Shown here piece after piece: positions 1 through 64,000 of a stretch of 64,000 bases of DNA. Position 1 is the first letter of the stretch. Every line of letters begins with the position of its first letter. Both the position numbers and the translations under genes were made by a program. The notes beneath the pieces are model-generated. The model did not search any database and had not been told where the DNA came from. It worked only from the letters and a program-made list of their open reading frames with translations. The stretch spans positions 1 to 64,000 of the forward strand of contig REDU01000159.1 of the NCBI GenBank assembly GCA_007693335.1. The letters are read 5' to 3'. Origin of the DNA: Ilumatobacter sp. (lineage in GTDB: Bacteria > Actinomycetota > Acidimicrobiia > Acidimicrobiales > Ilumatobacteraceae).

Positions 1-271
1 CCAGGTCGCCGAACTGGAGGTCGAGGTCGACGGCGGCCACCCGGCCCGGATGTCGCTGGGCGAGGGCGACGGCGAGGTTGGCGGACACTGCGGTCTTGCC
101 CGATCCGCCCTTCGGCGAGATCACGACGATCACCTTGGTGCGTCGCGGACCGGGTGCGACACCGTTGGACTTGACGACCACGCCCATTTCCCTGAGGGCG
201 GTCGACACGTCGACGAACAGCTCGGGGGACATGTCGTGCCCGATGACCACCGATGGCATGTCGGCCTCCAT
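1..271 (-). CDS. cpaE: CpaE/TadZ-like pilus ATPase, N-terminal part (runs off window)
   Basis: The first 90 residues of a MinD/ParA-like ATPase of the Tad (Flp pilus) apparatus are present; the rest lies beyond position 1. A deviant Walker A, SPKGGSGKT, sits at residues 52-60, followed by a helix typical of ParA-type proteins and a VDLDLQFGDL strand. Family members place the pilus machine at the cell pole. The ATG at 271-269 overlaps the cpaB stop as ATGA, so it is the last visible gene of the flp-tadE-tadG-cpaB-cpaE operon and probably translationally coupled. A short receiver-like N-terminal domain, seen in many CpaE proteins, is much reduced here. Confidence 0.85.
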   Translation of the reverse strand, partial: MEADMPSVVIGHDMSPELFVDVSTALREMGVVVKSNGVAPGPRRTKVIVVISPKGGSGKTAVSANLAVALAQRHPGRVAAVDLDLQFGDL

Positions 272-1116
272 CACTTCACCACCGTGTAGACGTTGCCGAG
301 GGTGACCTGCCGCGTGCCGTCGTCGGAGACGGTGGCGGGGTCGATCGACAGCCAGACATGTCCGAATTCGGCGGCGAACACGAAGCGCTCCGACTGCTCG
401 GGGGACAGGGCGAGCGTCACCACGTACTGCGAGCCCGTGACCTGCTCGACGACCGCCTCCTCGGGACCAGGGCTCACCGGGGTGTTCGTGGTCTGGACGT
501 TGGTGACCAGCACGTGCTGGAACTCCATCCGGGTCACGTTGGGAGACTTCCTCGGTGCTTCGGCCATCGGCGCGTCGGCCGGCAGCGTCGTCGCCGGCGA
601 GCCGGCGACCGCCAGCGGCTCCACCGGATCGACGGCCTCGGTGCTCGGCCAGGCCCCATCGAGATCGAAGGGATCGAACGAGAGGTAGACGCCCACGAGA
701 TCGCCCTTCTGGAGCGCTCCGCCCACGGCCCGCTCGGCAGCGAGCAGGATGGAGACCTGCACCTTGTCGGTGACGTCGTCGGACACCTCCTCCCTGGGCG
801 CCAGGCGAGCGGAGAGCAACTGATCGCCGGGTTGGAGGTCGGTGGCGGCCACGTTGGCGCCCACCGCCGCGAGATCGGTCACGGCCCCCTCCTGCTTGAG
901 TCGGGCCGGCACGAGCTCGAGCGAGACCGACGAGGTGATGGTGTCGGGCTCGGCGCCCTTGGGCACGAGCTTGTCGACCACGTACACCTCGACCAGTGCC
1001 TCTTGGGCCACGGCCTGGTCCTTGGCCGATTGCACGTAGCCCACCAGGGCGACCGTGCCGATGATGGCCAGGACCATCGCGGTGACGATCCCGGTGATCC
1101 GCCGTTTGTTGTTCAT
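271..1116 (-). CDS. cpaB: Flp pilus assembly protein CpaB (RcpC family)
   Basis: This is a 281-residue protein with one N-terminal membrane segment (about residues 8-28) followed by a SAF domain (about 42-110, including VPKGAEPD and LQPGDQLLSARL) and a RcpC/CpaB C-terminal domain. Family members are periplasmic or extracytoplasmic components that stabilise the Tad secretion channel. It lies 33 bases after the TadG-like gene and overlaps cpaE by four bases, which supports one operon. An AAGAAGA purine run about 6 bases upstream of the ATG is the likely ribosome binding site. Length is normal for the family. Confidence 0.85.
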   Translation of the reverse strand: MNNKRRITGIVTAMVLAIIGTVALVGYVQSAKDQAVAQEALVEVYVVDKLVPKGAEPDTITSSVSLELVPARLKQEGAVTDLAAVGANVAATDLQPGDQLLSARLAPREEVSDDVTDKVQVSILLAAERAVGGALQKGDLVGVYLSFDPFDLDGAWPSTEAVDPVEPLAVAGSPATTLPADAPMAEAPRKSPNVTRMEFQHVLVTNVQTTNTPVSPGPEEAVVEQVTGSQYVVTLALSPEQSERFVFAAEFGHVWLSIDPATVSDDGTRQVTLGNVYTVVK

Positions 1117-1149
1117 CGTGGAGTCTTCTTTCTGTTGGAGTCTGCGGTG

Positions 1150-2055
1150 TCAGCTGAAGAGGTAGATCTGGTAGGTGCCGAAGTCCGTGCTCGGGCCCGG
1201 CGTTCCCTGCGACGTCGTGTACTTGATGAAGTCGCCCTGGATGCAGTACCTGCCACGGTCGTTGCGGTCGGGGCAGTGCCTGCCCAACGTCCCGGCGAAG
1301 AAGTTGCCGTTGAACGAGTAGCCGGTCACCCGGAACATGGCGAACCCGACGATGGGGTAGGGGCCCTTGCCGTTGCAGCCGGCGGCCTGGCAAGCAGCGG
1401 CGTCGTACATCGGGATCAGGACGTCGTGGGGCAGCGCCGGACCGTTGGGGTTGGTGATGCACGGGACCTGCTTCTGGAGGTCGGCACCGGGTTTGCCCGG
1501 AACCGTGCCTCCTGCGGACACGTCGACGCTGCAGTCGTTGGCACTGGCGAGCTGGCTGAAACCGCCCGGGAGCGACGAGCAGCCGCTCTGCGGTTTCGGA
1601 TCGTCGAGGTACAGCAGGATGTCGGTGTCCCCCTCGAGCAGCGCCTGGGAGAACTCGCAGTCGGAGATGGTGATCGGCAGCGTCGTGGCCGCGCCGAGCG
1701 TTCCCCATTTCGCCGTGGCCTCTCGGGTGACGGTGCCGGCGTTGCGACGGAGGAAGAGCCCGTCGTTCACCGCCTTGGTGGCCGCGATCGTGGCCTCGCC
1801 GGGCCCGCAGGCCGGCGTGGAGATCGTCTGGCCGGGCTTGCGGTACGGGGTGTAGTCGGCGATCGGGCTCCCGGTCAGGGCGCAGTCGGTGGCGACGGCG
1901 AGCACGGTGGCATCGGCGCTGTTCTGGGCCGAGCGGGCCTCGGCGACGTACCGGCCGACGTCGATGGCGAGCGCGGCGGCGATCAGCAGCGCCGTCATGG
2001 CGAGGATGAAGAAGATCGTCGCGACGCCGCGATCGTCACGTTCGGGAGTGGTCAT
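1150..2055 (-). CDS. TadG-like pilus-associated protein
   Basis: The N-terminus reads DDRGVATIFFILAMTAL followed by a hydrophobic helix and IDVGRY, the hallmark of the Tad/TadG N-terminal domain: a class III signal-like anchor resembling pseudopilins. The remaining 250 residues are an extracytoplasmic domain with several cysteines (for example CSSLPGG, CITNPNG, AACQAAGC), possibly disulfide bonded. The start at 2055 overlaps the tadE stop as ATGA; an in-frame ATG at 2064 is the alternative. It is the third gene of the pilus operon. The exact role of TadG is not settled; it is thought to be a minor surface component. Confidence 0.75.
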   Translation of the reverse strand: MTTPERDDRGVATIFFILAMTALLIAAALAIDVGRYVAEARSAQNSADATVLAVATDCALTGSPIADYTPYRKPGQTISTPACGPGEATIAATKAVNDGLFLRRNAGTVTREATAKWGTLGAATTLPITISDCEFSQALLEGDTDILLYLDDPKPQSGCSSLPGGFSQLASANDCSVDVSAGGTVPGKPGADLQKQVPCITNPNGPALPHDVLIPMYDAAACQAAGCNGKGPYPIVGFAMFRVTGYSFNGNFFAGTLGRHCPDRNDRGRYCIQGDFIKYTTSQGTPGPSTDFGTYQIYLFS

Positions 2056-2408
2056 CCGCCGCATCGCATGGTCACGGTTTCTGTGATCTCTTCGGGGAGG
2101 AAGATCGGGGTGAACGGAATGCTGCGCAGCGAGACGGGCTTGGTGGCTGCCACCTCGACGAACTGGGTGGGGTCGGTCGGGGTGGTGCAGGGCGCTCCGA
2201 CGATCGACGTGTTGTCGGGGAGTGGCTGACGCAGCGCCGCGGCGCGCGCTCCGTCACGGGCCTCGCCGACGGTCTGGGTCTTGATGCTGAGGAAGTTGCC
2301 CAGCACGACCACGCTCATGATGAGAATGAGGATGAACGGGAGAGCCAGGACGAATTCGAGCGCGACGACGCCTCGGTCGTCACGGTGGAGTCGCGGTGAG
2401 CGCTTCAT
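2052..2408 (-). CDS. tadE: TadE-like minor pseudopilin
   Basis: This 118-residue protein begins MKRSPRLHRDDRG and continues VVALEFVLALPFIL, the TadE signature with the conserved glutamate five residues after the processing-site glycine. A single hydrophobic helix (about residues 15-38) is followed by a short external domain with two cysteines. TadE proteins are pseudopilins cleaved by the same prepilin peptidase as Flp. The reading frame stays open upstream to 2522, but the ATG at 2408 gives the normal family N-terminus. It overlaps the TadG-like gene by four bases. Confidence 0.82.
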   Translation of the reverse strand: MKRSPRLHRDDRGVVALEFVLALPFILILIMSVVVLGNFLSIKTQTVGEARDGARAAALRQPLPDNTSIVGAPCTTPTDPTQFVEVAATKPVSLRSIPFTPIFLPEEITETVTMRCGG

Positions 2409-2455
2409 GAGCAGAGGGCCCGGCCGGGGGGAGGTCGCCCTCCCCCCGAGTCGGA

Positions 2456-2638
2456 TCAGCCGGCGATGCTGTCGACGACGCCGTTCAGCACACCGGTCAG
2501 CCGGCCTCCGAAGGCGCCCCACAGAGCGCCGAGGGCAACGACCAGCGCAGCCGCGGTGATGACGTACTCGATGGCGACCACGCCGTCCTCGGTCTCCGCC
2601 GCGGCCTCGGTCGTGTACTTGTCCACGAGGTTCAACAT
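2456..2638 (-). CDS. flp: Flp/Fap-type major pilin precursor
   Basis: A 60-residue pilin precursor. The cleavage motif is EDG/VVAIEY: glycine, then glutamate and tyrosine at the expected spacing, followed by a long hydrophobic helix. The processed pilin would be about 40 residues, normal for the Flp family. It is the first gene of the minus-strand pilus operon and the likely substrate of the A24 peptidase encoded divergently at 2778. The ATG at 2638 has a GGAG about 10 bases upstream; the open frame extends further upstream without pilin-like sequence. Confidence 0.88.
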   Translation of the reverse strand: MLNLVDKYTTEAAAETEDGVVAIEYVITAAALVVALGALWGAFGGRLTGVLNGVVDSIAG

Positions 2639-2777
2639 GTCAGAAGATGCTCCTTGTTTGATCCCAATCCCCGCCGATCGAGGAGGGCACGAGGACGACA
2701 ATACGGTCGACGCCGGCACGTCTTAATCACCAAAATTGATGAAAACGTCGAGCTCGCTATTTCGTACAGTTGCGACC
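2639..2777. promoter_or_regulatory. Divergent pilus promoter region
   Basis: This 139-base gap separates flp (minus) from the prepilin peptidase (plus) and is AT-richer than its surroundings. On the plus strand TTGATG (2736-2741) and TATTTC (2758-2763) are 16 bases apart and could be -35 and -10 boxes for the peptidase, ending 14 bases before the ATG at 2778. I could not pick a convincing minus-strand promoter for flp. Inference only. Confidence 0.35.
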
Positions 2778-3335
2778 ATGCCATTGTCCACTTTCGTGCA
2801 GAAACACAGTCTCAACGCCGTGACTGCGATGCTGTTCGGCGTCGCGTTCTGGCGGATCGGCTTGAGTCCGGAGCTCCCGGCGGTGCTCGCGTTCATCTTC
2901 GGTGGCGTGCTGTTGGCGGTGATCGATTGGAAGGTGCAGCGTCTCCCGACCCGGATCGTCTACATCACGCTCGCCGGCGTCGGTGCCGGGCTGATCTTCG
3001 CCTCGGTGGTCGAGTGGAACTGGGTTCCCCTGGCCACGGCGGTGGCCGGTGCAGCGTTGTTCGCCAACGCCTTCTTCCTCATCTGGTTCTTCACCACGAA
3101 GTTCGCCGGGATGGTGGTGATCGGATTCGGTGACGTCCGGCTGGCAGCGGTACTCGGATTGCTGCTGGGCTGGTACGGGCTGCCGTATGTGCTGTACGGC
3201 GCTCTGGCAGGTCATCTCCTCGCGGTGGTCATCGCGGTCGGTACCTGCATCCACGAACGCAAGTTGCACATGCGCTACTCGTTCGGCCCTCCGCTGATCG
3301 CGGGGGCCCTGGCGGTCGTGCTCGTCAACGCCTGA
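2778..3335 (+). CDS. A24-family prepilin peptidase (TadV/CpaA-like)
   Basis: This polytopic membrane protein of 185 residues carries both catalytic aspartate motifs of type IV prepilin peptidases: Asp50 in AVIDWKVQRLPT and Asp119 in GFGDVRLAAVLG (GxGDxxL class). It lacks the N-methyltransferase domain of PilD, as expected for CpaA/TadV enzymes that process Flp pilins. Five or six hydrophobic segments are visible. It is divergent from the flp operon, whose pilin it should cleave. The start at 2778 is preferred because putative promoter boxes overlap the alternative TTG/ATG starts at 2736/2739. Confidence 0.8.
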   Translation: MPLSTFVQKHSLNAVTAMLFGVAFWRIGLSPELPAVLAFIFGGVLLAVIDWKVQRLPTRIVYITLAGVGAGLIFASVVEWNWVPLATAVAGAALFANAFFLIWFFTTKFAGMVVIGFGDVRLAAVLGLLLGWYGLPYVLYGALAGHLLAVVIAVGTCIHERKLHMRYSFGPPLIAGALAVVLVNA

Positions 3336-3400
3336 TGACGTCCGAACTCGTGTCGAGACGGAGTGTCGTCAGCGTCGCGTCGGACACGACGGCGAGTACG

Positions 3401-4207
3401 TCACCGTCGATGGTCGGGTCCGCTCAGCCCCGCAGGGCGCGTCCGGCGCCGATCCCGCCCGGGGCGCCCCTCGTGGGGCAGCAGTTCTCGATGCATCCCC
3501 GCCAGCGCGACCGCCGCGAGCTGGGAACGGACTCCGAGTTTCTGCAGGACGGCACGGATCTGCGAGCGCACGGTCGTCAAGGCCACGAAGTGCGCACTGG
3601 CGATCTCCTCGGCGGTGAGGCCGTCCACCAGCGCACCGAGCACGAGTGCCTCGCGCTGCGTCAGCCGTTCGAAGGTGGCGTGGGAGCGCAGCGTGAGCGC
3701 TCGCTCGCGGCGCAGGTCGTGGAGGAGAGCAGCGCGATCGCCTCGTCCGATGATCGTCCCCCCGGCGATGACATGAGCGAGGGTCGAGTCGACCTCGTCG
3801 AGCCCGGCGTTCTTGCTGATCCAGCCGGTGGCGCCCGCCTCGAGACACTCCGCCAGCACCAGACGACGCCGCTCCCCGGTCAGCAACACCACCTGCGCTC
3901 CCGCCGACACGAACGGCCGGATCAGCTCGATTCCGCTGCCGATCCCGCTGCCGAGATGGATGTCCAGCAGCACACACTGCGGCTCGAAGCGTTGCGCGTG
4001 TGCGACGGCGTCGAGCGCGGTCGGGCCGCTGTTCGATTCAACGTCCCAACAACGCTCCGACAGTGCCAGCTGCAGACCGAACGCCACGAGCTCGTGGTGC
4101 TCGACCACGAGGATCCGGCCTCTCGTCGGCACACCGACATCTCTGCCAGGTCGCGGCTCGAGCTTCAGCGACCCCATGTCGTAGTCGTACCCGCCCAATC
4201 GGTCCAC
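3401..4207 (-). CDS. LuxR/NarL-type response regulator with atypical receiver pocket
   Basis: Residues about 30-150 form a receiver domain with the phosphoacceptor aspartate in CVLLDIHL, the threonine in VVLLTG and the lysine in WISKNAG. Residues about 175-240 form a LuxR helix-turn-helix (LTQREALVLGALVDGLTAEE, then TTVRSQIRAVLQKLGV). The acidic pair that normally binds magnesium reads Glu-His (VVEHHE) rather than Asp-Asp or Glu-Asp, so phosphorylation may be altered. No histidine kinase is adjacent. It lies beside the Tad locus and might regulate it, but that is a guess. The GTG start at 4207 is uncertain; later in-frame starts exist. Confidence 0.8.
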   Translation of the reverse strand: MDRLGGYDYDMGSLKLEPRPGRDVGVPTRGRILVVEHHELVAFGLQLALSERCWDVESNSGPTALDAVAHAQRFEPQCVLLDIHLGSGIGSGIELIRPFVSAGAQVVLLTGERRRLVLAECLEAGATGWISKNAGLDEVDSTLAHVIAGGTIIGRGDRAALLHDLRRERALTLRSHATFERLTQREALVLGALVDGLTAEEIASAHFVALTTVRSQIRAVLQKLGVRSQLAAVALAGMHRELLPHEGRPGRDRRRTRPAGLSGPDHRR

Positions 4208-4451
4208 GATCGTCCGTCCCTTTCTCGCCGCCGCACAGAAGACACGTGCTGAACGATTGGTCTATCAGTTGCGGACGAACGTAAGCCACCAAGAATTACT
4301 CAAGAAAGTCTCTGGAAATCCTCCGCTTTGTGACGAAAGAGTGTCGACTCGTCGGTCGACGTCGTGAAGACGGTGCTCAACGTGGTCTACCAGCACGAAG
4401 AGGTCATCAGGATCCTCGCGCGGCACCAGCGCTGACGAGAGGTTCGACGAC
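4208..4451. other. Intergenic region
   Basis: There is no convincing gene in these 244 bases between the response regulator start and the helicase stop. A 23-codon plus-strand frame (GTG at about 4366, stop at 4434) encodes VLNVVYQHEEVIRILARHQR-like sequence with good codon usage, but has no ribosome binding site; it could be a gene remnant. No hairpin terminator was recognised. Confidence 0.3.
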
Positions 4452-6194
4452 CTACTCCAGGTAGCGGCGGGCGGAGACCTTCTTGCCGCGGAGCATCGTG
4501 GTGCTCATCGCGGCGATCACCTCGTCGACCGCGTCGTCGGGAACCTCGACCACCGAATAGTGGTCGGCCACCCGGATCGCGCCGATCTGCCGGCCGGTGA
4601 GCCGGGTCTCGTTGGCGATCGCACCCACGAGATCCTGGGGTCGTACCTTCGAGGTCTTGCCCGCACCGATGTGGACCTTGCCGGTGGTGGTGGTCTCGGA
4701 GAGCTCCCGGCGCGGACCCCGCTCCTTCGGTCGGTCACTGCGCTTCCCGCCGCGATCCCCGCCGGCGCCACGCTGGCCGGCTGACCCGCCCGATGCCTGG
4801 GGGGTGGCGTCGGGGATCTCGCGCTCGTCGTCGAGGACACCGCTCGCCTCGTGCGCCAGACGGATGGCGGCGAGTGCCACATCGACCACGTCGTGGTCGG
4901 CCAGGAGCCGATCGAGGATGGGGCGGAAGGCGTCGTGTTCGCCCAGCTCGACGGCCGCGGTGACCGCGTCGACCGTCTGGTCGTGCTGGCGTGCCCGCAG
5001 CTCGGCCACCGACGGCACCTTCTCGGTGCCGATCTTCTGCTTGGTGAGGCGCTCGATGTTCGACAGCAGCCGGAGCTCGCGCGGTTCGGCCAGGGTGATG
5101 GCCACGCCCTCGCGTCCGGCCCGACCCACGCGCCCGATGCGGTGCACGTAGGCCTCGGGCGCAGACGGTACGTCGTAGTTGACGACATGGGTGAGCAGGT
5201 CGACGTCGAGACCGCGTGCCGCGACGTCGGTGGCCACCAACAGCTCGGCGGTGCCGGCACGCAGCCGTCCCATGACACGGTCGCGCTGCTCCTGGTCCAT
5301 GCCACCGTGGAGCGCCTCGGCCCGGTAGCCGCGTCCGTTGAGCGTCTCGGCGAGCTGGTCGACCTCGCTGCGGGTACGACAGAACACGAGCGTGGCGTCG
5401 GGCGCCTCCACGTCGAGGATGCGCCCGAGTGCGGCCGCCTTGTGGTTGCGGCGCACCACGTACACCCGCTGGCGGACGAGCGGCGTGCCGCCCGGTTCGG
5501 CATGCGCCGGTTTGATGCTCACCCGCACCGGGTTCGTGAGGTGTCGCCGGGCGATGGCGTCGATGCGAGGCGGCATGGTGGCCGAGAACAGCACCGTCTG
5601 TCGTTCGGCGGGTACCGCTTCCAGCAGCGTCTCGATGTCCTCGGCGAACCCCATGTCGAGCATCTCGTCGGCCTCGTCGAGCACCACGGTGCGGATCGAG
5701 CCGAGTTGCAGCGAGCCACGACGAACGTGGTCGATCGCCCGGCCCGGTGTCGCCACCACCACGTGGACGCCGCGGCGGAGCGCATCGAGCTGCCGACCGA
5801 TGTGCTGGCCGCCGTACACCGGCACGACGCTGCACCCCGAGGAGTGGCCGTACTTGTAGATCGCTTCGGACACCTGCATGGCGAGCTCGCGGGTCGGCAC
5901 GAGCACGAGCGCGAGCGGCTCACCGCGGCTGTCGCTCCCGATGCCGTCGGCGATGCGCTGCAGCACGGGGAGCGCGAAGGCTGCGGTCTTCCCGGTACCG
6001 GTGGCGGCCTGGCCCACGAGATCCTGTCCCGACAACATGAGGGGGATGGTCTCGCGCTGGATGGGGGTGGGCTCCTCGTAGCCCAGCGAACGCAGCGATG
6101 CGAGGAGGTCGTGACCGAGGCCCAGTGCAGCGAAGCCCTCCGCCTGTTGCTCACTGTCCGCGTCGGTGCTCGTGGTCTCGTCGATCTCGTCCAT
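4452..6194 (-). CDS. DEAD-box ATP-dependent RNA helicase with DbpA-type C-terminal domain
   Basis: All helicase motifs are present: a Q motif (GYEEPTPIQ), Walker A ATGTGKTAAF, DEAD (VLDEADEMLDMGF), SAT (FSATMPP), and HRIGRVGRAGR motif VI. After a charged linker rich in glycine, arginine and aspartate, residues about 500-580 form a DbpA/CsdA RNA-binding domain (KVHIGAGKTSKVRPQDLVGA). This architecture matches DeaD/CsdA proteins that act in ribosome assembly and RNA decay, often at low temperature. I chose the ATG at 6194 because a TAGCGT -10 box at 6205-6210 covers the alternative GTG at 6206; the same box overlaps the stop codon of the upstream lipoprotein gene. Confidence 0.9.
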   Translation of the reverse strand: MDEIDETTSTDADSEQQAEGFAALGLGHDLLASLRSLGYEEPTPIQRETIPLMLSGQDLVGQAATGTGKTAAFALPVLQRIADGIGSDSRGEPLALVLVPTRELAMQVSEAIYKYGHSSGCSVVPVYGGQHIGRQLDALRRGVHVVVATPGRAIDHVRRGSLQLGSIRTVVLDEADEMLDMGFAEDIETLLEAVPAERQTVLFSATMPPRIDAIARRHLTNPVRVSIKPAHAEPGGTPLVRQRVYVVRRNHKAAALGRILDVEAPDATLVFCRTRSEVDQLAETLNGRGYRAEALHGGMDQEQRDRVMGRLRAGTAELLVATDVAARGLDVDLLTHVVNYDVPSAPEAYVHRIGRVGRAGREGVAITLAEPRELRLLSNIERLTKQKIGTEKVPSVAELRARQHDQTVDAVTAAVELGEHDAFRPILDRLLADHDVVDVALAAIRLAHEASGVLDDEREIPDATPQASGGSAGQRGAGGDRGGKRSDRPKERGPRRELSETTTTGKVHIGAGKTSKVRPQDLVGAIANETRLTGRQIGAIRVADHYSVVEVPDDAVDEVIAAMSTTMLRGKKVSARRYLE

Positions 6195-6204
6195 TCGGTC
6201 GTTC

Positions 6205-6210
6205 ACGCTA
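6205..6210 (-). promoter_or_regulatory. -10 box for helicase gene, overlapping upstream stop codon
   Basis: TAGCGT on the minus strand ends 10 bases before the ATG at 6194, consistent with a leaderless or near-leaderless mRNA. Its first three bases are the TAG stop of the lipoprotein gene. Confidence 0.4.
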
Positions 6211-6753
6211 CGGCGATGCGGTCGGTGGCGCGCCGCATTCGATGAAGACGATCGCGTCGAACGCGGCGCGGCCGTAGAGCGAGGCCCGTCGGCTCGACGA
6301 CGCGGTCGACGAGTCGGCCCCCGACGCCTCGGCCCCTTCGGCCACGGCCGCCGCCGGATCGTCTCCGGGATCGTCGACGGGATCGTCGTCGACGAACGAC
6401 AACCAGAACTCCAACGTCGAGTGCAGTTGCTCGCAGTCGCCCTCGACCGCGAGGTCGCTGATCCGTCTGATCTCGGCGGGTTCGTCGCCCACGAACGGCA
6501 CGCTGGGATCGTCGGATCGCAACGTGTGCTCCGAGCCGTCGAGAGTGAGGCCCGTGAACTCGGCGATGTCCGCCGAGCCGTCGTCGGTCGCGCCGCCGCC
6601 CAACTCGATGGGAACGAGGGTGGTGGACGGTGTCACCGCGGGGAGGGTGGAGGTGGGAGCGGTCTCGACCTCGGGGAGGCAACCACTCGACCACGCGGCC
6701 AGGACGACCACCCACGCTGCGATCGGCAGGACGCGTCGTCGTCCACGGGGCAT
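6208..6753 (-). CDS. Putative lipoprotein of unknown function
   Basis: This 181-residue protein has a basic N-terminus, a hydrophobic stretch and a lipobox-like AWSSGC, so it is probably exported and lipid-anchored at Cys25. The mature part is acidic, with a threonine/proline-rich linker and a DDDPVDDPGDDP segment; no known domain was recognised. It ends one base before the alternative helicase start, so the two may be co-transcribed. A TAGGGT box 7 bases upstream of the ATG suggests a leaderless mRNA. Hypothetical. Confidence 0.65.
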   Translation of the reverse strand: MPRGRRRVLPIAAWVVVLAAWSSGCLPEVETAPTSTLPAVTPSTTLVPIELGGGATDDGSADIAEFTGLTLDGSEHTLRSDDPSVPFVGDEPAEIRRISDLAVEGDCEQLHSTLEFWLSFVDDDPVDDPGDDPAAAVAEGAEASGADSSTASSSRRASLYGRAAFDAIVFIECGAPPTASP

Positions 6754-6760
6754 GACCGCG

Positions 6761-6766
6761 ACCCTA
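6761..6766 (-). promoter_or_regulatory. -10 box, leaderless lipoprotein mRNA
   Basis: TAGGGT on the minus strand ends 7 bases before the ATG at 6753, the spacing expected if transcription starts at the start codon. Confidence 0.5.
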
Positions 6767-7942
6767 CGTGAGCCCGGCGGTTCCGACAGCGCGTGCCGCT
6801 CGGCGCGATGAACGCGACAGCGAGAGTGCGAGTGCGGCGCCCAGTGCGGTGAGCACCGCGAGCACCGCCGAGAAGCCGACTGCTCGCGCCGCGGTCGAGA
6901 CGAGCAGCGGCATGGTCATCGCGGCGTACGCCACGGCGTAGAACGCGCCCGTGAGTGCGCCGCGGTCGTCCGGTCGGGTGATGAGGTCGACGAAGCGGAG
7001 TCCCGACGTCATCGACAGCCCCGATGCCACCCCCATGAGTACCGACGCCACGAGCAGCAACCACCAGTACCCGGTCGCGAACGCCACGAGACCGATCCCG
7101 CAGCCCAGCGCTCCCAGCGCCATCCCGGTGGGTGCGGCCCGGTACGGCCCGACGCGCCCGACCCATGCCTGGGCGGGCACGATGGCCCCCATCGCGAGCA
7201 GCCCGATGATGCCCGTCACGAAGATGGCGATCGACTCCATCGCCGGTCGCAACAACACCGGGAAGAGGCCGAACGCGAGCGACGGGAAGCCGAACACGCC
7301 GATGGCCGTGGGTGCCACGACCTTCACGAACACGCTCCGCGACTCCGCGGGGATCCCGAGGTTCGGTCGGATACGTCGGCCGGGCACGCGCCGCACCGAC
7401 TCGGGCACCCTCCACACGACGGCCAGGGCCGCACCGATCAACGCCAGGTGGACGAGATACGGGGTGACCAGGGGCGACGGCCCCCACTCACCGAGCGCAC
7501 CACTGATCAGCGGACCGCCGCCGAACCCGGCGTACATCACGAGCCCCGTGAGCCGCGCCGCCCACATCGGGTCCGCCGAGCCGAGCTCCTGCATCCAGGC
7601 GCTCGCCACCACGAACACCAGGCCCGACACGGCACCGAGCAGGAAGCGGCCGACGAACAGCAGTGTCAGGGAGTCGGCGCCGGCGATCATCACCATCGAT
7701 GCGAGCGCCGAGAGCACCAGGCCGGGCACGATCACGGGTCGGCGGCCGAGCACGTCGGATGCGGGTCCGGCGTACAGGAGTGCAGGGGCGAGCCCGAGGG
7801 GGTAGACGGCGAAGAGCGCGGTCACGGTCCACGGTGTGAGGCCGAGCTCGCGCTCGTAGAGCAGCAGCAGTGGTGTCGAGACGTTGGTGCCGTAGGCGAC
7901 GGCGAAGAGCCCGAGCGCCAGCGCCCAGCGACCGGGCACCAC
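6764..7942 (-). CDS. Major facilitator superfamily transporter
   Basis: This 392-residue membrane protein has about 12 hydrophobic segments and the MFS loop 2-3 signature (GPASDVLGRRPVIV, a variant of GxxxDrxGRR). It resembles drug/sugar efflux MFS proteins; the substrate cannot be read from sequence. The GTG at 7942 (a second GTG follows at 7939) starts four bases after the stop of the BtuF-like gene, so it is the third gene of an operon with the aldo/keto reductase. The frame stays open far upstream but overlaps the BtuF-like gene there. Confidence 0.8.
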   Translation of the reverse strand: MVPGRWALALGLFAVAYGTNVSTPLLLLYERELGLTPWTVTALFAVYPLGLAPALLYAGPASDVLGRRPVIVPGLVLSALASMVMIAGADSLTLLFVGRFLLGAVSGLVFVVASAWMQELGSADPMWAARLTGLVMYAGFGGGPLISGALGEWGPSPLVTPYLVHLALIGAALAVVWRVPESVRRVPGRRIRPNLGIPAESRSVFVKVVAPTAIGVFGFPSLAFGLFPVLLRPAMESIAIFVTGIIGLLAMGAIVPAQAWVGRVGPYRAAPTGMALGALGCGIGLVAFATGYWWLLLVASVLMGVASGLSMTSGLRFVDLITRPDDRGALTGAFYAVAYAAMTMPLLVSTAARAVGFSAVLAVLTALGAALALSLSRSSRRAARAVGTAGLT

Positions 7943-7946
7943 CGTG

Positions 7947-8861
7947 TCAGCCGATCCGTCTCGCCGACCCGGGTGCCGGCGCACCGCAGTGATCGGGGTG
8001 GAGGATCGCTGCGAACACCTCTGCACCCTCGACCACCCGTGGGCCCGGTCGCACCACGATGGCATCGGCATCGACCGCCCACACCTCGGCCCCCGATGGC
8101 AGGCGCCCGGCATCCATCACCTCTGTGGCCAGCGCGGCTGCGCCGTCCAGTCCGAAACCGCACGGGGCGACGATCACGACCTCGGCATCGCTGGTCGAGA
8201 CGGCATCCCACTCGACGCCCACGGACCGTTCGCCCGCTCGCCCGAGCACCGGCTCGCCTCCGGCTGCAGTCACGAGATCGGGCACCCAGTGGCCGGCGGT
8301 GAACGCCGGATCGGTCCACTCGAGCACGAGGGTGCGTGGCCGGTGGAGATCCCCGACCCGCGTGGCCAGCCGCTCGAGGCGGTCACGGAGCGCCGCCACG
8401 ATCGTCGACGCGGCCTCCGAGGATCCAGTGGCCGCCCCGGCGGTGACGATCGTGTCGAGCACCTCGTCGAGCGTCATGGGGTCGAGGGTGAGGACCTCGG
8501 CGTTGCACCCGAGGTGGGCGAGCGCGTCGTCCACCTCCGTCACGTCGATGGCGCACACTGCACACAGGTCCTGGGTGACCACGAGATCGGGATCGAGATC
8601 GGCGAAGGCGCCACGGTCCAACCGGTAGAGGTCCTCGCCGGCGGCCATCCGCTCCTTCACCACCGCGTCGATGCCGGCGGGATCGAGGCCCTCGGGGAGC
8701 GCCGAGGTCGACACGATGCGCTTCGAGCGTGCCTCGGGCGGGAAGTCGCACTCGAACGTGACGCCCACGATCCGGTCGCCGAGCCCGAGGTCGAAGAGGA
8801 TCTCGGTGGCCGACGGCAGCAGCGACACGATGCGCGCCGGCGAGGTGTTCGATGCGCTCAT
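7947..8861 (-). CDS. BtuF-like cobalamin-binding protein without signal peptide
   Basis: The fold is that of class III periplasmic binding proteins: IVSLLPSATEILFDLGLGDR at the N-terminus, DLVVTQDLCAVCAI, and a C-terminal half with FGLDGAAA and DADAIVVRPGPR. This matches the BtuF/cobalamin-binding family (about 300 residues). The unusual point is the absence of a signal peptide or lipobox: the protein starts directly with the first beta strand and should be cytoplasmic. No BtuCD permease genes are adjacent. The ATG overlaps the aldo/keto reductase stop as ATGA. A metabolic or sensory role is possible; transport is doubtful. Confidence 0.75.
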   Translation of the reverse strand: MSASNTSPARIVSLLPSATEILFDLGLGDRIVGVTFECDFPPEARSKRIVSTSALPEGLDPAGIDAVVKERMAAGEDLYRLDRGAFADLDPDLVVTQDLCAVCAIDVTEVDDALAHLGCNAEVLTLDPMTLDEVLDTIVTAGAATGSSEAASTIVAALRDRLERLATRVGDLHRPRTLVLEWTDPAFTAGHWVPDLVTAAGGEPVLGRAGERSVGVEWDAVSTSDAEVVIVAPCGFGLDGAAALATEVMDAGRLPSGAEVWAVDADAIVVRPGPRVVEGAEVFAAILHPDHCGAPAPGSARRIG

Positions 8862-9847
8862 CGGACGTTGTCGCCGAAGCGGTACTCGTGGGTGAGCTGG
8901 TCGAGCTGCTCCTTGACGTCGTGGGGGAGGGGCTCGTCAGTGGCAGCGAGTGACGCGGCGAGCTGGTCGGGTCGACTGGCACCGAGGATCGGTGAGGTGA
9001 TGACGGGGTTGGCGAGCACCCACCGTACGGCCAGGGTGGTCATGGGGATGCCGGCGTCCTCGGCGATCGCCCGGATCTGCTCGACCGACTCGAACATGTG
9101 CTCTCGCCAGTAGCGGTCCTGGTAGCGCCCCGCCGCGTACCCGAGGGTGAACCTCGATCCCTCCGTGGGCGCTCCGGTCCGGTGCTTCCCGGTCAGCAGA
9201 CCACCGGCCAGCGGGTTGTAGGGGATCACCGCCACCTGCTCCTCGGTGCACAGCGGGAACAGCTCGCGCTCGTTCTCACGGAAGAGCAGGTTGTAGCGGG
9301 GCTGCACACTCTCGAAGCGGCAGACGCCGAGCACCTCGCTGCGTCCGATCGATCGGGCGAGCTGGTAGGCGAGCGTGTTCGAACACCCCACGTAGCGCAC
9401 CTTGCCGGACCGTACGAGGTCGTCCATGGCCGACAGGGTCTCGTCGATCGGGGTGTTCTGATCCCACGAGTGGACCTGGTACAGATCGATGTGGTCGGTG
9501 CGGAGCCGGCGCAGTGACGCCTCGACGGCCCGCATGATGTTCTGTCGGCTGTTGCCACCGTCCCACGGTTTCGGACCGGTCGGGAAGAAGCACTTCGACG
9601 CCACGATGAACTGGTCGCGTCGTCCGTCCATCCACTCGCCGATCAACTCCTCGGTGCGGCCGAAGTCCTCCACCGGTGCGCCCAAGGGGTAGACGTCGGC
9701 GGTGTCGAAGAACGTGATGCCGGCATCGGCGGCGGTGTCCATGATGGCGAACGAGGTGTCGCGGTCGCTCTGGTAGCCGAACGTCATGGTGCCGAGACAG
9801 AGGCGTGACACCTTGAGGCCGGTGCGGCCGAAGCGGACGTGTTCCAT
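8858..9847 (-). CDS. Aldo/keto reductase (YdjG/Tas-like)
   Basis: This 329-residue TIM-barrel oxidoreductase has the AKR features GLKVSRLCLGTMTFG, the catalytic Asp-Tyr-Lys-His set (FFDTADVYPLG, IVASKCFF, LYQVHSWDQ) and a C-terminal NADPH-binding region (ILGASRPDQLAASL). Family members reduce aldehydes and ketones with NADPH. It heads an operon with the BtuF-like and MFS genes. The ATG at 9847 follows a TACCGT box by 6 bases, so translation is probably leaderless; an upstream in-frame extension to 9958 has no AKR similarity. Confidence 0.85.
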   Translation of the reverse strand: MEHVRFGRTGLKVSRLCLGTMTFGYQSDRDTSFAIMDTAADAGITFFDTADVYPLGAPVEDFGRTEELIGEWMDGRRDQFIVASKCFFPTGPKPWDGGNSRQNIMRAVEASLRRLRTDHIDLYQVHSWDQNTPIDETLSAMDDLVRSGKVRYVGCSNTLAYQLARSIGRSEVLGVCRFESVQPRYNLLFRENERELFPLCTEEQVAVIPYNPLAGGLLTGKHRTGAPTEGSRFTLGYAAGRYQDRYWREHMFESVEQIRAIAEDAGIPMTTLAVRWVLANPVITSPILGASRPDQLAASLAATDEPLPHDVKEQLDQLTHEYRFGDNVR

Positions 9848-9853
9848 GCCCGG

Positions 9854-9859
9854 ACGGTA
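9854..9859 (-). promoter_or_regulatory. -10 box, leaderless aldo/keto reductase mRNA
   Basis: TACCGT on the minus strand ends 6 bases before the ATG at 9847. Confidence 0.5.
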
Positions 9860-9860
9860 G

Positions 9861-12164
<2,304 letters not shown>

Positions 12165-12181
12165 GGCGCCGGGTGCGCCGG

Positions 12182-12208
12182 GTCAGCCCGGTCAGCCCGG
12201 TCAGCGGG
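12182..12208. repeat. Three tandem 9-base repeats with in-frame stops
   Basis: GTCAGCCCG occurs twice and GTCAGCGGG once in tandem. On the minus strand each unit carries a TGA in the acyl-CoA dehydrogenase frame, giving three in-frame stops nine bases apart. Confidence 0.6.
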
Positions 12209-13307
12209 GCTCGCGGGGGAGGCCCAGCACCCGCTCGCCCAGGATGTTGCGCATCACGTTCGACGTGCCGCCCATGATCGTGTAGCCGGGCGCGTACATG
12301 AGTCCGTGCACCACGTCGTTCCAGAGCGTGGCTTCGGCGCCGAACGACCGGGCCACGAACTCCGCCACCCGCCACTCGTGTTCGGTGCAGAAGCACTTGG
12401 TGGCCGCCGAGAATCCCTTCGGTGCCTGCCCCAGCACCTCGCGGATCACCAGGATGCGCCCGATCCGGAACCCGATCTCGAGATCTGCGATCTCCTGACG
12501 GACCCGCGCATCGGTGCGGTCGGCGCGCTCGCACGCCAGCTCGAACAGTGCCCGGTTCGACACGAGTCGGTCGATGCCACCACGTTCGTGCTCCAGTTGA
12601 CGCATCGTCTGCTTGAACGCATTGCCCTCTGTGCCCACGAGGTTGGTGACCGGCACGCGCACGTCGTTGAACCACACCTCGCAGAAGTGGCGGTTGGTGG
12701 TCATGTCGGTGATCGGACGGGTCTCGATGCCGGGGGTGTCCATCGGGACGATGATCTCGCTGATGCCGGCGTGCGGTGGTCCCTCGTTGGAGGTACGGCA
12801 GATGAGGTAGCAGTAGTCGGCCACCGCCCCGAAGCTGGTCCAGATCTTCTGGCCGTTGATGACGAACTCGTCGCCGTCGCGCGCCGCCTGGGTCTTCAGG
12901 GCGGCGAGATCGGAACCGGCGTCGGGCTCCGACATGCCGATGCACCAGGTGGACGTGCCGGCCAGGATGTCGGGGAGGTACGCCTCCTGCTGGTCGTCCC
13001 GTCCGTAGGCGATCAGGGTGGGACCCATCTGGCGGTCGGCGAACCACATCGCAGCGATGGGTGCGCCGGCGGCGATCAACTCCTCACCGACGATCAGCCG
13101 GTCGATCGCCGGACGTCCGCCGCCTCCGTGCTGGATCGGCCAGGTCATGCCGATCCAGCCCAGCGCCGCCATCTCGATCGCGAACTCCTCCGAGAAACCG
13201 TTGATCCACGAGTCGTTGTGGCGTCCGTACCGCTCGACCGCGCCGGTCGCCACCTTGCGGGCCTGCTCGCGGAGCTCGATCTGCTCAGGGGTCCATGCGA
13301 AGTCCAT
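12201..13307 (-). CDS. Acyl-CoA dehydrogenase
   Basis: A 368-residue flavoenzyme of the acyl-CoA dehydrogenase family: N-terminal helical domain (WTPEQIELREQARKVA), the FAD/substrate motifs CIGMSEPDAGSDLAAL and FVINGQKIWTSFGAVADY, and a C-terminal helical domain ending with TIMGGTSNVMRNILGERVLG. It oxidises acyl-CoA thioesters to 2-enoyl-CoA in beta-oxidation or a related pathway; chain specificity cannot be told. The ATG at 13307 lies 8 bases after a TACCAT box. ATG at 13313 and GTG at 13310 are alternatives but sit too near the box. Confidence 0.9.
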   Translation of the reverse strand: MDFAWTPEQIELREQARKVATGAVERYGRHNDSWINGFSEEFAIEMAALGWIGMTWPIQHGGGGRPAIDRLIVGEELIAAGAPIAAMWFADRQMGPTLIAYGRDDQQEAYLPDILAGTSTWCIGMSEPDAGSDLAALKTQAARDGDEFVINGQKIWTSFGAVADYCYLICRTSNEGPPHAGISEIIVPMDTPGIETRPITDMTTNRHFCEVWFNDVRVPVTNLVGTEGNAFKQTMRQLEHERGGIDRLVSNRALFELACERADRTDARVRQEIADLEIGFRIGRILVIREVLGQAPKGFSAATKCFCTEHEWRVAEFVARSFGAEATLWNDVVHGLMYAPGYTIMGGTSNVMRNILGERVLGLPREPR

Positions 13308-13315
13308 CACCATCG

Positions 13316-13321
13316 ATGGTA
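13316..13321 (-). promoter_or_regulatory. -10 box, acyl-CoA dehydrogenase
   Basis: TACCAT on the minus strand ends 8 bases before the ATG at 13307. Confidence 0.4.
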
Positions 13322-13402
13322 GGACGAGTGGGCTCCGAGCAGGAAGGTGGCCGGGAGGGAGATGGCCGAGACCACGATCGTCGGCGAGTACCCGCCCGGG
13401 GT

Positions 13403-14668
<1,266 letters not shown>

Positions 14669-14776
14669 GTCACTTCCTTCGTGGCACGAGTGATCTGGGG
14701 CTTGCTCCCCGGGTTGAACCTAGTTGGCGACGGAGCACGGCATCCAACGAAGCGGACTGTGGGTCCTCCCGGCCCG
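14669..14776 (-). promoter_or_regulatory. gltA leader with promoter, hairpin and ribosome binding site
   Basis: On the minus strand a TAGGTT box (14717-14722) precedes a short GGGG/CCCC hairpin (about 14696-14710) and a GAAGGAAG ribosome binding site (about 14673-14680). This is a conventional leadered promoter, in contrast to the leaderless pattern around it. Confidence 0.4.
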
Positions 14777-16138
14777 TCACAGCGGCGAGTTGCCGTGCTT
14801 GTGCGGCCGGAGCAGCTCGCGCTTGTCCTCGAGGGCCGCCAGCGCTGCGCAGATCTCGGCTCGGGTGTCGGCGGGATCGATCACGGCGTCGACGTAGCCA
14901 CGCTCGGCCGCCACGTAGGGGTTCAAGAGCCGCTCGGTGTAGTCGGTCTCGAACGCGGTCCGCTCCTCGGGGCTGGCGCGTCGCTGCAGGATCGCGGCGG
15001 CCTGCCCGGCGCCCATCACCGCCAGCTCGGCCCACGGCCAGGCGAGGCACAGGTCGTTGCCCATCGTCTTGGAGTCCATGACGATGAACGCACCGCCGTA
15101 GCTCTTGCGCAAGATGACACAGATCCGCGGCACCGTGGCCCGGGCGTAGGCATACACGAGCTGCGCGCCGTGGCGGATCATCCCGCGCCACTCGAGATCC
15201 TTCCCCGGGTAGAAGCCGGGGGTGTCGACCAGGGTGATGATCGGCAGGCTGAACGCGTCGCACAGCGCCACGAACCTCGCTGCCTTCTGCGATGCGGGGA
15301 TGTCGAGGGTGCCGGCCAGCGAGATCGGCTGGTTGGCCACGATGCCCACCGGGCGACCGTCGATGGTGGCGAACGCCGTGACCACGTTCGTCGCCCAGCG
15401 CGACTTGATCTCGTGGAGCGAGTCCTCGTCGGCGATGGCGGCGGCCACCTGACGCACGTCGTAGCTGCCGGTGGAGGTGGGCGGGATGAGCTCGCCCGCC
15501 TCGGGGCAGCGTCGGTCCGGCGGGTCGTGGCTCGGCCACCGCTCGGGCTCGACGTCCACGTGGTCGGGCAGGTAGGCGAGGAGATCCTCCACGGCGGCGA
15601 TGGCGGCCGCACGGTCGGGCACCACGGTGGCGGGAACGCCGGCGTAGCGGGCCAGGTTGGTGGCGCTGCCGAGCTCGTCGCTGGAGATCTGCACACCGGT
15701 GAACTGCTCGACCATCACGGTGCCGTTCACGAACGCGTAGCTCGCTTCGGTCATCACGGTGAGATCGGCGATGCCGAGCAGCAGCGCCGGCCCCGACACG
15801 GCGGGACCGTCGACCACGGCGATCGTGGGGACGACGCCGGAACACCGCACGAGCGAGGCGGCCAGCCGTCCCCAGCCGTGCAGCGCAGGGATGCCCTCGA
15901 CGATGTCGGCGCCCGTGGTCGACAGCACGAGCACGAGTGGCAGGCCCTCGGCACACGCGACGTCGGCGGCACGCTCCATGACCGCCGAGGCGGTGGAGGG
16001 GAGCGGCGCCGGTGCATCGCCGTCCTCGAGTTGGCCGTCGAGGTCGACGAACACCACACGGCGATCGCCGAGATCACGAACACAGGCACTCGCCGGACCC
16101 GGCAAATGAGCGGAGAGTGGGAGCTCGGCGAGACTCAT
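14777..16138 (-). CDS. Acyl-CoA carboxylase carboxyltransferase subunit (AccD/PccB-like)
   Basis: The protein has two crotonase-fold carboxyltransferase halves, with VVDGPAVSGPALLLG in the first, and PISLAGTLDIPASQKAARFV, LVDTPGFYPGKDLEWRGM and RKSYGGAFIVMDSKTMG in the second, and ends KHGNSPL, as biotin-dependent acyl-CoA carboxylase beta subunits do. These transfer CO2 from carboxybiotin to acetyl- or propionyl-CoA. At 453 residues it is about 60-80 shorter than usual, the N-terminal half being reduced, so substrate use may differ. No biotin carboxylase gene is adjacent. A TAGGGT box lies 9 bases upstream of the ATG. Confidence 0.85.
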   Translation of the reverse strand: MSLAELPLSAHLPGPASACVRDLGDRRVVFVDLDGQLEDGDAPAPLPSTASAVMERAADVACAEGLPLVLVLSTTGADIVEGIPALHGWGRLAASLVRCSGVVPTIAVVDGPAVSGPALLLGIADLTVMTEASYAFVNGTVMVEQFTGVQISSDELGSATNLARYAGVPATVVPDRAAAIAAVEDLLAYLPDHVDVEPERWPSHDPPDRRCPEAGELIPPTSTGSYDVRQVAAAIADEDSLHEIKSRWATNVVTAFATIDGRPVGIVANQPISLAGTLDIPASQKAARFVALCDAFSLPIITLVDTPGFYPGKDLEWRGMIRHGAQLVYAYARATVPRICVILRKSYGGAFIVMDSKTMGNDLCLAWPWAELAVMGAGQAAAILQRRASPEERTAFETDYTERLLNPYVAAERGYVDAVIDPADTRAEICAALAALEDKRELLRPHKHGNSPL

Positions 16139-16147
16139 CGGGGCCCG

Positions 16148-16153
16148 ACCCTA
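16148..16153 (-). promoter_or_regulatory. -10 box, carboxyltransferase gene
   Basis: TAGGGT on the minus strand ends 9 bases before the ATG at 16138. Confidence 0.45.
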
Positions 16154-16246
16154 GCTCCGAGCCCTCCGACGCTCCGCGGCCTGTCGTGCCCTGCGACCGG
16201 CACGGCACGGGGTCGAGCGACGTCGGGTGCGCTCGGGGTGCCCGGG

Positions 16247-16252
16247 TACGCT
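16247..16252 (+). promoter_or_regulatory. -10 box, winged-helix/TPR regulator
   Basis: TACGCT ends 7 bases before the ATG at 16260 and argues against the in-frame ATG at 16254. Confidence 0.5.
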
Positions 16253-16259
16253 GATGGAC

Positions 16260-17843
16260 ATGGAGTGGCGTTTCGCCGACTTCACGCTCGATGACGAACG
16301 TCGGGAACTCCGACGTGGGAGTACCCCTGTGCCGCTCGAGCCCCGGGCACTGGCACTGCTCACCGAGTTGGTCGAGCAGCACGACCGGGTCGTCACGAAA
16401 GAGGAGCTGCTCGACTCGGTCTGGGGCGACCGGTTCGTCAGCGAGTCCGCGCTGACCACGCAGGTGAAAGCGGTGCGACGGGCCGTTGGTGACAGTGGCG
16501 CCGAGCAGGCGATCGTCAAGACGGTGCACGGTCACGGTTACCGCTTCGTGGCGCCACTCGATGGATCAGGTCACGGGTCGGGTCGGGCGGGCAACGGGTC
16601 GGGCCGCTCTGCGCCCGTCGGTACTCCGGCCGCGATGCCGATCGACGAGAACCCGGTCGTGGCGGTGCTGCCCTTCGACGACGTGTCCTCGGGGCGGGGC
16701 AGTGTCCACCTGGCCGCCGGCCTCACGTCCGACGTCATCACCGGGCTGTCGCGGCACCGATGGCTGCGGGTGATCTCCCGGGCGATGTCGTCGGGCTATC
16801 AGGGTCTGCCCGACGCCGTGCGCAGGTTGAGCGATGACCTGGGGGTCGGGTACGTGGTCGAGGGAAACGTCTGGGTCGAGGGCCGGAGACTACGCGTCAC
16901 CGTCAACCTCACCGAGGTGGCCAGCGGTACGTGCCGGTGGGCGGAGCGGTACGAACGGGACATCGAGGACCTGTTCGACGTGCTCGACGAGATCACCGAC
17001 GTGGTCGTGGCCACCATCGAACCCGAGGTGGGATTCGCAGAGCGCCAGCGCGTGCATCGGGGTCAGCGGGCCGACCCGAGGGCGTGGGACCTGTTCCACC
17101 TCGGCGTCGACCATCTGTTCCGGTTCACCGCGCACGACAACCTCGAGGCGCAGCGGCTCTTCGATCGTGCCCGCGTCATCGACCCGGGATTCGGAGACGC
17201 TCAGGCGTGGTGGGCCTATTCGGTGGTGCTCGGGATGACGTACTGGGGAACCGAGCCCGACGGGGCCACGCTCGACGCGGCGTTGGCGGCCACCACGGTC
17301 GCGATCGGCAGCGACGACCACGATGCGGTGTTCCACATGCTCAGGGGGCGGGTGCAGTTGGCGCGCCGTGACTACCGCTCGGCATTGATCGAGAACCAGC
17401 GCGCCATCGAGCTCAACCCGACCTTCGCGGCGGCGTACTGCGGTCTGGGTGACTCGCTCAGTTGCGAGGGGCGCTACGACGAGGCGATCGAGCAGTTCAC
17501 CCGCTCGGTGGCGCTCGGTCTCCACGACCCACAGCGTTGGGCCTTCTTGTCGTACGGAGCGCTCGCCCACCTGTTGGCCGGTCGGTACGAAGAGGCCGTC
17601 GAGTGGGCCGACCAGGCTGCCGTGATCCCGAACTGTCAGTACTGGGCCCTGGCCCATCGCGTGGTGGCGCTCGCCCATCTCGGACGCACCGACGATTGCG
17701 CATCGGCGGTCGAGGCGCTCGTTCGCGACTGCCCGCACTTCACGGTCGCCTACGCCCGTCACAAGCTGTTCTACCTGAAGCGTCCCGAGCAGTTGGCGTG
17801 CTATCTCGACGGGCTCCGCGCCGCCGGCGTGCCCGAACGTTGA
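16260..17843 (+). CDS. CadC/OmpR-type winged-helix regulator with TolB-like and TPR domains
   Basis: Residues 1-100 form an OmpR/PhoB winged helix (LEPRALALLTELVEQHDRVV, then ALTTQVKAVRRAVGD and VKTVHGHGYRFVA). After a glycine/serine linker, residues about 130-255 resemble the TolB-like/FlgO domain found in CadC- and adenylate-cyclase-linked proteins (VVAVLPFDDVSSGRGSVHLA). The C-terminal 250 residues are TPR-like repeats (IELNPTFAAAYCGLGDSLSC, GRYDEAIEQF). No membrane helix separates the DNA-binding and sensing parts, so it looks like a soluble one-component regulator. The target is unknown; it precedes the methyltransferase gene by 91 bases. Confidence 0.8.
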   Translation: MEWRFADFTLDDERRELRRGSTPVPLEPRALALLTELVEQHDRVVTKEELLDSVWGDRFVSESALTTQVKAVRRAVGDSGAEQAIVKTVHGHGYRFVAPLDGSGHGSGRAGNGSGRSAPVGTPAAMPIDENPVVAVLPFDDVSSGRGSVHLAAGLTSDVITGLSRHRWLRVISRAMSSGYQGLPDAVRRLSDDLGVGYVVEGNVWVEGRRLRVTVNLTEVASGTCRWAERYERDIEDLFDVLDEITDVVVATIEPEVGFAERQRVHRGQRADPRAWDLFHLGVDHLFRFTAHDNLEAQRLFDRARVIDPGFGDAQAWWAYSVVLGMTYWGTEPDGATLDAALAATTVAIGSDDHDAVFHMLRGRVQLARRDYRSALIENQRAIELNPTFAAAYCGLGDSLSCEGRYDEAIEQFTRSVALGLHDPQRWAFLSYGALAHLLAGRYEEAVEWADQAAVIPNCQYWALAHRVVALAHLGRTDDCASAVEALVRDCPHFTVAYARHKLFYLKRPEQLACYLDGLRAAGVPER

Positions 17844-17934
17844 GGGCCCCGACCGTCACGCCGCGTCACTGTTCTCCAGGAGATCCCCAACCCGTCCCCA
17901 TGACTCCGGGCCTCGGGCGACCGAGACTGGACCG
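17844..17934 (+). other. Short gap with possible 12-codon leader ORF
   Basis: ATG at 17900 opens a 12-codon frame (MTPGLGRPRLDR) whose TGA overlaps the methyltransferase ATG as ATGA, so ribosomes could be delivered to the start by coupling. No good ribosome binding site is close to the small ORF, and no TANNNT box is well placed. Weakly supported. Confidence 0.25.
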
Positions 17935-18702
17935 ATGAGTACTCCAATCGACCCAGCTGCACTTCGCGACGAGGTGCGGGCGAAGTACCGGGAGGTGGCC
18001 GAGACGCCCCAGGCCACGTTCCATTTCCACACCGGACGCGACCTCGCGCGGCGACTCGGCTACGACATGGATCACGTCGACGAGTTGCCCGACGTCGCGG
18101 TCGAATCGTTCGCAGGCGTCGCGAATCCGTTCGAGCTCCGCGTCGTCCAGCCCGGTGAGCGGGTGGTCGACGTGGGGTCGGGGGCCGGCTTCGACAGCCT
18201 GCTGGCGGCGCGGGCGGTGGGATCGGCCGGGGCCGTGATCGGCGTCGACATGACGTCGGAGATGTTGTCGAAGTCGCGTCTCAACGCCGAGCGTCTCGGC
18301 GTCGAGCACGTCGAGTTCAGAGACGGCATCGCCGAAGCGTTGCCGGTCGACGACGGGTGGGCCGACGTCGTGATCTCCAACGGTGTGTTCAACCTCTGTG
18401 CTGACAAGCGGGCGGCGTTCGACGAGGTGGTGCGAGTACTCCGGCCAGGGGGCACGTTGCAGTTCGCCGACATCGCGAACGGGCGGCCCGTCCCCGAGGA
18501 GGCGATGCGTGAGATCGACCTCTGGACGGGTTGAATCGCCGGTGGCCTGCCGTGTGCAGGCTGGCAGGAGATGCTCACCGAGGTCGGTTTCGTCGAGATC
18601 CGGATCGGTGATCCCGTCGATACCTTCGCGGGTGCCGGGGGCGAAGCGAATGCCAGGGCGTTCGACGTACACGGATATCCGTTCGCCGCCCGACGGCCGT
18701 GA
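17935..18702 (+). CDS. ArsM-like SAM methyltransferase, probable selenoprotein (Sec at UGA 18532)
   Basis: Reading stops at UGA 18532-18534 after 199 codons, but the same frame continues 55 codons to TGA 18700-18702 with sequence typical of the C-terminus of arsenite-methyltransferase-like proteins (IAGGLPCAGWQEMLTEVGF, then ARAFDVHGYPFAARRP). The residue before IAGG in homologues, as I recall the family, is cysteine, so UGA at codon 200 would replace Cys by selenocysteine. Motif I is VVDVGSGAGFDSLLAA (77-92), followed by GVDMTSEML and SNGVFNLC (Cys155). A hairpin with SECIS geometry follows the UGA. The GCGNP cysteine of true ArsM is GVANP here, so the methyl acceptor is uncertain. The alternative is a nonsense mutation. 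Confidence 0.75.
18532..18571 (+). promoter_or_regulatory. SECIS-like hairpin after in-frame UGA
   Basis: Six perfect pairs GCCTGC (18545-18550) with GCAGGC (18556-18561) enclose the five-base loop CGUGU. Two wobble pairs (44/62 and 43/63) extend it, and GCC 18538-18540 can pair with GGC 18563-18565 across a bulge. The loop begins 17 bases after the UGA and has G as its second base, matching the bacterial SECIS pattern of a short stem-loop directly after the codon with a G early in the apical loop. The hairpin is inside coding sequence, as in bacterial selenoprotein mRNAs. Confidence 0.6.
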
Positions 18703-18729
18703 ACCCGGTGACGTCGGCCGGGCCGTGGG

Positions 18730-19665
18730 TCATACGGAGCGGGAGGGGAACGGGCCGGTGTCGAGGTGCACGCCGGGCTGTCGGGCGGCCCGGCTCTCGA
18801 TGATCTGGTGCAGGACCGAGCCGACGGCCTGGGTGGCGGCACTCGGGGCCGGACGGCGTCGTCGTGCCCAGGCGACCACGCGGCGGGGGAGTTCCGGAAC
18901 ACTCACCCGGGTGAACTCGCCCGTCGGCCAGCGGGAGATGGCCGTGGCCGGCACGATGGCGGCGCCGTAGCCGTCGAACGCCAGCGAGGCCAGAAGTCGC
19001 ACGCCGTCGATCTCGGCCTGGGGTCGCAGGGTGATGCCGGCCGAGCTGGCCGCCCGATCGAGCACCCGTCGGAGTGCGGCGCCCTTCGGGGGCAGCAGCA
19101 GCGGGACGTCGTCGAGCTCGGCCAACGGCATCGAGGTGCGCCCGGCCAGGGGGTGCTTGGAGTGGGCCAGCACCAACAGGTCCTCGGCGAAGAGTGGTTC
19201 GATGAGCAGCTCGGGATCGTCCACCGGAAGGTGCACGATGGCGGCGTTCAGCTGGCCCGAGACAACGCCGGGGATGAGCGTGGACGTGCTGCCCTCGTGC
19301 ACGATGGGATGCACGAGCGGATGGGCGCGTTCCATCGCCGTGAGCAGCTGGGGCATCAGCCAGCGTGCCGTGGTGCCGATCACGCCGATCCGCGCATCGC
19401 CGGAGACCTCGTCGTCGAGCGATGCGATGTCGGCGGCGATGTCGTCGATCTCGTGGAGGATCCGCCGGGCCCGATCGACCACGCGGGCGCCTTCGTCGGT
19501 GAGGCCACCGTGGGCCCGGTCGACCAGCGTGACCCCCAGCTCCTTCTCGAGCTTGGCGACGTGACCCGACACGTTCGACTGCACGGTGAACAGTGCCCGG
19601 GCTGCGGCTGAGAAGGTGCCGTGATCGGCGATCGCGACGAGAGCGGACAACTGCCGGACATCCAT
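18730..19665 (-). CDS. LysR-type transcriptional regulator
   Basis: This 311-residue protein has the LysR winged helix at residues 1-60 (LVAIADHGTFSAAARALFTV, LEKELGVTLVDR) and a type-2 periplasmic-binding effector domain (about 90-300; RIGVIGTTARWLMPQLL). Its target is unknown. It converges on the methyltransferase gene and is divergent from the 6C RNA and plsC. The -10 box TATCGT at 19674-19679 overlaps the inverted repeat GATATC-G-GATATC (19676-19688), a likely site for autorepression, 8 bases before the ATG. Confidence 0.85.
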   Translation of the reverse strand: MDVRQLSALVAIADHGTFSAAARALFTVQSNVSGHVAKLEKELGVTLVDRAHGGLTDEGARVVDRARRILHEIDDIAADIASLDDEVSGDARIGVIGTTARWLMPQLLTAMERAHPLVHPIVHEGSTSTLIPGVVSGQLNAAIVHLPVDDPELLIEPLFAEDLLVLAHSKHPLAGRTSMPLAELDDVPLLLPPKGAALRRVLDRAASSAGITLRPQAEIDGVRLLASLAFDGYGAAIVPATAISRWPTGEFTRVSVPELPRRVVAWARRRRPAPSAATQAVGSVLHQIIESRAARQPGVHLDTGPFPSRSV

Positions 19666-19673
19666 CTCCCAAA

Positions 19674-19688
19674 ACGATATCGGATATC
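19674..19688 (-). promoter_or_regulatory. LysR gene -10 box overlapping GATATC inverted repeat
   Basis: TATCGT (minus strand 19679-19674) ends 8 bases before the LysR ATG. It overlaps GATATC, G, GATATC (19676-19688), a compact dyad that could be the regulator's own operator. Inference from position. Confidence 0.4.
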
Positions 19689-19700
19689 TCTATGTTCTAC

Positions 19701-19729
19701 TTGTCAGATCGCTCGCCCACGTGCATACT
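19701..19729 (+). promoter_or_regulatory. Promoter of 6C-type RNA
   Basis: TTGTCA (19701-19706) and CATACT (19724-19729) are 17 bases apart, close to the vegetative -35/-10 consensus and the only such complete promoter recognised in the window. Predicted start is near 19736. Confidence 0.55.
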
Positions 19730-19735
19730 TTCACA

Positions 19736-19862
19736 AACAGATCGAAGCGAGTACACCCCCCATGTACCGCTCGAGGGATGCTCCACCATGTCGGTTCCCC
19801 CAACCGGCGGAGGATCCCAGGTTGAGAGGCCCCGATCCCCCATCGGGGTCTTTCCCTTTTTC
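19736..19862 (+). ncRNA. 6C-type small RNA with three C-loop hairpins
   Basis: Three stem-loops present C-rich loops: GTACA-CCCCCC-A-TGTAC (19751-19767), CGGTT-CCCCC-AACCG (about 19791-19805) and CCCCGAT-CCCCC-ATCGGGG (19830-19848). The last is followed by TCTTTCCCTTTTT, so it also serves as an intrinsic terminator. Actinobacterial 6C RNA is defined by two hairpins with runs of about six C in the loops; this copy fits and appears to have a third. A strong promoter lies upstream. C-rich loops are thought to pair with G-rich ribosome binding sites of targets. Both ends are estimates. No protein is likely here. Confidence 0.7.
19830..19861 (+). terminator. Intrinsic terminator of 6C-type RNA
   Basis: A seven-base-pair GC-rich stem (CCCCGAT/ATCGGGG) with a five-C loop is followed by a T-rich run (TCTTTCCCTTTTT). 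It is the clearest rho-independent terminator in the window. Confidence 0.7.
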
Positions 19863-19916
19863 GGCCTGCTTCCCCAGCGCCTTCGTGGCCCCGATCACCC
19901 GACTGCCGGCGGTGAG

Positions 19917-19922
19917 TAGTCT
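19917..19922 (+). promoter_or_regulatory. -10 box, HAD-PlsC gene
   Basis: TAGTCT ends 7 bases before the ATG at 19930, supporting that start over the longer open frame from 19621. Confidence 0.5.
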
Positions 19923-19929
19923 GCGGGCG

Positions 19930-21384
19930 ATGGTCAGCACCACGACACGCGAGACGTCGGCGCCGTCCGCGGCGTTCTTCGATCTCGACCGCACGCTGTT
20001 GGCCGGCGCCAGCGGTGAGGTCTTCTCCGACGCGATGCGCGCCGCCGGCCTGGTGTCGCGTCACATCCCGGGCGAGAAACTCCTCTACAAGTTCTTCAAC
20101 GCGGTCGGCGAGACCTTGCCCTCGATGGCGTTGGCCCGGCAGGCCGCCACCTTGGCCGGCGGCCGACCGCAGGCAGCCGTGCAGTCTGCGGCGGAGGACG
20201 TGGCCGAGCGTCTGGTGGCGATGGTCCAGCCCTTCGCCGAGCAGGTGTTCGCCGAGCACCGGGCGGCCGGTCGCCCGGTCGTGCTCGCCACCACCACGCC
20301 GTACGACCTCGTGAAGCCGTTCGCCGACCGGCTCGGTCTCGACGACGTCGTGGCCACCCGGTACGGCGTGAACGCCGACGGCACCTACGACGGCACCATC
20401 GTGGGACCGTTCGTGTGGTCGGCGGGAAAGCTCGCGGCAGTGCAGGAGTGGGCGTCGCTGCACGGCGTCGATCTCTCCCAGAGCTTCGCCTACTCCGATT
20501 CGGTGTACGACACGCCGCTGCTCGCCGCCGTCGGGCACCCGTTCGTGGTCAACCCCGACCCTCGGATGGTGCTCATGGCGGCCGCCCGTCGCTGGCCGGT
20601 GCTGAACCTCGACGTGTCGCCCGGGGTCGCCAAGATCCCCGTGGTCGGTATGGAGTTGCAGAAGGTCGGGCTGCAGTTCTCGCGGCCACTGTTCTACCCG
20701 TACGCGCGTTTCGACATCGCCGGCATCGATCATGTGCCGGCGGAGGGCCCGGCCATCCTCTGCGGCAACCACCGCTCGTACTTCGACGTGGCGGCGATCT
20801 CGGTGATGCTCGCCAAGACGGGTCGCACCGTGCGGTTCCTGGGAAAGAAGGAGGTGTTCGATGCGCCGGTGGTCGGACAGCTGGCCACGGCGATGGGTGG
20901 CATCCGCGTCGACCGCGGCACGGGCTCCGACGAGCCGCTCCAGGCAGCGGCCGACGCACTGGCGGGCGGGGAGATCGTGGCGATCATGCCCCAGGGCACG
21001 ATCCCTCGCGGCCCGGCCTTCTTCGACCCCGTGCTCGTGGGTCGCTGGGGGGCGGCGCGCCTTGCCCAGCTGAGCGGCGCACCGGTGATCCCGATCGGTC
21101 TCTGGGGCACCGAGAAGGTGTGGCCCCGATCGGCGCGCCTCCCGAACGTGCTGAACCTCACCGACCCCCCCGAGGTGCGGGTACGGGTCGGCCCGCCGGT
21201 CGAGTTGAAGTATCGCTCGCTCGGGGCCGACACGAAGCGGATCATGAAGGCCATCACGAAGCTCCTGCCGGCCGAGGCCCGCAAGGCACGCACCCCCACG
21301 CCCGACGAGCTCGCACTCACCTACCCGCCCGGGTACCGCGGCGATCCCGGGCGTGAGCTCGAGCGTCGTCCCGGCACCGACTGA
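19930..21384 (+). CDS. HAD-family phosphatase fused to 1-acylglycerol-3-phosphate acyltransferase (PlsC-like)
   Basis: The 484-residue protein joins two domains. Residues about 12-220 are a SerB-like HAD hydrolase (FFDLDRTLLAGASGE; YSDSVYDTPLLAAVG). Residues about 250-440 are a PlsC acyltransferase with NHRSYFDVA (the HX4D motif), GGIRVDRGTG and MPQGTIPRG. Such fusions are known in actinobacteria and are thought to act in phosphatidic acid and diacylglycerol or triacylglycerol synthesis at the membrane. It converges on the nitroreductase gene with only four bases between stops. Confidence 0.88.
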   Translation: MVSTTTRETSAPSAAFFDLDRTLLAGASGEVFSDAMRAAGLVSRHIPGEKLLYKFFNAVGETLPSMALARQAATLAGGRPQAAVQSAAEDVAERLVAMVQPFAEQVFAEHRAAGRPVVLATTTPYDLVKPFADRLGLDDVVATRYGVNADGTYDGTIVGPFVWSAGKLAAVQEWASLHGVDLSQSFAYSDSVYDTPLLAAVGHPFVVNPDPRMVLMAAARRWPVLNLDVSPGVAKIPVVGMELQKVGLQFSRPLFYPYARFDIAGIDHVPAEGPAILCGNHRSYFDVAAISVMLAKTGRTVRFLGKKEVFDAPVVGQLATAMGGIRVDRGTGSDEPLQAAADALAGGEIVAIMPQGTIPRGPAFFDPVLVGRWGAARLAQLSGAPVIPIGLWGTEKVWPRSARLPNVLNLTDPPEVRVRVGPPVELKYRSLGADTKRIMKAITKLLPAEARKARTPTPDELALTYPPGYRGDPGRELERRPGTD

Positions 21385-21388
21385 ATGT

Positions 21389-22057
21389 TCAGCTGTCTCG
21401 TCCGCTGACGAGCGGTGGGCCGTCGAAGCGGTCGATGGTCGTGAACGTGTCCGCCGTGCGGCGGCTCAGCTTCGTGACGCGATCGCCCTCGGGCACCCCC
21501 AGCACGATCGTGGCTGCCAGCGCATGGTGCTCGGGGAGGCCGAGGAGCGGCGCGGCCTCGGGCTCGGCCCGCGACAGGAACGTGGTCATCACCCCGCCGA
21601 GACCGTGGTCGTGCGCCGCCAGCAGGATGCTCCAGCAGAACGGGTAGATCGAGGCGCCACCCACGATCGACACCCGTTCGAGCTCACCGTCCATGACGGC
21701 CAACTCGCGCAGATCGACCGCCACGGCCAGCACCACGGGCACCTGCTCGATGTGGTCGAGCAGTTCGTTGGGGGCGTGGGGAGCATCGTCGATCGGCTCG
21801 TGGTCGACCGGGTTGAACCCGCGTCGTCCTTGCTGCGCAGCAGCCACGTACTCGTCCCATACGGGCTGCATGAGCCCGGCCAGGTGTCGACGAGTGGCGG
21901 GGCGTTCGATCACCGCGACCCGCCAGGGCTGGCGGTTGCCGCCCGACGGGGCGAACCGCGCCGAGTCGAGGATGGCGTGCACGGTGGATCGTTCGACGGG
22001 GGTGTCGCTGAACCGGCGGACCGCACCGGTGGTGCGCAGCGCTCGATCGAGATCCAC
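21389..22057 (-). CDS. Nitroreductase-family FMN oxidoreductase
   Basis: A 222-residue protein with family features: TGAVRRFSDTPVE at the N-terminus, ILDSARFAPSGGNRQPWRV for FMN binding, and DHGLGGVMTTFL near the C-terminus. Such enzymes reduce nitroaromatics, quinones or other electron acceptors using NAD(P)H. It resembles the BluB/nitroreductase group but no cobalamin genes are adjacent. The GTG at 22057 lies 8 bases after the aconitase stop, so the two are probably co-transcribed. Confidence 0.8.
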   Translation of the reverse strand: MDLDRALRTTGAVRRFSDTPVERSTVHAILDSARFAPSGGNRQPWRVAVIERPATRRHLAGLMQPVWDEYVAAAQQGRRGFNPVDHEPIDDAPHAPNELLDHIEQVPVVLAVAVDLRELAVMDGELERVSIVGGASIYPFCWSILLAAHDHGLGGVMTTFLSRAEPEAAPLLGLPEHHALAATIVLGVPEGDRVTKLSRRTADTFTTIDRFDGPPLVSGRDS

Positions 22058-22065
22058 GGGCCGGT

Positions 22066-24357
22066 TCAGCCCCCTGCGACCTTGCGGCGCACGATGTTCA
22101 GCGCCGACCCGGCCTCGAACCACTCGACCTGTTCGGGGCTGAACGTGTGGGTGGCCTCGAAGTCGATCATGGTGCCGTCGGGCTTCACGATCTGGCACTG
22201 CACCGGCTGTCCGGGCACCGGCGGGAGGTTCAGCACGTTGATGCGGTCGAGCTCGCCGATCTGGTCGTAGGTGTCGGGGTCGGCGAACGTGAGTGGCACG
22301 AGCCCCTGCTTCTTGGCGTTGGTCTCGTGGATGCGGGCGAACGAGCGGGCGAAGATCACGAGGCCGCCGCGGAAGCGGGGCTCCATCGCGGCGTGTTCCC
22401 GCGACGATCCCTCGCCGTAGTTGCGGTCGCCGATGGCGCACCAGCCGATGCCGGCCTCGCCGTACCGCTTGGCGATCTCGGGGAACGGGCGGGTGCCACC
22501 GTCGGTGATGTCGTGCCCCTCGCCCACGGCGCCGGTGAAGGCGTTGACCACGCCGAGGAACAGGTTGCCCGAGATGTTCTCGAGGTGACCGCGGTACTTC
22601 AACCACGGTCCCGCCGCCGAGATGTGGTCGGTGGTGCACTTGCCCTGGGCCTTCATGAGCACGGGCAGGCCGAGGTAGTCGTTGCCGTCCCACGCGGGGA
22701 ACGGCTCGAGCAGCTGGAGTCGGTCGCTGGTCGGGCTGACGGCGATTTCGATCGCATCGGTCTCCGACAGCGGGGGAGGAGCGGTGAAGGTGTCCTCGCC
22801 GGGGTCGTAGCCGGCGCTCGGGAGGATCTCGCCGACGGGGGCATCCAACCGCACCTCGGTGCCGTCGGGGGCGGTGAGCGTGTCGATGGTGGGATCGAAA
22901 TCGAGTGTCCCTGCGAGCGCGAGCGCGAGCACCGTGTCGGGTGAGGTGACGAAGCTCAGCGTGTTGGCCGAGCCGTCGTTGCGCTTGGGGAAGTTGCGGT
23001 TGTAGGAGTTCACGATCGTGTTCGGCCGACCGGTGATGCTGTCGGGCCGTGACCACTGGCCGATGCACGGGCCACAGGCATTGGCCAGCACCGAGGCGCC
23101 GATCGCCTCGAGATCGGCCAGCAGCCCGTCACGTTCGATGGTGGCGCGGATCTGTTCGGACCCCGGGGTGATCAACAGCTCGGTCTTGGCGGTCAGACCG
23201 GCAGCTGCGGCCTGGCGGGCGATGGAGGCCACCCGGGTGAGGTCTTCGTACGACGAGTTCGTGCACGAGCCGATGAGCGTGGACGAGATGTCGAGCGGCC
23301 AGCCGTTGTCCACCGCCGCGGCCCCGACCTCGGCGCCGACGCGGTGGGCCCGGTCGGGGGAGTGCGGGCCGTTGATCATCGGCTTCAGTTGGTCGAGATC
23401 GATCTCGATGAGCTGGTCGTAGCTGGCGCCCTCGTCGGGGCGGAGGTGCTCGGCCACGGCGTCGGCGGCATCGGCGATGGCCTCGCGGCCGGTGGCCTTC
23501 AGGTACTGGGCCATGTTGTGGTCGTACCCGAACACCGAGGTGGTCGCTCCGATCTCGGCGCCCATGTTGCAGATGGTGGCCTTGCCGGTGGCCGAGATCG
23601 AGTCGGCACCCGGACCGAAGTACTCGATGATCGCGCCGGTACCGCCCTCGACGGTCAGGATGCGGGCGACCTCGAGGATCACGTCTTTCGGGCTGGACCA
23701 TCCGCTGAGCGAGCCGGTGAGCTTCACGCCGATCACCTTGGGCCAGCGCACGTTGAACGGGAAACCGGTCATCACGTCGACGGCGTCGGCGCCGCCCACG
23801 CCGATGGCCACCATGCCGAGCCCACCGGCGTTGGGAGTGTGGCTGTCGGTGCCGATCATCATCCCGCCGGGGAAGGCGTAGTTCTCGAGGACGACCTGGT
23901 GGATGATGCCGCTGCCAGGACCCCAGAACCCGAGCTGGTACTTGGCGGACACGCTGCGGAGGAAGTCGTACACCTCGGCGTTGGTGTCGATGGCCACCCC
24001 GAGGTCGATCGTGGCGCCCACCTTCGCCTGGATGAGGTGGTCGCAGTGCACGGTGGACGGCACCTGCACCTCGGGGAGTCCGGCGGTCATGAACTGCAGC
24101 AGCGCCATCTGGGCCGTGGCGTCCTGCATGGCGACCCGGTCCGGTCGGAAGTCCGCGTAGCTGGCGCCGCGCTCCATCTCCTGGCCGTCGGGATCGACGA
24201 GGTGGTTGACGAGGATCTTCTCGGTCAGCGTGAGCGGGCGGCCGAGCCGTTCGCGCCCGAGGGCGACGCGGTCGGGGAGGGCGTCGTAGACACGCTGCAC
24301 GAGGTCGATCGGCGTCGTGGCCGAGATGATGTCGGGGTTGATGTCGCGGGCCGTCAT
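22066..24357 (-). CDS. acn: Aconitate hydratase (mitochondrial-type aconitase)
   Basis: The 763-residue protein matches the shorter, mitochondrial-like aconitase rather than the 900-residue AcnA. The three iron-sulfur cysteines are in [12 protein letters not shown] and [11 protein letters not shown]; the swivel domain has [17 protein letters not shown]. It interconverts citrate and isocitrate and, being a [4Fe-4S] enzyme, is oxidant sensitive. The ATG at 24357 lies 7 bases after TATAGT in an AT-rich island. A GntR regulator is divergent and might control it. Confidence 0.95.
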
Positions 24358-24380
24358 GTAGACAACTATAATACAAGTAT
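24358..24380 (-). promoter_or_regulatory. acn promoter in AT-rich island
   Basis: TATAGT (minus strand, 24370-24365) ends 7 bases before the acn ATG. It sits in a 23-base AT-rich stretch with partly repeated ACTTGTA/AGTTGTC words, which could be a binding site for the divergent GntR protein. The operator role is speculative. Confidence 0.5.
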
Positions 24381-24401
24381 GCCCACCTCTGCAAAGCCCA
24401 T

Positions 24402-24470
24402 CGAACTGTCTGTGGGGATCGGGTGGAGTGCCGCCGTTGGCGCGGACAGTTCGGGGGGTGGGTGGGGACG
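24402..24470. repeat. Palindromic intergenic element, copy 1
   Basis: CGAACTGTC (24402-24410) pairs perfectly with GACAGTTCG (24445-24453); four further pairs, two of them wobble, extend the stem to 13. A G-rich tail follows (24453-24468). The same words recur at 25244, 26055 and 44382. It occupies the gap between acn and the GntR gene. Confidence 0.7.
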
Positions 24471-25205
24471 ATGGGCGCGATGAGGCGGATCCGATACCAG
24501 GAGATCGCGGAGGAGCTGCGCGAACGGGTGCTCGCTGCCGCCGGTGGAACCGTGCTCCCGAGCGAGTCGGAGCTGTCGGGTGAGTTCCAGGCCAGCCGGG
24601 TCACGGTGCGTCGAGCGCTCGAGACCTTGCGCGACGAGGGGCTCGTGGCCGCTCGCCAGGGGTTCGGATGGTTCGTGGCGACCGAGCCGCTCCGGCAGCA
24701 CCTCGGCACGCTCGGCACCATCGAGGCGCAGTTGGAGGGCAGCGGCAAGCTCGCCGAGCGGCGAATCGAGGAGTTCGAGTTCGTCGCTCCCACGGCGCGC
24801 GTGCGCAGCATCCTGCGCTGCGACGAGGTGTTGCGGGTCAAGCGCGTCAACCTCGCCGACGGCGAGCCCTTCGCCGTGGTGACGGTGTGGTGCCCGGCCG
24901 AGCTCGGTCGTCGCCTGTCGCGCGACGACGTCGAACGCACTCCGTTCTACGAATCGCTCGACATCGAGCTCCGCGGCGCCACCCAGACGATCGGGGCCGA
25001 CTCGGCCGAACCACGTGATGCTGCGCTGCTCGGCGTGCCGGTGGGCTCGCCGTTGCTGCGCTGCCAGCGTGTCACCACCGACCGCAGCGGCGAGCCCGTC
25101 CTGGTGAGTGAGCACCTCTTCGCCGCCCACCGCACCGAGTTCGTGGTCGACCTCCCCCAGGCCGAGCCCTCCATGACGCCCGAGGGCCTCCGCCTCGTCG
25201 ACTGA
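24471..25205 (+). CDS. GntR-family regulator, HutC subfamily
   Basis: Residues about 5-70 are the GntR winged helix ([35 protein letters not shown]) and residues about 90-235 a UTRA effector domain typical of HutC-type regulators, which bind small metabolites. The start is uncertain between ATG 24471 (behind GTGGGGA) and ATG 24480. It is divergent from aconitase and flanked on both sides by copies of a palindromic repeat. Ligand and targets are unknown. Confidence 0.85.
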
Positions 25206-25243
25206 TGTGATGGTGAGAAGCAGTGAACCGTCGGTGTGACTCT

Positions 25244-25298
25244 CCGAACCGTCTGTGGGGATGACGTGGTTCTGCTGGCTCGGCGCGGACAGGTGGGA
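25244..25298. repeat. Palindromic intergenic element, copy 2 (degenerate)
   Basis: CCGAACCGTCTGTGGGGAT (25244-25262) and CGGCGCGGACAGGTGGG (25281-25297) are diverged versions of the two arms of copy 1, in the same order, followed by a G-rich tail. It lies between the GntR and zinc-ribbon genes. Confidence 0.6.
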
Positions 25299-25304
25299 GG
25301 GGGC

Positions 25305-25478
25305 TCAGTCGGGGGTGGAGTCGTCGTCGAGCACGAGGTCCCAGCGATCGAGGCAGTCCTCGCAGCGGTAGGCGACGAAGTCGCCCACCTCCCAGAGTCC
25401 GTCCTCGGGTGGGTACGAGAGCAGGTGAGCGCGTCCGCCGCAGTCGATGCAGGTGATGACGGGGTCGGGTTCGAGCAT
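25305..25478 (-). CDS. Small zinc-ribbon protein
   Basis: A 57-residue protein, MLEPDPVITCIDCGG at the N-terminus, with two CxxC pairs (CIDC at 10-13 and CEDC at about 39-42) spaced like a zinc ribbon, and an acidic tail (LVLDDDSTPD). Coding-type third-position GC and the intact Cys pairs make it a credible gene. It is divergent from rsmD with a 19-base gap. Function unknown; such proteins are often grouped with RNA or DNA-binding partners. Confidence 0.65.
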   Translation of the reverse strand: MLEPDPVITCIDCGGRAHLLSYPPEDGLWEVGDFVAYRCEDCLDRWDLVLDDDSTPD

Positions 25479-25485
25479 GCACCCC

Positions 25486-25491
25486 TAGTCT
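25486..25491 (+). promoter_or_regulatory. -10 box, leaderless rsmD mRNA
   Basis: TAGTCT ends 6 bases before the ATG at 25498. Confidence 0.5.
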
Positions 25492-25497
25492 GGCGTG

Positions 25498-26022
25498 ATG
25501 CGCGTGGTGTCCGGTGCTCTCCGAGGTCGACGCATCGACGCGCCGCCCGGAACCTCGACCCGGCCCACCACCGACAAGGTGCGCGAGGCCACGTTCAACG
25601 CCCTCGGCAGTCTCGACCTCGTGCTCGACGCCCGGGTGGCCGACCTCTACGCCGGGAGTGGTGCGCTCGGCATCGAGGCGTTGTCGCGTGGCGCCGCACA
25701 CTGCACGTTCGTCGAGCGTGACCGAACGGCGCTGGCCGTGCTGCGTGGCAACCTCCACGAACTCGACCTGATCGAGCGATCGACGGTCGTGCCCGGCGAT
25801 GCCCTCGTCCGTGCCGCGGAGATCGACGCCGACCTGGTGTTCGCGGACCCGCCCTACGACACCGGCGCCGACATCGAGCTGTGGTCGTCCCTGCTCGCCG
25901 CCGTGCGTGCCCCCTTCGTGGTGGCCGAGTCCGGTCGGTCCCTCGACGGTGTGGCCGGATGGGACATCGTGCGCGAGAAGCGCTACGGGCGGACCTGGGT
26001 CACCTTCTTCGAGCGCGCCTGA
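25498..26022 (+). CDS. rsmD: 16S rRNA (guanine966-N2)-methyltransferase RsmD
   Basis: The 174-residue protein has the RsmD N-terminus (RVVSGALRGRRI, then TRPTTDKVREATFNAL), the SAM motif DLYAGSGALGIEALSRGA and the catalytic FADPPYD. It methylates a guanine of 16S rRNA during 30S assembly. It precedes coaD, the same neighbour as in many bacteria (rsmD-coaD), here separated by 150 bases that contain a palindromic element. Confidence 0.92.
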   Translation: MRVVSGALRGRRIDAPPGTSTRPTTDKVREATFNALGSLDLVLDARVADLYAGSGALGIEALSRGAAHCTFVERDRTALAVLRGNLHELDLIERSTVVPGDALVRAAEIDADLVFADPPYDTGADIELWSSLLAAVRAPFVVAESGRSLDGVAGWDIVREKRYGRTWVTFFERA

Positions 26023-26054
26023 CGATCTGTCTGCGCCCGCCGGGCGGTTCTGCG

Positions 26055-26157
26055 GACCCTTCGCGGACAGTTCGGGGTGGTGGGCGGGAACTGTCCGCGC
26101 CGCACGGGTGGTTCCGCCCCGTCCCCACAGACGGTTCGGTTGGGGTGGGGTGGGGGC
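26055..26157. repeat. Palindromic intergenic element, copy 3, with G-rich tract
   Basis: CGCGGACAGTTC (26062-26073) and GAACTGTCCGCG (26088-26099) form a perfect 12-base inverted repeat with a 14-base loop. CCCCACAGACGGTTCGG (26123-26139) is the reverse complement of the arm in copy 2. A run with three G-blocks (26142-26157) abuts the coaD -10 box and might form a G-quadruplex. Confidence 0.7.
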
Positions 26158-26163
26158 TACCGT
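26158..26163 (+). promoter_or_regulatory. -10 box, coaD
   Basis: TACCGT ends 9 bases before the ATG at 26173, directly after a G-rich tract. Confidence 0.45.
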
Positions 26164-26172
26164 GGTCGGGCC

Positions 26173-26676
26173 ATGGCCACCGTTCTGATCCCCGGCAGCT
26201 TCGACCCCGTCCATCTCGGGCACCTCGACGTGGTCGATCAGGCGGCCGAGCTCTTCGGTCGGGTGATCGTGGCGGTCATGCACAATCCATCGAAGCCATC
26301 GGGTCTCTTCACCCCCGACGAGCGGGTGGAGCTGCTGCGGTCGAGCCTCGACGGACGCTCCGACATCGTCGTCGAGCTCCACGAGGGTCTCGCCGTGCAG
26401 GCGGCGGCCCGTGCCGGCGCCGACTTCATCGTGAAGGGTCTCCGCACGCCCTCCGACTTCGAGATCGAGCAGCAGATGGCGCACAACAACTACCAGGTCA
26501 CCGGAATCCGGACCGTGTACGTGCCGTGCGCCCCCGAACTCGGCCACATCAGCAGCCGTTTCGTGCGCGAGATCGCGGCCCATGGCGGCCGGATCGACCA
26601 TCTCGTGGCCGCACCGGTCGCGGCAGCGCTCGCCGATAGATTCGGCCCGGTTTCCAGCAGCGGAGAGGTCACATGA
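26173..26676 (+). CDS. coaD: Phosphopantetheine adenylyltransferase
   Basis: A 167-residue nucleotidyltransferase with the GSFDPVHLGHLDVV motif (H/TxGH), FIVKGLRTPSDFEIE and the ISSRFVREIA signature. It transfers AMP from ATP to 4'-phosphopantetheine, the penultimate step of coenzyme A synthesis. Downstream genes supply PlsX and an acyl carrier protein, which carries the phosphopantetheine group made from CoA. Its stop overlaps the next gene as ATGA. Confidence 0.93.
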   Translation: MATVLIPGSFDPVHLGHLDVVDQAAELFGRVIVAVMHNPSKPSGLFTPDERVELLRSSLDGRSDIVVELHEGLAVQAAARAGADFIVKGLRTPSDFEIEQQMAHNNYQVTGIRTVYVPCAPELGHISSRFVREIAAHGGRIDHLVAAPVAAALADRFGPVSSSGEVT

Positions 26677-27272
26677 GCAGCTACGACGGCAGCTACGACG
26701 ACGACTACGACGAGATCGACGACGAATATCCCGAGCCCGGCGCACCCGGCGGGTACGTGGGTGATGCCGAGACGTTGCTGCGTCGCGCCGTCGACATCGT
26801 CGCCACGGCGCCCACGATGCCGTTGTCGTCGTCGCCCCGCATCGACCGTGACGAGATCATCGAACTGCTGGAAGAGGCGCTCGGTCGTCTCCCCGCCGAG
26901 TTGCGTGAGGCCCGCTGGATGCTGAAGGAGCGCCAGGAGTTCGTGGCCAAGACGCGTCGTGAAGCCGACGAGCTGCTGGAGGCGGCTCGGGTGCAGGCCG
27001 AGCGGATGGTGCAGCGTACCGAGGTGGTACGTGCCGCCGAGCAGCGAGCCCGTCAGGTGATGGACACCGCCGAGAACGACTCACGCCGTCTGAAGCTCGA
27101 GACCGAGGACTTCCTCGACCAGCGCCTCGGGAGCTTCGAGATCCTGCTCGACCGGCTCCAGAAGACCGTCGCCTCCGGTCGTCAGAAGCTGTCGATCGGC
27201 AACTCCGCCGAACACGTCGTGATCGATCCCGACGACGATCCCACCAAGGGATTCTTCGATCAGGACCGCTGA
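26673..27272 (+). CDS. Coiled-coil protein of unknown function
   Basis: The 199-residue protein begins with a very acidic, tyrosine-rich segment (YDDDYDEIDDEYPEP), followed by about 120 residues of charged heptad-like helix (LREARWMLKERQEFVAKTRR, EAARVQAERMVQRTE). It resembles the ATP-synthase-b-like or DivIVA-like coiled-coil proteins found between coaD and the DUF177 gene in actinobacteria. It has no membrane segment. It overlaps coaD by four bases and lies one base before the YceD-like gene. A structural or cell-envelope scaffold role is only a guess. Confidence 0.75.
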   Translation: MSSYDGSYDDDYDEIDDEYPEPGAPGGYVGDAETLLRRAVDIVATAPTMPLSSSPRIDRDEIIELLEEALGRLPAELREARWMLKERQEFVAKTRREADELLEAARVQAERMVQRTEVVRAAEQRARQVMDTAENDSRRLKLETEDFLDQRLGSFEILLDRLQKTVASGRQKLSIGNSAEHVVIDPDDDPTKGFFDQDR

Positions 27273-27273
27273 C

Positions 27274-27801
27274 GTGCAGGCCGCTCTGCGGGCGTTACGC
27301 CTGAACACCGTCGAACTGCTCCGTCAGCCGGGGCTCCGCCGCGATGTCGACGTGGCCCTCGCTCCGGCCGATCTCGACGTGACCGATGAGCGGCTCGTGG
27401 GCGACGTCGTGGTGGCGCTCGCGGCCGAGTCGACCGTGGACGGGATCGTGGTGTCGGGCACGGTGGGCGTGCGCTGGGGGGACGAGTGTCGGCGCTGTCT
27501 CGCCGCCGTCGAACGGCGCCAGGCGATGGAGGTGAACGAGCTGTACCAGGACGAGGTGGTCGACGACGACGCCTTCGAACTCGGGCGCGATGCACTCGAT
27601 CTCTCCTCCACCGTCCGTGACGCCGTGGTGCTCGCGCTCGCCGATCCGCCGCCGTTGTGCCGCGACGACTGCGCTGGCATCTGCCCGGTCTGTGGGGCCG
27701 ACCGGAACCTGGCGACGTGCGGGTGTGACACGGTCGTGCGTGATGACCGATGGGCGGCACTCGAGCAGCTCGACCTCGAGGCTCCCGACGACCTGAACTG
27801 A
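27274..27801 (+). CDS. YceD/DUF177 family protein
   Basis: This 175-residue protein has the DUF177 features: [17 protein letters not shown], followed by ELYQDEV, and a C-terminal [17 protein letters not shown] with paired cysteines, probably zinc-binding. DUF177 genes almost always precede rpmF, as here, and have been linked to 23S rRNA accumulation in plants and bacteria. GTG at 27274 lies one base after the previous stop. Confidence 0.88.
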
Positions 27802-27829
27802 TCCGGGTGTCGCCGGGCCGTCACGCCGC

Positions 27830-27868
27830 TATCGTGGTGCGGCCCAACGTCACGAGGGAGTCCGAACG
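27830..27868 (+). promoter_or_regulatory. rpmF promoter and leader
   Basis: TATCGT (27830-27835) would start transcription near 27842, and GAGGGAG (27855-27861) is a strong ribosome binding site 8 bases before the GTG. This gene is leadered, unlike many neighbours. Confidence 0.45.
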
Positions 27869-28048
27869 GTGGCCGTTCCGAAGAAGAAGACATCGAAGTC
27901 GAAGACCCGCAGCCGGCGTGCCAGCGCGTGGAAGCTCAACGCGCCCGCCCGCAGCATCTGCCCGCGTTGTGGTGCCGCCAAGACCCCACACACGGTGTGC
28001 CCGTCGTGCGGCTGGTACAAGAACCGCGTCGTGGTCGACGTCGGCTGA
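27869..28048 (+). CDS. rpmF: 50S ribosomal protein L32
   Basis: A 59-residue protein starting [17 protein letters not shown] after GTG, with the zinc-binding form of L32 ([20 protein letters not shown]). It follows the DUF177 gene and precedes plsX, the classical yceD-rpmF-plsX order. The Cys4 form implies a zinc requirement. Confidence 0.95.
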
Positions 28049-28061
28049 CATCACCCACCTG

Positions 28062-29042
28062 ATGCTCCCCGTCGCGGTCGACGCCATGGGCGGCGACCAC
28101 GCACCCGGCACGATCGTGGCCGGAGCACTGGCCGCCCATGCCGTGGGCGTTCCCGTGGTCCTCGTCGGCCCGTCCGATCTCGGCGAGCGGGTCGACATCG
28201 GCGGACTCGAGCTGATCTCCGCCAGCGAGGTCATCGAGATGCACGACGATGCCGCCCAGGGCGTCCGTCGCAAGAAGGATTCGACCCTCGTCCGTGCCGC
28301 CGAGGCGGTGCGCGACGGACGGGCCAGCGCCATGATCTCGGCCGGGAACACCGGCGCCACGATGGCCTCGGCGCTGCTCCGGATGGGACGCATCAAGGGC
28401 GTGATGAGGCCGGCCATCGCCACCCCGATCCCCGTGCCGGGGGCGGGTCCCACCGTGCTGCTCGACGCAGGGGCGAACGCGGAGGTCCAGGCGGAGTGGC
28501 TGGTGCAGTTCGCCCAGATGGGTTCGGTGTACGCCCGCCACCGCTTCGACATCACGACACCACGCGTCGGGCTGCTGTCGATCGGCGAGGAGCCCGGGAA
28601 GGGCGACTCGCTGCGGAAGGAGGCCTACGAGCTGCTGGCCGTCGCCGCGGGCATCGAGTTCATCGGCAACGTCGAGGGACGCGACGTCATGACCGACACG
28701 GCCGATGTGATCGTGACCGACGGCTTCACCGGCAACGTCGTGCTCAAGACGCTCGAGGGCGGCATGAAGACGGTCGTCAGCGCGTTGCTCGCCGCGTTCG
28801 CCGCCGAAGCGCACTACAAGCCGCACGCCGACGCCCTGTTGCCGGCACTGCTCCCGCTCTACGAGACACTCGATCCCGAGACCTACGGCGGAGCGATCCT
28901 GCTCGGCGTCGACGGGGTCTGCATCATCTCGCACGGTTCGTCCAGCGAACGGGCGATGTTCAACGGCATCGACGTGGCGCGCGAGATGGTCGAGGCCGAC
29001 ATCGTGTCCGAGATCCGCGCCACCATCGCCGGCGAGCTCTGA
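28062..29042 (+). CDS. plsX: Phosphate acyltransferase PlsX
   Basis: At 326 residues it has all PlsX landmarks: VAVDAMGGDHAPGTIVAGAL, ISAGNTGATMASALL, VLLDAGANAEVQAEWLVQF, SIGEEPGKGD and VTDGFTGNVVLKTLEG. It makes acyl-phosphate from acyl-ACP for phospholipid synthesis at the membrane. ATG at 28062 is 13 bases downstream of rpmF, and an acyl carrier protein gene follows. Confidence 0.95.
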   Translation: MLPVAVDAMGGDHAPGTIVAGALAAHAVGVPVVLVGPSDLGERVDIGGLELISASEVIEMHDDAAQGVRRKKDSTLVRAAEAVRDGRASAMISAGNTGATMASALLRMGRIKGVMRPAIATPIPVPGAGPTVLLDAGANAEVQAEWLVQFAQMGSVYARHRFDITTPRVGLLSIGEEPGKGDSLRKEAYELLAVAAGIEFIGNVEGRDVMTDTADVIVTDGFTGNVVLKTLEGGMKTVVSALLAAFAAEAHYKPHADALLPALLPLYETLDPETYGGAILLGVDGVCIISHGSSSERAMFNGIDVAREMVEADIVSEIRATIAGEL

Positions 29043-29067
29043 GACATCACGACCGGTCGACGATCGG

Positions 29068-29073
29068 TAGACT
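29068..29073 (+). promoter_or_regulatory. -10 box, acyl carrier protein gene
   Basis: TAGACT ends 8 bases before the GTG at 29082. Confidence 0.45.
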
Positions 29074-29081
29074 CGGCGATC

Positions 29082-29378
29082 GTGCCTGCTGAGACCCACG
29101 TGGAACAGGGCCCGTTGGGGCGTGACGAGATCTTCGAGATCGTGCGCGACCGACTGGCCGACATCTTGGAGATCGAACCCTCGTCGATCGGCGAGGGCCA
29201 GTCGTTCGCCGACGATCTCGACGCCGACTCGCTCGCGTTGATCGAGTTGGTCGAGGCGCTCGAGGAGGAGCTGGCCGATCGAACGGTGGGGTTCCGGATC
29301 GAGGACGAAGACCTCGAAGACCTCAAGACGGTGCGTGATGCCGTCGACTACGTGCACGAGCGCACGCGCGACAGCTGA
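29082..29378 (+). CDS. acpP: Acyl carrier protein
   Basis: The 98-residue acidic protein has the phosphopantetheine attachment motif DDLDADSLALIELVE with Ser at the centre. It is slightly longer than E. coli ACP, with an N-terminal extension of about 14 residues and a short loop insertion (ELADRTVGFRIEDED). Between plsX and rnc it sits where acpP is found in many bacteria, so it is likely the fatty-acid synthase carrier, though fabD/fabF are absent here. Confidence 0.88.
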   Translation: MPAETHVEQGPLGRDEIFEIVRDRLADILEIEPSSIGEGQSFADDLDADSLALIELVEALEEELADRTVGFRIEDEDLEDLKTVRDAVDYVHERTRDS

Positions 29379-29394
29379 CGCCGAACGGGTCGTC

Positions 29395-30189
29395 ATGTCG
29401 TCGTCGAGGCCTTCGCCGGATCCCCGTCCCGTTGCTGCCGACGACTCGCTCGCAGCGTTGGTCGAGCGGCTCGGTCACGAGTTCGCCGATCCCGGTCTGC
29501 TCCGGCGTGCGATGGCCCACCGGTCGTGGGTGGCCGAGACCCCGGGATCGCTGAGCAACGAGCGCCTCGAGTTCCTGGGCGATGCCGTGCTCGGCTGGGT
29601 CGTGGCCGATCTCGTGTACGGGCGTTTCTCCGACCTGCCCGAGGGCGCGCTGACCGACCTGCGCAAGAGCGTGGTGAACGCCGGAGCGCTGGCCGAGGTG
29701 GCGGTCGAACTCGACCTCGGCCGGCATCTGTTGCTGGGGAAGGGCGAAGACGCAGCGGGGGGCCGGGAGAAGACCTCGATCCTGTCCGATGCGTTCGAAG
29801 CGGTGCTGGGCGCGGTGTACGTGGATGGTGGTACCGAGGTGGCGTACCAGGTCGTGGAGCGGTTCATCGGACCGCGGCTGGTCGAGGCCGTCGGCACGCT
29901 CGACCGGCTCGATTTCAAGTCGTCGCTCCAGGAACTCACGGCGCGCCTGGGTCGCGGCGCCCCGGAGTACCTGCTGACATCCGACGGCCCCGACCACGCG
30001 AAGCGTTTCCGCGCCGAGGTGTGGGTCGATCGGGGCCGGCTCGGCATCGGCGAGGGTCGATCGAAGAAGACGGCCGAGCAGGCGGCCGCCGCCGCAGCCC
30101 TCGCGGGGCTCGAGACCGAGGCCGAGGCCGCCGACGCCGCCGACGGTCGTGGCGGCGTCGACGGCGCGTCGGGTGCCGTGGCCGGCTGA
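29395..30189 (+). CDS. rnc: Ribonuclease III
   Basis: A 264-residue protein with the signature NERLEFLGDAVLGWVVADLV (catalytic Glu/Asp), SDAFEAVLGAVYVDGG, and a C-terminal double-stranded RNA-binding domain (about 170-240, FKSSLQELTARLGRGAPEYL). An alanine/glycine-rich tail extends the end. It cleaves rRNA precursors and other double-stranded RNA. The ATG at 29395 is preferred over the upstream frame, which overlaps acpP. Confidence 0.93.
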   Translation: MSSSRPSPDPRPVAADDSLAALVERLGHEFADPGLLRRAMAHRSWVAETPGSLSNERLEFLGDAVLGWVVADLVYGRFSDLPEGALTDLRKSVVNAGALAEVAVELDLGRHLLLGKGEDAAGGREKTSILSDAFEAVLGAVYVDGGTEVAYQVVERFIGPRLVEAVGTLDRLDFKSSLQELTARLGRGAPEYLLTSDGPDHAKRFRAEVWVDRGRLGIGEGRSKKTAEQAAAAAALAGLETEAEAADAADGRGGVDGASGAVAG

Positions 30190-30193
30190 GCCG

Positions 30194-31045
30194 GTGCCCG
30201 AGCTCCCCGAGGTCGAGACGGTCCGTCGTGGTCTGGCGTCCCGTGTGGTCGGCCGTCGGGTCGAGCACGTCGAGGTCGGCCGGGAACGTACGGTGCGGCG
30301 CACGTCGCGCGAGGCGCTGATCGCCGGCCTCACCGACACCACCATCGTCAGCGCCGACCGGCGGGGGAAGTACCTGCTGTGCCCCCTCGACAGCGGCGAG
30401 ACGTTGATGATCCACCTGCGCATGAGCGGTCGCGTGCTCGTCGTGCCGGCCGGGTCGCCTCGACCGCCGCACACCCACGTGGCGGTCAGGTTGGCCGGGG
30501 CACCGTCGCGCCCGCCCGAGGAGCTGTGGTTCGTCGATCCGCGCACGTTCGGTGAGGTCGTGGTGTACGACCCCGACCGTGTGGCCGTGGAGTTGCCGGA
30601 ACTGGCCCGATTGGGTGTCGATCCGATCGCCGAGGAGTTCACGCGTCGCCAGCTCCGACGGTTGCTCCGCACCCGATCGCGGCAGCTGAAGCAGTTCCTG
30701 CTCGACCAGCACCTCGTGGCCGGCATCGGCAACATCTACGCCGACGAGATCCTCCACGCCGCCCGGCTCCGGCCGCAGCGCCCCTCCGACTCGCTCTCGA
30801 CGATGGCGGAGGCGCGCTTGCACACGGCGGTGCTCGGTGTGTTGAACGCAGCCATCGAGGCGGGCGGCTCCACGCTCCGCGATGCCCAGTACGTGGATCT
30901 GTTCGGGAGTGGGGGTTCGTACCAGGAGGCCCACCGCGTGTACGGCCGGGGCGGTGAGCGGTGTCTGACCTGCGGTGTGGGGTGGGTGCGGCGCATCGTG
31001 GTGGCCCAACGTTCCACGCACTACTGCGCGCGCTGCCAGCGATGA
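30194..31045 (+). CDS. mutM: Formamidopyrimidine-DNA glycosylase
   Basis: GTG at 30194 is followed by PELPEVETVRRGLA, placing the catalytic proline directly after the initiator as MutM requires. MIHLRMSGRVLV and a C-terminal zinc finger (CLTCGVGWVRRIV..CARC) confirm the family. It excises 8-oxoguanine and nicks the strand. It lies four bases after rnc and precedes smc, as in many actinobacteria. Confidence 0.93.
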   Translation: MPELPEVETVRRGLASRVVGRRVEHVEVGRERTVRRTSREALIAGLTDTTIVSADRRGKYLLCPLDSGETLMIHLRMSGRVLVVPAGSPRPPHTHVAVRLAGAPSRPPEELWFVDPRTFGEVVVYDPDRVAVELPELARLGVDPIAEEFTRRQLRRLLRTRSRQLKQFLLDQHLVAGIGNIYADEILHAARLRPQRPSDSLSTMAEARLHTAVLGVLNAAIEAGGSTLRDAQYVDLFGSGGSYQEAHRVYGRGGERCLTCGVGWVRRIVVAQRSTHYCARCQR

Positions 31046-31066
31046 GCCGGCCGTGCGCACGATGAG

Positions 31067-31091
31067 GTCGCCCGCAGGGGTGTCGGGCGAC
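31067..31091 (+). terminator. Possible hairpin after mutM
   Basis: GTCGCCCG (31067-31074) and CGGGCGAC (31084-31091) form a perfect eight-base stem with a nine-base loop, 22 bases after the mutM stop. There is no T-run, so it may be a processing site rather than an intrinsic terminator. Confidence 0.3.
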
Positions 31092-31136
31092 GGAGAGCGG
31101 CGTCGCGAGAACCCGGAGGAGGGGTGGTCCACCCAC

Positions 31137-31142
31137 TAGCGT
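31137..31142 (+). promoter_or_regulatory. -10 box, smc
   Basis: TAGCGT ends 10 bases before the GTG at 31153 and covers the in-frame GTG at 31141, so the later GTG is preferred. Confidence 0.4.
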
Positions 31143-31152
31143 GGTCGGAACC

Positions 31153-34100
31153 GTGTTCCTGAAGAGTCTCACCCTCAAGGGCTTCAAGTCGTTCGCCGAA
31201 TCGACCACGTTGGTGCTCGAGCCCGGCGTGACCGTCGTGGTCGGGCCGAACGGCAGTGGGAAGTCGAACGTCGTCGACGCCATCGCGTGGGTACTCGGCG
31301 CGCAGGCACCCAAGTCGGTCCGTAGTCAGAAGATGGACGACGTGATCTTCGCCGGCACCGCCAAGCGTTCGGCGCTCGGACGGGCCGAGGTCAGCCTCAC
31401 CATCGACAACTCGGCCGGGCTGCTCGGCGTCGAGTTCAGCGAGGTGACGGTCAGCCGGATCCTGTTCCGCTCCGGCGACAGCGAGTACTCGATCAACGGT
31501 GTGCCGTGCCGTCTGCTCGACGTGCAGGAGCTGCTGTCCGATGCCGGCGTGGGCCGTCAACAACACGTGATCGTGAGCCAGGGCCAGATCGACGGGGTGC
31601 TGAACGCTCGTCCCGAGGATCGTCGTTCGATCATCGAGGAGGCCGCCGGCGTCCTCAAGTTCCGCAAACGCAAGGAGAAGGCCGAGCGTCGGATCGAGGC
31701 CACCGAGGCCAACCTGCTGCGGGTGCAGGACCTGCTGCGTGAGGTGCGCCGTCAGCTCCGTCCGCTCGAGCGGCAGGCGGAGGCGGCACAGCGACACGGT
31801 GTGCTCGTGGCCGAACTCGACACCCTCCGGTTGTTCGTGTCGGGTCGCGAGATCGCCGGACTGCGCACCAAGCTCGGTGCCATCGCCGGTGACCGGCTGG
31901 CCGCCGAGCGTTCAGAGGCCGAGGTGAAGCGTCGTCTGGCCGAGCTCGACACCGAGATCATGGCCATCGAGGCCCAACTGTCGGCCCGTGGCCAGAGCGA
32001 CCTCGGGGATCGCCTGGTGCAGGTCGAACAGCTGCGCGAGCGAGCTCGCGGACTCGCGGCCCTGCTCGTCGAGCGCCGTCGATCGATGGAGCGCGACAAG
32101 GGTCAGCTCCTCGACAGTGGGGTGGTGGCGAGCCTCGAGGCCGACGTCGCTCGCTTCCGCGACGAGCACGCCACCGTGCTGCGCGACATCGAGGCGCTCG
32201 CACCCGAGGCCGAGCAGCTCGAAGCCGACGAGGCAGCGTTCCAACGCCACCGCGAGCAGATCACCGGTTCGCTCGGGGACGATCCCGGCGGCGCTCGCGC
32301 CGCCAGCGCGGCCGCCGAGGTCCGAGGAGAACTCCGGTCGGTGCGATCCACCGTCGAGCGCAACGATCGAGACCTCCAGCGGATCACCGAGCGGTGCGAG
32401 CATCTGCGTGACGTGCTCGGTCGTACCGAGGCCGAGGCGGGTCGCCTCCGCCACGAGTGCGCGGCCGTTGAGCAGGTGGAGGCGCCGCTGGTCGATCGGA
32501 TCGAGCGGGCCGAGGCGCTCCGCATCGAGGCGGAGGGCACGCTCGAGGTCGCTGCGGCCCAACGACAACGTTCGGCGGAGGCCGCATCGCGGATGTCGGC
32601 CCGGGTCGAGGCCCTGCAGCTCGCGCTCGACGCTGCTCACGCGCGCGCCGGTGCCGAGCGGCTGGCCGACGTCGACGGTGTGCTCGGCACGTTGCTCGAT
32701 CTCGTGGAGGTCGACCCCGGCTGGCAGCCGGCGGTCGAGGCGGCGCTGGGTGAGGCGCTCACCGCCGTCGTGGTCGACGGTGCCGACGCAGGTCGTCGTG
32801 CCCTCGCCGCGCTCGCCGAGTCCGACACCAGCGGTGCCGTACTCGCACTGGGCGTGCGTCCTCCCGCCCGTCGCGCACCGCGCACGGGTGACCCGGTCCG
32901 ACCGCACGTGCGCTCGGGTCGGCCCGGTGTCTCGCCGCTGCTCGACGCGCTGGTGGGTGGCGCCGTCCGGGTGAGCGACACCGCTGCAGCGGTCGAGATC
33001 GCGCTCGAGTTCCCCGACGCCGTGGTCGTGACCGAGTCGGGTGACCGCTTCGGACTCACCGGATGGAGGGTCGGTGCGGCCGCCGGCGGGGCCACCGCCG
33101 CTGCGCTCGAGGATGCCCGTGAGCAGGAGCGACGTGTCGACCAGGAGCTCCGAGTCGCTGAGGCCGCGCTCGCGGACGCGCGCGCCGGGCTCGACTCGGC
33201 GCGTCGGGCCGAGACCGAGGTGGTGGCCGAGCTCGACGCCAACGACGCCCGATTCACAGCCGCATCAGAAGGTCTCGCACGCGCGCAGACCGAGCGGCGC
33301 GAGACGCAGGCCGAGCTCGAGAACCTCGAGCGCTCGGTCGCGGAGCTCACCGCCCACATCGCCGACGAGCGCCGACGGGTGGCCGAGCTCGAGTCGGTGC
33401 TGCCTGCGCTCGACGCCGACGAACAGGCCGAGGCCGACGCCGCTCGGGCGCGAGGCGAGGCCCGAGCCGACCTGGAGGCGCGGGCGGCGGTGCTCGGCTC
33501 CCGGCGTCGCGATCTGGAGGTCCGCAATGCTGGTCTCCACGAGCGACAGCAGTTCCTCGAACGACGACTGGCCGAGACCGAGCTTCGGCTCGAGGCCGAC
33601 CAGGAGGCCCGGGTCGCGGCCGCCGGGCGGCGCGAGCAGCTCGAGCGCTCGATCGTGGCCGTCGATCGCATCGGGATGCTGGTGGACGATCATCGTCGGG
33701 TGATCGACGTCGAGCACGCCCGCCTCGCCGAGATCCGTCGTCGCCAGAGCGAGGCCGTTCGTGATCTGAGTGATCGGCTCGACGCCCATCGTCGCGAGCG
33801 CTCCGAATCCGAGCGGCGCCTCGAGGAGCTGCGAGAACGGTCGCGTCGAAGCGACATCGACGACGCGGAGACCAAGTTGCGCCTCGAGACCGCCATCGAG
33901 GCGTTGCGTCGCGACCTCGACGTCGAGCCCGATGTGGCCGTCGCCGCTCCCGCGCCCACGGTTCCCGAGGGCACCACGCCGGCCGCCCGGATGCGCGAAC
34001 TCGACCGTGAGCTGCGCCTGATGGGTCCGATCAACCCGTTGGCACTCGAGGAGTTCAACGAACTCCAGCAGCGCCATCAGTTCCTCGAGGCCCAACTCGA

Positions 34101-34623
34101 GGATGTCAGATCGACCCGCCGCGACCTGTCGCGCGTGATCCGGGCGGTCGATGCCGAGATCCAGAGTGTGTTCGCCGGAGCGTTCGCCGACGTGGCCGCG
34201 AACTTCACGCACCTGTTCTCGATGTTGTTCCCGGGAGGATCGGGCTCGCTCAGCCTGACGAACCCCGACGACCTGTTGAACACCGGCATCGAGGTCGAGG
34301 CTCGGCCGAGCGGCAAGAACGTCAAGAAGCTGTCGCTGCTGTCGGGCGGCGAGCGGAGCCTCACGGCTCTCGCGTTCCTGTTCGCGGTGTTCCGCAGCCG
34401 GCCCTCCCCGTTCTACGTGATGGACGAGGTCGAGGCCGCGCTCGACGACGTGAACCTCCATCGGTTCCTCGGGCTCATCGACGAGTTCCGCAAGGAGGCA
34501 CAGCTCATGATCGTGAGCCATCAGAAGCGCACCATGGAGGCGGGCGACTGCCTCCTGGGCGTGACGATGCAACCCGGCGGCTCCTCCAAGGTGATCGTCG
34601 AACGCGTCGGCTCCGCCGCCTGA
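31153..34623 (+). CDS. smc: Chromosome segregation protein SMC
   Basis: A 1156-residue SMC ATPase. Walker A is VVVGPNGSGKSNVVDAI (residues about 28-44); long coiled coils flank a hinge at about 480-640 (LADVDGVLGTLLDLVEV through VTESGDRFGLTGWRVG); the C-terminal head has LLSGGERSLTALAFLFAV and the Walker B FYVMDEVEAALDD. It condenses and segregates chromosomes with ScpA/ScpB, which are not in the window. ftsY follows, the common smc-ftsY arrangement. Confidence 0.96.
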   Translation: MFLKSLTLKGFKSFAESTTLVLEPGVTVVVGPNGSGKSNVVDAIAWVLGAQAPKSVRSQKMDDVIFAGTAKRSALGRAEVSLTIDNSAGLLGVEFSEVTVSRILFRSGDSEYSINGVPCRLLDVQELLSDAGVGRQQHVIVSQGQIDGVLNARPEDRRSIIEEAAGVLKFRKRKEKAERRIEATEANLLRVQDLLREVRRQLRPLERQAEAAQRHGVLVAELDTLRLFVSGREIAGLRTKLGAIAGDRLAAERSEAEVKRRLAELDTEIMAIEAQLSARGQSDLGDRLVQVEQLRERARGLAALLVERRRSMERDKGQLLDSGVVASLEADVARFRDEHATVLRDIEALAPEAEQLEADEAAFQRHREQITGSLGDDPGGARAASAAAEVRGELRSVRSTVERNDRDLQRITERCEHLRDVLGRTEAEAGRLRHECAAVEQVEAPLVDRIERAEALRIEAEGTLEVAAAQRQRSAEAASRMSARVEALQLALDAAHARAGAERLADVDGVLGTLLDLVEVDPGWQPAVEAALGEALTAVVVDGADAGRRALAALAESDTSGAVLALGVRPPARRAPRTGDPVRPHVRSGRPGVSPLLDALVGGAVRVSDTAAAVEIALEFPDAVVVTESGDRFGLTGWRVGAAAGGATAAALEDAREQERRVDQELRVAEAALADARAGLDSARRAETEVVAELDANDARFTAASEGLARAQTERRETQAELENLERSVAELTAHIADERRRVAELESVLPALDADEQAEADAARARGEARADLEARAAVLGSRRRDLEVRNAGLHERQQFLERRLAETELRLEADQEARVAAAGRREQLERSIVAVDRIGMLVDDHRRVIDVEHARLAEIRRRQSEAVRDLSDRLDAHRRERSESERRLEELRERSRRSDIDDAETKLRLETAIEALRRDLDVEPDVAVAAPAPTVPEGTTPAARMRELDRELRLMGPINPLALEEFNELQQRHQFLEAQLEDVRSTRRDLSRVIRAVDAEIQSVFAGAFADVAANFTHLFSMLFPGGSGSLSLTNPDDLLNTGIEVEARPSGKNVKKLSLLSGGERSLTALAFLFAVFRSRPSPFYVMDEVEAALDDVNLHRFLGLIDEFRKEAQLMIVSHQKRTMEAGDCLLGVTMQPGGSSKVIVERVGSAA

Positions 34624-34715
34624 TCGCCCTCGCCCGTCCGCCGCGTCCACCCGGCCGGGATCGACACAGTGGTCGGCAATGCCGGGGGACAGGGGGTCGT
34701 GAGCCGTGAGGCGGG

Positions 34716-34721
34716 TAGCGT
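34716..34721 (+). promoter_or_regulatory. -10 box, ftsY
   Basis: TAGCGT ends 9 bases before the ATG at 34731. Confidence 0.45.
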
Positions 34722-34730
34722 CGGGCGGCG

Positions 34731-35897
34731 ATGGATCTGCAGTGGTTGTTCGTCGTCCTCATCGCCGTCGTGGTCGTGTTCGGCATCGGCGTGTTGGTGG
34801 TCAATCGGCGTCGAGCCGACCACGGTGGTCCGACCGCACCGCCTCGGGACCGGCCGGCGGTGCCGCCCGATCGCTCCGATCCGTCGGCTCCCGAGGCCGA
34901 GGCCGAGGACGGCCGAGCCGGCGACACGCTGGTCGAGGAGCGGCCACCCACGGAACCGGCGGTGGAGGCGCCGCCCGCGCCACCGGTCGAACCGGTCACG
35001 CTGCGCGGTCGGATGTCGAAGGCACGTGCCAGTCTGGCGGGGGCGTTCGCCGGCGTCCGCAGCCGCAGCGGTATCGATGCCGAGACCTGGGACGAGCTGG
35101 AGGAGGCCCTGCTGCGCGCCGACGTGGGTGTGCGCGTGACCGATGCGCTGCTCGATGAACTCCGTGGCAGGGTCGAGCGTGCCGAGATCACCGAGCCCGA
35201 CGCCCTGCTCGACGCGCTGCAGACCGAGATGTCGACCCGGCTCTCGACGGCCGATCGGTCACTGGCAGTACCAGACGGCTCAGAAGGCCCCGATGTCTGG
35301 CTCTTCGTCGGTGTGAACGGCGTCGGGAAGACCACGACCATCGGCAAGATCGCCCAGCAGCAGATCACGGAGGGACGTTCGGTGCTCATGGCTGCCGGCG
35401 ACACGTTCCGGGCGGCGGCCGCGGAGCAGCTCGCCACCTGGGCCGAGCGCGCCGGGGCGGAGTTCGTGCGGGGCACCGAGGGTGGTGATCCGTCGTCGGT
35501 GATCTTCGACGGGGTCGAACGGGCGGCGGCTCGTGGCGTGCAGCTCGTGCTGGCCGATACTGCCGGGCGCCTGCACACCAAGACGAACCTGATGGACGAG
35601 CTCCGCAAGGTGCGTCGGGTGGCCGAGAAGGGCGCCGGTCGGGTGACCGAGACGTTGCTGGTGATCGATGCCACGACCGGTCAGAACGGGCTGGCCCAAG
35701 CCCGTGAGTTCGGTGAGGCGACCCAGGTGACCGGTGTGGTGCTCAGCAAGCTCGACGGTTCGGCCAAGGGCGGCATCGTGTTCGCCATCGAGACCGAGCT
35801 CGGCATCCCGGTCAAGCTGGTCGGTGTGGGCGAGACCATCGACGATCTCCTCCCGTTCGACCCCGACGAGTTCGTGGCGGCGCTCTTCGCCGCCTGA
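34731..35897 (+). CDS. ftsY: Signal recognition particle receptor FtsY
   Basis: The protein starts with a membrane helix (WLFVVLIAVVVVFGIGVLVV), then a proline/glutamate-rich acidic A domain, and the NG domain (about 90-388) with GVNGVGKTTTIGKIAQQQ, DTAGRLHTKTNLMDEL and SKLDGSAKGG. It docks SRP-ribosome complexes at the membrane. The true transmembrane N-terminus is typical of actinobacteria, unlike the peripheral E. coli protein. Its partner ffh is 1.5 kb downstream. Confidence 0.95.
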   Translation: MDLQWLFVVLIAVVVVFGIGVLVVNRRRADHGGPTAPPRDRPAVPPDRSDPSAPEAEAEDGRAGDTLVEERPPTEPAVEAPPAPPVEPVTLRGRMSKARASLAGAFAGVRSRSGIDAETWDELEEALLRADVGVRVTDALLDELRGRVERAEITEPDALLDALQTEMSTRLSTADRSLAVPDGSEGPDVWLFVGVNGVGKTTTIGKIAQQQITEGRSVLMAAGDTFRAAAAEQLATWAERAGAEFVRGTEGGDPSSVIFDGVERAAARGVQLVLADTAGRLHTKTNLMDELRKVRRVAEKGAGRVTETLLVIDATTGQNGLAQAREFGEATQVTGVVLSKLDGSAKGGIVFAIETELGIPVKLVGVGETIDDLLPFDPDEFVAALFAA

Positions 35898-35942
35898 TCG
35901 AGCTGCGGGAACCGTTCGGGTTCGGCAGACGTCGGATCTGAC

Positions 35943-37379
35943 ATGAACCGGAACTCCACCCGTGCTCTCGCCGCTGGCGCCGCGTTGGCACTGGTGCTCG
36001 CCGCGTGCGGCGGCGACGATGGCACCGTGTCCGCTCCGACCGACGAGCACCGGGCCGACGAACGGCGGGCGCCCGTCGTCGTGGAGGTCGGCGCCGTCGG
36101 TGGCTCGGGTGTCAACGCCGCGTCGACGGCCGGTGCGGCGGCGCCGGAACCGGGTCGGTCGGCCGACGACGAACCCCTCTCGTCAGACCTCTCGATCCTG
36201 CCGTCCTGGGGCGGCTACGTGTACGAGGTCGGAGACGGGCTCCCGGCGCTCCCCACGGCCGACACCGGCTACGAGTTCCCGGCCGGCACGAATGTCGACG
36301 CCACTGTGGTCACGGGGTTGGCCGATGCTCTGGGTGTCGAGGGTGAGCTCGTGGCCGGCGACGGCCGCGACGGCGACGGCAGCCTCTGGCGCGTGGGTCC
36401 CGACGACGGGAGCGCCGAGTCGCTCACCGTGATCGACGACGGTCAGCTGAGCTGGTACCACTCGTCGGCCTGGGCCCTCCAGCCAGGATTCGAACCGTGC
36501 GAGGTCGTCATCGCCGACGATGGCGAGGCGACCGACGAACACTGCGCCGAGCCGACCGCTCCCGAGGGGGTCCCGACGGCACCCGAAGCCGAGGAACGGG
36601 TGCGCGACCTCCTGGTGACGCTGGGGGTCGATCCGGGCACCGTCGAACTGGAGACCCATGCCGACGAGTGGTCGGCCTCGGTCATCGTGTGGACGGTCCT
36701 CGAGGGCATCCGTTGGCCGCTGAGCTGGGGCTTCGGCTTCGGCGCCGAGGGCGAGCTGCAGTGGTCGAGCGGCAACCTGGCCGAACCGGTTGCGGCCGGC
36801 CCCTACCCGCTGGTCGATCTCGAGACGGCCGTCACCCGGCTGAACGAACAGGGTGGATGGTGGGGCGGAATCTCCCTCGCGATCGACCAGCCGATCGACC
36901 TGCCGGCCGATGACGGCGATCTGGCGGGCGCGCCGGAGCCCACGGTGGCCGTGCTCGTGGACGTGCGTGCCGATCTGTGGTGGGTGTGGGACACCGACGG
37001 TTCGGTGTGGCTGCTGCCCGCCTACACGTTCACCGACACCGATGGCGGCCAACACACCGTTCCGGCCGTGACCGACGAGTTCATCACCCTCGCCGAGCCG
37101 GTGGACGACCTGATGCCGCTCCCGGTCGAACCCGTCGACCCGGTGATCGTGGAGCCGGTCGATCCGCTGGAGCCGGTCGACCCCGAGGTGGCCGAGGTGG
37201 CCGCAGTGGTCGGCAGCTCGGTCGACGAGGCCACGGCCGCACTCGAGGCACAGGGCCTGTTGCTGCGGGTGCTCCGGCTCGACGGCGAGGATCTCGCCGG
37301 CACTGCGGACTTCGTGCCGAGCCGGGTGAACGTGGCGGTGGAGTCCGACGTGGTGGTGGAGATCCTCTCGACGGGCTGA
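35943..37379 (+). CDS. Lipoprotein with PASTA-like C-terminal domain
   Basis: The 478-residue protein has a lipoprotein signal (LAAGAALALVLAACGGDDG, lipobox LAAC). The middle has WVWDTDGSVWLLPAYTF, a beta-rich secreted domain. A proline repeat of VEPVDP units (about residues 396-415) leads to a C-terminal segment (VVGSSVDEATAALEAQGLLL) resembling a PASTA domain or protease-inhibitor-like fold. Function unknown. Its place between ftsY and ffh suggests it was inserted into the SRP cluster. No -10 box was found; it may be read with ftsY. Confidence 0.7.
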   Translation: MNRNSTRALAAGAALALVLAACGGDDGTVSAPTDEHRADERRAPVVVEVGAVGGSGVNAASTAGAAAPEPGRSADDEPLSSDLSILPSWGGYVYEVGDGLPALPTADTGYEFPAGTNVDATVVTGLADALGVEGELVAGDGRDGDGSLWRVGPDDGSAESLTVIDDGQLSWYHSSAWALQPGFEPCEVVIADDGEATDEHCAEPTAPEGVPTAPEAEERVRDLLVTLGVDPGTVELETHADEWSASVIVWTVLEGIRWPLSWGFGFGAEGELQWSSGNLAEPVAAGPYPLVDLETAVTRLNEQGGWWGGISLAIDQPIDLPADDGDLAGAPEPTVAVLVDVRADLWWVWDTDGSVWLLPAYTFTDTDGGQHTVPAVTDEFITLAEPVDDLMPLPVEPVDPVIVEPVDPLEPVDPEVAEVAAVVGSSVDEATAALEAQGLLLRVLRLDGEDLAGTADFVPSRVNVAVESDVVVEILSTG

Positions 37380-37431
37380 TTCGCCGGACAGCGCTCCCGG
37401 CCCGGCGCCTCGCCGTCACCGATGGGGCCGA

Positions 37432-37437
37432 TAGCCT
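37432..37437 (+). promoter_or_regulatory. -10 box, ffh
   Basis: TAGCCT ends 9 bases before the ATG at 37447. Confidence 0.45.
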
Positions 37438-37446
37438 GGCGGTCGC

Positions 37447-38886
37447 ATGTTCGACACGCTGTCCAACCGACTCGACGGGATCGTCAAGCGCCTCCGCGGC
37501 AAGGGCCGTCTCACCGAGGCCGACGTCGACGAGGTGATGAAGGAGATCCGAACGGCGCTCCTCGACGCCGACGTCAACGTCACCGTCGTCCGTTCCGTCA
37601 CCAACCGCATCCGTGAGCACGCGATCGGCGCCACCAAGTCGGCGGCGCTCGATCCCGGCCAGCAGGTGGTCAAGGCCGTCAACGACGAGCTCACCCGCAT
37701 CCTCGGCGGCGAGACGCTCAAGATCAACTACGCCAGTCGTCCGCCCACGGTCGTACTCATGGCGGGTCTGCAGGGCTCGGGCAAGACCACCAACGCCGCC
37801 AAGCTGGCGTCGTGGTTCAAACAGCAGGGTCGTCAGCCGCTGCTCGTCGGCGCCGACCTCCAGCGCCCTGCGGCCGTCGAGCAGCTCCGCACCCTCGGTC
37901 GCCAGATCGACGTGCCGGTCTACTCCGATCCCGAGGATCCCGTCCTCACGGCGTACCAGGGTCTCCAGGAGGCCAAACGGCTCGGTCGCGACGTGCTGAT
38001 CGTCGACACCGCCGGCCGGCTGTCGATCGACGCCGAGATGATGGAACAGGTGCGCCTGATCTCCGGTGCGGTGTCGCCCGACTACACGTTCCTCGTGATC
38101 GATGCGATGACCGGTCAGGACGCCGTGCAGACCGCCGAGGTGTTCCACGCCACGCTCCAGATCGACGGTGTGATCCTCTCGAAGCTCGACGGCGACGCCC
38201 GCGGTGGCGCGGCGCTGTCGGTCAAGGAGGTGATCGGTCGCCCCATCGCGTTCGCCTCCACCGGTGAGAAGCTCGACGCCTTCGAGCAGTTCCACCCCGA
38301 TCGCATGGCCGGCCGCATCCTCGGCATGGGCGACATGCTCACGCTCATCGAGCAGGCCGAGAAGGCGTTCGAAGCCGATCAGGCCGAGCAGGCCGCGGCG
38401 AAACTGATGGAGGGTGATTTCACCCTCGACGACTTCCTCGAGCAGATGCAGCAGCTCAAGAAGATGGGTCCGCTCGGCAGTGTGCTCGGGATGATGCCCG
38501 GCATGCCCAAGGAACTCAAGGGTGCCGAGATCGACGACGACGACCTGAAGCCCATCGAGGCCATCATCCGCTCGATGACCCGCGAAGAGCGTGCCCGACC
38601 GCAGGTGATCAACGGCAGCCGCCGCACTCGCATCGCCAACGGCTCCGGCACCACGGTGGGCGATGTCAACCGGCTCGTCAAGCAGTTCGGTGAGATGCAG
38701 AAGATGATGAAGAAGCTCGGTATGGCCGGAGGCGGCAAGAAGGGCAAGAAGGGCAAGACCGGCGGTCTGGGTGCGCTGGCCGGTCTGACCGGTGGCGGCA
38801 TGCCCGATCTGTCGGAGCTGCAGGGCCTCGCCGAACAGAAGGGGCTCACCGGGCCGCCGGGTGGCGGAACCGACCGTCGCCGCTAA
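37447..38886 (+). CDS. ffh: Signal recognition particle protein Ffh (SRP54)
   Basis: The 479-residue GTPase has the N and G domains (GLQGSGKTTNAAKLASWF, DTAGRLSIDAEMMEQVRLI, SKLDGDARGGAALS) and a methionine-rich M domain (about 310-450) that binds signal sequences and 4.5S RNA. A lysine/glycine-rich stretch (GGKKGKKGKTGG) precedes the C-terminus. It partners FtsY in co-translational membrane targeting. rpsP follows. Confidence 0.96.
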   Translation: MFDTLSNRLDGIVKRLRGKGRLTEADVDEVMKEIRTALLDADVNVTVVRSVTNRIREHAIGATKSAALDPGQQVVKAVNDELTRILGGETLKINYASRPPTVVLMAGLQGSGKTTNAAKLASWFKQQGRQPLLVGADLQRPAAVEQLRTLGRQIDVPVYSDPEDPVLTAYQGLQEAKRLGRDVLIVDTAGRLSIDAEMMEQVRLISGAVSPDYTFLVIDAMTGQDAVQTAEVFHATLQIDGVILSKLDGDARGGAALSVKEVIGRPIAFASTGEKLDAFEQFHPDRMAGRILGMGDMLTLIEQAEKAFEADQAEQAAAKLMEGDFTLDDFLEQMQQLKKMGPLGSVLGMMPGMPKELKGAEIDDDDLKPIEAIIRSMTREERARPQVINGSRRTRIANGSGTTVGDVNRLVKQFGEMQKMMKKLGMAGGGKKGKKGKTGGLGALAGLTGGGMPDLSELQGLAEQKGLTGPPGGGTDRRR

Positions 38887-38961
38887 CCTCTCAGGGTTCG
38901 CGAACGCGGTCACGTGTTCCTCGAGCCGGATCCACATCGAACGTCACGGAGACTCTTCAAC
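38884..38961 (+). promoter_or_regulatory. rpsP promoter and leader
   Basis: TAACCT (38884-38889) overlaps the ffh stop and would give a 60-70 base leader containing the perfect palindrome GTTCGCGAAC (38896-38905) and a GGAGA ribosome binding site before the ATG at 38962. Confidence 0.4.
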
Positions 38962-39225
38962 ATGGCAGTGAAGCTGCGCCTCACCCGGGTCGGCAAGACC
39001 AAGCAGCCCCAGTACCGCATCGTGGCGGCCGACTCGCGCTCGCCGCGCGACGGCCGCTTCATCCAGATCCTCGGGTGGTACAACCCCCGCGAGGAGCCCT
39101 CGGTGCTGAACGTCGACAACGACAAGGTGGTGCACTGGCTGAGCCAGGGTGCGCAGCCGACCGATCGGGTGCGCAAGCTGCTCGAGATCTCCGGAGCCAT
39201 CGAGCAGTTCGAGGCCTCCAAGTGA
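38962..39225 (+). CDS. rpsP: 30S ribosomal protein S16
   Basis: An 87-residue protein with the S16 core: AVKLRLTRVGKTKQPQYRIV, DSRSPRDGRFIQILGWYNP and a C-terminal helix (QPTDRVRKLLEISGA). It begins the rpsP-khpA-rimM-trmD-rplS operon conserved across bacteria. The ATG at 38962 follows GGAGAC. Confidence 0.96.
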   Translation: MAVKLRLTRVGKTKQPQYRIVAADSRSPRDGRFIQILGWYNPREEPSVLNVDNDKVVHWLSQGAQPTDRVRKLLEISGAIEQFEASK

Positions 39226-39479
39226 GCGAGCCGATGGCCCCTGCGGCCAAGGCCACCCTGGCCCACATCGTCGCCTCGATCGTCGACGATGTCGATGCCG
39301 TCGAGGTCACCGAGACCGACCTGGGTGACCGTGCCCGCCTCGACGTGAGCGTGGCCGACGGGGAGCTCGGGCGTGTGATCGGTCGCCGTGGTCGCACCGC
39401 CGCCAGCATCCGCACCGTCACGCGTGCCGCCGCCGTGATCGACGATGTCGACCTCGACATCGAGTTCGTCGACGACTGA
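39222..39479 (+). CDS. khpA: KH-domain RNA-binding protein KhpA
   Basis: The 85-residue protein has a KH fold with the GxxG loop in LGRVIGRRGRTAASIRTV. KhpA proteins bind RNA and affect cell division and ribosome biogenesis in Gram-positive bacteria. The GTG at 39222 overlaps the rpsP stop (GTGA); ATG 39234 is a weaker alternative. Position after rpsP is diagnostic. Confidence 0.92.
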   Translation: MSEPMAPAAKATLAHIVASIVDDVDAVEVTETDLGDRARLDVSVADGELGRVIGRRGRTAASIRTVTRAAAVIDDVDLDIEFVDD

Positions 39480-39486
39480 TCTCTCC

Positions 39487-39993
39487 GTGGACGGTCCCCC
39501 GGACACCGGCGCGGACCTGGACCTGCTCGAGGTGGGTCGTATCGGTCGCCCCCACGGCGTTCGTGGTGAGGTGATGGTCTCGCTCTCCTCCGACCGCACC
39601 GAACGGCTCGCCTCCGGGAGCCGACTCCTCTGTCGAGGCGAGTGGCTCACGGTGGTGAGTGCCATTCCGCACACCAATCGCTGGCGCGTCAGGTTCGAGG
39701 GAGTGTCCGATCGCTCTGCTGCCGAGCGTCTGACGTCGGCACCGCTCCTGGCCGAACCCCTCGACGATCCCGACGCCCTCTGGGTGCACGAGCTCATCGG
39801 CGCCTCCGTGGTCGATGCCGGCGGCACCGACCGTGGGCGCTGCGTCTCGGTGGTCCAGAACCCGGCGGCCGACCTGCTCGAACTGGAGTCGGGGGCACTC
39901 GTACCCGTCACCTTCGTGACGTCGATCGATCAGGGCGTGGTGCGGATCGATCCCCCCGCCGGTCTGTTCGAGCTGTTCGAACCCGACACCTGA
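39487..39993 (+). CDS. rimM: 16S rRNA processing protein RimM
   Basis: A 168-residue protein with the RimM N-terminal domain (EVGRIGRPHGVRGEVMVSL) and C-terminal PRC-barrel (LWVHELIGASVVDAGG). It binds S19 and helps mature the 30S head. GTG at 39487 lies 7 bases after khpA. It has no -10 of its own. Confidence 0.93.
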   Translation: MDGPPDTGADLDLLEVGRIGRPHGVRGEVMVSLSSDRTERLASGSRLLCRGEWLTVVSAIPHTNRWRVRFEGVSDRSAAERLTSAPLLAEPLDDPDALWVHELIGASVVDAGGTDRGRCVSVVQNPAADLLELESGALVPVTFVTSIDQGVVRIDPPAGLFELFEPDT

Positions 39994-40011
39994 GCACCAC
40001 GGAGGCTCGCC

Positions 40012-40746
40012 ATGCGGATCGACGTCTTCACGATCTTCCCCGGTCTGGTGGACGGCTTCTGCGCGGAGAGCCTCCTCGGCAAGGCCCGTACCAGCGGGCT
40101 GCTCGACCTGCGCTGTCACGATCTGCGTGCGCACACCACCGACGTGCACCGAACCGTCGACGACTCACCGTTCGGGGGTGGCGCCGGCATGTTGTTGAGG
40201 CCGGAGCCGATCTTCGCCTCCGTCGAAGCCGCCGGTCCACCTCGTCCGTTGTTCCTGCTCGGTCCGGGTGGACGACGTTTCGATCAGGAGCACGCTGTCG
40301 AACTCGCGGCCAGCGGGGGTTTCAGTCTGCTGTGTGGCCGGTACGAGGGTGTCGACCACCGGGTGCGCCAACACCTCGTGGACGATGAGCTCAGCGTGGG
40401 TGACGTGGTGCTGTCGGGTGGCGAGGTGGCCGCCTGCCTCGTGATCGAGGCGGTGACCCGTCTGGTCGACGGCGCGATGGGGAACGCCGAGAGCCCCGTG
40501 ACCGAGAGCTTCGGACATGCCGGGCTCCTCGAGGAGCCCCAGTTCACCCGGCCGGCCGACTTCCGGGGGTGGAGCGTGCCCGAGGTGCTCCGGAGCGGCG
40601 ATCACGCCCGCATCGAGCGTTGGCGACGGGCGCAGGCACTACACCGCACGGTGCGCGACCGTCCCGATCTCGTGGACGCCCGTGGCGGCTTGTCCGACGA
40701 TGAGCTCGAACTGTTGGAAGAGTTCCCTCCGCTCCCGTATCCTTGA
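40012..40746 (+). CDS. trmD: tRNA (guanine37-N1)-methyltransferase TrmD
   Basis: The 244-residue SPOUT methyltransferase has [16 protein letters not shown], the [16 protein letters not shown] loop and the trefoil-knot SAM site [13 protein letters not shown] with GDVVLSGGE. It modifies G37 of tRNAs to prevent frameshifting. A -10 box for rplS is embedded at its 3' end. Confidence 0.95.
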
Positions 40747-40805
40747 GCGGCCCATCAGCTGACGTTGCCGATCAGCGCCACTGCCACCGGACGGAAGAGC
40801 ACGCC
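40738..40805 (+). promoter_or_regulatory. rplS promoter and leader
   Basis: TATCCT (40738-40743) ends at the trmD stop and would start an mRNA with a leader of about 55 bases. CGGAAGAG before the ATG at 40806 is a likely ribosome binding site. Confidence 0.4.
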
Positions 40806-41153
40806 ATGAAATCCACCGACCTGATCGACCACGGTTCACTGCGCGACGACATCCCCGACTTCGCCCCCGGCGACGAGGTGAAGGTGCACGTGCGGGTGAT
40901 CGAGGGTGGCAAGGAGCGCGTCCAGGTCTTCCAGGGCAACGTGATCGCCCGTCAGGGTGGCGGCGTGCACGAGACCTACAAGGTCCGCAAGCTCAGCTCC
41001 GGTGTGGGTGTCGAGCGCACGTTCCCGCTGCACGCGCCCACGGTTGCGAAGCTCGAGGTCGTCAAGCGTGGCGACGTCCGGCGGGCGAAGCTCTACTACC
41101 TGCGTGATCGCGTCGGGAAGGCCGCGAAGATCCGCGAGAAGCGCGAGTTCTGA
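40806..41153 (+). CDS. rplS: 50S ribosomal protein L19
   Basis: A 115-residue protein with L19 motifs [34 protein letters not shown] and [20 protein letters not shown]. It ends the rpsP-trmD-rplS operon. In many actinobacteria lepB follows; here yraN follows instead. Confidence 0.96.
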
Positions 41154-41239
41154 GTACCTCCCACTGATTCGCGGCGCCCCGGCGCCGCTGCTCGGGCCCC
41201 GGCCCCGTCATCGTGAGCGAGACGGTACGAGGAGCCCGC

Positions 41240-41602
41240 ATGTCCGAGGATCCACCGGGAGACCGGTCCGCGCAGGCGCGTGGCCGCTGGGGTGAGGATC
41301 TGGCCGCACGGCACTACCGCCGGCTCGGTTACGAGGTGCTCGACCGGAACTGGCGGATTCGCCGTGGTGAGCTCGATCTCGTGGTGCGCCTCGGTGACAC
41401 CGTGGTCTTCTGCGAGGTGAAGACGCGTCGCACCGCGGGATTCGGTGGTCCCGTGGCCGCCGTCGACCGCACCAAGCAGCTCCGTCTCCGCCGGCTCGCT
41501 GCAGCATGGCTGGCGGCCCACGACGTGCATCGTGTCGATGTGCGTTTCGACGTCGTGGCGATCACCGGTGTCGAACTCGAGGTCTACGAAGCGGCGTTCT
41601 GA
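41240..41602 (+). CDS. YraN family (UPF0102) endonuclease-fold protein
   Basis: The 120-residue protein has the nuclease-like core RGELDLVVRLGDTVVFCEVK, with the D and ExK residues of a restriction-endonuclease fold, and RWGEDLAARHYRRLGYEVLD at the N-terminus. YraN genes commonly follow rplS. ATG at 41240 is preferred because GGAG stands 5 bases upstream; a GTG at 41213 is in frame. Its role, perhaps in DNA uptake or recombination, is not known. Confidence 0.88.
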   Translation: MSEDPPGDRSAQARGRWGEDLAARHYRRLGYEVLDRNWRIRRGELDLVVRLGDTVVFCEVKTRRTAGFGGPVAAVDRTKQLRLRRLAAAWLAAHDVHRVDVRFDVVAITGVELEVYEAAF

Positions 41603-41617
41603 GACGGTCGAGACGGA

Positions 41618-41728
41618 TCAGCCCATGAATGCCCAGGCCACGAGCGCGAGCGCCGCGGCCACCGCCGTCACCACCATCACGTAGTCGCCCGGCCGAGCCT
41701 TGAACTTCCGGTACGGGTTGAAGCCCAT
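41618..41728 (-). CDS. Small membrane protein (36 residues)
   Basis: A short frame encodes a basic N-terminus (MGFNPYRKFKARPGD) followed by one hydrophobic helix (about 17-35). I recall similar MGFNPF-type single-helix proteins in actinobacteria, but cannot check. It converges on yraN and its upstream region overlaps the crotonase promoter. Function unknown. Confidence 0.55.
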   Translation of the reverse strand: MGFNPYRKFKARPGDYVMVVTAVAAALALVAWAFMG

Positions 41729-41737
41729 GGCGATCAG

Positions 41738-41743
41738 TATCGT
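41738..41743 (+). promoter_or_regulatory. -10 box, leaderless crotonase mRNA
   Basis: TATCGT ends 7 bases before the ATG at 41751, which favours that start over the upstream frame from 41700. Confidence 0.5.
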
Positions 41744-41750
41744 CCGCTGG

Positions 41751-42560
41751 ATGACCGCCGACACCCCCGAGTACGAGACGCTCCTGATCGACCGCGACGA
41801 CGCGGTCGTCACGGTCACGATGAACCGGCCCGAGCGGAAGAACGCTGCGAACGAGGTGATGTGGGGCGAGTTGCTGGACGTGGGCCGTCGACTCGGCGCC
41901 GATCCCGAGGTGCGCGCCATCGTGCTGACGGGTGCCGGTGGTGAGTTCTGCTCGGGTGCCGACGTGTCGGACATGGGAAGTCGTGGCGGTGGCGAGGGTC
42001 GTCAGGTGCACCAGCTGGCATCGATGCGGCGCATCACCGAGGTGTGCATGGCCTGGTACCACCTGCCGCAGCCGACCGTCGCGAAGGTCCGCGGCGTGGC
42101 CGTGGGTGCCGGTCTGAACCTGGCGCTCGTGTGCGATCTGTTGGTGGCGGGCGAGACCGCTCGCTTCTCCGAGATCTTCGCCAGGCGAGGTCTGTCGATC
42201 GACTTCGGTGGCTCCTGGACGCTGCCTCGGCGCGTCGGTCTGCACCGCGCCAAGGAGCTCGCCCTCTTGGCCGACATCATCGACGCTCCCACGGCCGAGA
42301 CGATGGGACTCGTCAACCGGATGCTGCCCGATGCCGAACTCGATGCGTTCGTGAGCGACTGGGCGTCTCGTTTGGCCGCCGGCCCTCCGATCGCGCTGGC
42401 GATGACCAAGCGGATGCTCAACAACTCTCACGAGGTCACCCTCGAACAGGCGCTCGAGGACGAAGGTCAGTCGCAGACCATCAACTTCTCGACGGCCGAC
42501 ACGCGCGAAGCGGTGATGGCGTTCATCGAGAAGCGTCAACCGACGTTCCAGGGCCACTGA
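41751..42560 (+). CDS. Enoyl-CoA hydratase/isomerase family protein
   Basis: The 269-residue crotonase has the oxyanion-hole segments LTGAGGEFCSGADVSDM and VRGVAVGAGLNLALVCDL, and FARRGLSIDFGGSWTLPRRV where hydratases carry a catalytic acid; here Asp is present in place of Glu in that loop, so the reaction could differ (hydration, isomerisation or another CoA chemistry). It is monocistronic. A role with the acyl-CoA dehydrogenase at 12201 is plausible but not shown. Confidence 0.85.
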   Translation: MTADTPEYETLLIDRDDAVVTVTMNRPERKNAANEVMWGELLDVGRRLGADPEVRAIVLTGAGGEFCSGADVSDMGSRGGGEGRQVHQLASMRRITEVCMAWYHLPQPTVAKVRGVAVGAGLNLALVCDLLVAGETARFSEIFARRGLSIDFGGSWTLPRRVGLHRAKELALLADIIDAPTAETMGLVNRMLPDAELDAFVSDWASRLAAGPPIALAMTKRMLNNSHEVTLEQALEDEGQSQTINFSTADTREAVMAFIEKRQPTFQGH

Positions 42561-42603
42561 GACGTCGGCGGTCGGGTGACGCTGGTTGTCCGGACCGCTT
42601 CGA

Positions 42604-42609
42604 TACCCT
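42604..42609 (+). promoter_or_regulatory. -10 box, secreted/membrane protein gene
   Basis: TACCCT ends 6 bases before the GTG at 42616. Confidence 0.45.
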
Positions 42610-42615
42610 GCGGGC

Positions 42616-43317
42616 GTGAGACGCTGGTTCGCGATGATGGTGCTCGCGTGCGGCGGCTTCCTGTCGGCCGGTGCCCACGTGGTCGCGTCGCCCGACCCCG
42701 CTGATCCCGACGACCCGCCGGTCCCCGAGATCGCTCCGGTCCCCGATCGCCCGCCCGAGGCGTCACGACGTCCGCTGGTGGAGGTACCGAGTGGTTGTCT
42801 GGTGTCGCCGCTGCCCGACGTGGTCTTCGTGGGCACGCTCACCGATCGTGACTATCGAACGGCCCGTTTCAGCATCCTCCAGGTACGGGCGGGCGACCCC
42901 ACCCCGTTCGCTGCCGACGATCTGATCGACGTCCGCTACGGGCTCGACGTGCAGTTCCTCGAGGTCGGCCAGCAGTATCTGGTGTCCGCTCGCAGAGATC
43001 CGGTGCTCGGCATCCTGGCATCGAGGATCCGACCCGAGCCACCGATGTTCGGTGGCGACGACATCGTCGGACTGTTCGACGCCGACGTCGAGTGCCCGGG
43101 CTTCGAGGACCCTGCGCGCACGATCTTCCCCGATGGCACCACGGTCGAGACCTCGGTGTTGGCACCGCTGTTCGAACGCCGGAGCCAGATCCTCGCGGCC
43201 GTGCTGGTGCCGTTCGCGGTCGCCTTCGGCGTGGTGTTCGCATTCGCATCCCTCCGGCTCAGCGTGTCCGGACTCGCCCGGGGCGTGGGTGCGGCTTCGG
43301 CCCGGGCCCGCCGCTGA
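42616..43317 (+). CDS. Exported protein with C-terminal membrane helix, unknown function
   Basis: A 233-residue protein with a signal peptide (FAMMVLACGGFLSAGAHVVA), a proline/aspartate linker (DPADPDDPPVPE), a beta-rich domain of about 120 residues (FVGTLTDRDYRTARFSILQV) and a C-terminal helix (ILAAVLVPFAVAFGVVFAFA). It resembles actinobacterial extracellular domains anchored by one helix; no family was recognised. GTG at 42616 follows a TACCCT box. Confidence 0.65.
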   Translation: MRRWFAMMVLACGGFLSAGAHVVASPDPADPDDPPVPEIAPVPDRPPEASRRPLVEVPSGCLVSPLPDVVFVGTLTDRDYRTARFSILQVRAGDPTPFAADDLIDVRYGLDVQFLEVGQQYLVSARRDPVLGILASRIRPEPPMFGGDDIVGLFDADVECPGFEDPARTIFPDGTTVETSVLAPLFERRSQILAAVLVPFAVAFGVVFAFASLRLSVSGLARGVGAASARARR

Positions 43318-43438
43318 CGGGGTACGTCCTGTTTGGGCGCCGATCGCAGCGGGTAACCCTGATGCAACCCGTGAACTGCACGGACAACGGGTACAGCCCC
43401 ATCGACGTCACCCATCGGGGTGCGGAAAGGAAGCCGTG
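43318..43438 (+). promoter_or_regulatory. Sigma-B-like promoter and leader of CsbD gene
   Basis: GTTT (43331-43334) and GGGTAA (43351-43356) are 16 bases apart, matching the general-stress sigma-B type promoter of Gram-positive bacteria (GTTT, about 15, GGGTA). Transcription would start near 43363, with a GAAAGGAAG ribosome binding site before the ATG at 43439. Confidence 0.5.
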
Positions 43439-43630
43439 ATGAGCGGAACCAGTGACAAGGCCAAGGGCCGCGTGAAGCAGGCCGCCGGAGACCTCGGCGA
43501 TGACGACGATCTGAAGCGCGAGGGCAAGACCGACGAGACGGCCGGCAAGGCGAAGGAGAAGATCGATTCCGCGAAGGACAAGGCCTCCGACGCGGTCGAT
43601 TCCGTCAAGGACAAGTTCAAGGGCGACTGA
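43439..43630 (+). CDS. CsbD-family general stress protein
   Basis: This 63-residue, highly charged protein (SDKAKGRVKQAAGDLGDDDD, KGKTDETAGKAKEK) is a CsbD/YjbJ-type stress protein, a disordered helical protein induced by sigma-B or osmotic stress. The sigma-B-like promoter upstream fits that. A long overlapping frame on the same strand is a shadow. Confidence 0.88.
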   Translation: MSGTSDKAKGRVKQAAGDLGDDDDLKREGKTDETAGKAKEKIDSAKDKASDAVDSVKDKFKGD

Positions 43631-43643
43631 GCGACCCGTCGGC

Positions 43644-44339
43644 TCAGTCGTCCGGGCGCTCGCGGGCCGCCGCTGCGGCGGCCCGCAGCGCGTCCACCGC
43701 GTGACCCAACCCCTCGGGGTCACGGTAGAGGGCGCTCCCGGCCACCAGCACGTTGGCGCCCGCAGCGGTCGCGCCGGCGATGGTCTGCAGACCGATCCCG
43801 CCGTCGACCTCGAGGTCGACGGCATCGCCGCGACCGGATGCTGTCAACATCGAGCGCACCTCTCGGATCTTCGGTTCCATCGTCTCGAGGTATGCCTGCC
43901 CGCCGAATCCGGGGTTCACCGTCATCACCAGCACCAGATCGATCAGATCGAGCACGTGCTCGACGGTGGCGGCCGGAGTGGCCGGGTTGAGTGCCACTGC
44001 TGCGGTGGCACCGAGCGAGGCGATGTGTTCGAGCGTGCGGTGGAGGTGCGGGCACGCCTCGGCGTGCACGATCAGCCGGCTGCACCCGGCCTCGACGTAG
44101 CGTTCGGCCATCACGTCGGGGGTGTGCACCATCAGGTGGGCCTCGAACGGCAGCGAGGTGTGCGGTCGTGCCGCAGCGATCACATCGGGACCGAAGGTGA
44201 GGTTCGGCACGAACTGGCCGTCCATCACGTCCCACTGGATCAGGTCGACGCCAGCGGCTTCGAGGGCCGCCACCTCCTCACCCAGTCGTGAGAAGTCGGC
44301 CGGCAGCACCGACGGGGCGATCTGGATGGGACGGACCAC
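43644..44339 (-). CDS. rpe: Ribulose-phosphate 3-epimerase
   Basis: A 231-residue TIM barrel with IAPSVLPADFSRLGEEVAAL, QWDVMDGQFVPNLTFG (metal-binding Asp), FEAHLMVHTP, VMTVNPGFGGQAYLE and DLEVDGGIG. It interconverts ribulose-5-phosphate and xylulose-5-phosphate in the pentose phosphate pathway. GTG at 44339 lies 8 bases after TAGGTT. Confidence 0.94.
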   Translation of the reverse strand: MVRPIQIAPSVLPADFSRLGEEVAALEAAGVDLIQWDVMDGQFVPNLTFGPDVIAAARPHTSLPFEAHLMVHTPDVMAERYVEAGCSRLIVHAEACPHLHRTLEHIASLGATAAVALNPATPAATVEHVLDLIDLVLVMTVNPGFGGQAYLETMEPKIREVRSMLTASGRGDAVDLEVDGGIGLQTIAGATAAGANVLVAGSALYRDPEGLGHAVDALRAAAAAARERPDD

Positions 44340-44347
44340 GACCCGGA

Positions 44348-44353
44348 AACCTA
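44348..44353 (-). promoter_or_regulatory. -10 box, leaderless rpe mRNA
   Basis: TAGGTT on the minus strand ends 8 bases before the GTG at 44339. Confidence 0.45.
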
Positions 44354-44381
44354 GTCACCCACCACCGGTCACCCACCACCA

Positions 44382-44500
44382 CGAACTGTCTGTTCGGATC
44401 CGGCGAACCTGCGGGTTCGGCGCGGACAGTTCGAGATGGTGCGCCCGAACTGTCCGCGTCGTGCGCGTGGTCCTGCAGGTTTGGCGCGGACAGTTGGAGG
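44382..44500. repeat. Palindromic intergenic element, copy 4 (double)
   Basis: CGCGGACAGTTCG (44421-44433) and CGAACTGTCCGCG (44446-44458) form a perfect 13-base inverted repeat with a 12-base loop. A further arm CGAACTGTCTG (44382-44392) lies upstream and GGCGCGGACAGTT (44483-44495) downstream, so two or more units are interleaved. It fills the gap between rpe and the 66-residue protein gene. Confidence 0.72.
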
Positions 44501-44504
44501 GGGG

Positions 44505-44705
44505 TCAGGAGGGGTCGGGCCACTCGTTCCACTGCTCGTCGGCGTCGTCCCAGTCCTCGTTGCGGCGTTCGACCTTCTCGCGCCAGTGCTCAGCGGCCTC
44601 CTTGCTCGGATACGGGCCGAGCACCTCGTCGCCCGGGCCGCGTTCGTCGGCCCGCACGGCACGCCGCTTGTTCATGTCCCAGTACCACGTGGTGGATGCT
44701 GCCAT
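44505..44705 (-). CDS. Small acidic protein, conserved-looking
   Basis: The 66-residue protein has WYWDMNKRRAV and a GPYPSKEAAEHWREKVERRN segment resembling short actinobacterial proteins with a SPOR-like GPYxSxEEAE motif, and an acidic WNEWPDPS end. Function unknown. A CACACT sequence 6 bases upstream of the ATG could be a weak -10. It is divergent from the RNA methyltransferase gene. Confidence 0.65.
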   Translation of the reverse strand: MAASTTWYWDMNKRRAVRADERGPGDEVLGPYPSKEAAEHWREKVERRNEDWDDADEQWNEWPDPS

Positions 44706-44736
44706 GGCCCCAGTGTGCCCGGTCCGGGCCCGGCGC

Positions 44737-44742
44737 TAGCGT
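44737..44742 (+). promoter_or_regulatory. -10 box, leaderless RNA methyltransferase mRNA
   Basis: TAGCGT ends 7 bases before the GTG at 44750. Confidence 0.5.
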
Positions 44743-44749
44743 CGCCGAG

Positions 44750-45985
44750 GTGAGCGACGAGGACGACGTGGACGGCGAGACCGTCGAGCTCGCTCCCGAC
44801 CGTCACGTGGCGGGTGGTGATGCGCTGGCGCGCGACGAGCAGGGGCGCGTCGTGTTCGTGCGCGGGGCTCTGCCCGGAGAGACGGTGACCGTCGAGATCA
44901 CCGAGACCAAGAAGGACTTCGCCCGGGGCCACGTGGTCGACGTGCTCGACTCGTCGGTGCACCGGGTCGAACCACCCTGCCCCCAGCGGCGTCGGGGCTG
45001 TGGCGGATGTGACTGGCAACACATCGACCCATCGGCGCAGCTCGATGCGAAGGTGGCGATCGTGACCGATGCGCTCCGTCGCACCGCCCACCTCGACGGT
45101 CCGGTGGTGAGCGCCGCCGGCTCCGTTCCGGCGACCGGCTACCGAACCACCGTCCGGGTGGTCGGGACCCACCAGGGGACCGCAGGTTTCCGACACGAGC
45201 GATCGCACGAGACGGTTGATGCTGCGGGCTGTCTCGTCGCTCACGAACGACTCGTCGAGCTGCTGGGGTCGATGAGGGTCAGTCCCGGGCTGGAGGTGAC
45301 TCTGCGGTGCTCGACCACGACCACGGAACGGCTCGCCCTGTGGGACCCGCGCGCGGGAGAGGTCACCGGTCTCCCCGACGACGTGGCCGTCGGTGCCGAT
45401 GCGGTGGTGCACCAGGGGATCGGCGGCGTCGATCTCCGCGTGTCGGCGATGTCGTTCTTCCAGAGCGGTCCCGACGCCGCCCGGTTGCTGGTCGATTCGG
45501 TGTCTCGGGCGGCTCCGGAGATGGCGTCCGCCCGGCGTGTGGTCGACCTGTACGCAGGCGTCGGATTGTTCGCTGCGGCGGCGGTGCCGGCGGGAATTCC
45601 CGTCACCCTGGTCGAGTCGGCCCTGTCGGCGGTGGCCGACGCGCGGGTGAACGTGCCCCGGGGTGAGATCGTGACGTCGGAGGTCGGTCGGTGGCGGCCG
45701 CCTGCTCGCCGCCGCCGATCAGGAGGGCCGACCGCCGACGTGGTGATCGCGGATCCGCCGCGGAGCGGCTTGGGTGGCCCGGGCGTTGCGGCGGTCGCCT
45801 CGACCGGCGCCGCTACCGTGGTGCTGGTGAGCTGCGACCCCGCTGCTGCCGCGCGTGACGCGAGCCTCCTCGGGCGCCGGGGTTACCGCCATGTGGGCAC
45901 GGAGGTGCTCGATCTGTTCCCTCACACCCATCACGTCGAGACTGTGACGCGTTTCACACTCGACCCGGCGGGGGTCGTGGCATGA
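44750..45985 (+). CDS. TrmA/RlmD-type class I RNA (uracil-5) methyltransferase
   Basis: The 411-residue protein has an N-terminal TRAM-like domain (about 8-65), an iron-sulfur cysteine set (CPQRRRGCGGCDWQH), the SAM motif VVDLYAGVGLFAAAAV, and motifs IADPPRSGLGG and VSCDPAAAARD with the catalytic cysteine. It methylates U in rRNA or tRNA. RlmD, RlmCD or TrmA specificity cannot be decided. It overlaps the ECF sigma gene as ATGA. Confidence 0.88.
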   Translation: MSDEDDVDGETVELAPDRHVAGGDALARDEQGRVVFVRGALPGETVTVEITETKKDFARGHVVDVLDSSVHRVEPPCPQRRRGCGGCDWQHIDPSAQLDAKVAIVTDALRRTAHLDGPVVSAAGSVPATGYRTTVRVVGTHQGTAGFRHERSHETVDAAGCLVAHERLVELLGSMRVSPGLEVTLRCSTTTTERLALWDPRAGEVTGLPDDVAVGADAVVHQGIGGVDLRVSAMSFFQSGPDAARLLVDSVSRAAPEMASARRVVDLYAGVGLFAAAAVPAGIPVTLVESALSAVADARVNVPRGEIVTSEVGRWRPPARRRRSGGPTADVVIADPPRSGLGGPGVAAVASTGAATVVLVSCDPAAAARDASLLGRRGYRHVGTEVLDLFPHTHHVETVTRFTLDPAGVVA

Positions 45986-46605
45986 CCGATCATCCGGATG
46001 GTGAGCAGGACCGTAGAGACGTCGTGCGACGTGACCTGTCCGATGCCTCAGACGCGGCGCTCGTGGTGGCCATCGGGAGGTACCGCCAGGACGCGCTCGC
46101 CGAGGCCTACCGTCGCCACGCGGGCGCGGTGTTCGGATTGGCCAAGCGGCTGCTGCGTGACCAGGCCCGGGCCGAGGAGATCGTCCAGGAGGTGTTCTTG
46201 CGGCTGTGGAACGATCCGAACCGTTTCGACCCCGACCGCGGCACGCTCCGTAGTTTCCTGCTCGCCCACTGCCACGGTCGATCCGTCGATCTCATCCGCT
46301 CCGAGAGTGCTCGCCGTTCGCGGGAGGAACGTGACGCCAAGGCCACCGCCGAGGTCGGCTACGACGTCGGTCACGAGGTGTGGGACCTGACCGTGGCGGG
46401 CCACGTGCGCGACGCCCTGGGCGTGCTGCCCGACGGTGAGCGCAAGGCCATCGAGCTCGCGTACTTCGGCGGGCGTACGTACCGCGAAGTGGCCGACACA
46501 CTCGGCGAGGCCGAGGGCACCGTGAAGAGTCGGATCAGAGCAGGTCTGAAGCGACTCCGCTCCGAACTGGTCGACGTGGGGATCACCACCGGAGGAGCGA
46601 CGTGA
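45982..46605 (+). CDS. ECF-type RNA polymerase sigma factor
   Basis: A 207-residue sigma factor: region 2 (LAEAYRRHAGAVFGLAKRLL, QVEEIVQEVF-like DQARAEEIVQEVFLRLW) and region 4 (LPDGERKAIELAYFGGRTYR, ATGTVKSR-like GEAEGTVKSRIRAGLKRLRS). It resembles SigK-type ECF factors. The next gene encodes its anti-sigma factor with a GTGA overlap, so they are synthesised together. Being coupled to an RNA methyltransferase is unusual. Confidence 0.92.
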   Translation: MTDHPDGEQDRRDVVRRDLSDASDAALVVAIGRYRQDALAEAYRRHAGAVFGLAKRLLRDQARAEEIVQEVFLRLWNDPNRFDPDRGTLRSFLLAHCHGRSVDLIRSESARRSREERDAKATAEVGYDVGHEVWDLTVAGHVRDALGVLPDGERKAIELAYFGGRTYREVADTLGEAEGTVKSRIRAGLKRLRSELVDVGITTGGAT

Positions 46606-47348
46606 GCGACCTGAGCGACCGGTACGACAGCACCGAGATGGATGAACTGCTCGGCGCCTACGCGCTCGACGCCGTCGATCCCGACGAGCGTCGTCGCGTC
46701 GATGACTACCTGGCCGGCAACCCCCGGGCGATGGCCGAGGTGCAGCAGCACCGCGAGGTCGCCACGATGCTCGCCTACACCGGGATGGACGCCCCCGAGG
46801 GACTGTGGGACCGGATCGTGTCGACCATCGAGGAACCGGCACCCGCCCCCGGACCCGAGCTCGCCAAGGTGCTGCCGATCGACTCGCCCCGCCGGTCGAC
46901 GCGGATGGCGTCGTTCGGCAAGTGGGTGGCCGCCACCGCTGCGGCGGCGCTGTTGGCCGTGGTCGCGATCTCGGTGATCGACCGCAACGACGGCAGTTCC
47001 GATCCGCTGCAGCTGGCAGTCGAAGCCGCCCGCGCCGATCGCGACACGCGCATCGCCGTGCTGACGGCCGAAGGGTCGACCCTCGAGATCGAAGCCGTGA
47101 TCGACGAGAACGGTCGAGGCTTCCTCGTGGCCGACGCCCTGCCGCAGCTCTCGCGCGACCAGACCTACCAGCTCTGGGGCGTCGTGGGCGACGACGTCAT
47201 CTCGATCGGGATCCTCGGTCCGAATCCCGAGCTCGAGCCGTTCACCGCCCGGGTCGATCTGGCGGCGTTGGCCATCACGATCGAGCCAGCCGGCGGCGTG
47301 GTGAGCAACGGCAACCCCGACGGCGCCTACGTCGGCACGTTGACCTGA
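46602..47348 (+). CDS. RskA-family anti-sigma factor
   Basis: The 248-residue membrane protein has an N-terminal anti-sigma domain (LLGAYALDAVDPDERRRVDD, as in RskA), one membrane helix (about residues 107-125), and an extracytoplasmic domain (about 135-248) typical of RskA C-termini (QTYQLWGVVGDDVISIGIL). It should sequester the sigma factor encoded upstream until a signal triggers proteolysis. Confidence 0.9.
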   Translation: MSDLSDRYDSTEMDELLGAYALDAVDPDERRRVDDYLAGNPRAMAEVQQHREVATMLAYTGMDAPEGLWDRIVSTIEEPAPAPGPELAKVLPIDSPRRSTRMASFGKWVAATAAAALLAVVAISVIDRNDGSSDPLQLAVEAARADRDTRIAVLTAEGSTLEIEAVIDENGRGFLVADALPQLSRDQTYQLWGVVGDDVISIGILGPNPELEPFTARVDLAALAITIEPAGGVVSNGNPDGAYVGTLT

Positions 47349-47413
47349 CACGACCGTTCGCCGTTCCGGTCGCCCCGTCGGAACCCGACCGGCCCCGGTG
47401 GCACACTGGCGCG

Positions 47414-48313
47414 ATGTTGAACCCTGTCGTGTCGACCGAGGTGTCCGCAGCACTCGCGGCCGGCCAGCCGGTGGTGGCGCTCGAGTCGACCATCTTCTCG
47501 AATCTCGGCCTGCCGGACCCTGCGAACGCCGAGGCGCTCGAGCGGTGCGGCCACGCCATCCGGCGCCGGGGTGTCGTGCCGGCGGTCACGGCCGTGCTCG
47601 ACGGGGTGGCACGCGTCGGCCTCGAGCCCGGTGAGGAGCAGCGGATCCTCGGACCGGCCCGCAAGGTCGCCGAACGCGACATGGCGGTGGCAATGGCTCA
47701 GAACTGGGACTTCGGTGCCACGACCGTGTCGGCGTCGGTCGCGCTCGCCGCCTCCGCCGGCGTGGAGGTGTTCGCCACGGGTGGCATCGGTGGGGTCCAC
47801 CGCGGTGCGGAGCTGACGGGTGACATCAGTGCCGATCTCGACGCGCTCGCGCATCATCCGGTGGTGACGGTGTGCGCCGGCGCGAAGGCGTTCCTCGATC
47901 TCGCCCGCACGCTCGAGTACCTGGAGACGGTTGGCGTGCCGGTGCTCGGATGGCGCCACGACCACCTCCCGGCCTTCTACACGCGATCGTCGGGTCTGGC
48001 GGTGCCCCATCGCGTCGAGACCGCCGACGAGGTGGCGGCGGTGCTCCGGGGCCGCTCTCGGGCGCACACCGGTGTGCTGTTGACCGTGCCGATCCCGGCG
48101 GCGGACGAGCTCGACGTGGCCGAGCTCGATGCCGTGCTGACCAGAGCGCTCGAAGACGGCGATCGCGAGGGGATCGTCGGCGCCGCGGTCACACCGTTCG
48201 TGTTGGGTCGGATCGCGGCTGCCACCGAGGGTCGGAGTATTCCCGCGAACCTCGCGTTGGCCGAGCACAACGCCGAGGTTGCGTCCGAGGTGGCCATCGC
48301 CCTGTCGCGTTGA
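47414..48313 (+). CDS. psuG: Pseudouridine-5'-phosphate glycosidase
   Basis: The 299-residue protein retains PsuG catalytic segments: ALESTI (Glu), ATGGIGGVHRGAELTGDISA (metal-binding Asp) and VVTVCAGAKAFLDLARTLEY with the Schiff-base lysine in CAGAK. It cleaves pseudouridine 5'-phosphate to uracil and ribose 5-phosphate. PsuK is not adjacent. ATG at 47414 is 6 bases after CACACT, a weak -10. Confidence 0.92.
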   Translation: MLNPVVSTEVSAALAAGQPVVALESTIFSNLGLPDPANAEALERCGHAIRRRGVVPAVTAVLDGVARVGLEPGEEQRILGPARKVAERDMAVAMAQNWDFGATTVSASVALAASAGVEVFATGGIGGVHRGAELTGDISADLDALAHHPVVTVCAGAKAFLDLARTLEYLETVGVPVLGWRHDHLPAFYTRSSGLAVPHRVETADEVAAVLRGRSRAHTGVLLTVPIPAADELDVAELDAVLTRALEDGDREGIVGAAVTPFVLGRIAAATEGRSIPANLALAEHNAEVASEVAIALSR

Positions 48314-48332
48314 CGGTGCGCCGGGGTCGGTC

Positions 48333-48917
48333 TCAGAGCCCGGCGGCTCGGGTCTCGATCCGCTCGAGGAACGCCGCACGCTTCGCGGCGTCGTCACGGT
48401 CCACGCCGTAGAACGCCCACCACCGGGTGCGACACCGCGGATGGCACATGAGGCGGAGGCTCCGGGTGACGGTGCGCTTTCCGGCCTCACCTTCGATCGA
48501 GTTGATCGACTTCGACGAGCCGTGCGTGGTGACGACCACGATCCGCTTCACGTTCCGCAACAGTGGGCGGATGCGGTTCGAACCGGGCGGCAGATCCCAC
48601 GCGACCCCTCGCACCCAGACGCGATCGAACCACCCCTTCATCAGCGCGGGCTGGGCGCTCCACCAGGTCGGGTAGACCAGTACCAGCGTGTGGCACCACC
48701 TGAGGGCCTCGACGTGCGCTGCCAGCTCTGGTGCCGCCCCGGGCTCGAGGTGGCGGCGGTGCTCGTCGGCGTCGAACACCGGGTCGAACCCCTCGGCATG
48801 GAGGTCGATCGTGCGGACCTGGTGACCGGTGCGCCCCAGACCAGCGAGCACGCTCCGACATGCCGCGCTGACGAACGACTCGGGGTCGGGGTGGGCGTGC
48901 ACCACGAGCACGTTCAC
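48333..48917 (-). CDS. Flavodoxin-fold NAD(P)H oxidoreductase, copy 2
   Basis: The 194-residue protein starts NVLVVHAHPDPESF and has VYPTWWSAQPALMKGWFDRV, both features of the NQO/MdaB family of FMN/FAD quinone reductases. It is a paralogue of the gene upstream. The GTG at 48917 overlaps the stop of that gene (GTGA). The upstream gene and the TauE exporter complete a three-gene coupled operon. Confidence 0.82.
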   Translation of the reverse strand: MNVLVVHAHPDPESFVSAACRSVLAGLGRTGHQVRTIDLHAEGFDPVFDADEHRRHLEPGAAPELAAHVEALRWCHTLVLVYPTWWSAQPALMKGWFDRVWVRGVAWDLPPGSNRIRPLLRNVKRIVVVTTHGSSKSINSIEGEAGKRTVTRSLRLMCHPRCRTRWWAFYGVDRDDAAKRAAFLERIETRAAGL

Positions 48918-49600
48918 GATAGACCCGCACGTGGGCGTCGTGAACGTCGTGGTCGACGTGGGCGTCCGAGGGGCCGGTGGTCGAGGTGGCGCATCCGCCA
49001 TTCGACCGTGTGGAGGAAGTCGGCACGGTCTGCAGCGCTGGCCGTGTCGATCGAGTACAGACCGAGCCATGTGCGGCGGGTGCGCAGACTGCAACTCATC
49101 CAGAGCGCACGGTGGATGATGCGGCGACCGTTGTCGTTGATCGCCTTCACGTACGACTTCGGGGACCCGTAGGTGCTGATGCCCACGATGTGGCGCATCC
49201 GGGGGAGGCCCGGTCTGACCTTCCCGGTGCGCTCGTCGAACCGGAACGCCACCCCCACCACCAGGATGCGCTCGAGCCACCCCTTCAGGATCGCGGGCAG
49301 ACCACTCCACCACGTCGGGTACACGAACACCACGGTGTCGCACCATCGCACCAGCTCGGCGTGCGCTCGGGATGTGTCGTCGAGCAGACAGTCACCCGTG
49401 TCGTACCCCCGCCGCTCCTCGAGTGTCATCGCCGGCCGGAACGACTCCGCGTAGAGATCGATGGTCTCCACGGTGTGACCGGCCGCGAGCAGCCCGGTGG
49501 TGGCCGCACCGGCCACCGCGTGGGCGTAGCCGTCTGACCTCGGGTGCGCCACAACGAGCAGGACCCGGAGCGGCCCGCTCGGTCGAGCCGACAGGATCAC
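48914..49600 (-). CDS. Flavodoxin-fold NAD(P)H oxidoreductase, copy 1
   Basis: A 228-residue NQO-type protein with LLVVAHPRSDGYAHAV and VYPTWWSGLPAILKGWLERI, followed by an arginine/proline-rich tail (RPLGRPRRPRRSRRPRAG) that is absent from its paralogue. It reduces quinones or other electrophiles with two electrons. It overlaps both neighbours by four bases (GTGA with TauE; GTGA with copy 2). Confidence 0.82.
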   Translation of the reverse strand: MILSARPSGPLRVLLVVAHPRSDGYAHAVAGAATTGLLAAGHTVETIDLYAESFRPAMTLEERRGYDTGDCLLDDTSRAHAELVRWCDTVVFVYPTWWSGLPAILKGWLERILVVGVAFRFDERTGKVRPGLPRMRHIVGISTYGSPKSYVKAINDNGRRIIHRALWMSCSLRTRRTWLGLYSIDTASAADRADFLHTVEWRMRHLDHRPLGRPRRPRRSRRPRAGLS

Positions 49601-50397
49601 GCCGTGACCTCGTCGCTGTAGGGCGCCCGTGCGCTGCGGAGCGTCGTGAGCTGACGGATCGCGACCACCACGAGCAGGACGGCGAACAGGGCGTTCGAGA
49701 CCGGATCGCTCATGCGATCAGCGATGAGGCTGCCGGCCACGGCCGACACCACTCCGGTGAGTCCGATCACGGCAGCCACCCGTACGTCGGCGTTCTGCAC
49801 GGCCCGGTTGCGGAGCGTGCCCATGATCGACGTGGGGATGATGACCGCCATCGAGGTGCCCTTCGCGATCACCGACGGCATCCCGAACAGCACCACCATG
49901 GCCGGCACCATGATGATGCCGCCGCCCACGCCCAGGAGCCCGGCGAGCGTGCCCGACAGGAGGCCGACGGCGAAGAGGCCCACGGCGCCGAGCACGGTGA
50001 GTGCCTCGCGGGCGGTGCCCTCGGTCGGGATGAACAGCCTCACCGCGGTCGCCAACATGATGATGACGAACCCGATCGTGAGGGTCCGCTTGGAGATGAT
50101 CTGCAGCAACTTCGTGCCGACCACGGCGCCCACGATGGCACCGAGTGCGATCCACATCGCGACCGGCCAGTCGACGTTGCCGACCGACCAGTAGGTGAGG
50201 AGGCTGGCGCCGGCGATCGGCAGGATCGCGGCCAGCGAGGTGCCGTGCGCCAGTCGCTGGTCGAATCCGAGCACGATCGTGAGGGCCGGCACGATGAGGA
50301 TGCCTCCGCCCACCCCGAACATGCCGCCCAGGAGCCCTGCGGCCAGGCCGACCGCGGCGACGCGGACCATGGAGCGCTGCGAGTGGACACCGGACAC
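49597..50397 (-). CDS. TauE/SafE family membrane exporter
   Basis: The 266-residue protein has eight or so hydrophobic segments and the family repeats VGLAAGLLGGMFGVGGGILI and LLSGTLAGLLGVGGGIIMVP. TauE/SafE proteins export sulfite, sulfoacetate or related organic anions. The GTG at 50397 lies 8 bases after TACCGT; ATG 50370 is an alternative. It heads an operon with two quinone reductase-like genes. Confidence 0.85.
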   Translation of the reverse strand: MSGVHSQRSMVRVAAVGLAAGLLGGMFGVGGGILIVPALTIVLGFDQRLAHGTSLAAILPIAGASLLTYWSVGNVDWPVAMWIALGAIVGAVVGTKLLQIISKRTLTIGFVIIMLATAVRLFIPTEGTAREALTVLGAVGLFAVGLLSGTLAGLLGVGGGIIMVPAMVVLFGMPSVIAKGTSMAVIIPTSIMGTLRNRAVQNADVRVAAVIGLTGVVSAVAGSLIADRMSDPVSNALFAVLLVVVAIRQLTTLRSARAPYSDEVTA

Positions 50398-50405
50398 GGA
50401 TCCCG

Positions 50406-50411
50406 ACGGTA
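50406..50411 (-). promoter_or_regulatory. -10 box, leaderless TauE mRNA
   Basis: TACCGT on the minus strand ends 8 bases before the GTG at 50397 and identifies that start. Confidence 0.5.
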
Positions 50412-50469
50412 CCCGAGCGATCTGCGCCGTGCCTCGGCCGATCGGATCCCGGTCTGCTACGGAATGGGG

Positions 50470-51192
50470 GTGGACCTGTTCGCCGACGACCCGATCCTGC
50501 CCGCCGAGCCCGACGAACTCGAGGTGCTCCACGACCGCGAGTACCGGGTCCGTGCGTACCGGAAGGCCGACGATCTGCTCATGATCCGAGCCGCGGTGCG
50601 TGACCAGAAGCCTCCGGGGCTGTATCTCGAGATCGATCCCGATCCGCTCACGGTCCACCACATGCAGATCGAGGTGGACGTCGCGTTCCCGTCACTGGAG
50701 ATCGTGCGCGCCGAGGTGGTGTTCGAGTCGCATCCTCATGAGCAGTGCACCGTCATCACGACCCACTACGGCGAGCTCGTCGGTCTGTCGATCGCTCGGG
50801 GGTTCACGCACAAGGTGAGGGAACTGTTCGGTGGGCCGAGGGGGTGCACCCATACGACCGCGCTCCTGCAGGCGATGGCGCCGGTGGCGGTGCAGTGCTT
50901 CTGGTCGATGCAGGCGTCGACCGCACGGCGCGCCGCCGACCAGTCGAGCGACGTGTCGGCGGGGGCGTCGGGCGGAGCCGACTCACGCTCGGAGGCACGC
51001 AGGCCCGGTCGGGAGATGTGGGCGATGAACCTCAACACCTGTCACGTGTGGGCCGAGGACGGCGAGGTGGTGAGGGCCCTGGAGGCGGGCGAGCCGATGT
51101 CGGTGCCGATGTCGGTGCCGGTGTTCCTCCGGAAGCGACTCGATGAGTTGGGTCTCGACGCCGCGGCCTGGACCCCGTGGAAGAGGGACTGA
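50470..51192 (+). CDS. DUF2889 family protein
   Basis: A 240-residue cytoplasmic-looking protein with LYLEIDPDPLTVHHMQIEVD and ARGFTHKVRELFGGPRGCTHTTALLQAMAP, segments I associate with DUF2889. Two cysteines (GCTH, NTCHVW) and several histidines could bind metal. A direct repeat PMSVPMSVPV lies near the end. GTG 50470 follows TACGGA; ATG 50464 is an alternative. It precedes an MDR oxidoreductase by four bases and may share an operon with it. Confidence 0.7.
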   Translation: MDLFADDPILPAEPDELEVLHDREYRVRAYRKADDLLMIRAAVRDQKPPGLYLEIDPDPLTVHHMQIEVDVAFPSLEIVRAEVVFESHPHEQCTVITTHYGELVGLSIARGFTHKVRELFGGPRGCTHTTALLQAMAPVAVQCFWSMQASTARRAADQSSDVSAGASGGADSRSEARRPGREMWAMNLNTCHVWAEDGEVVRALEAGEPMSVPMSVPVFLRKRLDELGLDAAAWTPWKRD

Positions 51193-51196
51193 ACCG

Positions 51197-52198
51197 GTGC
51201 GGGTCGTGGAGTGCCGCCAGTTCGGGCCGGTCGATCGGCTCGTGGTGGTCGAGCGCGAGCCGGAGCCACTGGGGCCGCGGCAGGTGCGGATCGACGTCTC
51301 AGCGTGTGGGGTCAACTTCGTGGACGGGTTGTTCGTGCGGGGCGAGTACCAGATCAAACCGCCGTTGCCCTTCGTGCCGGGTATGGAGGTCGTGGGCCTG
51401 GTGACCGGGATCGGCTCCGAGGTGGAGTCCGACGAGGTGGCCGTGGGTGACCGGGTGCTCGCCAATGTGGGGCTCGGCGGCTATGCCAGCGAGGCGGTGG
51501 CCACGGTCGAACAGATCGTGGTGATGCCCGACACCCTCAGTGACGGTCAAGCGGCCACGTTCATGCAGAGCTACCTGACCGCGTGGTTCGCGCTCCGCGA
51601 GCGGGGTGCCGTCTCGGAGGGTGAGACGCTCGCAGTGCTGGGCGCCGGCAGCGGCGTGGGACTGGCGGCGGTCGACCTGGCAGCAGCGCTCGGTCTCCAG
51701 GTGGTGGCCGTGGCATCCACGCCCGAGAAGCGGTCGCTCGCCCGTCGTCACGGGGCCGTGGCCGAGATCGACTCGTCCTCGCTCTCACCCGACGAGGTCA
51801 AGAACGAGATCAGGCGGTTCGCCGGGGAGCACGGGTCGACCCCGGGCGGCGTCGACCATCTCTACGATCCGGTGGGCGGGGAGCTCGGCGAGACCTGTCT
51901 CCGGGCCCTCGGTGAGAACGGCCAGTACCTGGTGATCGGGTTCGTGGCGGGCATCCCCCGGCTGGCCGCCAACCAGGTGCTCCTGCGCAACCGTCGCATC
52001 ACCGGCGTCGACTGGGGCGCGTGGGCCGGTCGTCACCCCGCTGCGAACCGTGCGATGCTGCAGGGCGTGCTCGACCTGATCGCCGCCGGTGCCATCACGC
52101 CCACCGAACCCGTGACCTACCCGCTGGTGGATGCCGCTCGTGCACTGAGCGACCTCGCCGCCCGGACGGTGGCCGGCAAGGTGGCGCTCGTCCCGTGA
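51197..52198 (+). CDS. MDR-family NAD(P)H:quinone oxidoreductase
   Basis: The 333-residue protein of the medium-chain dehydrogenase family has VDVSACGVNFVDGLFVRGEY-like N-terminal fold, FVPGMEVVGLVTGIG, a Rossmann LGAGSGVGLAAVDLAAALG, and ends with RTVAGKVALVP. It lacks the zinc-binding cysteines of alcohol dehydrogenases, fitting quinone oxidoreductases. GTG at 51197 starts four bases after the previous stop; its own stop overlaps the next gene (GTGA). Confidence 0.87.
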   Translation: MRVVECRQFGPVDRLVVVEREPEPLGPRQVRIDVSACGVNFVDGLFVRGEYQIKPPLPFVPGMEVVGLVTGIGSEVESDEVAVGDRVLANVGLGGYASEAVATVEQIVVMPDTLSDGQAATFMQSYLTAWFALRERGAVSEGETLAVLGAGSGVGLAAVDLAAALGLQVVAVASTPEKRSLARRHGAVAEIDSSSLSPDEVKNEIRRFAGEHGSTPGGVDHLYDPVGGELGETCLRALGENGQYLVIGFVAGIPRLAANQVLLRNRRITGVDWGAWAGRHPAANRAMLQGVLDLIAAGAITPTEPVTYPLVDAARALSDLAARTVAGKVALVP

Positions 52199-53382
52199 CC
52201 CGAGACGGGACCGACGGCGGGGCCACTGGCGAGGTGCGCCACGACCCGTTCGGTCTGCGCTCGCTCGATGTCGAGCAGTTGCGTCGTCGACCCGGAGCGA
52301 AGTGGCACCGCCCCGGTGGTCGGCTGGCGGCCTGGGTGGCCGATATGGACTTCCCGGTCGCTCCGGCCATCCGCGACCGACTGATCGAGCTGGCGACCAC
52401 CGATGTGGGATATCCCGACTGGGAACGTGCTGCGGCCAGCCCTCTCCCGCTCCTGTTCGCCGGGCGCATGGTGGATCGCTACGGATGGGAGCCGCGGCTC
52501 GAACGTCTGCACGAGCTGTCCGATGTCGTGCAGGGGGTGCGGGTGGCGCTGCACCACCTCACCGATCCCGGCGATGCGGTGGCGCTGCACACCCCGGCAT
52601 ACGCGCCGTTCCTGCGCACGATCGAGCGGATGGGCCGACGCATCGTGCGGGTGCCGTGGCCGTTCGATCACGACCGGCTCGATGCCGAACTCGACGACGC
52701 CGGTGCCCGCGTGCTGCTGCTCTGCCACCCTCACAACCCCACCGGTCATGTGTTCTCCCGTGACGAGCTCGGACATCTCGCCCAGATCGCGGCCCGCCAC
52801 GATCTCGAGGTGGTGTCCGACGAGATCCACGCCGATCTCACCCACCCGCCCCACGTGCACGTGCCGTTCGAGGCGGTGGCTGCCGAGACGGTACCGGTGG
52901 TGGCGGCACGGTCGGTCACGATCACCTCGGCGTCGAAGACGTTCAACACGGCCGGCCTCCGGTGGGCGGTGCTGCACGCCGGCAGCGATCGCCTCCACGC
53001 CGTGCTCGCCGGTCTCAGCGAGCAGTATTTCGGCGCGCCCAACCTGATGGCGGTGGCCGCCACCGAGGCGGCCTGGACCGAGGGCGAGGAGTGGCTGCGC
53101 TCCGTGCTCGAGGTGCTCGACGAGAATCGCCGTGCACTCACGGCCCTGCTGGCCGAACACCTACCCGGTGCCGGGTACCGGCCACCCGACGCGACCTACC
53201 TCGCCTGGATCGACTGCCGTCCGCTCGGGCTCGGGACCGATCCGGCACCGGTGTTCGCCGAGCGCGGCGTCGAGGTCAGTCCAGGGCCCACGTTCGGTGT
53301 CGAGGGTGCGGGGCACGTCCGTCTCAACCTGGCGACGAGCCCGGCGGTGCTGGAGCGCATCGTGACCTCCATGGGTGGCTGA
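52195..53382 (+). CDS. PatB/MalY-type pyridoxal phosphate C-S lyase or aminotransferase
   Basis: A 395-residue fold-type I PLP enzyme with GAKWHRPGGRLAAWVADMDF, the PLP-binding Lys in TSASKTFNTAGLRWAV, and LCHPHNPTGHVFSRDEL. PatB/MalY enzymes cleave cystathionine or cysteine conjugates; specificity is not certain. The GTG overlaps the MDR gene, so the two are coupled. It converges on the DUF2254 gene with 9 bases between stops. Confidence 0.85.
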   Translation: MTRDGTDGGATGEVRHDPFGLRSLDVEQLRRRPGAKWHRPGGRLAAWVADMDFPVAPAIRDRLIELATTDVGYPDWERAAASPLPLLFAGRMVDRYGWEPRLERLHELSDVVQGVRVALHHLTDPGDAVALHTPAYAPFLRTIERMGRRIVRVPWPFDHDRLDAELDDAGARVLLLCHPHNPTGHVFSRDELGHLAQIAARHDLEVVSDEIHADLTHPPHVHVPFEAVAAETVPVVAARSVTITSASKTFNTAGLRWAVLHAGSDRLHAVLAGLSEQYFGAPNLMAVAATEAAWTEGEEWLRSVLEVLDENRRALTALLAEHLPGAGYRPPDATYLAWIDCRPLGLGTDPAPVFAERGVEVSPGPTFGVEGAGHVRLNLATSPAVLERIVTSMGG

Positions 53383-53391
53383 TCGGACCGT

Positions 53392-54714
53392 TCAGGTCCC
53401 GAAGCGCTTCTGGTACGCGTGGCGGACGAGCTCGACGTCGTGGGCGATGCTGTGACCGGCCTCGCAGCCCGACACCACCAGCCGTGCCTGGTCGTACAGG
53501 GCCCGGTGAGCGTCGTGGGTGGGGTGGTCGAGCGATTCGCGCAACAGGTGGATGGCCTCGAGGAGGTACACGCACACGGTCGGGTCGTTCACAGCGGCCC
53601 GACGGATCTGCTCGAACGCCAGATCGACCAGCTCCCGGTGGGTGTAGACGTGGTGTCGTACCACGCGTCGTCCCTCGTCGTGTTCGATCGTGGCCGGCGG
53701 AGGCCGACGCTGGAGCAGTTCTCGGAGGATCACACAGATGTGGAACACGGCATCCTGCGCGGTGGTGGGGTCGTTCACGCCGGTCGACAATGCCTTGAGC
53801 GCCACATCCGCGAGCTGGCGAATCCCGTACCCGACATCTTGTCGACTCGTTCGCGACGGGCCGATGTGGACCGCATCACGGAGGGTCTCCTCGACCGATT
53901 CGGGATCGTCGGGTGCGGGCGACAGCGCACACAGGGTGGTGCCGAGCACGGCGTAGCGACCGGTCGAGACCTCGAGGTGCACCGTCGTGCCTGCTGGAAC
54001 GGCGCGGGCGAGCGCCTCGAACTCGATGCGCTGGATCCAGCCGCTGGTCGTGAACCGCACCAGATGGGCATCGTCGGGCACCGCTCCCGCCCGAGGAGAT
54101 GGGTTCGCATCGTCGTCGGGCTCGGGCCACTCGTCGCGCACCACGGCCACGGCGTCATCGGTCAGACCCTGGAGCAACTCGCTGACGTCCATCGAGTGGG
54201 CGCTGTGGTTGATGAACGCGATGGTGGCCAAGATGGCGACGATGCCGAGCACCAAGCCGAGCGTGACCGAGAGGCTGGCGACCACGTCGTCGCCGTCGCC
54301 GTTGTCGTTGCTCCGCACCGCACGTAACACGACGAGGCAGTACGTGAACGTTCCCACGACCGTGCCCATCACCCGCTTCGAGAACGGGTTCCGGAGCAAT
54401 CCGGTCACCACGCGGGGCGAGTACTGGTTCGATGCCATCTGGACCACCAGCAGCGACACCGAGAACGCGACCCCGGCGAACCCGATCGTGGCCGCGCCGA
54501 CGGTGGTGAGGACCGCTCGCGCGCCGTCGACGGTGGAGAAGCCGAGTGGGAGGTCGATGGTGCCGGCAGTGTCGGCGCGGTCGATCGCCAGCGTGACCTG
54601 GGCGAGCACCACGGCGGCGATCACGAAGATCATCGGCACCACGAACAGGCTCGAGCGGGCACGCTCGGCCAGGGCGATCAGCCGGGAGCGGAGGCTGGAG
54701 GTCGGATCGTCCAT
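53392..54714 (-). CDS. DUF2254 membrane protein
   Basis: The 440-residue protein has four hydrophobic segments in its first 175 residues (SLFVVPMIFVIAAVVLAQVT; FAGVAFSVSLLVVQMASNQY; VVGTFTYCLVVLRAV; LGIVAILATIAFINHSAHSM) followed by a cytoplasmic domain with DVALKALSTGVNDPTTAQDA, typical of DUF2254. ATG at 54714 overlaps the upstream stop (TGATG). Function unknown; ion conductance has been suggested for related proteins, which I cannot confirm. Confidence 0.82.
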   Translation of the reverse strand: MDDPTSSLRSRLIALAERARSSLFVVPMIFVIAAVVLAQVTLAIDRADTAGTIDLPLGFSTVDGARAVLTTVGAATIGFAGVAFSVSLLVVQMASNQYSPRVVTGLLRNPFSKRVMGTVVGTFTYCLVVLRAVRSNDNGDGDDVVASLSVTLGLVLGIVAILATIAFINHSAHSMDVSELLQGLTDDAVAVVRDEWPEPDDDANPSPRAGAVPDDAHLVRFTTSGWIQRIEFEALARAVPAGTTVHLEVSTGRYAVLGTTLCALSPAPDDPESVEETLRDAVHIGPSRTSRQDVGYGIRQLADVALKALSTGVNDPTTAQDAVFHICVILRELLQRRPPPATIEHDEGRRVVRHHVYTHRELVDLAFEQIRRAAVNDPTVCVYLLEAIHLLRESLDHPTHDAHRALYDQARLVVSGCEAGHSIAHDVELVRHAYQKRFGT

Positions 54715-55199
54715 CACGAGTCGGTGCCGGTGCCGGTGCGCCATGGCCGGGGCAGGAATCGGGGTGTCACGGCGGCATAGGCATCGTAGGCCGGGTACTG
54801 CTCGCGCAGGTGACGTTCCTCCCAGGCGGCCTTGCGGTGCAAGAACAGCACGAGTACCACCGACAGCACAGCAGCCAGGATGTTGCCCGACCTGATCGCG
54901 ACACCGACCACCAGCACCAGCAGGCCGGCGTACACGGGGTGTCGTACCCAACGGTAGAACCCGGTCGTCTGGAGCCCGGCCGTTGCCCCGGGAGCGGGTG
55001 AGGCGGTGAGCGCCCGTCCCAGGCGCAGGGCCGAGACCACGATCACCACCATGCCGCCCAGGGTGAGCACCGACGCGAACCCGAGCAACCACGGCGGGGT
55101 GGGCCAGTCGTCGCCCTCCGGCACGAGCACGATCGCCACCAGCAGCACGACCTGAGCGATCACGAAGAGCCAACCGGTGCGACGCCGATCGGTACCCAC
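54714..55199 (-). CDS. Isoprenylcysteine carboxyl methyltransferase-like membrane protein
   Basis: The 161-residue protein has four hydrophobic segments and the ICMT-family C-terminal motif (GFYRWVRHPVYAGLLVL ... EERHLREQYPAYDAY), which binds SAM in the eukaryotic enzyme. Bacterial members have unknown substrates. The GTG at 55199 is 7 bases after a TATCGT box; upstream frame to 55277 is ignored. It heads an operon with the DUF2254 gene. Confidence 0.82.
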   Translation of the reverse strand: MGTDRRRTGWLFVIAQVVLLVAIVLVPEGDDWPTPPWLLGFASVLTLGGMVVIVVSALRLGRALTASPAPGATAGLQTTGFYRWVRHPVYAGLLVLVVGVAIRSGNILAAVLSVVLVLFLHRKAAWEERHLREQYPAYDAYAAVTPRFLPRPWRTGTGTDS

Positions 55200-55206
55200 G
55201 GATCGC

Positions 55207-55212
55207 ACGATA
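55207..55212 (-). promoter_or_regulatory. -10 box, leaderless ICMT-like mRNA
   Basis: TATCGT on the minus strand ends 7 bases before the GTG at 55199, and identifies that start. Confidence 0.5.
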
Positions 55213-55234
55213 CGTCGATATCGCTGGGAACAAC

Positions 55235-55600
55235 GTGCTCCTGCCCGGGGTTCCACCTGTCGTGAGTGATGCAGCATCCGGGCCGGAGATCGTCGTGTAC
55301 TGGAGGCCCGGGTGTGGTTTCTGCTCCGGGTTGTTCCGTCAGCTCGAGCGGCACGGCGTGCCGCACCGTGCCGTCGAGATCTGGGGTGATCCCGACGCTG
55401 CGGCGTTCGTCCGCTCGATCGCCCGGGGCAACGAGACCGTGCCCACGGTCACCGTCGGTCCGGTCGGCCTCGTGAACCCGACCGTGCACGACGTGCTGGC
55501 CGTCGCACTCGAGCACGCTCCCGATTCGGTGCCGTCCGACTACGAGCCACCCGAGCCGGGCCGATTCGCCCGATGGCTCACCGACAAGCTCACCGGCTGA
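55235..55600 (+). CDS. Glutaredoxin-like protein
   Basis: The 121-residue thioredoxin-fold protein has VVYWRPGCGFCSGLFRQLE with a CGFC active site and the cis-proline segment ETVPTVTVG. It resembles actinobacterial mycoredoxin-like glutaredoxins, which use mycothiol; NrdH is less likely. GTG 55235 fits a TATCGC box 10 bases upstream; GTG 55262 (SDAASGPEIV) is an equally plausible start. Confidence 0.8.
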   Translation: MLLPGVPPVVSDAASGPEIVVYWRPGCGFCSGLFRQLERHGVPHRAVEIWGDPDAAAFVRSIARGNETVPTVTVGPVGLVNPTVHDVLAVALEHAPDSVPSDYEPPEPGRFARWLTDKLTG

Positions 55601-55637
55601 CCGAGTTCGCCGACGGGCGCGCCCCGGAGTGACGGGG

Positions 55638-56456
55638 TCAGGTGGCGTCCCAGATCATGCCGTCGGCAGCGCTCGCGTCGAGCAGGCGTCGGGCGGGGGT
55701 CTGCTTGTCGATGTGGCCGATCAGGCCGCGGTAGGTGCCGAACCCGACCAGTTCCCGGAGCCGGGGCGTGAAGCGGGTCACGAGATCGAGCGGGAGACCG
55801 AGCTGCTGGTTCTCCTGCTGGCGCACCCAGCCGGCGCAGTAGTTCATGGCGATGCCGTATCGGCGCCGATCGGTGGTGTTCGCCCCGCCACCGTGCCACA
55901 GCGATCCGTGCCAGATGAGCACGCTGCCGGCGGCCATCTCGGCGGGCACCGAGTCGTAGTGCTGGCCGTAGGTGGGGGAGTGGTCGGCGAGATGCGAGCC
56001 GGGCACGAGCCGCGTCGCGCCGTTCGCCCCGGTGAAATCGGTGAGGGCCCACATGGTGTTGCACACCGTGGGCGCGTGCGGTTTGTCGAGCGGCATCACC
56101 TGGTCGTCGGCGTGGATCGGTTGGGCACCCTCGCCCGGACCGATCACGATCGACGACAACGAACTGACCAGGCAACCCTCGTCGAGCACCCCTTCGACGA
56201 TCGGGAGCACGGCCGGATCCACGGGGATCGCTTCGAACAGCGGGCCGTGGGCGAGCAGGTTGTAGATGCGCCAGGTGGTGGCGCCCTCGAACGAGTTGCC
56301 TGCGGGCTCGATCCCGAGGTCGCGCTCGAGCCGATCGAGCTCGGCGCGCAGGGCACCGGCCCGATCGCGGTCGAACACGTCCTCGATGATCGTGAATCCG
56401 TCCCGAGCGATGCGCTCGACGTGCTCGATCGTGCTCTGCGAAGGCGTCTCGGTCAC
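55638..56456 (-). CDS. Phytanoyl-CoA dioxygenase family protein
   Basis: The 272-residue cupin-fold oxygenase has the iron ligands HADD (HxD) and the distal His in LIWHGSLWHGGGANTTDRRR, with arginine for 2-oxoglutarate. Family members hydroxylate lipids and natural products using Fe(II) and 2-oxoglutarate; the substrate is unknown. The GTG at 56456 is 7 bases after TATCGT, so the gene has its own leaderless promoter. Confidence 0.87.
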   Translation of the reverse strand: MTETPSQSTIEHVERIARDGFTIIEDVFDRDRAGALRAELDRLERDLGIEPAGNSFEGATTWRIYNLLAHGPLFEAIPVDPAVLPIVEGVLDEGCLVSSLSSIVIGPGEGAQPIHADDQVMPLDKPHAPTVCNTMWALTDFTGANGATRLVPGSHLADHSPTYGQHYDSVPAEMAAGSVLIWHGSLWHGGGANTTDRRRYGIAMNYCAGWVRQQENQQLGLPLDLVTRFTPRLRELVGFGTYRGLIGHIDKQTPARRLLDASAADGMIWDAT

Positions 56457-56463
56457 GGAGCGG

Positions 56464-56469
56464 ACGATA
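56464..56469 (-). promoter_or_regulatory. -10 box, leaderless PhyH mRNA
   Basis: TATCGT on the minus strand ends 7 bases before the GTG at 56456. Confidence 0.5.
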
Positions 56470-56490
56470 GGCGACTCGCCGTCAGGTCTG

Positions 56491-57489
56491 TCAGCGGGGT
56501 CGCCAGCCCTGGAGGATCCGGCTGTAGTTCAGACGCTCCCAGGCTGCCGGATCGGCCACGTTGCCGAACGACGTGGCGCCCCTGGCCTCGCCGAGATCGC
56601 GGTAGCCCTGCTCGTCGAGCCAGGTGTGCAACTCACCGGCGATGCGGGTGAGGCGATTCACCGGGTCGGGCAGGAGGGCCGAGACCAGCTGCACGGCGTC
56701 GGCGCCGCACAGGATCGCCTTCGCGGCGTCGGTGCCGTGGTGCACACCACCGCTCGAGGCGAGCGAGAGGCCGAGACGGCTGTGGAGCAGGGCGAGTGCG
56801 TGCAGACGCAGCGGGAGCTCGGCCGGTGTCGAGAGCACCAGCGTACGATCGACGTCGAGGGTCTCCAGGTCGACGTCGGGCTGGTAGAACCGGTTGAACA
56901 TCACGACTCCAGCGGCGCCGGTGATGGCGATCCGGGCGACGAACGAGGGGACCGAGGCGTAGAACGGTGAGAGCTTGACCGCGACCGGTACGTCGATCGC
57001 GTCCACCACCGCCTGCACCACCTCGAGCTGCCGGGCCTCGACCTCGGCGCCCGTCTCGTCGAGCTGCGTCGCGACCTCGTAGAGGTTGAGTTCCACGGCG
57101 CTCGCCCCGGCGTCTTCGAGCTCGATGGCGTGACGGGTCCACCCGCCAGCGGTGGTTCCGTTGAGCGAGGCGACCACGGGCACGTCCACTGCATCACGCA
57201 GGCGACCGAGCTGAGCGAGGTACGGACCGCTGCCCGATGCCGCGGCATCGGTGGCGGGCAGGAACGACCGTGCCTCGGCGTTGGTGTCGACGCTGTGGTC
57301 GAAGTACCGGTGCAGCGCGAGCTCCTCGGCCACCAGCTGCTCCTCGAACAACGATCGCATCACGATGGCGCCGGCTCCGGCATCCACCAATCGGCGGGCC
57401 AGGTCGGCGTCGTCGGCCATGGGCGACGCGCCCACGACCAGGGGGCCGCGGAGGTCGAGGCCCAGCCAGGAGGTGGAGAGGTCGGTCAT
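56491..57489 (-). CDS. Dihydroorotate dehydrogenase-like flavoprotein
   Basis: The 332-residue TIM-barrel protein has LVVGASPMADDADLARRLVD, AVELNLYEVATQ, VAVKLSPFYASVPSF and LSLASSGGVHHGTDAAKAI, features of the DHOD/pyrimidine-dehydrogenase superfamily, commonly annotated as DHOD-like beside nifJ. Its true substrate is not clear because a separate pyrD is usually present. The ATG overlaps the nifJ stop (ATGA), so it is coupled to PFOR. Confidence 0.82.
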   Translation of the reverse strand: MTDLSTSWLGLDLRGPLVVGASPMADDADLARRLVDAGAGAIVMRSLFEEQLVAEELALHRYFDHSVDTNAEARSFLPATDAAASGSGPYLAQLGRLRDAVDVPVVASLNGTTAGGWTRHAIELEDAGASAVELNLYEVATQLDETGAEVEARQLEVVQAVVDAIDVPVAVKLSPFYASVPSFVARIAITGAAGVVMFNRFYQPDVDLETLDVDRTLVLSTPAELPLRLHALALLHSRLGLSLASSGGVHHGTDAAKAILCGADAVQLVSALLPDPVNRLTRIAGELHTWLDEQGYRDLGEARGATSFGNVADPAAWERLNYSRILQGWRPR

Positions 57490-60400
57490 CGTGCGTCACC
57501 CGTCTGGTCGTCGGCCCCCGACTCGGGTGTGTGTGGCCCGAGATGGATGTGGGAGAGCTGCTCGTAGTGGTCGTGTCGGCGCTGGACGGCCTGCTGTGCG
57601 TCGGCCACCAGGCGGCGATAGCGCTCGGGGTCGCGGAGCTCGACCATACGGAACCGTGGCTCTTGGTCCATGTACTCGCGGACGGGGATCGACAAGGGGT
57701 CGGCGTCGATCTGGAGCGGAGGCAGTCCCTCGTCGATCCGGCGTGGATCGAAGCGGTAGAGCGGCCACGCGCCGCTCTTGATGGCCCGTTGCTGCTGGGC
57801 GGGCGATTCGACGAGGTCGTAGCCGTGGGCGATGCAGGGACTGTGGGCGATCACGAGCGACGGCCCGGGATAGCTCTCGGCCTCCATCAAGGCCGTGATG
57901 GCTCGATGGCCCCGTGACTGGATCGCGATGCTGGCGACGTACACGTGGCCGTAGCTCATCGCGAGCAGCCCGAGATCCTTCTTCGCCGACTCCTTGCCCG
58001 CCGAGGCGAATTTGGCGATGGCGCCGAGGGGTGTCGCCTTCGATTGCTGGCCGCCCGTGTTCGAGTAGACCTCGGTGTCGAGCACCAGCACGTTCACGTC
58101 CCGCCCCGACGACAGCACGTGGTCGAGGCCGCCGAAACCGATGTCGTAGGCCCATCCGTCGCCGCCCACGATCCACATCGAGCGGGGCACGAGCTGATCG
58201 GCGAGCTGCGCCAGCTCACGGGCGTCGGGGGTGTCGATGGCGGCCAGGTGGGTGCGGAGGAGAGCGACCTGCTCGCGCCCGGCGGCGACCGACGCATCAT
58301 CCGATCCGACCGTGGCGGTCAGCGCGTCAGCGAGCTCTGACGGCAACTGACCGGCCAGGCGGGCGAGCAGGTGCTCGGCGCGATGGCGCTGGGCGTCCAC
58401 GCCGAGGCGCATCCCGAGTCCGAACTCGGCGTTGTCCTCGAACAGCGAGTTGTTCCATGCCGGACCGCGACCGTGCTCGTCCACGGTGTACGGGGTGGTC
58501 GGGAGGTTGCCGCCGTAGATCGATGAGCAGCCGGTTGCGTTGGCGATCATCAGACGATCGCCGAAGAGCTGGGTGAGGGTCTTGATGTAGGGCGTCTCGC
58601 CGCAGCCGGCGCACGCGCCCGAGAACTCGAACAGTGGCGGCAGCAGCGCGATGCGCTTGGGTTCGCGTGGTACGAGGCTGCGGTCGATCTCGGGGAGCCC
58701 GACGGTCACGTCCCACGCGATGCGTTCGCGTTCGACGTGCTCGTCGATCGGGCTCATGTTGATGGCCTTGCGTCTGGGTTGGCTGCGGTCCTTGGCGGGG
58801 CACACCTCGACGCACAGCCCACAGCCGGTGCAGTCGTCGGGGGCGACGGCCACGACATATGACAGGCCCTCGAACTCGGGCGTGCCCGACTCGGGTACCG
58901 ATCGGAACTCGGGCGGTGCCGACGCCGCCGCGGCCGGATCGAACACCTGCGTGCGGATGGCCGAGTGCGGGCAGATGGTCGAGCACTTGTTGCACTGCAC
59001 GCACAGGTCGGGCTCCCAGATCGGGATCCGCGTCGCGATGCCGTGCTTCTCGTAGCGGCTCGTGCCCGTCGGCCAGGTGCCGTCGGGCGGGAAGGCGCTG
59101 ACCGGGAGGCGGTCGCCGTGCCCTTCCAGGAGCAGACGGGTGACCCGCTGCACGAAGTCGGGCGCGTCGGCTGCCACCGCCGGGCGACGATGCGCCACCG
59201 AGTCGGCGCTGCCGAGCGGCACCTCGTGGAGCTGATCGAGGCTGTCGTCGATGGCGGCCACGTTGCGGCGCACCACCTCCTGGCCCCGTCGGCCCCACGT
59301 CTCGGCCACCGATGTCTTGATCTGCTCGATCGCGAGGTCGACGTCGATCACGTCGGCCAGCGCGAAGAAGCACGTCTGCATGATCGTGTTGATTCGTCGA
59401 CCGAGGCCGTGCTCGTCGGCGATGCGGCCGGCATCGATGACGAACAACCTGCACTCGGCAGCGACGAGCTGTTCCTGCACCTCCCGGGGGAGGCGCTGCC
59501 ACACCTCGTCGACCGGCACGCGGGTGTTGACGAGCACCGTGGCGCCGGGAGCGGCGACGTCGAGCACGTCGAGACGCTCGAGCGCTCCGGTGTCGTGCAC
59601 TGCCACGAAGCCGGCCCGACGCACGAGATAGGTCGACCGGATCGGTCGGGGTCCGAACCGCAGGTACGACACCGTGGTGGCGCCCGACTTCTTCGAGTCG
59701 TACACGAAGTGGCCCTGGGCGTACAGGTCGGTGGTGCTGCCGATGATCTTGATGGACGCCTTGTTCGAGCTGACCGTGCCGTCGGATCCGAGGCCGTAGA
59801 ACACGGCGCGGGTCACGTCGGGCTGCTCGATGTCGAGTTCCTGGTCGTACTCGAGCGAGAGGTGGGTGACGTCGTCGTTGATGCCGACGGTGAAGCGCCG
59901 GCGAGGCTGTTCGCGGGCGAGCTCGTCGAACACGGCCATCACCATCGCCGGCGTGAACTCCTTCGAGCTCAGTCCGTAACGACCGCCGATGATCCGTGGT
60001 ACCTCCTCGCGATGTCCGGCGGCGAAGGCGTCCACCAGCGCGGCGGTCACGTCGAGCAGCAGCGGCTCGCCGGTCGAGCCGGGCTCCTTGGTGCGATCGA
60101 GGACCGCGATCGAGCGCACCGAGGTGGGCAGCGCCGACACGAAGCGCTCCATCGAGAACGGCCGGAACAGGCGGACCTTGAGCACACCGACGCGCTCGCC
60201 GTGTGTCACGAGGTGGTCGACGGTCTCGTGGGCGCACTCTGCGCCCGATCCCATCAGCACCACGACACGTTCGGCCTCGGGGTGGCCGACGTACTCGAAC
60301 GGCGCGTACTGCCGGCCGGTGAGATCGGCGAAGCGGTCCATCATGCGCTCGACCACGGCAGGGCACTCGTCGAAGAAGGGGTTCGAGGCCTCGCTCGCCT

Positions 60401-61103
60401 GGAAGAAGGTGTCGGGGTTCTGCGAGGTGCCGCGCAGCACCGGCGCGTCGGGGGTGAGGGCGCGGGCCCGGTGTGCCATGACCGCATCGATGTTGACGAG
60501 GCCATCGAGCACCCGGTCGTCCACCGGATCGATCTTCTGGATCTCGTGCGACGTGCGGAACCCGTCGAAGAAGTGCAGGAACGGCACCCGGCTCTCGAGC
60601 GTGGCGGCGTGCGAGATGGCCGCGAGATCCTGCGCCTCCTGCGGCGAACCCGACGCGAGGAGCGCGAAGCCGGTGCCACGGGCGATCATCACGTCGGAGT
60701 GGTCGCCGAAGATCGACAGGGCGTGGGTGGCGATCGACCGCGCCGCCACGTGGAGGCAGAACGGCGTGAGCTCCCCGGCGATCTTGAACATGTTCGGGAG
60801 CATCAACAACAGCCCCTGCGAGGCCGTGAACGTCGTGGCGGACGCTCCTGCCTGGAGCGCCCCGTGCAACGCTCCGGCCGCTCCGCCCTCCGACTGCATC
60901 TCGACCACTTCGGGCACCGACCCCCACAGGTTCGGACGGTTCGCCGCCGACCACTCGTCGGCGTGCTCGCCCATCGCCGAGGCCGGGGTGATCGGGTAGA
61001 TCGCGATCACATCGCTCAGTCGGTACGCCACCGAGGCCACCGCTTCGTTCGCGTCGACCGTGATCGGTGCCGCGCGCGCCGTCGTGGCGCTCTCCGCTGT
61101 CAT
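57486..61103 (-). CDS. nifJ: Pyruvate:ferredoxin (flavodoxin) oxidoreductase, fused NifJ type
   Basis: At 1205 residues all subunits of PFOR are fused. The N-terminal domain has YPITPASAMGEHADEW; the ferredoxin-like domain has two 4Fe-4S motifs (CVQCNKCSTICPHSA and CTGCGLCVEVCPAK); the thiamine-diphosphate domain has CAGCGETPYIKTL, NATGCSSIYGGNLPTTPYT and GGDGWAYDIGFGGLDHVL. It oxidises pyruvate to acetyl-CoA with a low-potential electron carrier and is normally oxygen sensitive. It lies 46 bases after oxyR and overlaps the DHOD-like gene. ATG 61103 follows GGGGA; a CACAGT sequence 7 bases upstream could be a weak -10. Confidence 0.95.
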   Translation of the reverse strand: MTAESATTARAAPITVDANEAVASVAYRLSDVIAIYPITPASAMGEHADEWSAANRPNLWGSVPEVVEMQSEGGAAGALHGALQAGASATTFTASQGLLLMLPNMFKIAGELTPFCLHVAARSIATHALSIFGDHSDVMIARGTGFALLASGSPQEAQDLAAISHAATLESRVPFLHFFDGFRTSHEIQKIDPVDDRVLDGLVNIDAVMAHRARALTPDAPVLRGTSQNPDTFFQASEASNPFFDECPAVVERMMDRFADLTGRQYAPFEYVGHPEAERVVVLMGSGAECAHETVDHLVTHGERVGVLKVRLFRPFSMERFVSALPTSVRSIAVLDRTKEPGSTGEPLLLDVTAALVDAFAAGHREEVPRIIGGRYGLSSKEFTPAMVMAVFDELAREQPRRRFTVGINDDVTHLSLEYDQELDIEQPDVTRAVFYGLGSDGTVSSNKASIKIIGSTTDLYAQGHFVYDSKKSGATTVSYLRFGPRPIRSTYLVRRAGFVAVHDTGALERLDVLDVAAPGATVLVNTRVPVDEVWQRLPREVQEQLVAAECRLFVIDAGRIADEHGLGRRINTIMQTCFFALADVIDVDLAIEQIKTSVAETWGRRGQEVVRRNVAAIDDSLDQLHEVPLGSADSVAHRRPAVAADAPDFVQRVTRLLLEGHGDRLPVSAFPPDGTWPTGTSRYEKHGIATRIPIWEPDLCVQCNKCSTICPHSAIRTQVFDPAAAASAPPEFRSVPESGTPEFEGLSYVVAVAPDDCTGCGLCVEVCPAKDRSQPRRKAINMSPIDEHVERERIAWDVTVGLPEIDRSLVPREPKRIALLPPLFEFSGACAGCGETPYIKTLTQLFGDRLMIANATGCSSIYGGNLPTTPYTVDEHGRGPAWNNSLFEDNAEFGLGMRLGVDAQRHRAEHLLARLAGQLPSELADALTATVGSDDASVAAGREQVALLRTHLAAIDTPDARELAQLADQLVPRSMWIVGGDGWAYDIGFGGLDHVLSSGRDVNVLVLDTEVYSNTGGQQSKATPLGAIAKFASAGKESAKKDLGLLAMSYGHVYVASIAIQSRGHRAITALMEAESYPGPSLVIAHSPCIAHGYDLVESPAQQQRAIKSGAWPLYRFDPRRIDEGLPPLQIDADPLSIPVREYMDQEPRFRMVELRDPERYRRLVADAQQAVQRRHDHYEQLSHIHLGPHTPESGADDQTGDAR

Positions 61104-61149
61104 GATCCCCACTGTGGCCGCGATCCGGAGCACCCGGTAGGGGCCTAGG

Positions 61150-62076
61150 TCACGCGTCGGTCGGGACGTTCCCGGTGCGGACGAGACCGGCGGGAAGGTC
61201 ACGGAAGATCTCGGCCAATGCCGGGAGGAAGTCGCGGAACGGGTTGCCGCGTCGCCAGAACATCGCGATGCGACGATGGGGTGCAGGTTCGACGAAGCGG
61301 ATGAGTCGGATGTCGTCGGACGGTGGCACGGGCGGCTGCACGGCCAGCTCGGGCAGCAGCGTCATCCCGACACCGGCGGCCACCATCTGGCGGAGCGTCT
61401 CGAGGCTGGTCGCCCGGAATCCGGATCGCTCATCGGCGCCGGCCGACTTGCAGACCGTGAGTGCCTGATCGCGTAGGCAGTGTCCGTCGTCGAGCAACAG
61501 GACGCGTTCGCCGTCGAGCACCGCCAGCGTGACGAGTTCGTCGGCCGGGTCCATCGGGTGGTCGGCCGGCACGGCCAGCACGAAGTCCTCCTCGAAGAGG
61601 AACTCCACATGGAGCTGATCGTCGTGGACCGGCAGTGCCAGGATCCCGACGTCGAGGTCGCCCGCTCGGAGCTGATCGAGGACCACTTCGGTCTTCTCCT
61701 CGATCAGCAGCAGTTCGAGGTCCGGGAACCGCTGGTGCACCTTCGGGACGACGTGGGGGAGCAGGTACGGGGCCAGGGTGGGGAAGAGCCCGATGCGGAT
61801 GCTGCCCGACTCGGGATCGCCGGCGAGCCGGGCGATGTCGCGGATGGTGTCGGCCTCACGCAGCGCTGCCCTGGCGTGCGCCACGATGCCCTCGCCGACC
61901 GCGGTGAGCAGCACGTGGCGGGGGTTGCGCTCGAACAGCTCGACACCGAGGTCACGTTCGAGCTTCCTGATCTGGGTCGAGAGTGTCGGTTGGCTGACGT
62001 GGCAGGCCTCGGCGGCCCGGCCGAAGTGGCGGTGTTCCGCCACGGCGACCAGGTACTCGAGATCCCGCAGGTTCAC
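61150..62076 (-). CDS. oxyR: OxyR-type peroxide-sensing LysR regulator
   Basis: A 308-residue LysR protein with helix-turn-helix (about 1-60, HFGRAAEACHVSQPTLSTQI) and an effector domain with LLLDDGHCLRDQALTVC, the OxyR redox motif in which two cysteines nine residues apart form the sensor disulfide. GTG at 62076 is preceded by GAGGGG. It lies 15 bases after ahpF on the same strand and precedes nifJ, so it may be co-transcribed with both. Confidence 0.92.
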   Translation of the reverse strand: MNLRDLEYLVAVAEHRHFGRAAEACHVSQPTLSTQIRKLERDLGVELFERNPRHVLLTAVGEGIVAHARAALREADTIRDIARLAGDPESGSIRIGLFPTLAPYLLPHVVPKVHQRFPDLELLLIEEKTEVVLDQLRAGDLDVGILALPVHDDQLHVEFLFEEDFVLAVPADHPMDPADELVTLAVLDGERVLLLDDGHCLRDQALTVCKSAGADERSGFRATSLETLRQMVAAGVGMTLLPELAVQPPVPPSDDIRLIRFVEPAPHRRIAMFWRRGNPFRDFLPALAEIFRDLPAGLVRTGNVPTDA

Positions 62077-62091
62077 GTCAACCCCTCGAGA

Positions 62092-63690
62092 TCATGCCGA
62101 CGCCAGCAGCGCCTCGGCCGGAACCGGATCGGGGAGGGGAGACCGGATCAGGTGATCGAACGCGCTCAGGGCGGCGGTGGATCCCGCACCCAGGGCGATC
62201 ACGATCTGCTTGTAGGGCACGGTGGTGCAGTCGCCGGCGGCGAACACACCTGGCATGGAGGTGCGTCCGTGATCGTCGATCACGACCTCGCCGCGTGGCG
62301 ACAGCTCGACGGAGCCTTCGAGCCATTCGGTGTTGGGCAACAGCCCGATCTGGACGAACACGCCGGCCAGCTCGATCGTGTGCGACGTGTCGTCGGTGCG
62401 ATCGGTGTACACCAGACCGGTCACCTTCTGACCGTCGCCGATGACCTCGGTGGTGAGGGCGCTCACGATGATCTCGGTGTTCGGCATGCTGCGGAGCTTG
62501 CGCTGCAGCACGTCGTCGGCGCGGAGCTGGGCGTCGAACTCGATGAGCGTGACGTGGTCGACCACGCCGGCGAGGTCGATGGCGGCCTCCACCCCGGAGT
62601 TGCCGCCGCCGATCACGGCCACTCGCTTGCCCTTGAACAGCGGTCCGTCACAGTGTGGACAATAGGTCACGCCCTTGTTGCGGTAGTCCTGCTCGCCCGG
62701 CACGTTCATCGAACGCCAGCGGGCGCCCGTCGACACGACGACCGTCCGCGAGCTGAGGGTGGCACCGTTCTCGAGCTCGACGGTCACGAGACCGCCGGGT
62801 TCGCTCGCAGGGACCAGCTTGCTGGCGCGCTGCAGCTTCATGACGTCCACCTCGTAGTCGTGCACGTGCTGTTCGAGTGCCGTCGCGAGCTTGGGACCCT
62901 CGGTGTACGGGACCGACACGAAGTTCTCGATGCCCATGGTGTCGAGCACCTGTCCGCCGAAGCGCTCGGTGGCCACACCGGTACGGATGCCCTTGCGGGC
63001 CGCGTACACCGCTGCTGCGGCGCCGGCCGGTCCACCACCGACGACGAGCACGTCGAAGGGATCCCTGGCGGCGATCTTCTCGGCGTCGCGTGCGGCTGCG
63101 CCGGTGTCGAGCTTGGCGACGATCTCCTCGAGCGTCATACGACCCTGGCCGAACACCTCGCCGTTCAAGTACACCGTGGGGACGGCCATGATCTCACGGG
63201 CGTCCACTTCGGCTTGATGGAGCGCACCGTCGATCGCCACGTGGCGTACGTTCGGGTTGAGCACGCTCATGGCGTTGAGGGCCTGCACGACGTCAGGACA
63301 GTTCTGGCACGACAGCGACATGTAGGTCTCGAACACGTACCGGCCGTCGAGGCTCTGCACCTGCTCGATGGCATCGGGTGTCGCCTTGGGCGGGTGGCCG
63401 CCGACCTGGAGGAGAGCGAGCACCAGCGACGTGAACTCGTGGCCCAGTGGGAGACCGGCGAAGCGGACCTCCACGTCGGTGCCCACGCGGTGGATCGCGA
63501 ACGACGGACGTCGCTCGTCGTCGTCGCGTCGCTCGACGTCGATCAGATCGGAGAGCCCGGCGATCTGCTCGAGCAGTGCCATCAGGTCCTTCGACTTCTG
63601 GCTGTCGTCGAGCGAGGCGACCAACTCGATCGGGTGGGTGATCTTGTCGAGGTGGGCGGAGAGCTGGGAGACGAGGGTGGCATCGAGCAC
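62092..63690 (-). CDS. ahpF: Alkyl hydroperoxide reductase subunit F
   Basis: The 532-residue flavoprotein has an N-terminal double thioredoxin-fold domain with a redox pair ([11 protein letters not shown]), then an FAD/NADH thioredoxin-reductase-like domain with [20 protein letters not shown], active-site [10 protein letters not shown] and [15 protein letters not shown]. It passes electrons from NADH to AhpC. GTG at 63690 is preferred; the upstream frame adds non-homologous sequence. It lies between ahpC (upstream, partial) and oxyR. Confidence 0.94.
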
Positions 63691-63847
63691 GACGGGGTCC
63701 TCTCGGGGAGCGATTCGGGGGGAGAGAGTGGTGACCCCGGCCGGTGGTGGGACCGGCCGGGGTCTGCCCGACGCGCCGTGGGTGGGACGGCGCTCGGGAC
63801 GCTTTCGTGCGGGACAGGCCCGCACGTGACCGTTGACGTTCGTCGGT
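63691..63847 (-). promoter_or_regulatory. ahpC-ahpF intergenic region with two hairpins
   Basis: Two perfect inverted repeats lie here: ACCCCGGCCGG (63734-63744) with CCGGCCGGGGT (63753-63763), and CGTGCGGG (63806-63813) with CCCGCACG (63819-63826). They may stabilise the ahpC mRNA end or attenuate read-through so that AhpC exceeds AhpF. No T-run follows either. Confidence 0.45.
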
Positions 63848-64000
63848 TCAGATCTTCCCGACGAGGTCGAGCGATGGGGCCAGCGTGTCGTCGCCCTCTT
63901 CCCACTTGGCGGGGCAGACCTCGCCGGGATGGGTGCGGACGTACTGGGCGGCCTTGATCTTGCGGAGGAGCTCGACGGCGTTGCGTCCCACGCCCTCCGG
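63848..64000 (-). CDS. ahpC: Peroxiredoxin AhpC, C-terminal part (starts beyond window)
   Basis: The last 50 residues are visible: [29 protein letters not shown] with the resolving cysteine, and SLDLVGKI at the end. This C-terminus is typical of the 187-residue AhpC. The enzyme reduces hydrogen and organic peroxides and is recycled by AhpF encoded downstream. Only the 3' part lies in the window. Confidence 0.92.

Follow-up and report, generated by a model that had tools for sequence, protein, structure and literature searches.

The gene at positions 17935 to 18702 of the window (the whole stretch of 64,000 nucleotides of Ilumatobacter sp. DNA analysed here) appears to encode a stand-alone, selenocysteine (Sec)-containing class I SAM methyltransferase with the fold of the arsenite methyltransferase ArsM, and its likeliest substrate would be reactive sulfur. 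Judged from sequence, we give this reading as a whole a probability of about 0.6. The gene and its internal UGA are placed as follows.

17935..18702, forward strand: coding sequence of the predicted selenoprotein methyltransferase, 255 residues, stop included (frame, tblastn, AlphaFold2 model)
18532..18534, forward strand: UGA, putative Sec200, where ArsM has its third arsenic-binding cysteine (Cys224 of CmArsM) (TGA/Cys alternation)

The frame opens with the ATG at 17935, meets an in-frame TGA at 18532-18534 and runs on through 55 sense codons to the TGA stop at 18700-18702. tblastn matches in many genomes span residues 1-255 across the internal TGA, at 65-77% identity, so that the open frame beyond it is not a product of chance. 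After the UGA it is the third codon positions that vary most, a pattern as in coding sequence and much like that of the part before it, and synonymous changes make up 12 of the 25 changed codons for L018, 14 of 28 for L113, 20 of 31 for L023 and 17 of 27 for L019. Scans for promoters and terminators found none.

We read the codon at residue 200 in 80 relatives from species genomes and in 7 matches from the family or order of the host. Within the clade of the window protein it is TGA in 27 distinct genes (the window gene included; L041 and L117 are one gene, counted once) and TGC or TGT in 7. Relatives outside the clade have TGC or TGT there, except for L087, with TGA, and the distant L119, with Gln. 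The host genome (G000, a draft in 162 contigs, 93.7% complete) has adjacent selA and selB genes (contig C40), selD (C9) and a tRNA-Sec whose anticodon is TCA (C51); none of the sel genes is on the window contig. A SelA match was found in every TGA-carrying genome checked (in G062 as a fragment only), and SelA is absent from 5 of the 7 clade genomes with a Cys form (L026, L027, L030, L031 and L034). Since most members of the host's family have SelA (44 of 61 relatives), the informative part is the contrast between TGA and Cys within the clade. The host formate dehydrogenase has no internal TGA.

A candidate recoding element follows the UGA.

18544..18562, forward strand: SECIS-like hairpin (pairing in 27 sequences, codon-preserving null)

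Its 7-bp stem pairs 18544-18550 with 18556-18562 around an apical loop of 5 nt, CGUGU (18551-18555); the first paired base comes 10 bases after the UGA and, counted from the U, bases 13-19 pair with bases 25-31. Folding z-scores of single sequences were uninformative in this GC-rich DNA, and we therefore used covariation and a codon-preserving null, in which synonymous codons were redrawn at each gene's own usage. Across the 27 sequences, 95.8% of the stem pair cells are kept, a share that drops to 25-47% if the partner strand is shifted by 1 to 3 bases. The 187 pairs observed were reached in 0 of 1000 null draws, which average 141 pairs and go no higher than 157, and the summed folding energy is lower than in all 200 codon-preserving draws. 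Two stem pairs change on both sides (G-C/C-G and C-G/U-A/G-C), and each time a non-wobble change in one codon is matched by the wobble base of the other codon. Tested on the window sequence by itself, the hairpin stands out only marginally in the number of pairs (p 0.08) and more clearly in folding energy (p 0.01); in the PRAGW subgroup a single G-G mismatch interrupts the stem. The hairpin is missing from the 7 Cys genes, in which 2 to 4 of the 7 stem pairs can form, as many as chance would give. Bacterial SECIS elements have a G among the first two loop bases; the present element has such a G, together with a stem-loop after the UGA and covariation. Rfam searches of the window and of the gene region returned no SECIS family.

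The TGA/Cys alternation, the sel genes and the covariation of the hairpin make Sec200 real to the limit of what sequence evidence can tell, and we hold it to be almost certain that the UGA is read as selenocysteine. A plain stop, with a product of 199 residues and the remainder a decaying remnant, is what automated gene callers would assume; against it stand a post-UGA sequence conserved in 27 genomes from several phyla, the strictness of the alternation, the co-occurrence of selA and the covarying stem, and its probability seems to us negligible. Databases which stop at the UGA would cut the enzyme to 199 residues, with the loss of its sole conserved chalcogen ligand. The same three lines of evidence strongly support the original prediction of Sec200 in a 255-residue product. 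The internal UGA from which it had the frame resume for 55 codons is conserved in relatives, its alignment of residue 200 with the ArsM cysteine that precedes IAGG/IAGA is correct, and selA, selB, selD and tRNA-Sec, which it proposed to look for in the genome, are all four there.

Pfam places the protein among the class I SAM methyltransferases (Methyltransf_31, E 1.6e-27), and the best PDB matches of its AlphaFold2 model, made for all 255 residues with the TGA read as Cys (mean pLDDT 96.5, pTM 0.93), are the ArsM structures 4fr0, 6cx6 and 5evj. That it is a methyltransferase of ArsM descent is, from alignment and model, scarcely to be doubted. In the maximum-likelihood tree it belongs to a well-supported clade (100/98; 34 rows), separate from canonical ArsM, with haloarchaeal and Chelatococcus Cys homologues at the base and about five changes of the Sec/Cys state. 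The clade ranges over Actinomycetota, Chloroflexota, Acidobacteriota and Pseudomonadota, and over the haloarchaea as Cys forms. The motifs compared with ArsM are the following.

18019..18039, forward strand: FHFHTGR, residues 29-35, in the N-terminal cysteine region of ArsM, specific to the clade (alignment)
18115..18129, forward strand: GVANP, residues 61-65, with Val for the first arsenic cysteine of ArsM (GCGNP) (alignment)
18169..18195, forward strand: SAM-binding motif DVGSGAGFD, residues 79-87 (invariant alignment columns, Pfam)
18376..18387, forward strand: SNGV, residues 148-151, with Gly for the second arsenic cysteine of ArsM (SNCV) (alignment)

Arsenite is bound in CmArsM by Cys72, 174 and 224 (PMC5552862), and in an alignment that included 5evj these three cysteines correspond to Val, Gly and Sec in the window protein. 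The whole clade shares this pattern: GCGNP has become GVANP or GTGNP, SNCV has become SNGV, the N-terminal stretch reads FHFHTGR or nearly so, and the only arsenic ligand retained is the third, as Sec or Cys. The name "ArsM-like" used in the original prediction is thus apt for fold and descent, and fails for membership of the arsenite methyltransferase family, whose NCBIfam cut-off the protein does not reach. GVANP (for GCGNP), Cys155 and Cys207 had been placed correctly, and the suggestion that the substrate may not be arsenite gains from the loss of the second cysteine (SNGV) and from FHFHTGR, both overlooked at the time. The idea that Cys155 and Cys207 are redox partners we rejected as a general mechanism, since neither is conserved among the Sec forms: among the TGA orthologues, position 155 can also be occupied by V, S, T, M, A or I, and residue 207 is Arg in one Sec-containing subgroup and absent in another.

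We propose that the ribosome would decode the UGA as Sec200 with SelB, tRNA-Sec and the hairpin starting 10 bases downstream. Situated at the third arsenic-cysteine place, next to the SAM pocket, Sec200 would be the sole chalcogen ligand that the clade has kept, and may hold or activate one soft substrate atom, which would take the methyl group from SAM. As the other cysteines that hold arsenic have been lost, the selenium probably binds some other soft substrate, which may be reactive sulfur: the methyl group would then go to sulfide, a persulfide or a small thiol, and not to inorganic arsenite. That the substrate is a sulfur species, which we infer from the neighbours of the clade, we rate at slightly below even odds. 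The neighbours in the window itself are two.

16227..17843, forward strand: winged-helix and TPR regulator, possible regulator of the gene (Pfam Trans_reg_C and TPR; conserved neighbour)
18730..19665, reverse strand: LysR-family regulator, downstream and convergent (domain search)

The winged-helix/TPR gene ends 91 bases upstream of the methyltransferase gene on the same strand, and is also found upstream of the L018 and L113 orthologues, a neighbour retained within the genus; for the LysR gene of the window we found no evidence that it belongs to the system. Both neighbours are regulators, not sulfur genes, and the link to sulfur rests on relatives. Neighbours within about 5 kb were scored with the same queries at 35 clade loci and 59 control ArsM loci, a contrast biased in favour of the clade because the queries were drawn from it: ArsR-rhodanese genes occur at 7 clade loci vs 1 control locus, metallo-beta-lactamase-rhodanese genes at 7 vs 0, DsrE-like genes at 6 vs 0, OsmC genes at 5 vs 0 and MFS transporter genes at 4 vs 0. 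TusA (L033) and a TtuA-like thiolation gene (L113, from the host's genus) were each found once near clade genes, and the haloarchaeal Cys homologues adjoin OsmC. A sulfur substrate is favoured because of this company of ArsR-rhodanese, metallo-beta-lactamase-rhodanese, DsrE, TusA and OsmC. It is established elsewhere that ArsR-type repressors which sense sulfane sulfur lie beside persulfide dioxygenase, rhodanese, DsrE and TusA genes (PMC12423496). The ArsR-rhodanese gene of the host (68% identical) adjoins an MFS gene on another contig.

Several clade loci (L026, L027 and L029, the last also with OsmC) lie near an upstream sigma-70-family factor. At L026 a putative zinc-finger anti-sigma gene and another methyltransferase of the ArsM-like type (GVGNP) come after the sigma factor, and OsmC is close by, an arrangement that is possibly a sigma-controlled stress cluster.

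The main rival to the sulfur reading is that the enzyme is still an arsenic methyltransferase, in which Sec200 would bind As(III) or methyl-As(III) together with His30 and His32 of FHFHTGR, the histidines standing in for the lost cysteines. It would agree with the ArsM descent and fold and with the genes for an ArsR-type regulator and an MFS transporter that adjoin several members of the clade, as such regulators and transporters are also found in arsenic operons. Both other arsenic cysteines are gone throughout the clade, however, and its neighbours are sulfur-transfer genes. Moreover, the arsenic cluster of the host (L154, L169 and L170, comprising an ArsR that carries a fused ArsC domain of the phosphatase type, another ArsC, and Acr3) is on C40, a contig other than that of the window, and does not include this methyltransferase. 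A precedent exists in TtArsM of Thermus thermophilus, which methylates arsenite with a single cysteine and two histidines as the proposed other ligands (PMC8649762), but this cysteine, C77, which its authors align with a cysteine of all ArsMs, is near the N-terminus and not at the third-ligand place where Sec200 stands, and TtArsM has no selenocysteine. We consider a Sec/His arsenic site unlikely. The host arsenic cluster lies about 3 kb from selA and selB on C40.

Considerably less probable is a detoxification by volatilisation, in which Sec200 would be the ligand and selenide, methylselenol or tellurium compounds would be methylated. Soft-atom methyltransferases of ArsM-like fold do exist, and at L025:2816-4542, directly upstream of the Sec methyltransferase gene, lie genes for a TauE/SafE exporter and an AIRS-type selD-like protein, but such a neighbour is found at only 1 of the 35 clade loci.

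If the substrate is indeed sulfur, the enzyme would add a methylation branch to the bacterial handling of reactive sulfur. One might then speculate, more tentatively than for the substrate itself, that the clade represents a selenoenzyme type of its own, a single-selenolate SAM methyltransferase acting on reactive sulfur under the control of a rhodanese-fused ArsR, which would descend from an ArsM that lost its arsenic cysteines except for the one replaced by Sec. The clade also offers natural Sec/Cys pairs, matched by the loss of selA, for the question of why a methyltransferase, and not an oxidoreductase, needs selenium.

Sec at the UxxG motif of ArsM-like proteins is already known, as are three NCBIfam models of fusion selenoproteins with this N-terminal domain. 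We found no description of the stand-alone single-ligand clade, its SECIS or its sulfur neighbourhood; part of this may already be known from a paper of 2025 about the neighbourhoods of selenoproteins. A 2008 list drawn from ocean metagenomes includes Sec in arsenite-methyltransferase-like proteins (PMC2398784), and the Sec arsenite methyltransferase with UxxG is tabulated in recent reviews (PMC9312934, PMC13188914). Its motif has the same place as U200-I-A-G of the window protein. That selenoprotein is filed under NF008823/PRK11873 (example WP_011987699.1, compared by its listing), below whose cut-off the window protein falls; the window protein is also devoid of the other two arsenic cysteines. 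A canonical ArsM, L087:4872-6017 from Deltaproteobacteria bin73, has GCGNP and SNCV, scores above the NF008823 cut-off and carries Sec at the same site; its C-terminus is fused to an ArsR-like helix-turn-helix, which puts sensor and enzyme into one selenoprotein.

The window protein finds some of its best matches in the N-terminal 225 positions of NF041537 (ArsM/AhpD), NF041536 (ArsM/DUF2284) and NF047649 (methyltransferase/UXPK-star), in all three of which, according to a review, UxxG is a Sec motif. The scores (233.7, 201 and 202.8 bits, respectively) are far below the cut-offs of 460-575. For NF041537 (233.7 vs 510 bits) the match covers the N-terminal part only, and the frame ends at residue 255 with no AhpD CxxU; for NF047649 (202.8 vs 460 bits) the terminal TGA is followed by TR and then a TGA, with no UXPK. 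We thus rejected the window protein as one of these fusion selenoproteins on score, length and the absent second Sec motif: unlike them, it has neither a fused second domain nor a second Sec. True members were not found in 47 genomes, where the best NF041537 scorer (267 bits, below the cut-off) is L157 from Desulfobacterales GWB2_56_26. This ArsM-like protein has FCGVGNPF and SNGA, its codon at the Sec site is UGA, and two further UGA codons stand side by side at the C-terminal end.

With ArsM itself (NF008823/PRK11873; 4fr0, 4fsd, 5evj, 6cx6) the window protein has in common the fold, the SAM motif and the overall alignment. Against the NF008823 cut-off of 263 bits it scores 217.3 and the members of its clade 189-237, whereas canonical ArsMs reach 317-361. 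ArsM has a cysteine where the window protein has Sec200, and, unlike the three-cysteine ArsM family, the window protein and its clade are devoid of the first and second arsenic cysteines, carry FHFHTGR and keep other gene neighbours.

Follow-up and report, generated by a model that had tools for sequence, protein, structure and literature searches.

A very probable selenocysteine codon and SECIS hairpin within the coding region of an ArsM-like methyltransferase gene from Ilumatobacter sp.

In bacteria, SelB together with GTP and Sec-tRNA-Sec is described as binding a SECIS element in the mRNA and delivering selenocysteine (Sec) as the UGA codon enters the A site (PMC13188914). The consensus given in the same source for the bacterial SECIS comprises a loop of 3-9 nt, an upper stem of 4-16 bp, an early G, a spacing of 16-37 nt and an energy of -7.5 or lower. 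Selenocysteine in ArsM-like methyltransferases is already known: arsM appears among the selenoprotein families of a 2008 paper (PMC2398784), and a selenoprotein arsenite methyltransferase with the motif UxxG (NF008823/PRK11873) is listed as experimentally verified with WP_011987699.1 (PMC13188914, PMC9312934). The gene reported here is an added member, and its hairpin follows the published consensus.

Among the arsenite methyltransferases of solved structure are CmArsM and CrArsM; the arsenic-binding cysteines of CmArsM are given as residues 72, 174 and 224 (PMC5552862). TtArsM of Thermus thermophilus, described as distant from other ArsMs, is reported to need just one Cys to methylate As(III); the others may be substituted by histidines (PMC8649762).

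The gene lies in a contig stretch of 64,000 nucleotides, which was analysed as a whole and is called the window below. The features concerned are the following.

17935..18702, + strand: ArsM-like SAM methyltransferase gene (translation, Pfam, NCBIfam below cut-off, ArsM structures and structure model)
18532..18534, + strand: in-frame UGA, inferred Sec codon for residue 200 (alignment with CmArsM C224; UGA or Cys in relatives)
18545..18550, + strand: 5' arm GCCUGC of the probable SECIS upper stem (sequence; covariation)
18551..18555, + strand: probable SECIS apical loop CGUGU with G second (sequence; early loop G in 52/55 UGA relatives)
18556..18561, + strand: 3' arm GCAGGC of the probable SECIS upper stem (sequence; covariation)
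18543..18563, + strand: lengthening of the stem by the G-U pairs 18543/18563 and 18544/18562 (predicted fold)
18538..18565, + strand: possible lower helix 18538-18540/18563-18565 (complementary here; conservation absent)

We regard it as very probable that the UGA at 18532-18534 is a Sec codon and that the hairpin past it is a bacterial SECIS within the coding region, in an ArsM-like selenoprotein. The basis of this assignment is computed: a UGA at a Cys position, coding selection past the UGA, Sec machinery in the genome and a stem that covaries in UGA relatives only.

With the internal UGA read through, the frame encodes 255 residues and is terminated by a second UGA at 18700-18702; under translation table 11, the first UGA ends it after 199 residues. 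From 18532 the bases read TGA ATC GCC GGT GGC CTG CCG TGT GCA GGC TGG CAG, so that the motif is U-I-A-G, and the UGA is aligned with the Cys of the CmArsM motif C-L-G-G, which is C224 in the alignment numbering.

The protein matches general SAM methyltransferase models of Pfam, and an ArsM-type SAM methyltransferase fold was found by Pfam, sequence alignment and fold comparison alike. The nearest folds were ArsM enzymes, with Z scores of 25-26 over 208-218 residues; other methyltransferases scored 20-22, a range in which further ArsM entries (20-21) were also found. The closest solved enzymes by sequence were ArsM proteins as well, CmArsM and CrArsM being about 30% identical. These two enzymes keep their arsenic-binding cysteines, whereas the window protein has Val, Gly and the Sec codon at the positions of CmArsM C72, C174 and C224, respectively, and two of the three cysteines are likewise missing from the aligned Sec rows. 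In NCBIfam, the four best models were PRK11873 and three methyltransferase double selenoproteins, NF041537 (ArsM/AhpD), NF041536 (ArsM/DUF2284) and NF047649 (methyltransferase/UXPK-star), all matched below their cut-offs. The PRK11873 score was 217 bits against a cut-off of 263: the window protein shares with this family a SAM methyltransferase with Sec in U-x-x-G, and itself lacks the equivalents of CmArsM C72 and C174. The scores for NF041537, NF041536 and NF047649 were 234, 201 and 203 bits against cut-offs of 510, 575 and 460. Unlike these proteins, the window protein ends at residue 255, covers about the first 225 profile positions and has no C-terminal fused domain.

With the equivalents of C72 and C174 missing, it is not safe to assume that the window protein methylates As(III). 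Since one Cys reportedly suffices in TtArsM, this activity may still be present. By its published description, to which this comparison is limited, TtArsM resembles the clade of the window protein, in which a single chalcogen is conserved together with an N-terminal stretch that contains His (FHFHTGR); the chalcogen is Cys there and Sec here. An assay should come before any ArsM-like selenoprotein of this part of the tree is scored as an arsenic-methylation gene.

The codon at the UGA site was compared among relatives, of which 55 have UGA and 61 a Cys codon. Among the matches listed, 30 loci of the class, including the window's own gene, and nine more were inspected at codon level; a scan of named genomes supplied 80 more loci, the best 80 of at least 578 relatives. 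Left out of the counts were L048, L056 (the same gene as L037), and L051 and L052, which belong to a distant UGA-bearing subfamily; L048 (G215) is apparently frameshifted just past the UGA site. Duplicates retained in the counts are L082 (the L037 gene), L040 (like L039), L050 (like L049) and L072 (like L033), and the distinct 48-base sequences number 52 with UGA and 60 with Cys. According to record titles, the UGA relatives belong to the Actinomycetota (Acidimicrobiia, Nitriliruptoraceae, Pseudonocardia, Rubrobacter) and further to the Alphaproteobacteria, Pseudomonadales, Chloroflexi, Dormiibacterota, Thermomicrobiaceae, Acidobacteria, Myxococcales, Longimicrobiales and Planctomycetes; the majority are metagenome bins.

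A tree of 113 rows was built by a quick method with the Sec/Cys residue masked (midpoint root for drawing; L082, L049 and L050 left out). It is divided by a branch with support 99: one side holds all 52 Sec rows and 15 Cys rows, and the 46 rows on the opposite side all carry Cys. The best tree requires six Sec/Cys state changes, of which three or more fall on well-supported branches, and no direction can be assigned to them. The well-supported branches gave three independent contrasts, too few for a sign test.

The region 3' of the UGA behaves as coding sequence. In 14 UGA genes of this type, the differences on codon positions 1, 2 and 3 were distributed as 24/22/53% past the UGA and 25/21/55% before it, and the ratio of mean pN to mean pS was 0.41 and 0.35, respectively; as the two regions are alike in both respects, the downstream part is concluded to be coding. 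Furthermore, the structure model obtained from 19 relatives (pLDDT 94.8) places strands 220-224 and 245-253 past the UGA, so that the last strand of the predicted fold is encoded 3' of it. Gene finders that take the UGA as a stop will yield a 199-residue fragment without the last strands of the fold.

The hairpin had been proposed by the initial annotation as a six-pair GC stem closed by the loop CGUGU, and the sequence bears this out: the stem 18545-18550/18556-18561 starts at the 11th base past the UGA, and the apical loop, with G as its second base, starts at the 17th. The annotation had added a possible lower helix. Its three pairs, 18538-18540/18563-18565, are indeed complementary in the window, but all three are found in only 20/55 UGA relatives, and the helix is not formed in the minimum-energy fold of 18532-18575, which contains the hairpin with the two extra G-U pairs (-18.7 kcal/mol). 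Compared with the consensus model, the window hairpin lies within the coding region past the UGA and agrees in loop, stem, spacing, early G and energy, so that its anatomy fits a bacterial SECIS in all the respects examined. One difference is that C51 and U55 do not form the inner loop pair N1-N2 which the model prefers. When the window was scanned with Rfam, nothing reached a gathering threshold, and for this reason no library SECIS family is claimed.

Taken alone, the window hairpin is unconvincing, and the case rests on the comparison among relatives. As stable a fold or better was reached by 19/200 dinucleotide shuffles (z -1.33), which is not significant. When all 1329 TGA triplets of the window were considered on both strands, an equally good hairpin of the model type followed 58 of them with the loop at 16-37 bases, and nine with the loop at 16-20 bases. 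These values, and the fact that the genome is a draft of 162 contigs (G000; 3.53 Mb, 93.7% complete), are what could be expected if the UGA were a plain stop codon, or the result of faulty sequencing or assembly, in a truncated or decayed gene, with a hairpin arising by chance in GC-rich DNA. This explanation is very improbable, as the 55 relatives with UGA at this very codon come from many phyla, coding selection persists past it and the fold requires the part that it would remove.

To the reading of the UGA as a Sec codon, the relatives add a comparison between genes that carry UGA and genes that carry Cys. A model-type hairpin was defined by at least 4 pairs, an early G, a spacing of 16-37 nt and an energy of -5 kcal/mol or lower. 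At this energy it was found in 51/55 UGA relatives and 7/61 Cys relatives; the counts were 47/55 and 1/61 when the loop had to lie at 16-20 nt, and 38/55 and 2/61 at the stricter limit of -7.5. G is within the first two loop bases in 52/55 UGA relatives, the exceptions being L047 (UCGAG) and L049 and L050 (CAUGC).

Covariation was followed over a seven-pair stem in 44 UGA sequences (42 distinct), the subgroup with LPRAGW or LPREGW peptides being treated separately. In this set, 95.6% of the cells were paired and both sides had changed in four pairs. The covariation score was 0.454, a value reached by none of 500 shuffles (mean 0.192), and partners slid out of register gave 0.03-0.08. Less striking were the number of pairs changed on both sides and the number of further pair types, which were as high in 36/500 and 98/500 shuffles, respectively. 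Double compensatory changes were observed at columns 14/30, from G-C to C-G (19 sequences), and at columns 15/29, from C-G to U-A or G-C (15 sequences); the pair 18544/18562 is G-U or G-C in 42/42 distinct UGA sequences, and RNAalifold applied to the UGA set recovered six of the same pairs. By contrast, the 61 Cys sequences showed no covariation, and their 45.7% of paired cells corresponds to the shuffle level. The 15 Cys members on the Sec side of the tree had 49/105 cells paired against 355/385 in all 55 UGA members; the stem being absent from these too, its loss is not just a matter of distance. The annotation had named as its own refutation a stem that is not conserved in UGA homologues or is equally present in Cys-encoding ones. 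The stem is kept with compensatory changes in the former and is not kept in the latter; together with the Sec machinery of the genome, this supports the SECIS reading that it had put forward.

These data also bear on the idea that the UGA is read as Sec while the hairpin mostly follows from the conservation of a GC-rich peptide (GLPCAGW and others), the true signal being elsewhere. Synonymous recoding of the window stretch yields as good a hairpin in 5.6% of cases, and in the LPRAGW/LPREGW subgroup the value rises to 29-44%, as this idea would predict. The double compensatory changes at both column pairs argue against it, as do L029, L039, L040, L046 and L047, in which recodings rarely match (0 to 0.5%), and the Cys relatives of the Sec side, which lack the stem. 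We thus give a by-product of the peptide very little chance, and retain the hairpin as the SECIS.

Within the UGA relatives, loops CGUGC or CGUGU occur mostly with LPCAGW peptides, and UGGAA-like loops, in the same register, mostly with LLEAE-like peptides. Where the peptide is LPRAGW or LPREGW, the hairpin is apparently shifted by 2 bases away from the UGA; its stem has 4 pairs, and its loop is of the same kind (CGUGC, CGUGA or CGGGA). Two registers 2 nt apart are thus seen among the relatives. The second register is an interpretation, since the stem is invariant in this subgroup (10 sequences, uninformative for covariation) and the first register can be paired as well. Four relatives (L020, L083, L091 and L093) are off the common stem and registers; in the UGA copy L020, another hairpin, with the loop GGU, lies farther downstream, at 24 nt. 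The 55 UGA and 61 Cys relatives form a natural experiment that tells which features a bacterial SECIS has to retain: by this comparison, stem pairing and an early loop G are kept, and the stem sequence, perhaps also the register, changes.

The genome that carries the window has all four components of the Sec machinery, each above its cut-off: tRNA-Sec (65.5 bits), selB (272 bits), selA adjoining selB (401 bits) and selD (314 bits, without in-frame stop). Other users of Sec were also looked for in this genome. Three matches to the formate dehydrogenase model were all below the cut-off and without in-frame stop, no SelW-like protein was matched, and the search for UGSC gave no match in the genome nor in any control. 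The notion that UGA is an ordinary sense codon throughout the genome would account for the open frame, yet no support for it was found and its probability is practically nil, as the same gene terminates at UGA 18700-18702, the window indicates UGA as a terminator and the Sec machinery is present.

Across the class, a match at E <= 1e-20 was obtained in 117/395 genomes, with a TGA-containing match in 25. In 20 of the latter, tRNA-Sec was matched at E <= 1e-9; among the remaining five, selA is found in three and tRNA-Sec above the cut-off in one, so that part of the machinery (tRNA-Sec or selA) is present in 24/25. The co-occurrence of a UGA copy with tRNA-Sec is weak (20/25 versus 226/370 class genomes, p = 0.09) because 246/395 class genomes carry tRNA-Sec anyway. 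In the 95% complete genome of L020 (G032), selA is present and the best tRNA-Sec match is below the cut-off, at 41.4 bits. The selA match of G276 (C24:10358-11668) contains one in-frame TGA, which may be an error, a sign of decay or a recoded codon.

For the Sec reading, we infer the following course. SelB with Sec-tRNA-Sec would bind the hairpin loop and deliver Sec at the UGA. The product would be a 255-residue ArsM-like methyltransferase in which Sec replaces the third conserved Cys of arsenite methyltransferases, its selenol being positioned where ArsM has C224. This selenol may hold or attack the substrate, which may be a metalloid or chalcogen species.

More tentatively, the UGA-bearing side of the ArsM tree may be a separate Sec-dependent subfamily that is not made of arsenite methyltransferases, with one selenol and no Cys triad, and its substrate may be a persulfide, selenide, tellurite or some other chalcogen or metalloid; we hold this to be possible but somewhat doubtful. 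Rows of the Sec side have SNG at the second arsenic-binding Cys, where most canonical ArsM rows have SNC. Several Cys members have extra cysteines on both sides of the active one (e.g. AAKC...WTDC...DEWC), absent from Sec members, as if a second thiol compensated for the missing selenol. A chalcogen or metalloid substrate is suggested by the genes that adjoin some relatives. In flanks of up to about 1.5 kb, often shorter, an ArsR-rhodanese regulator was found at 8/55 UGA and 6/61 Cys loci, a DsrE-like gene at 8/55 and 3/61, and a metallo-beta-lactamase/rhodanese gene at 7/55 and 1/61. Pfam confirmed the ArsR-rhodanese query, one metallo-beta-lactamase/rhodanese query and one of two DsrE queries, the second DsrE query having no match. 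These neighbours point no more than tentatively to a chemistry of sulfur or chalcogens, because the flanks are short and none of the three kinds of query was matched in the 64-kb window. In the open-access literature we found no description of a separation between Sec-form and Cys-triad enzymes and, among papers on ArsM with UGA and on Sec in Acidimicrobiia, none that deals with this subfamily by its title and abstract; such silence is weak evidence.

In the window itself, the methyltransferase gene is preceded by a winged-helix/TPR regulator (16227-17843, + strand) and followed by a convergent LysR regulator (18730-19665, - strand); neither was found to accompany the methyltransferase as a rule.

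Another ArsM-like methyltransferase, more distantly related, also has UGA at the Cys position, in the motif AWAG[UGA] or VAG[UGA]. It was observed in L057 (554-1327, TGA 1109) and L081 (3202-3765, TGA 3757), in both cases beside the first UGA gene, and in L051 and L052 (G195). A hairpin past its UGA is clear in L057 and L052 and weak in L051.
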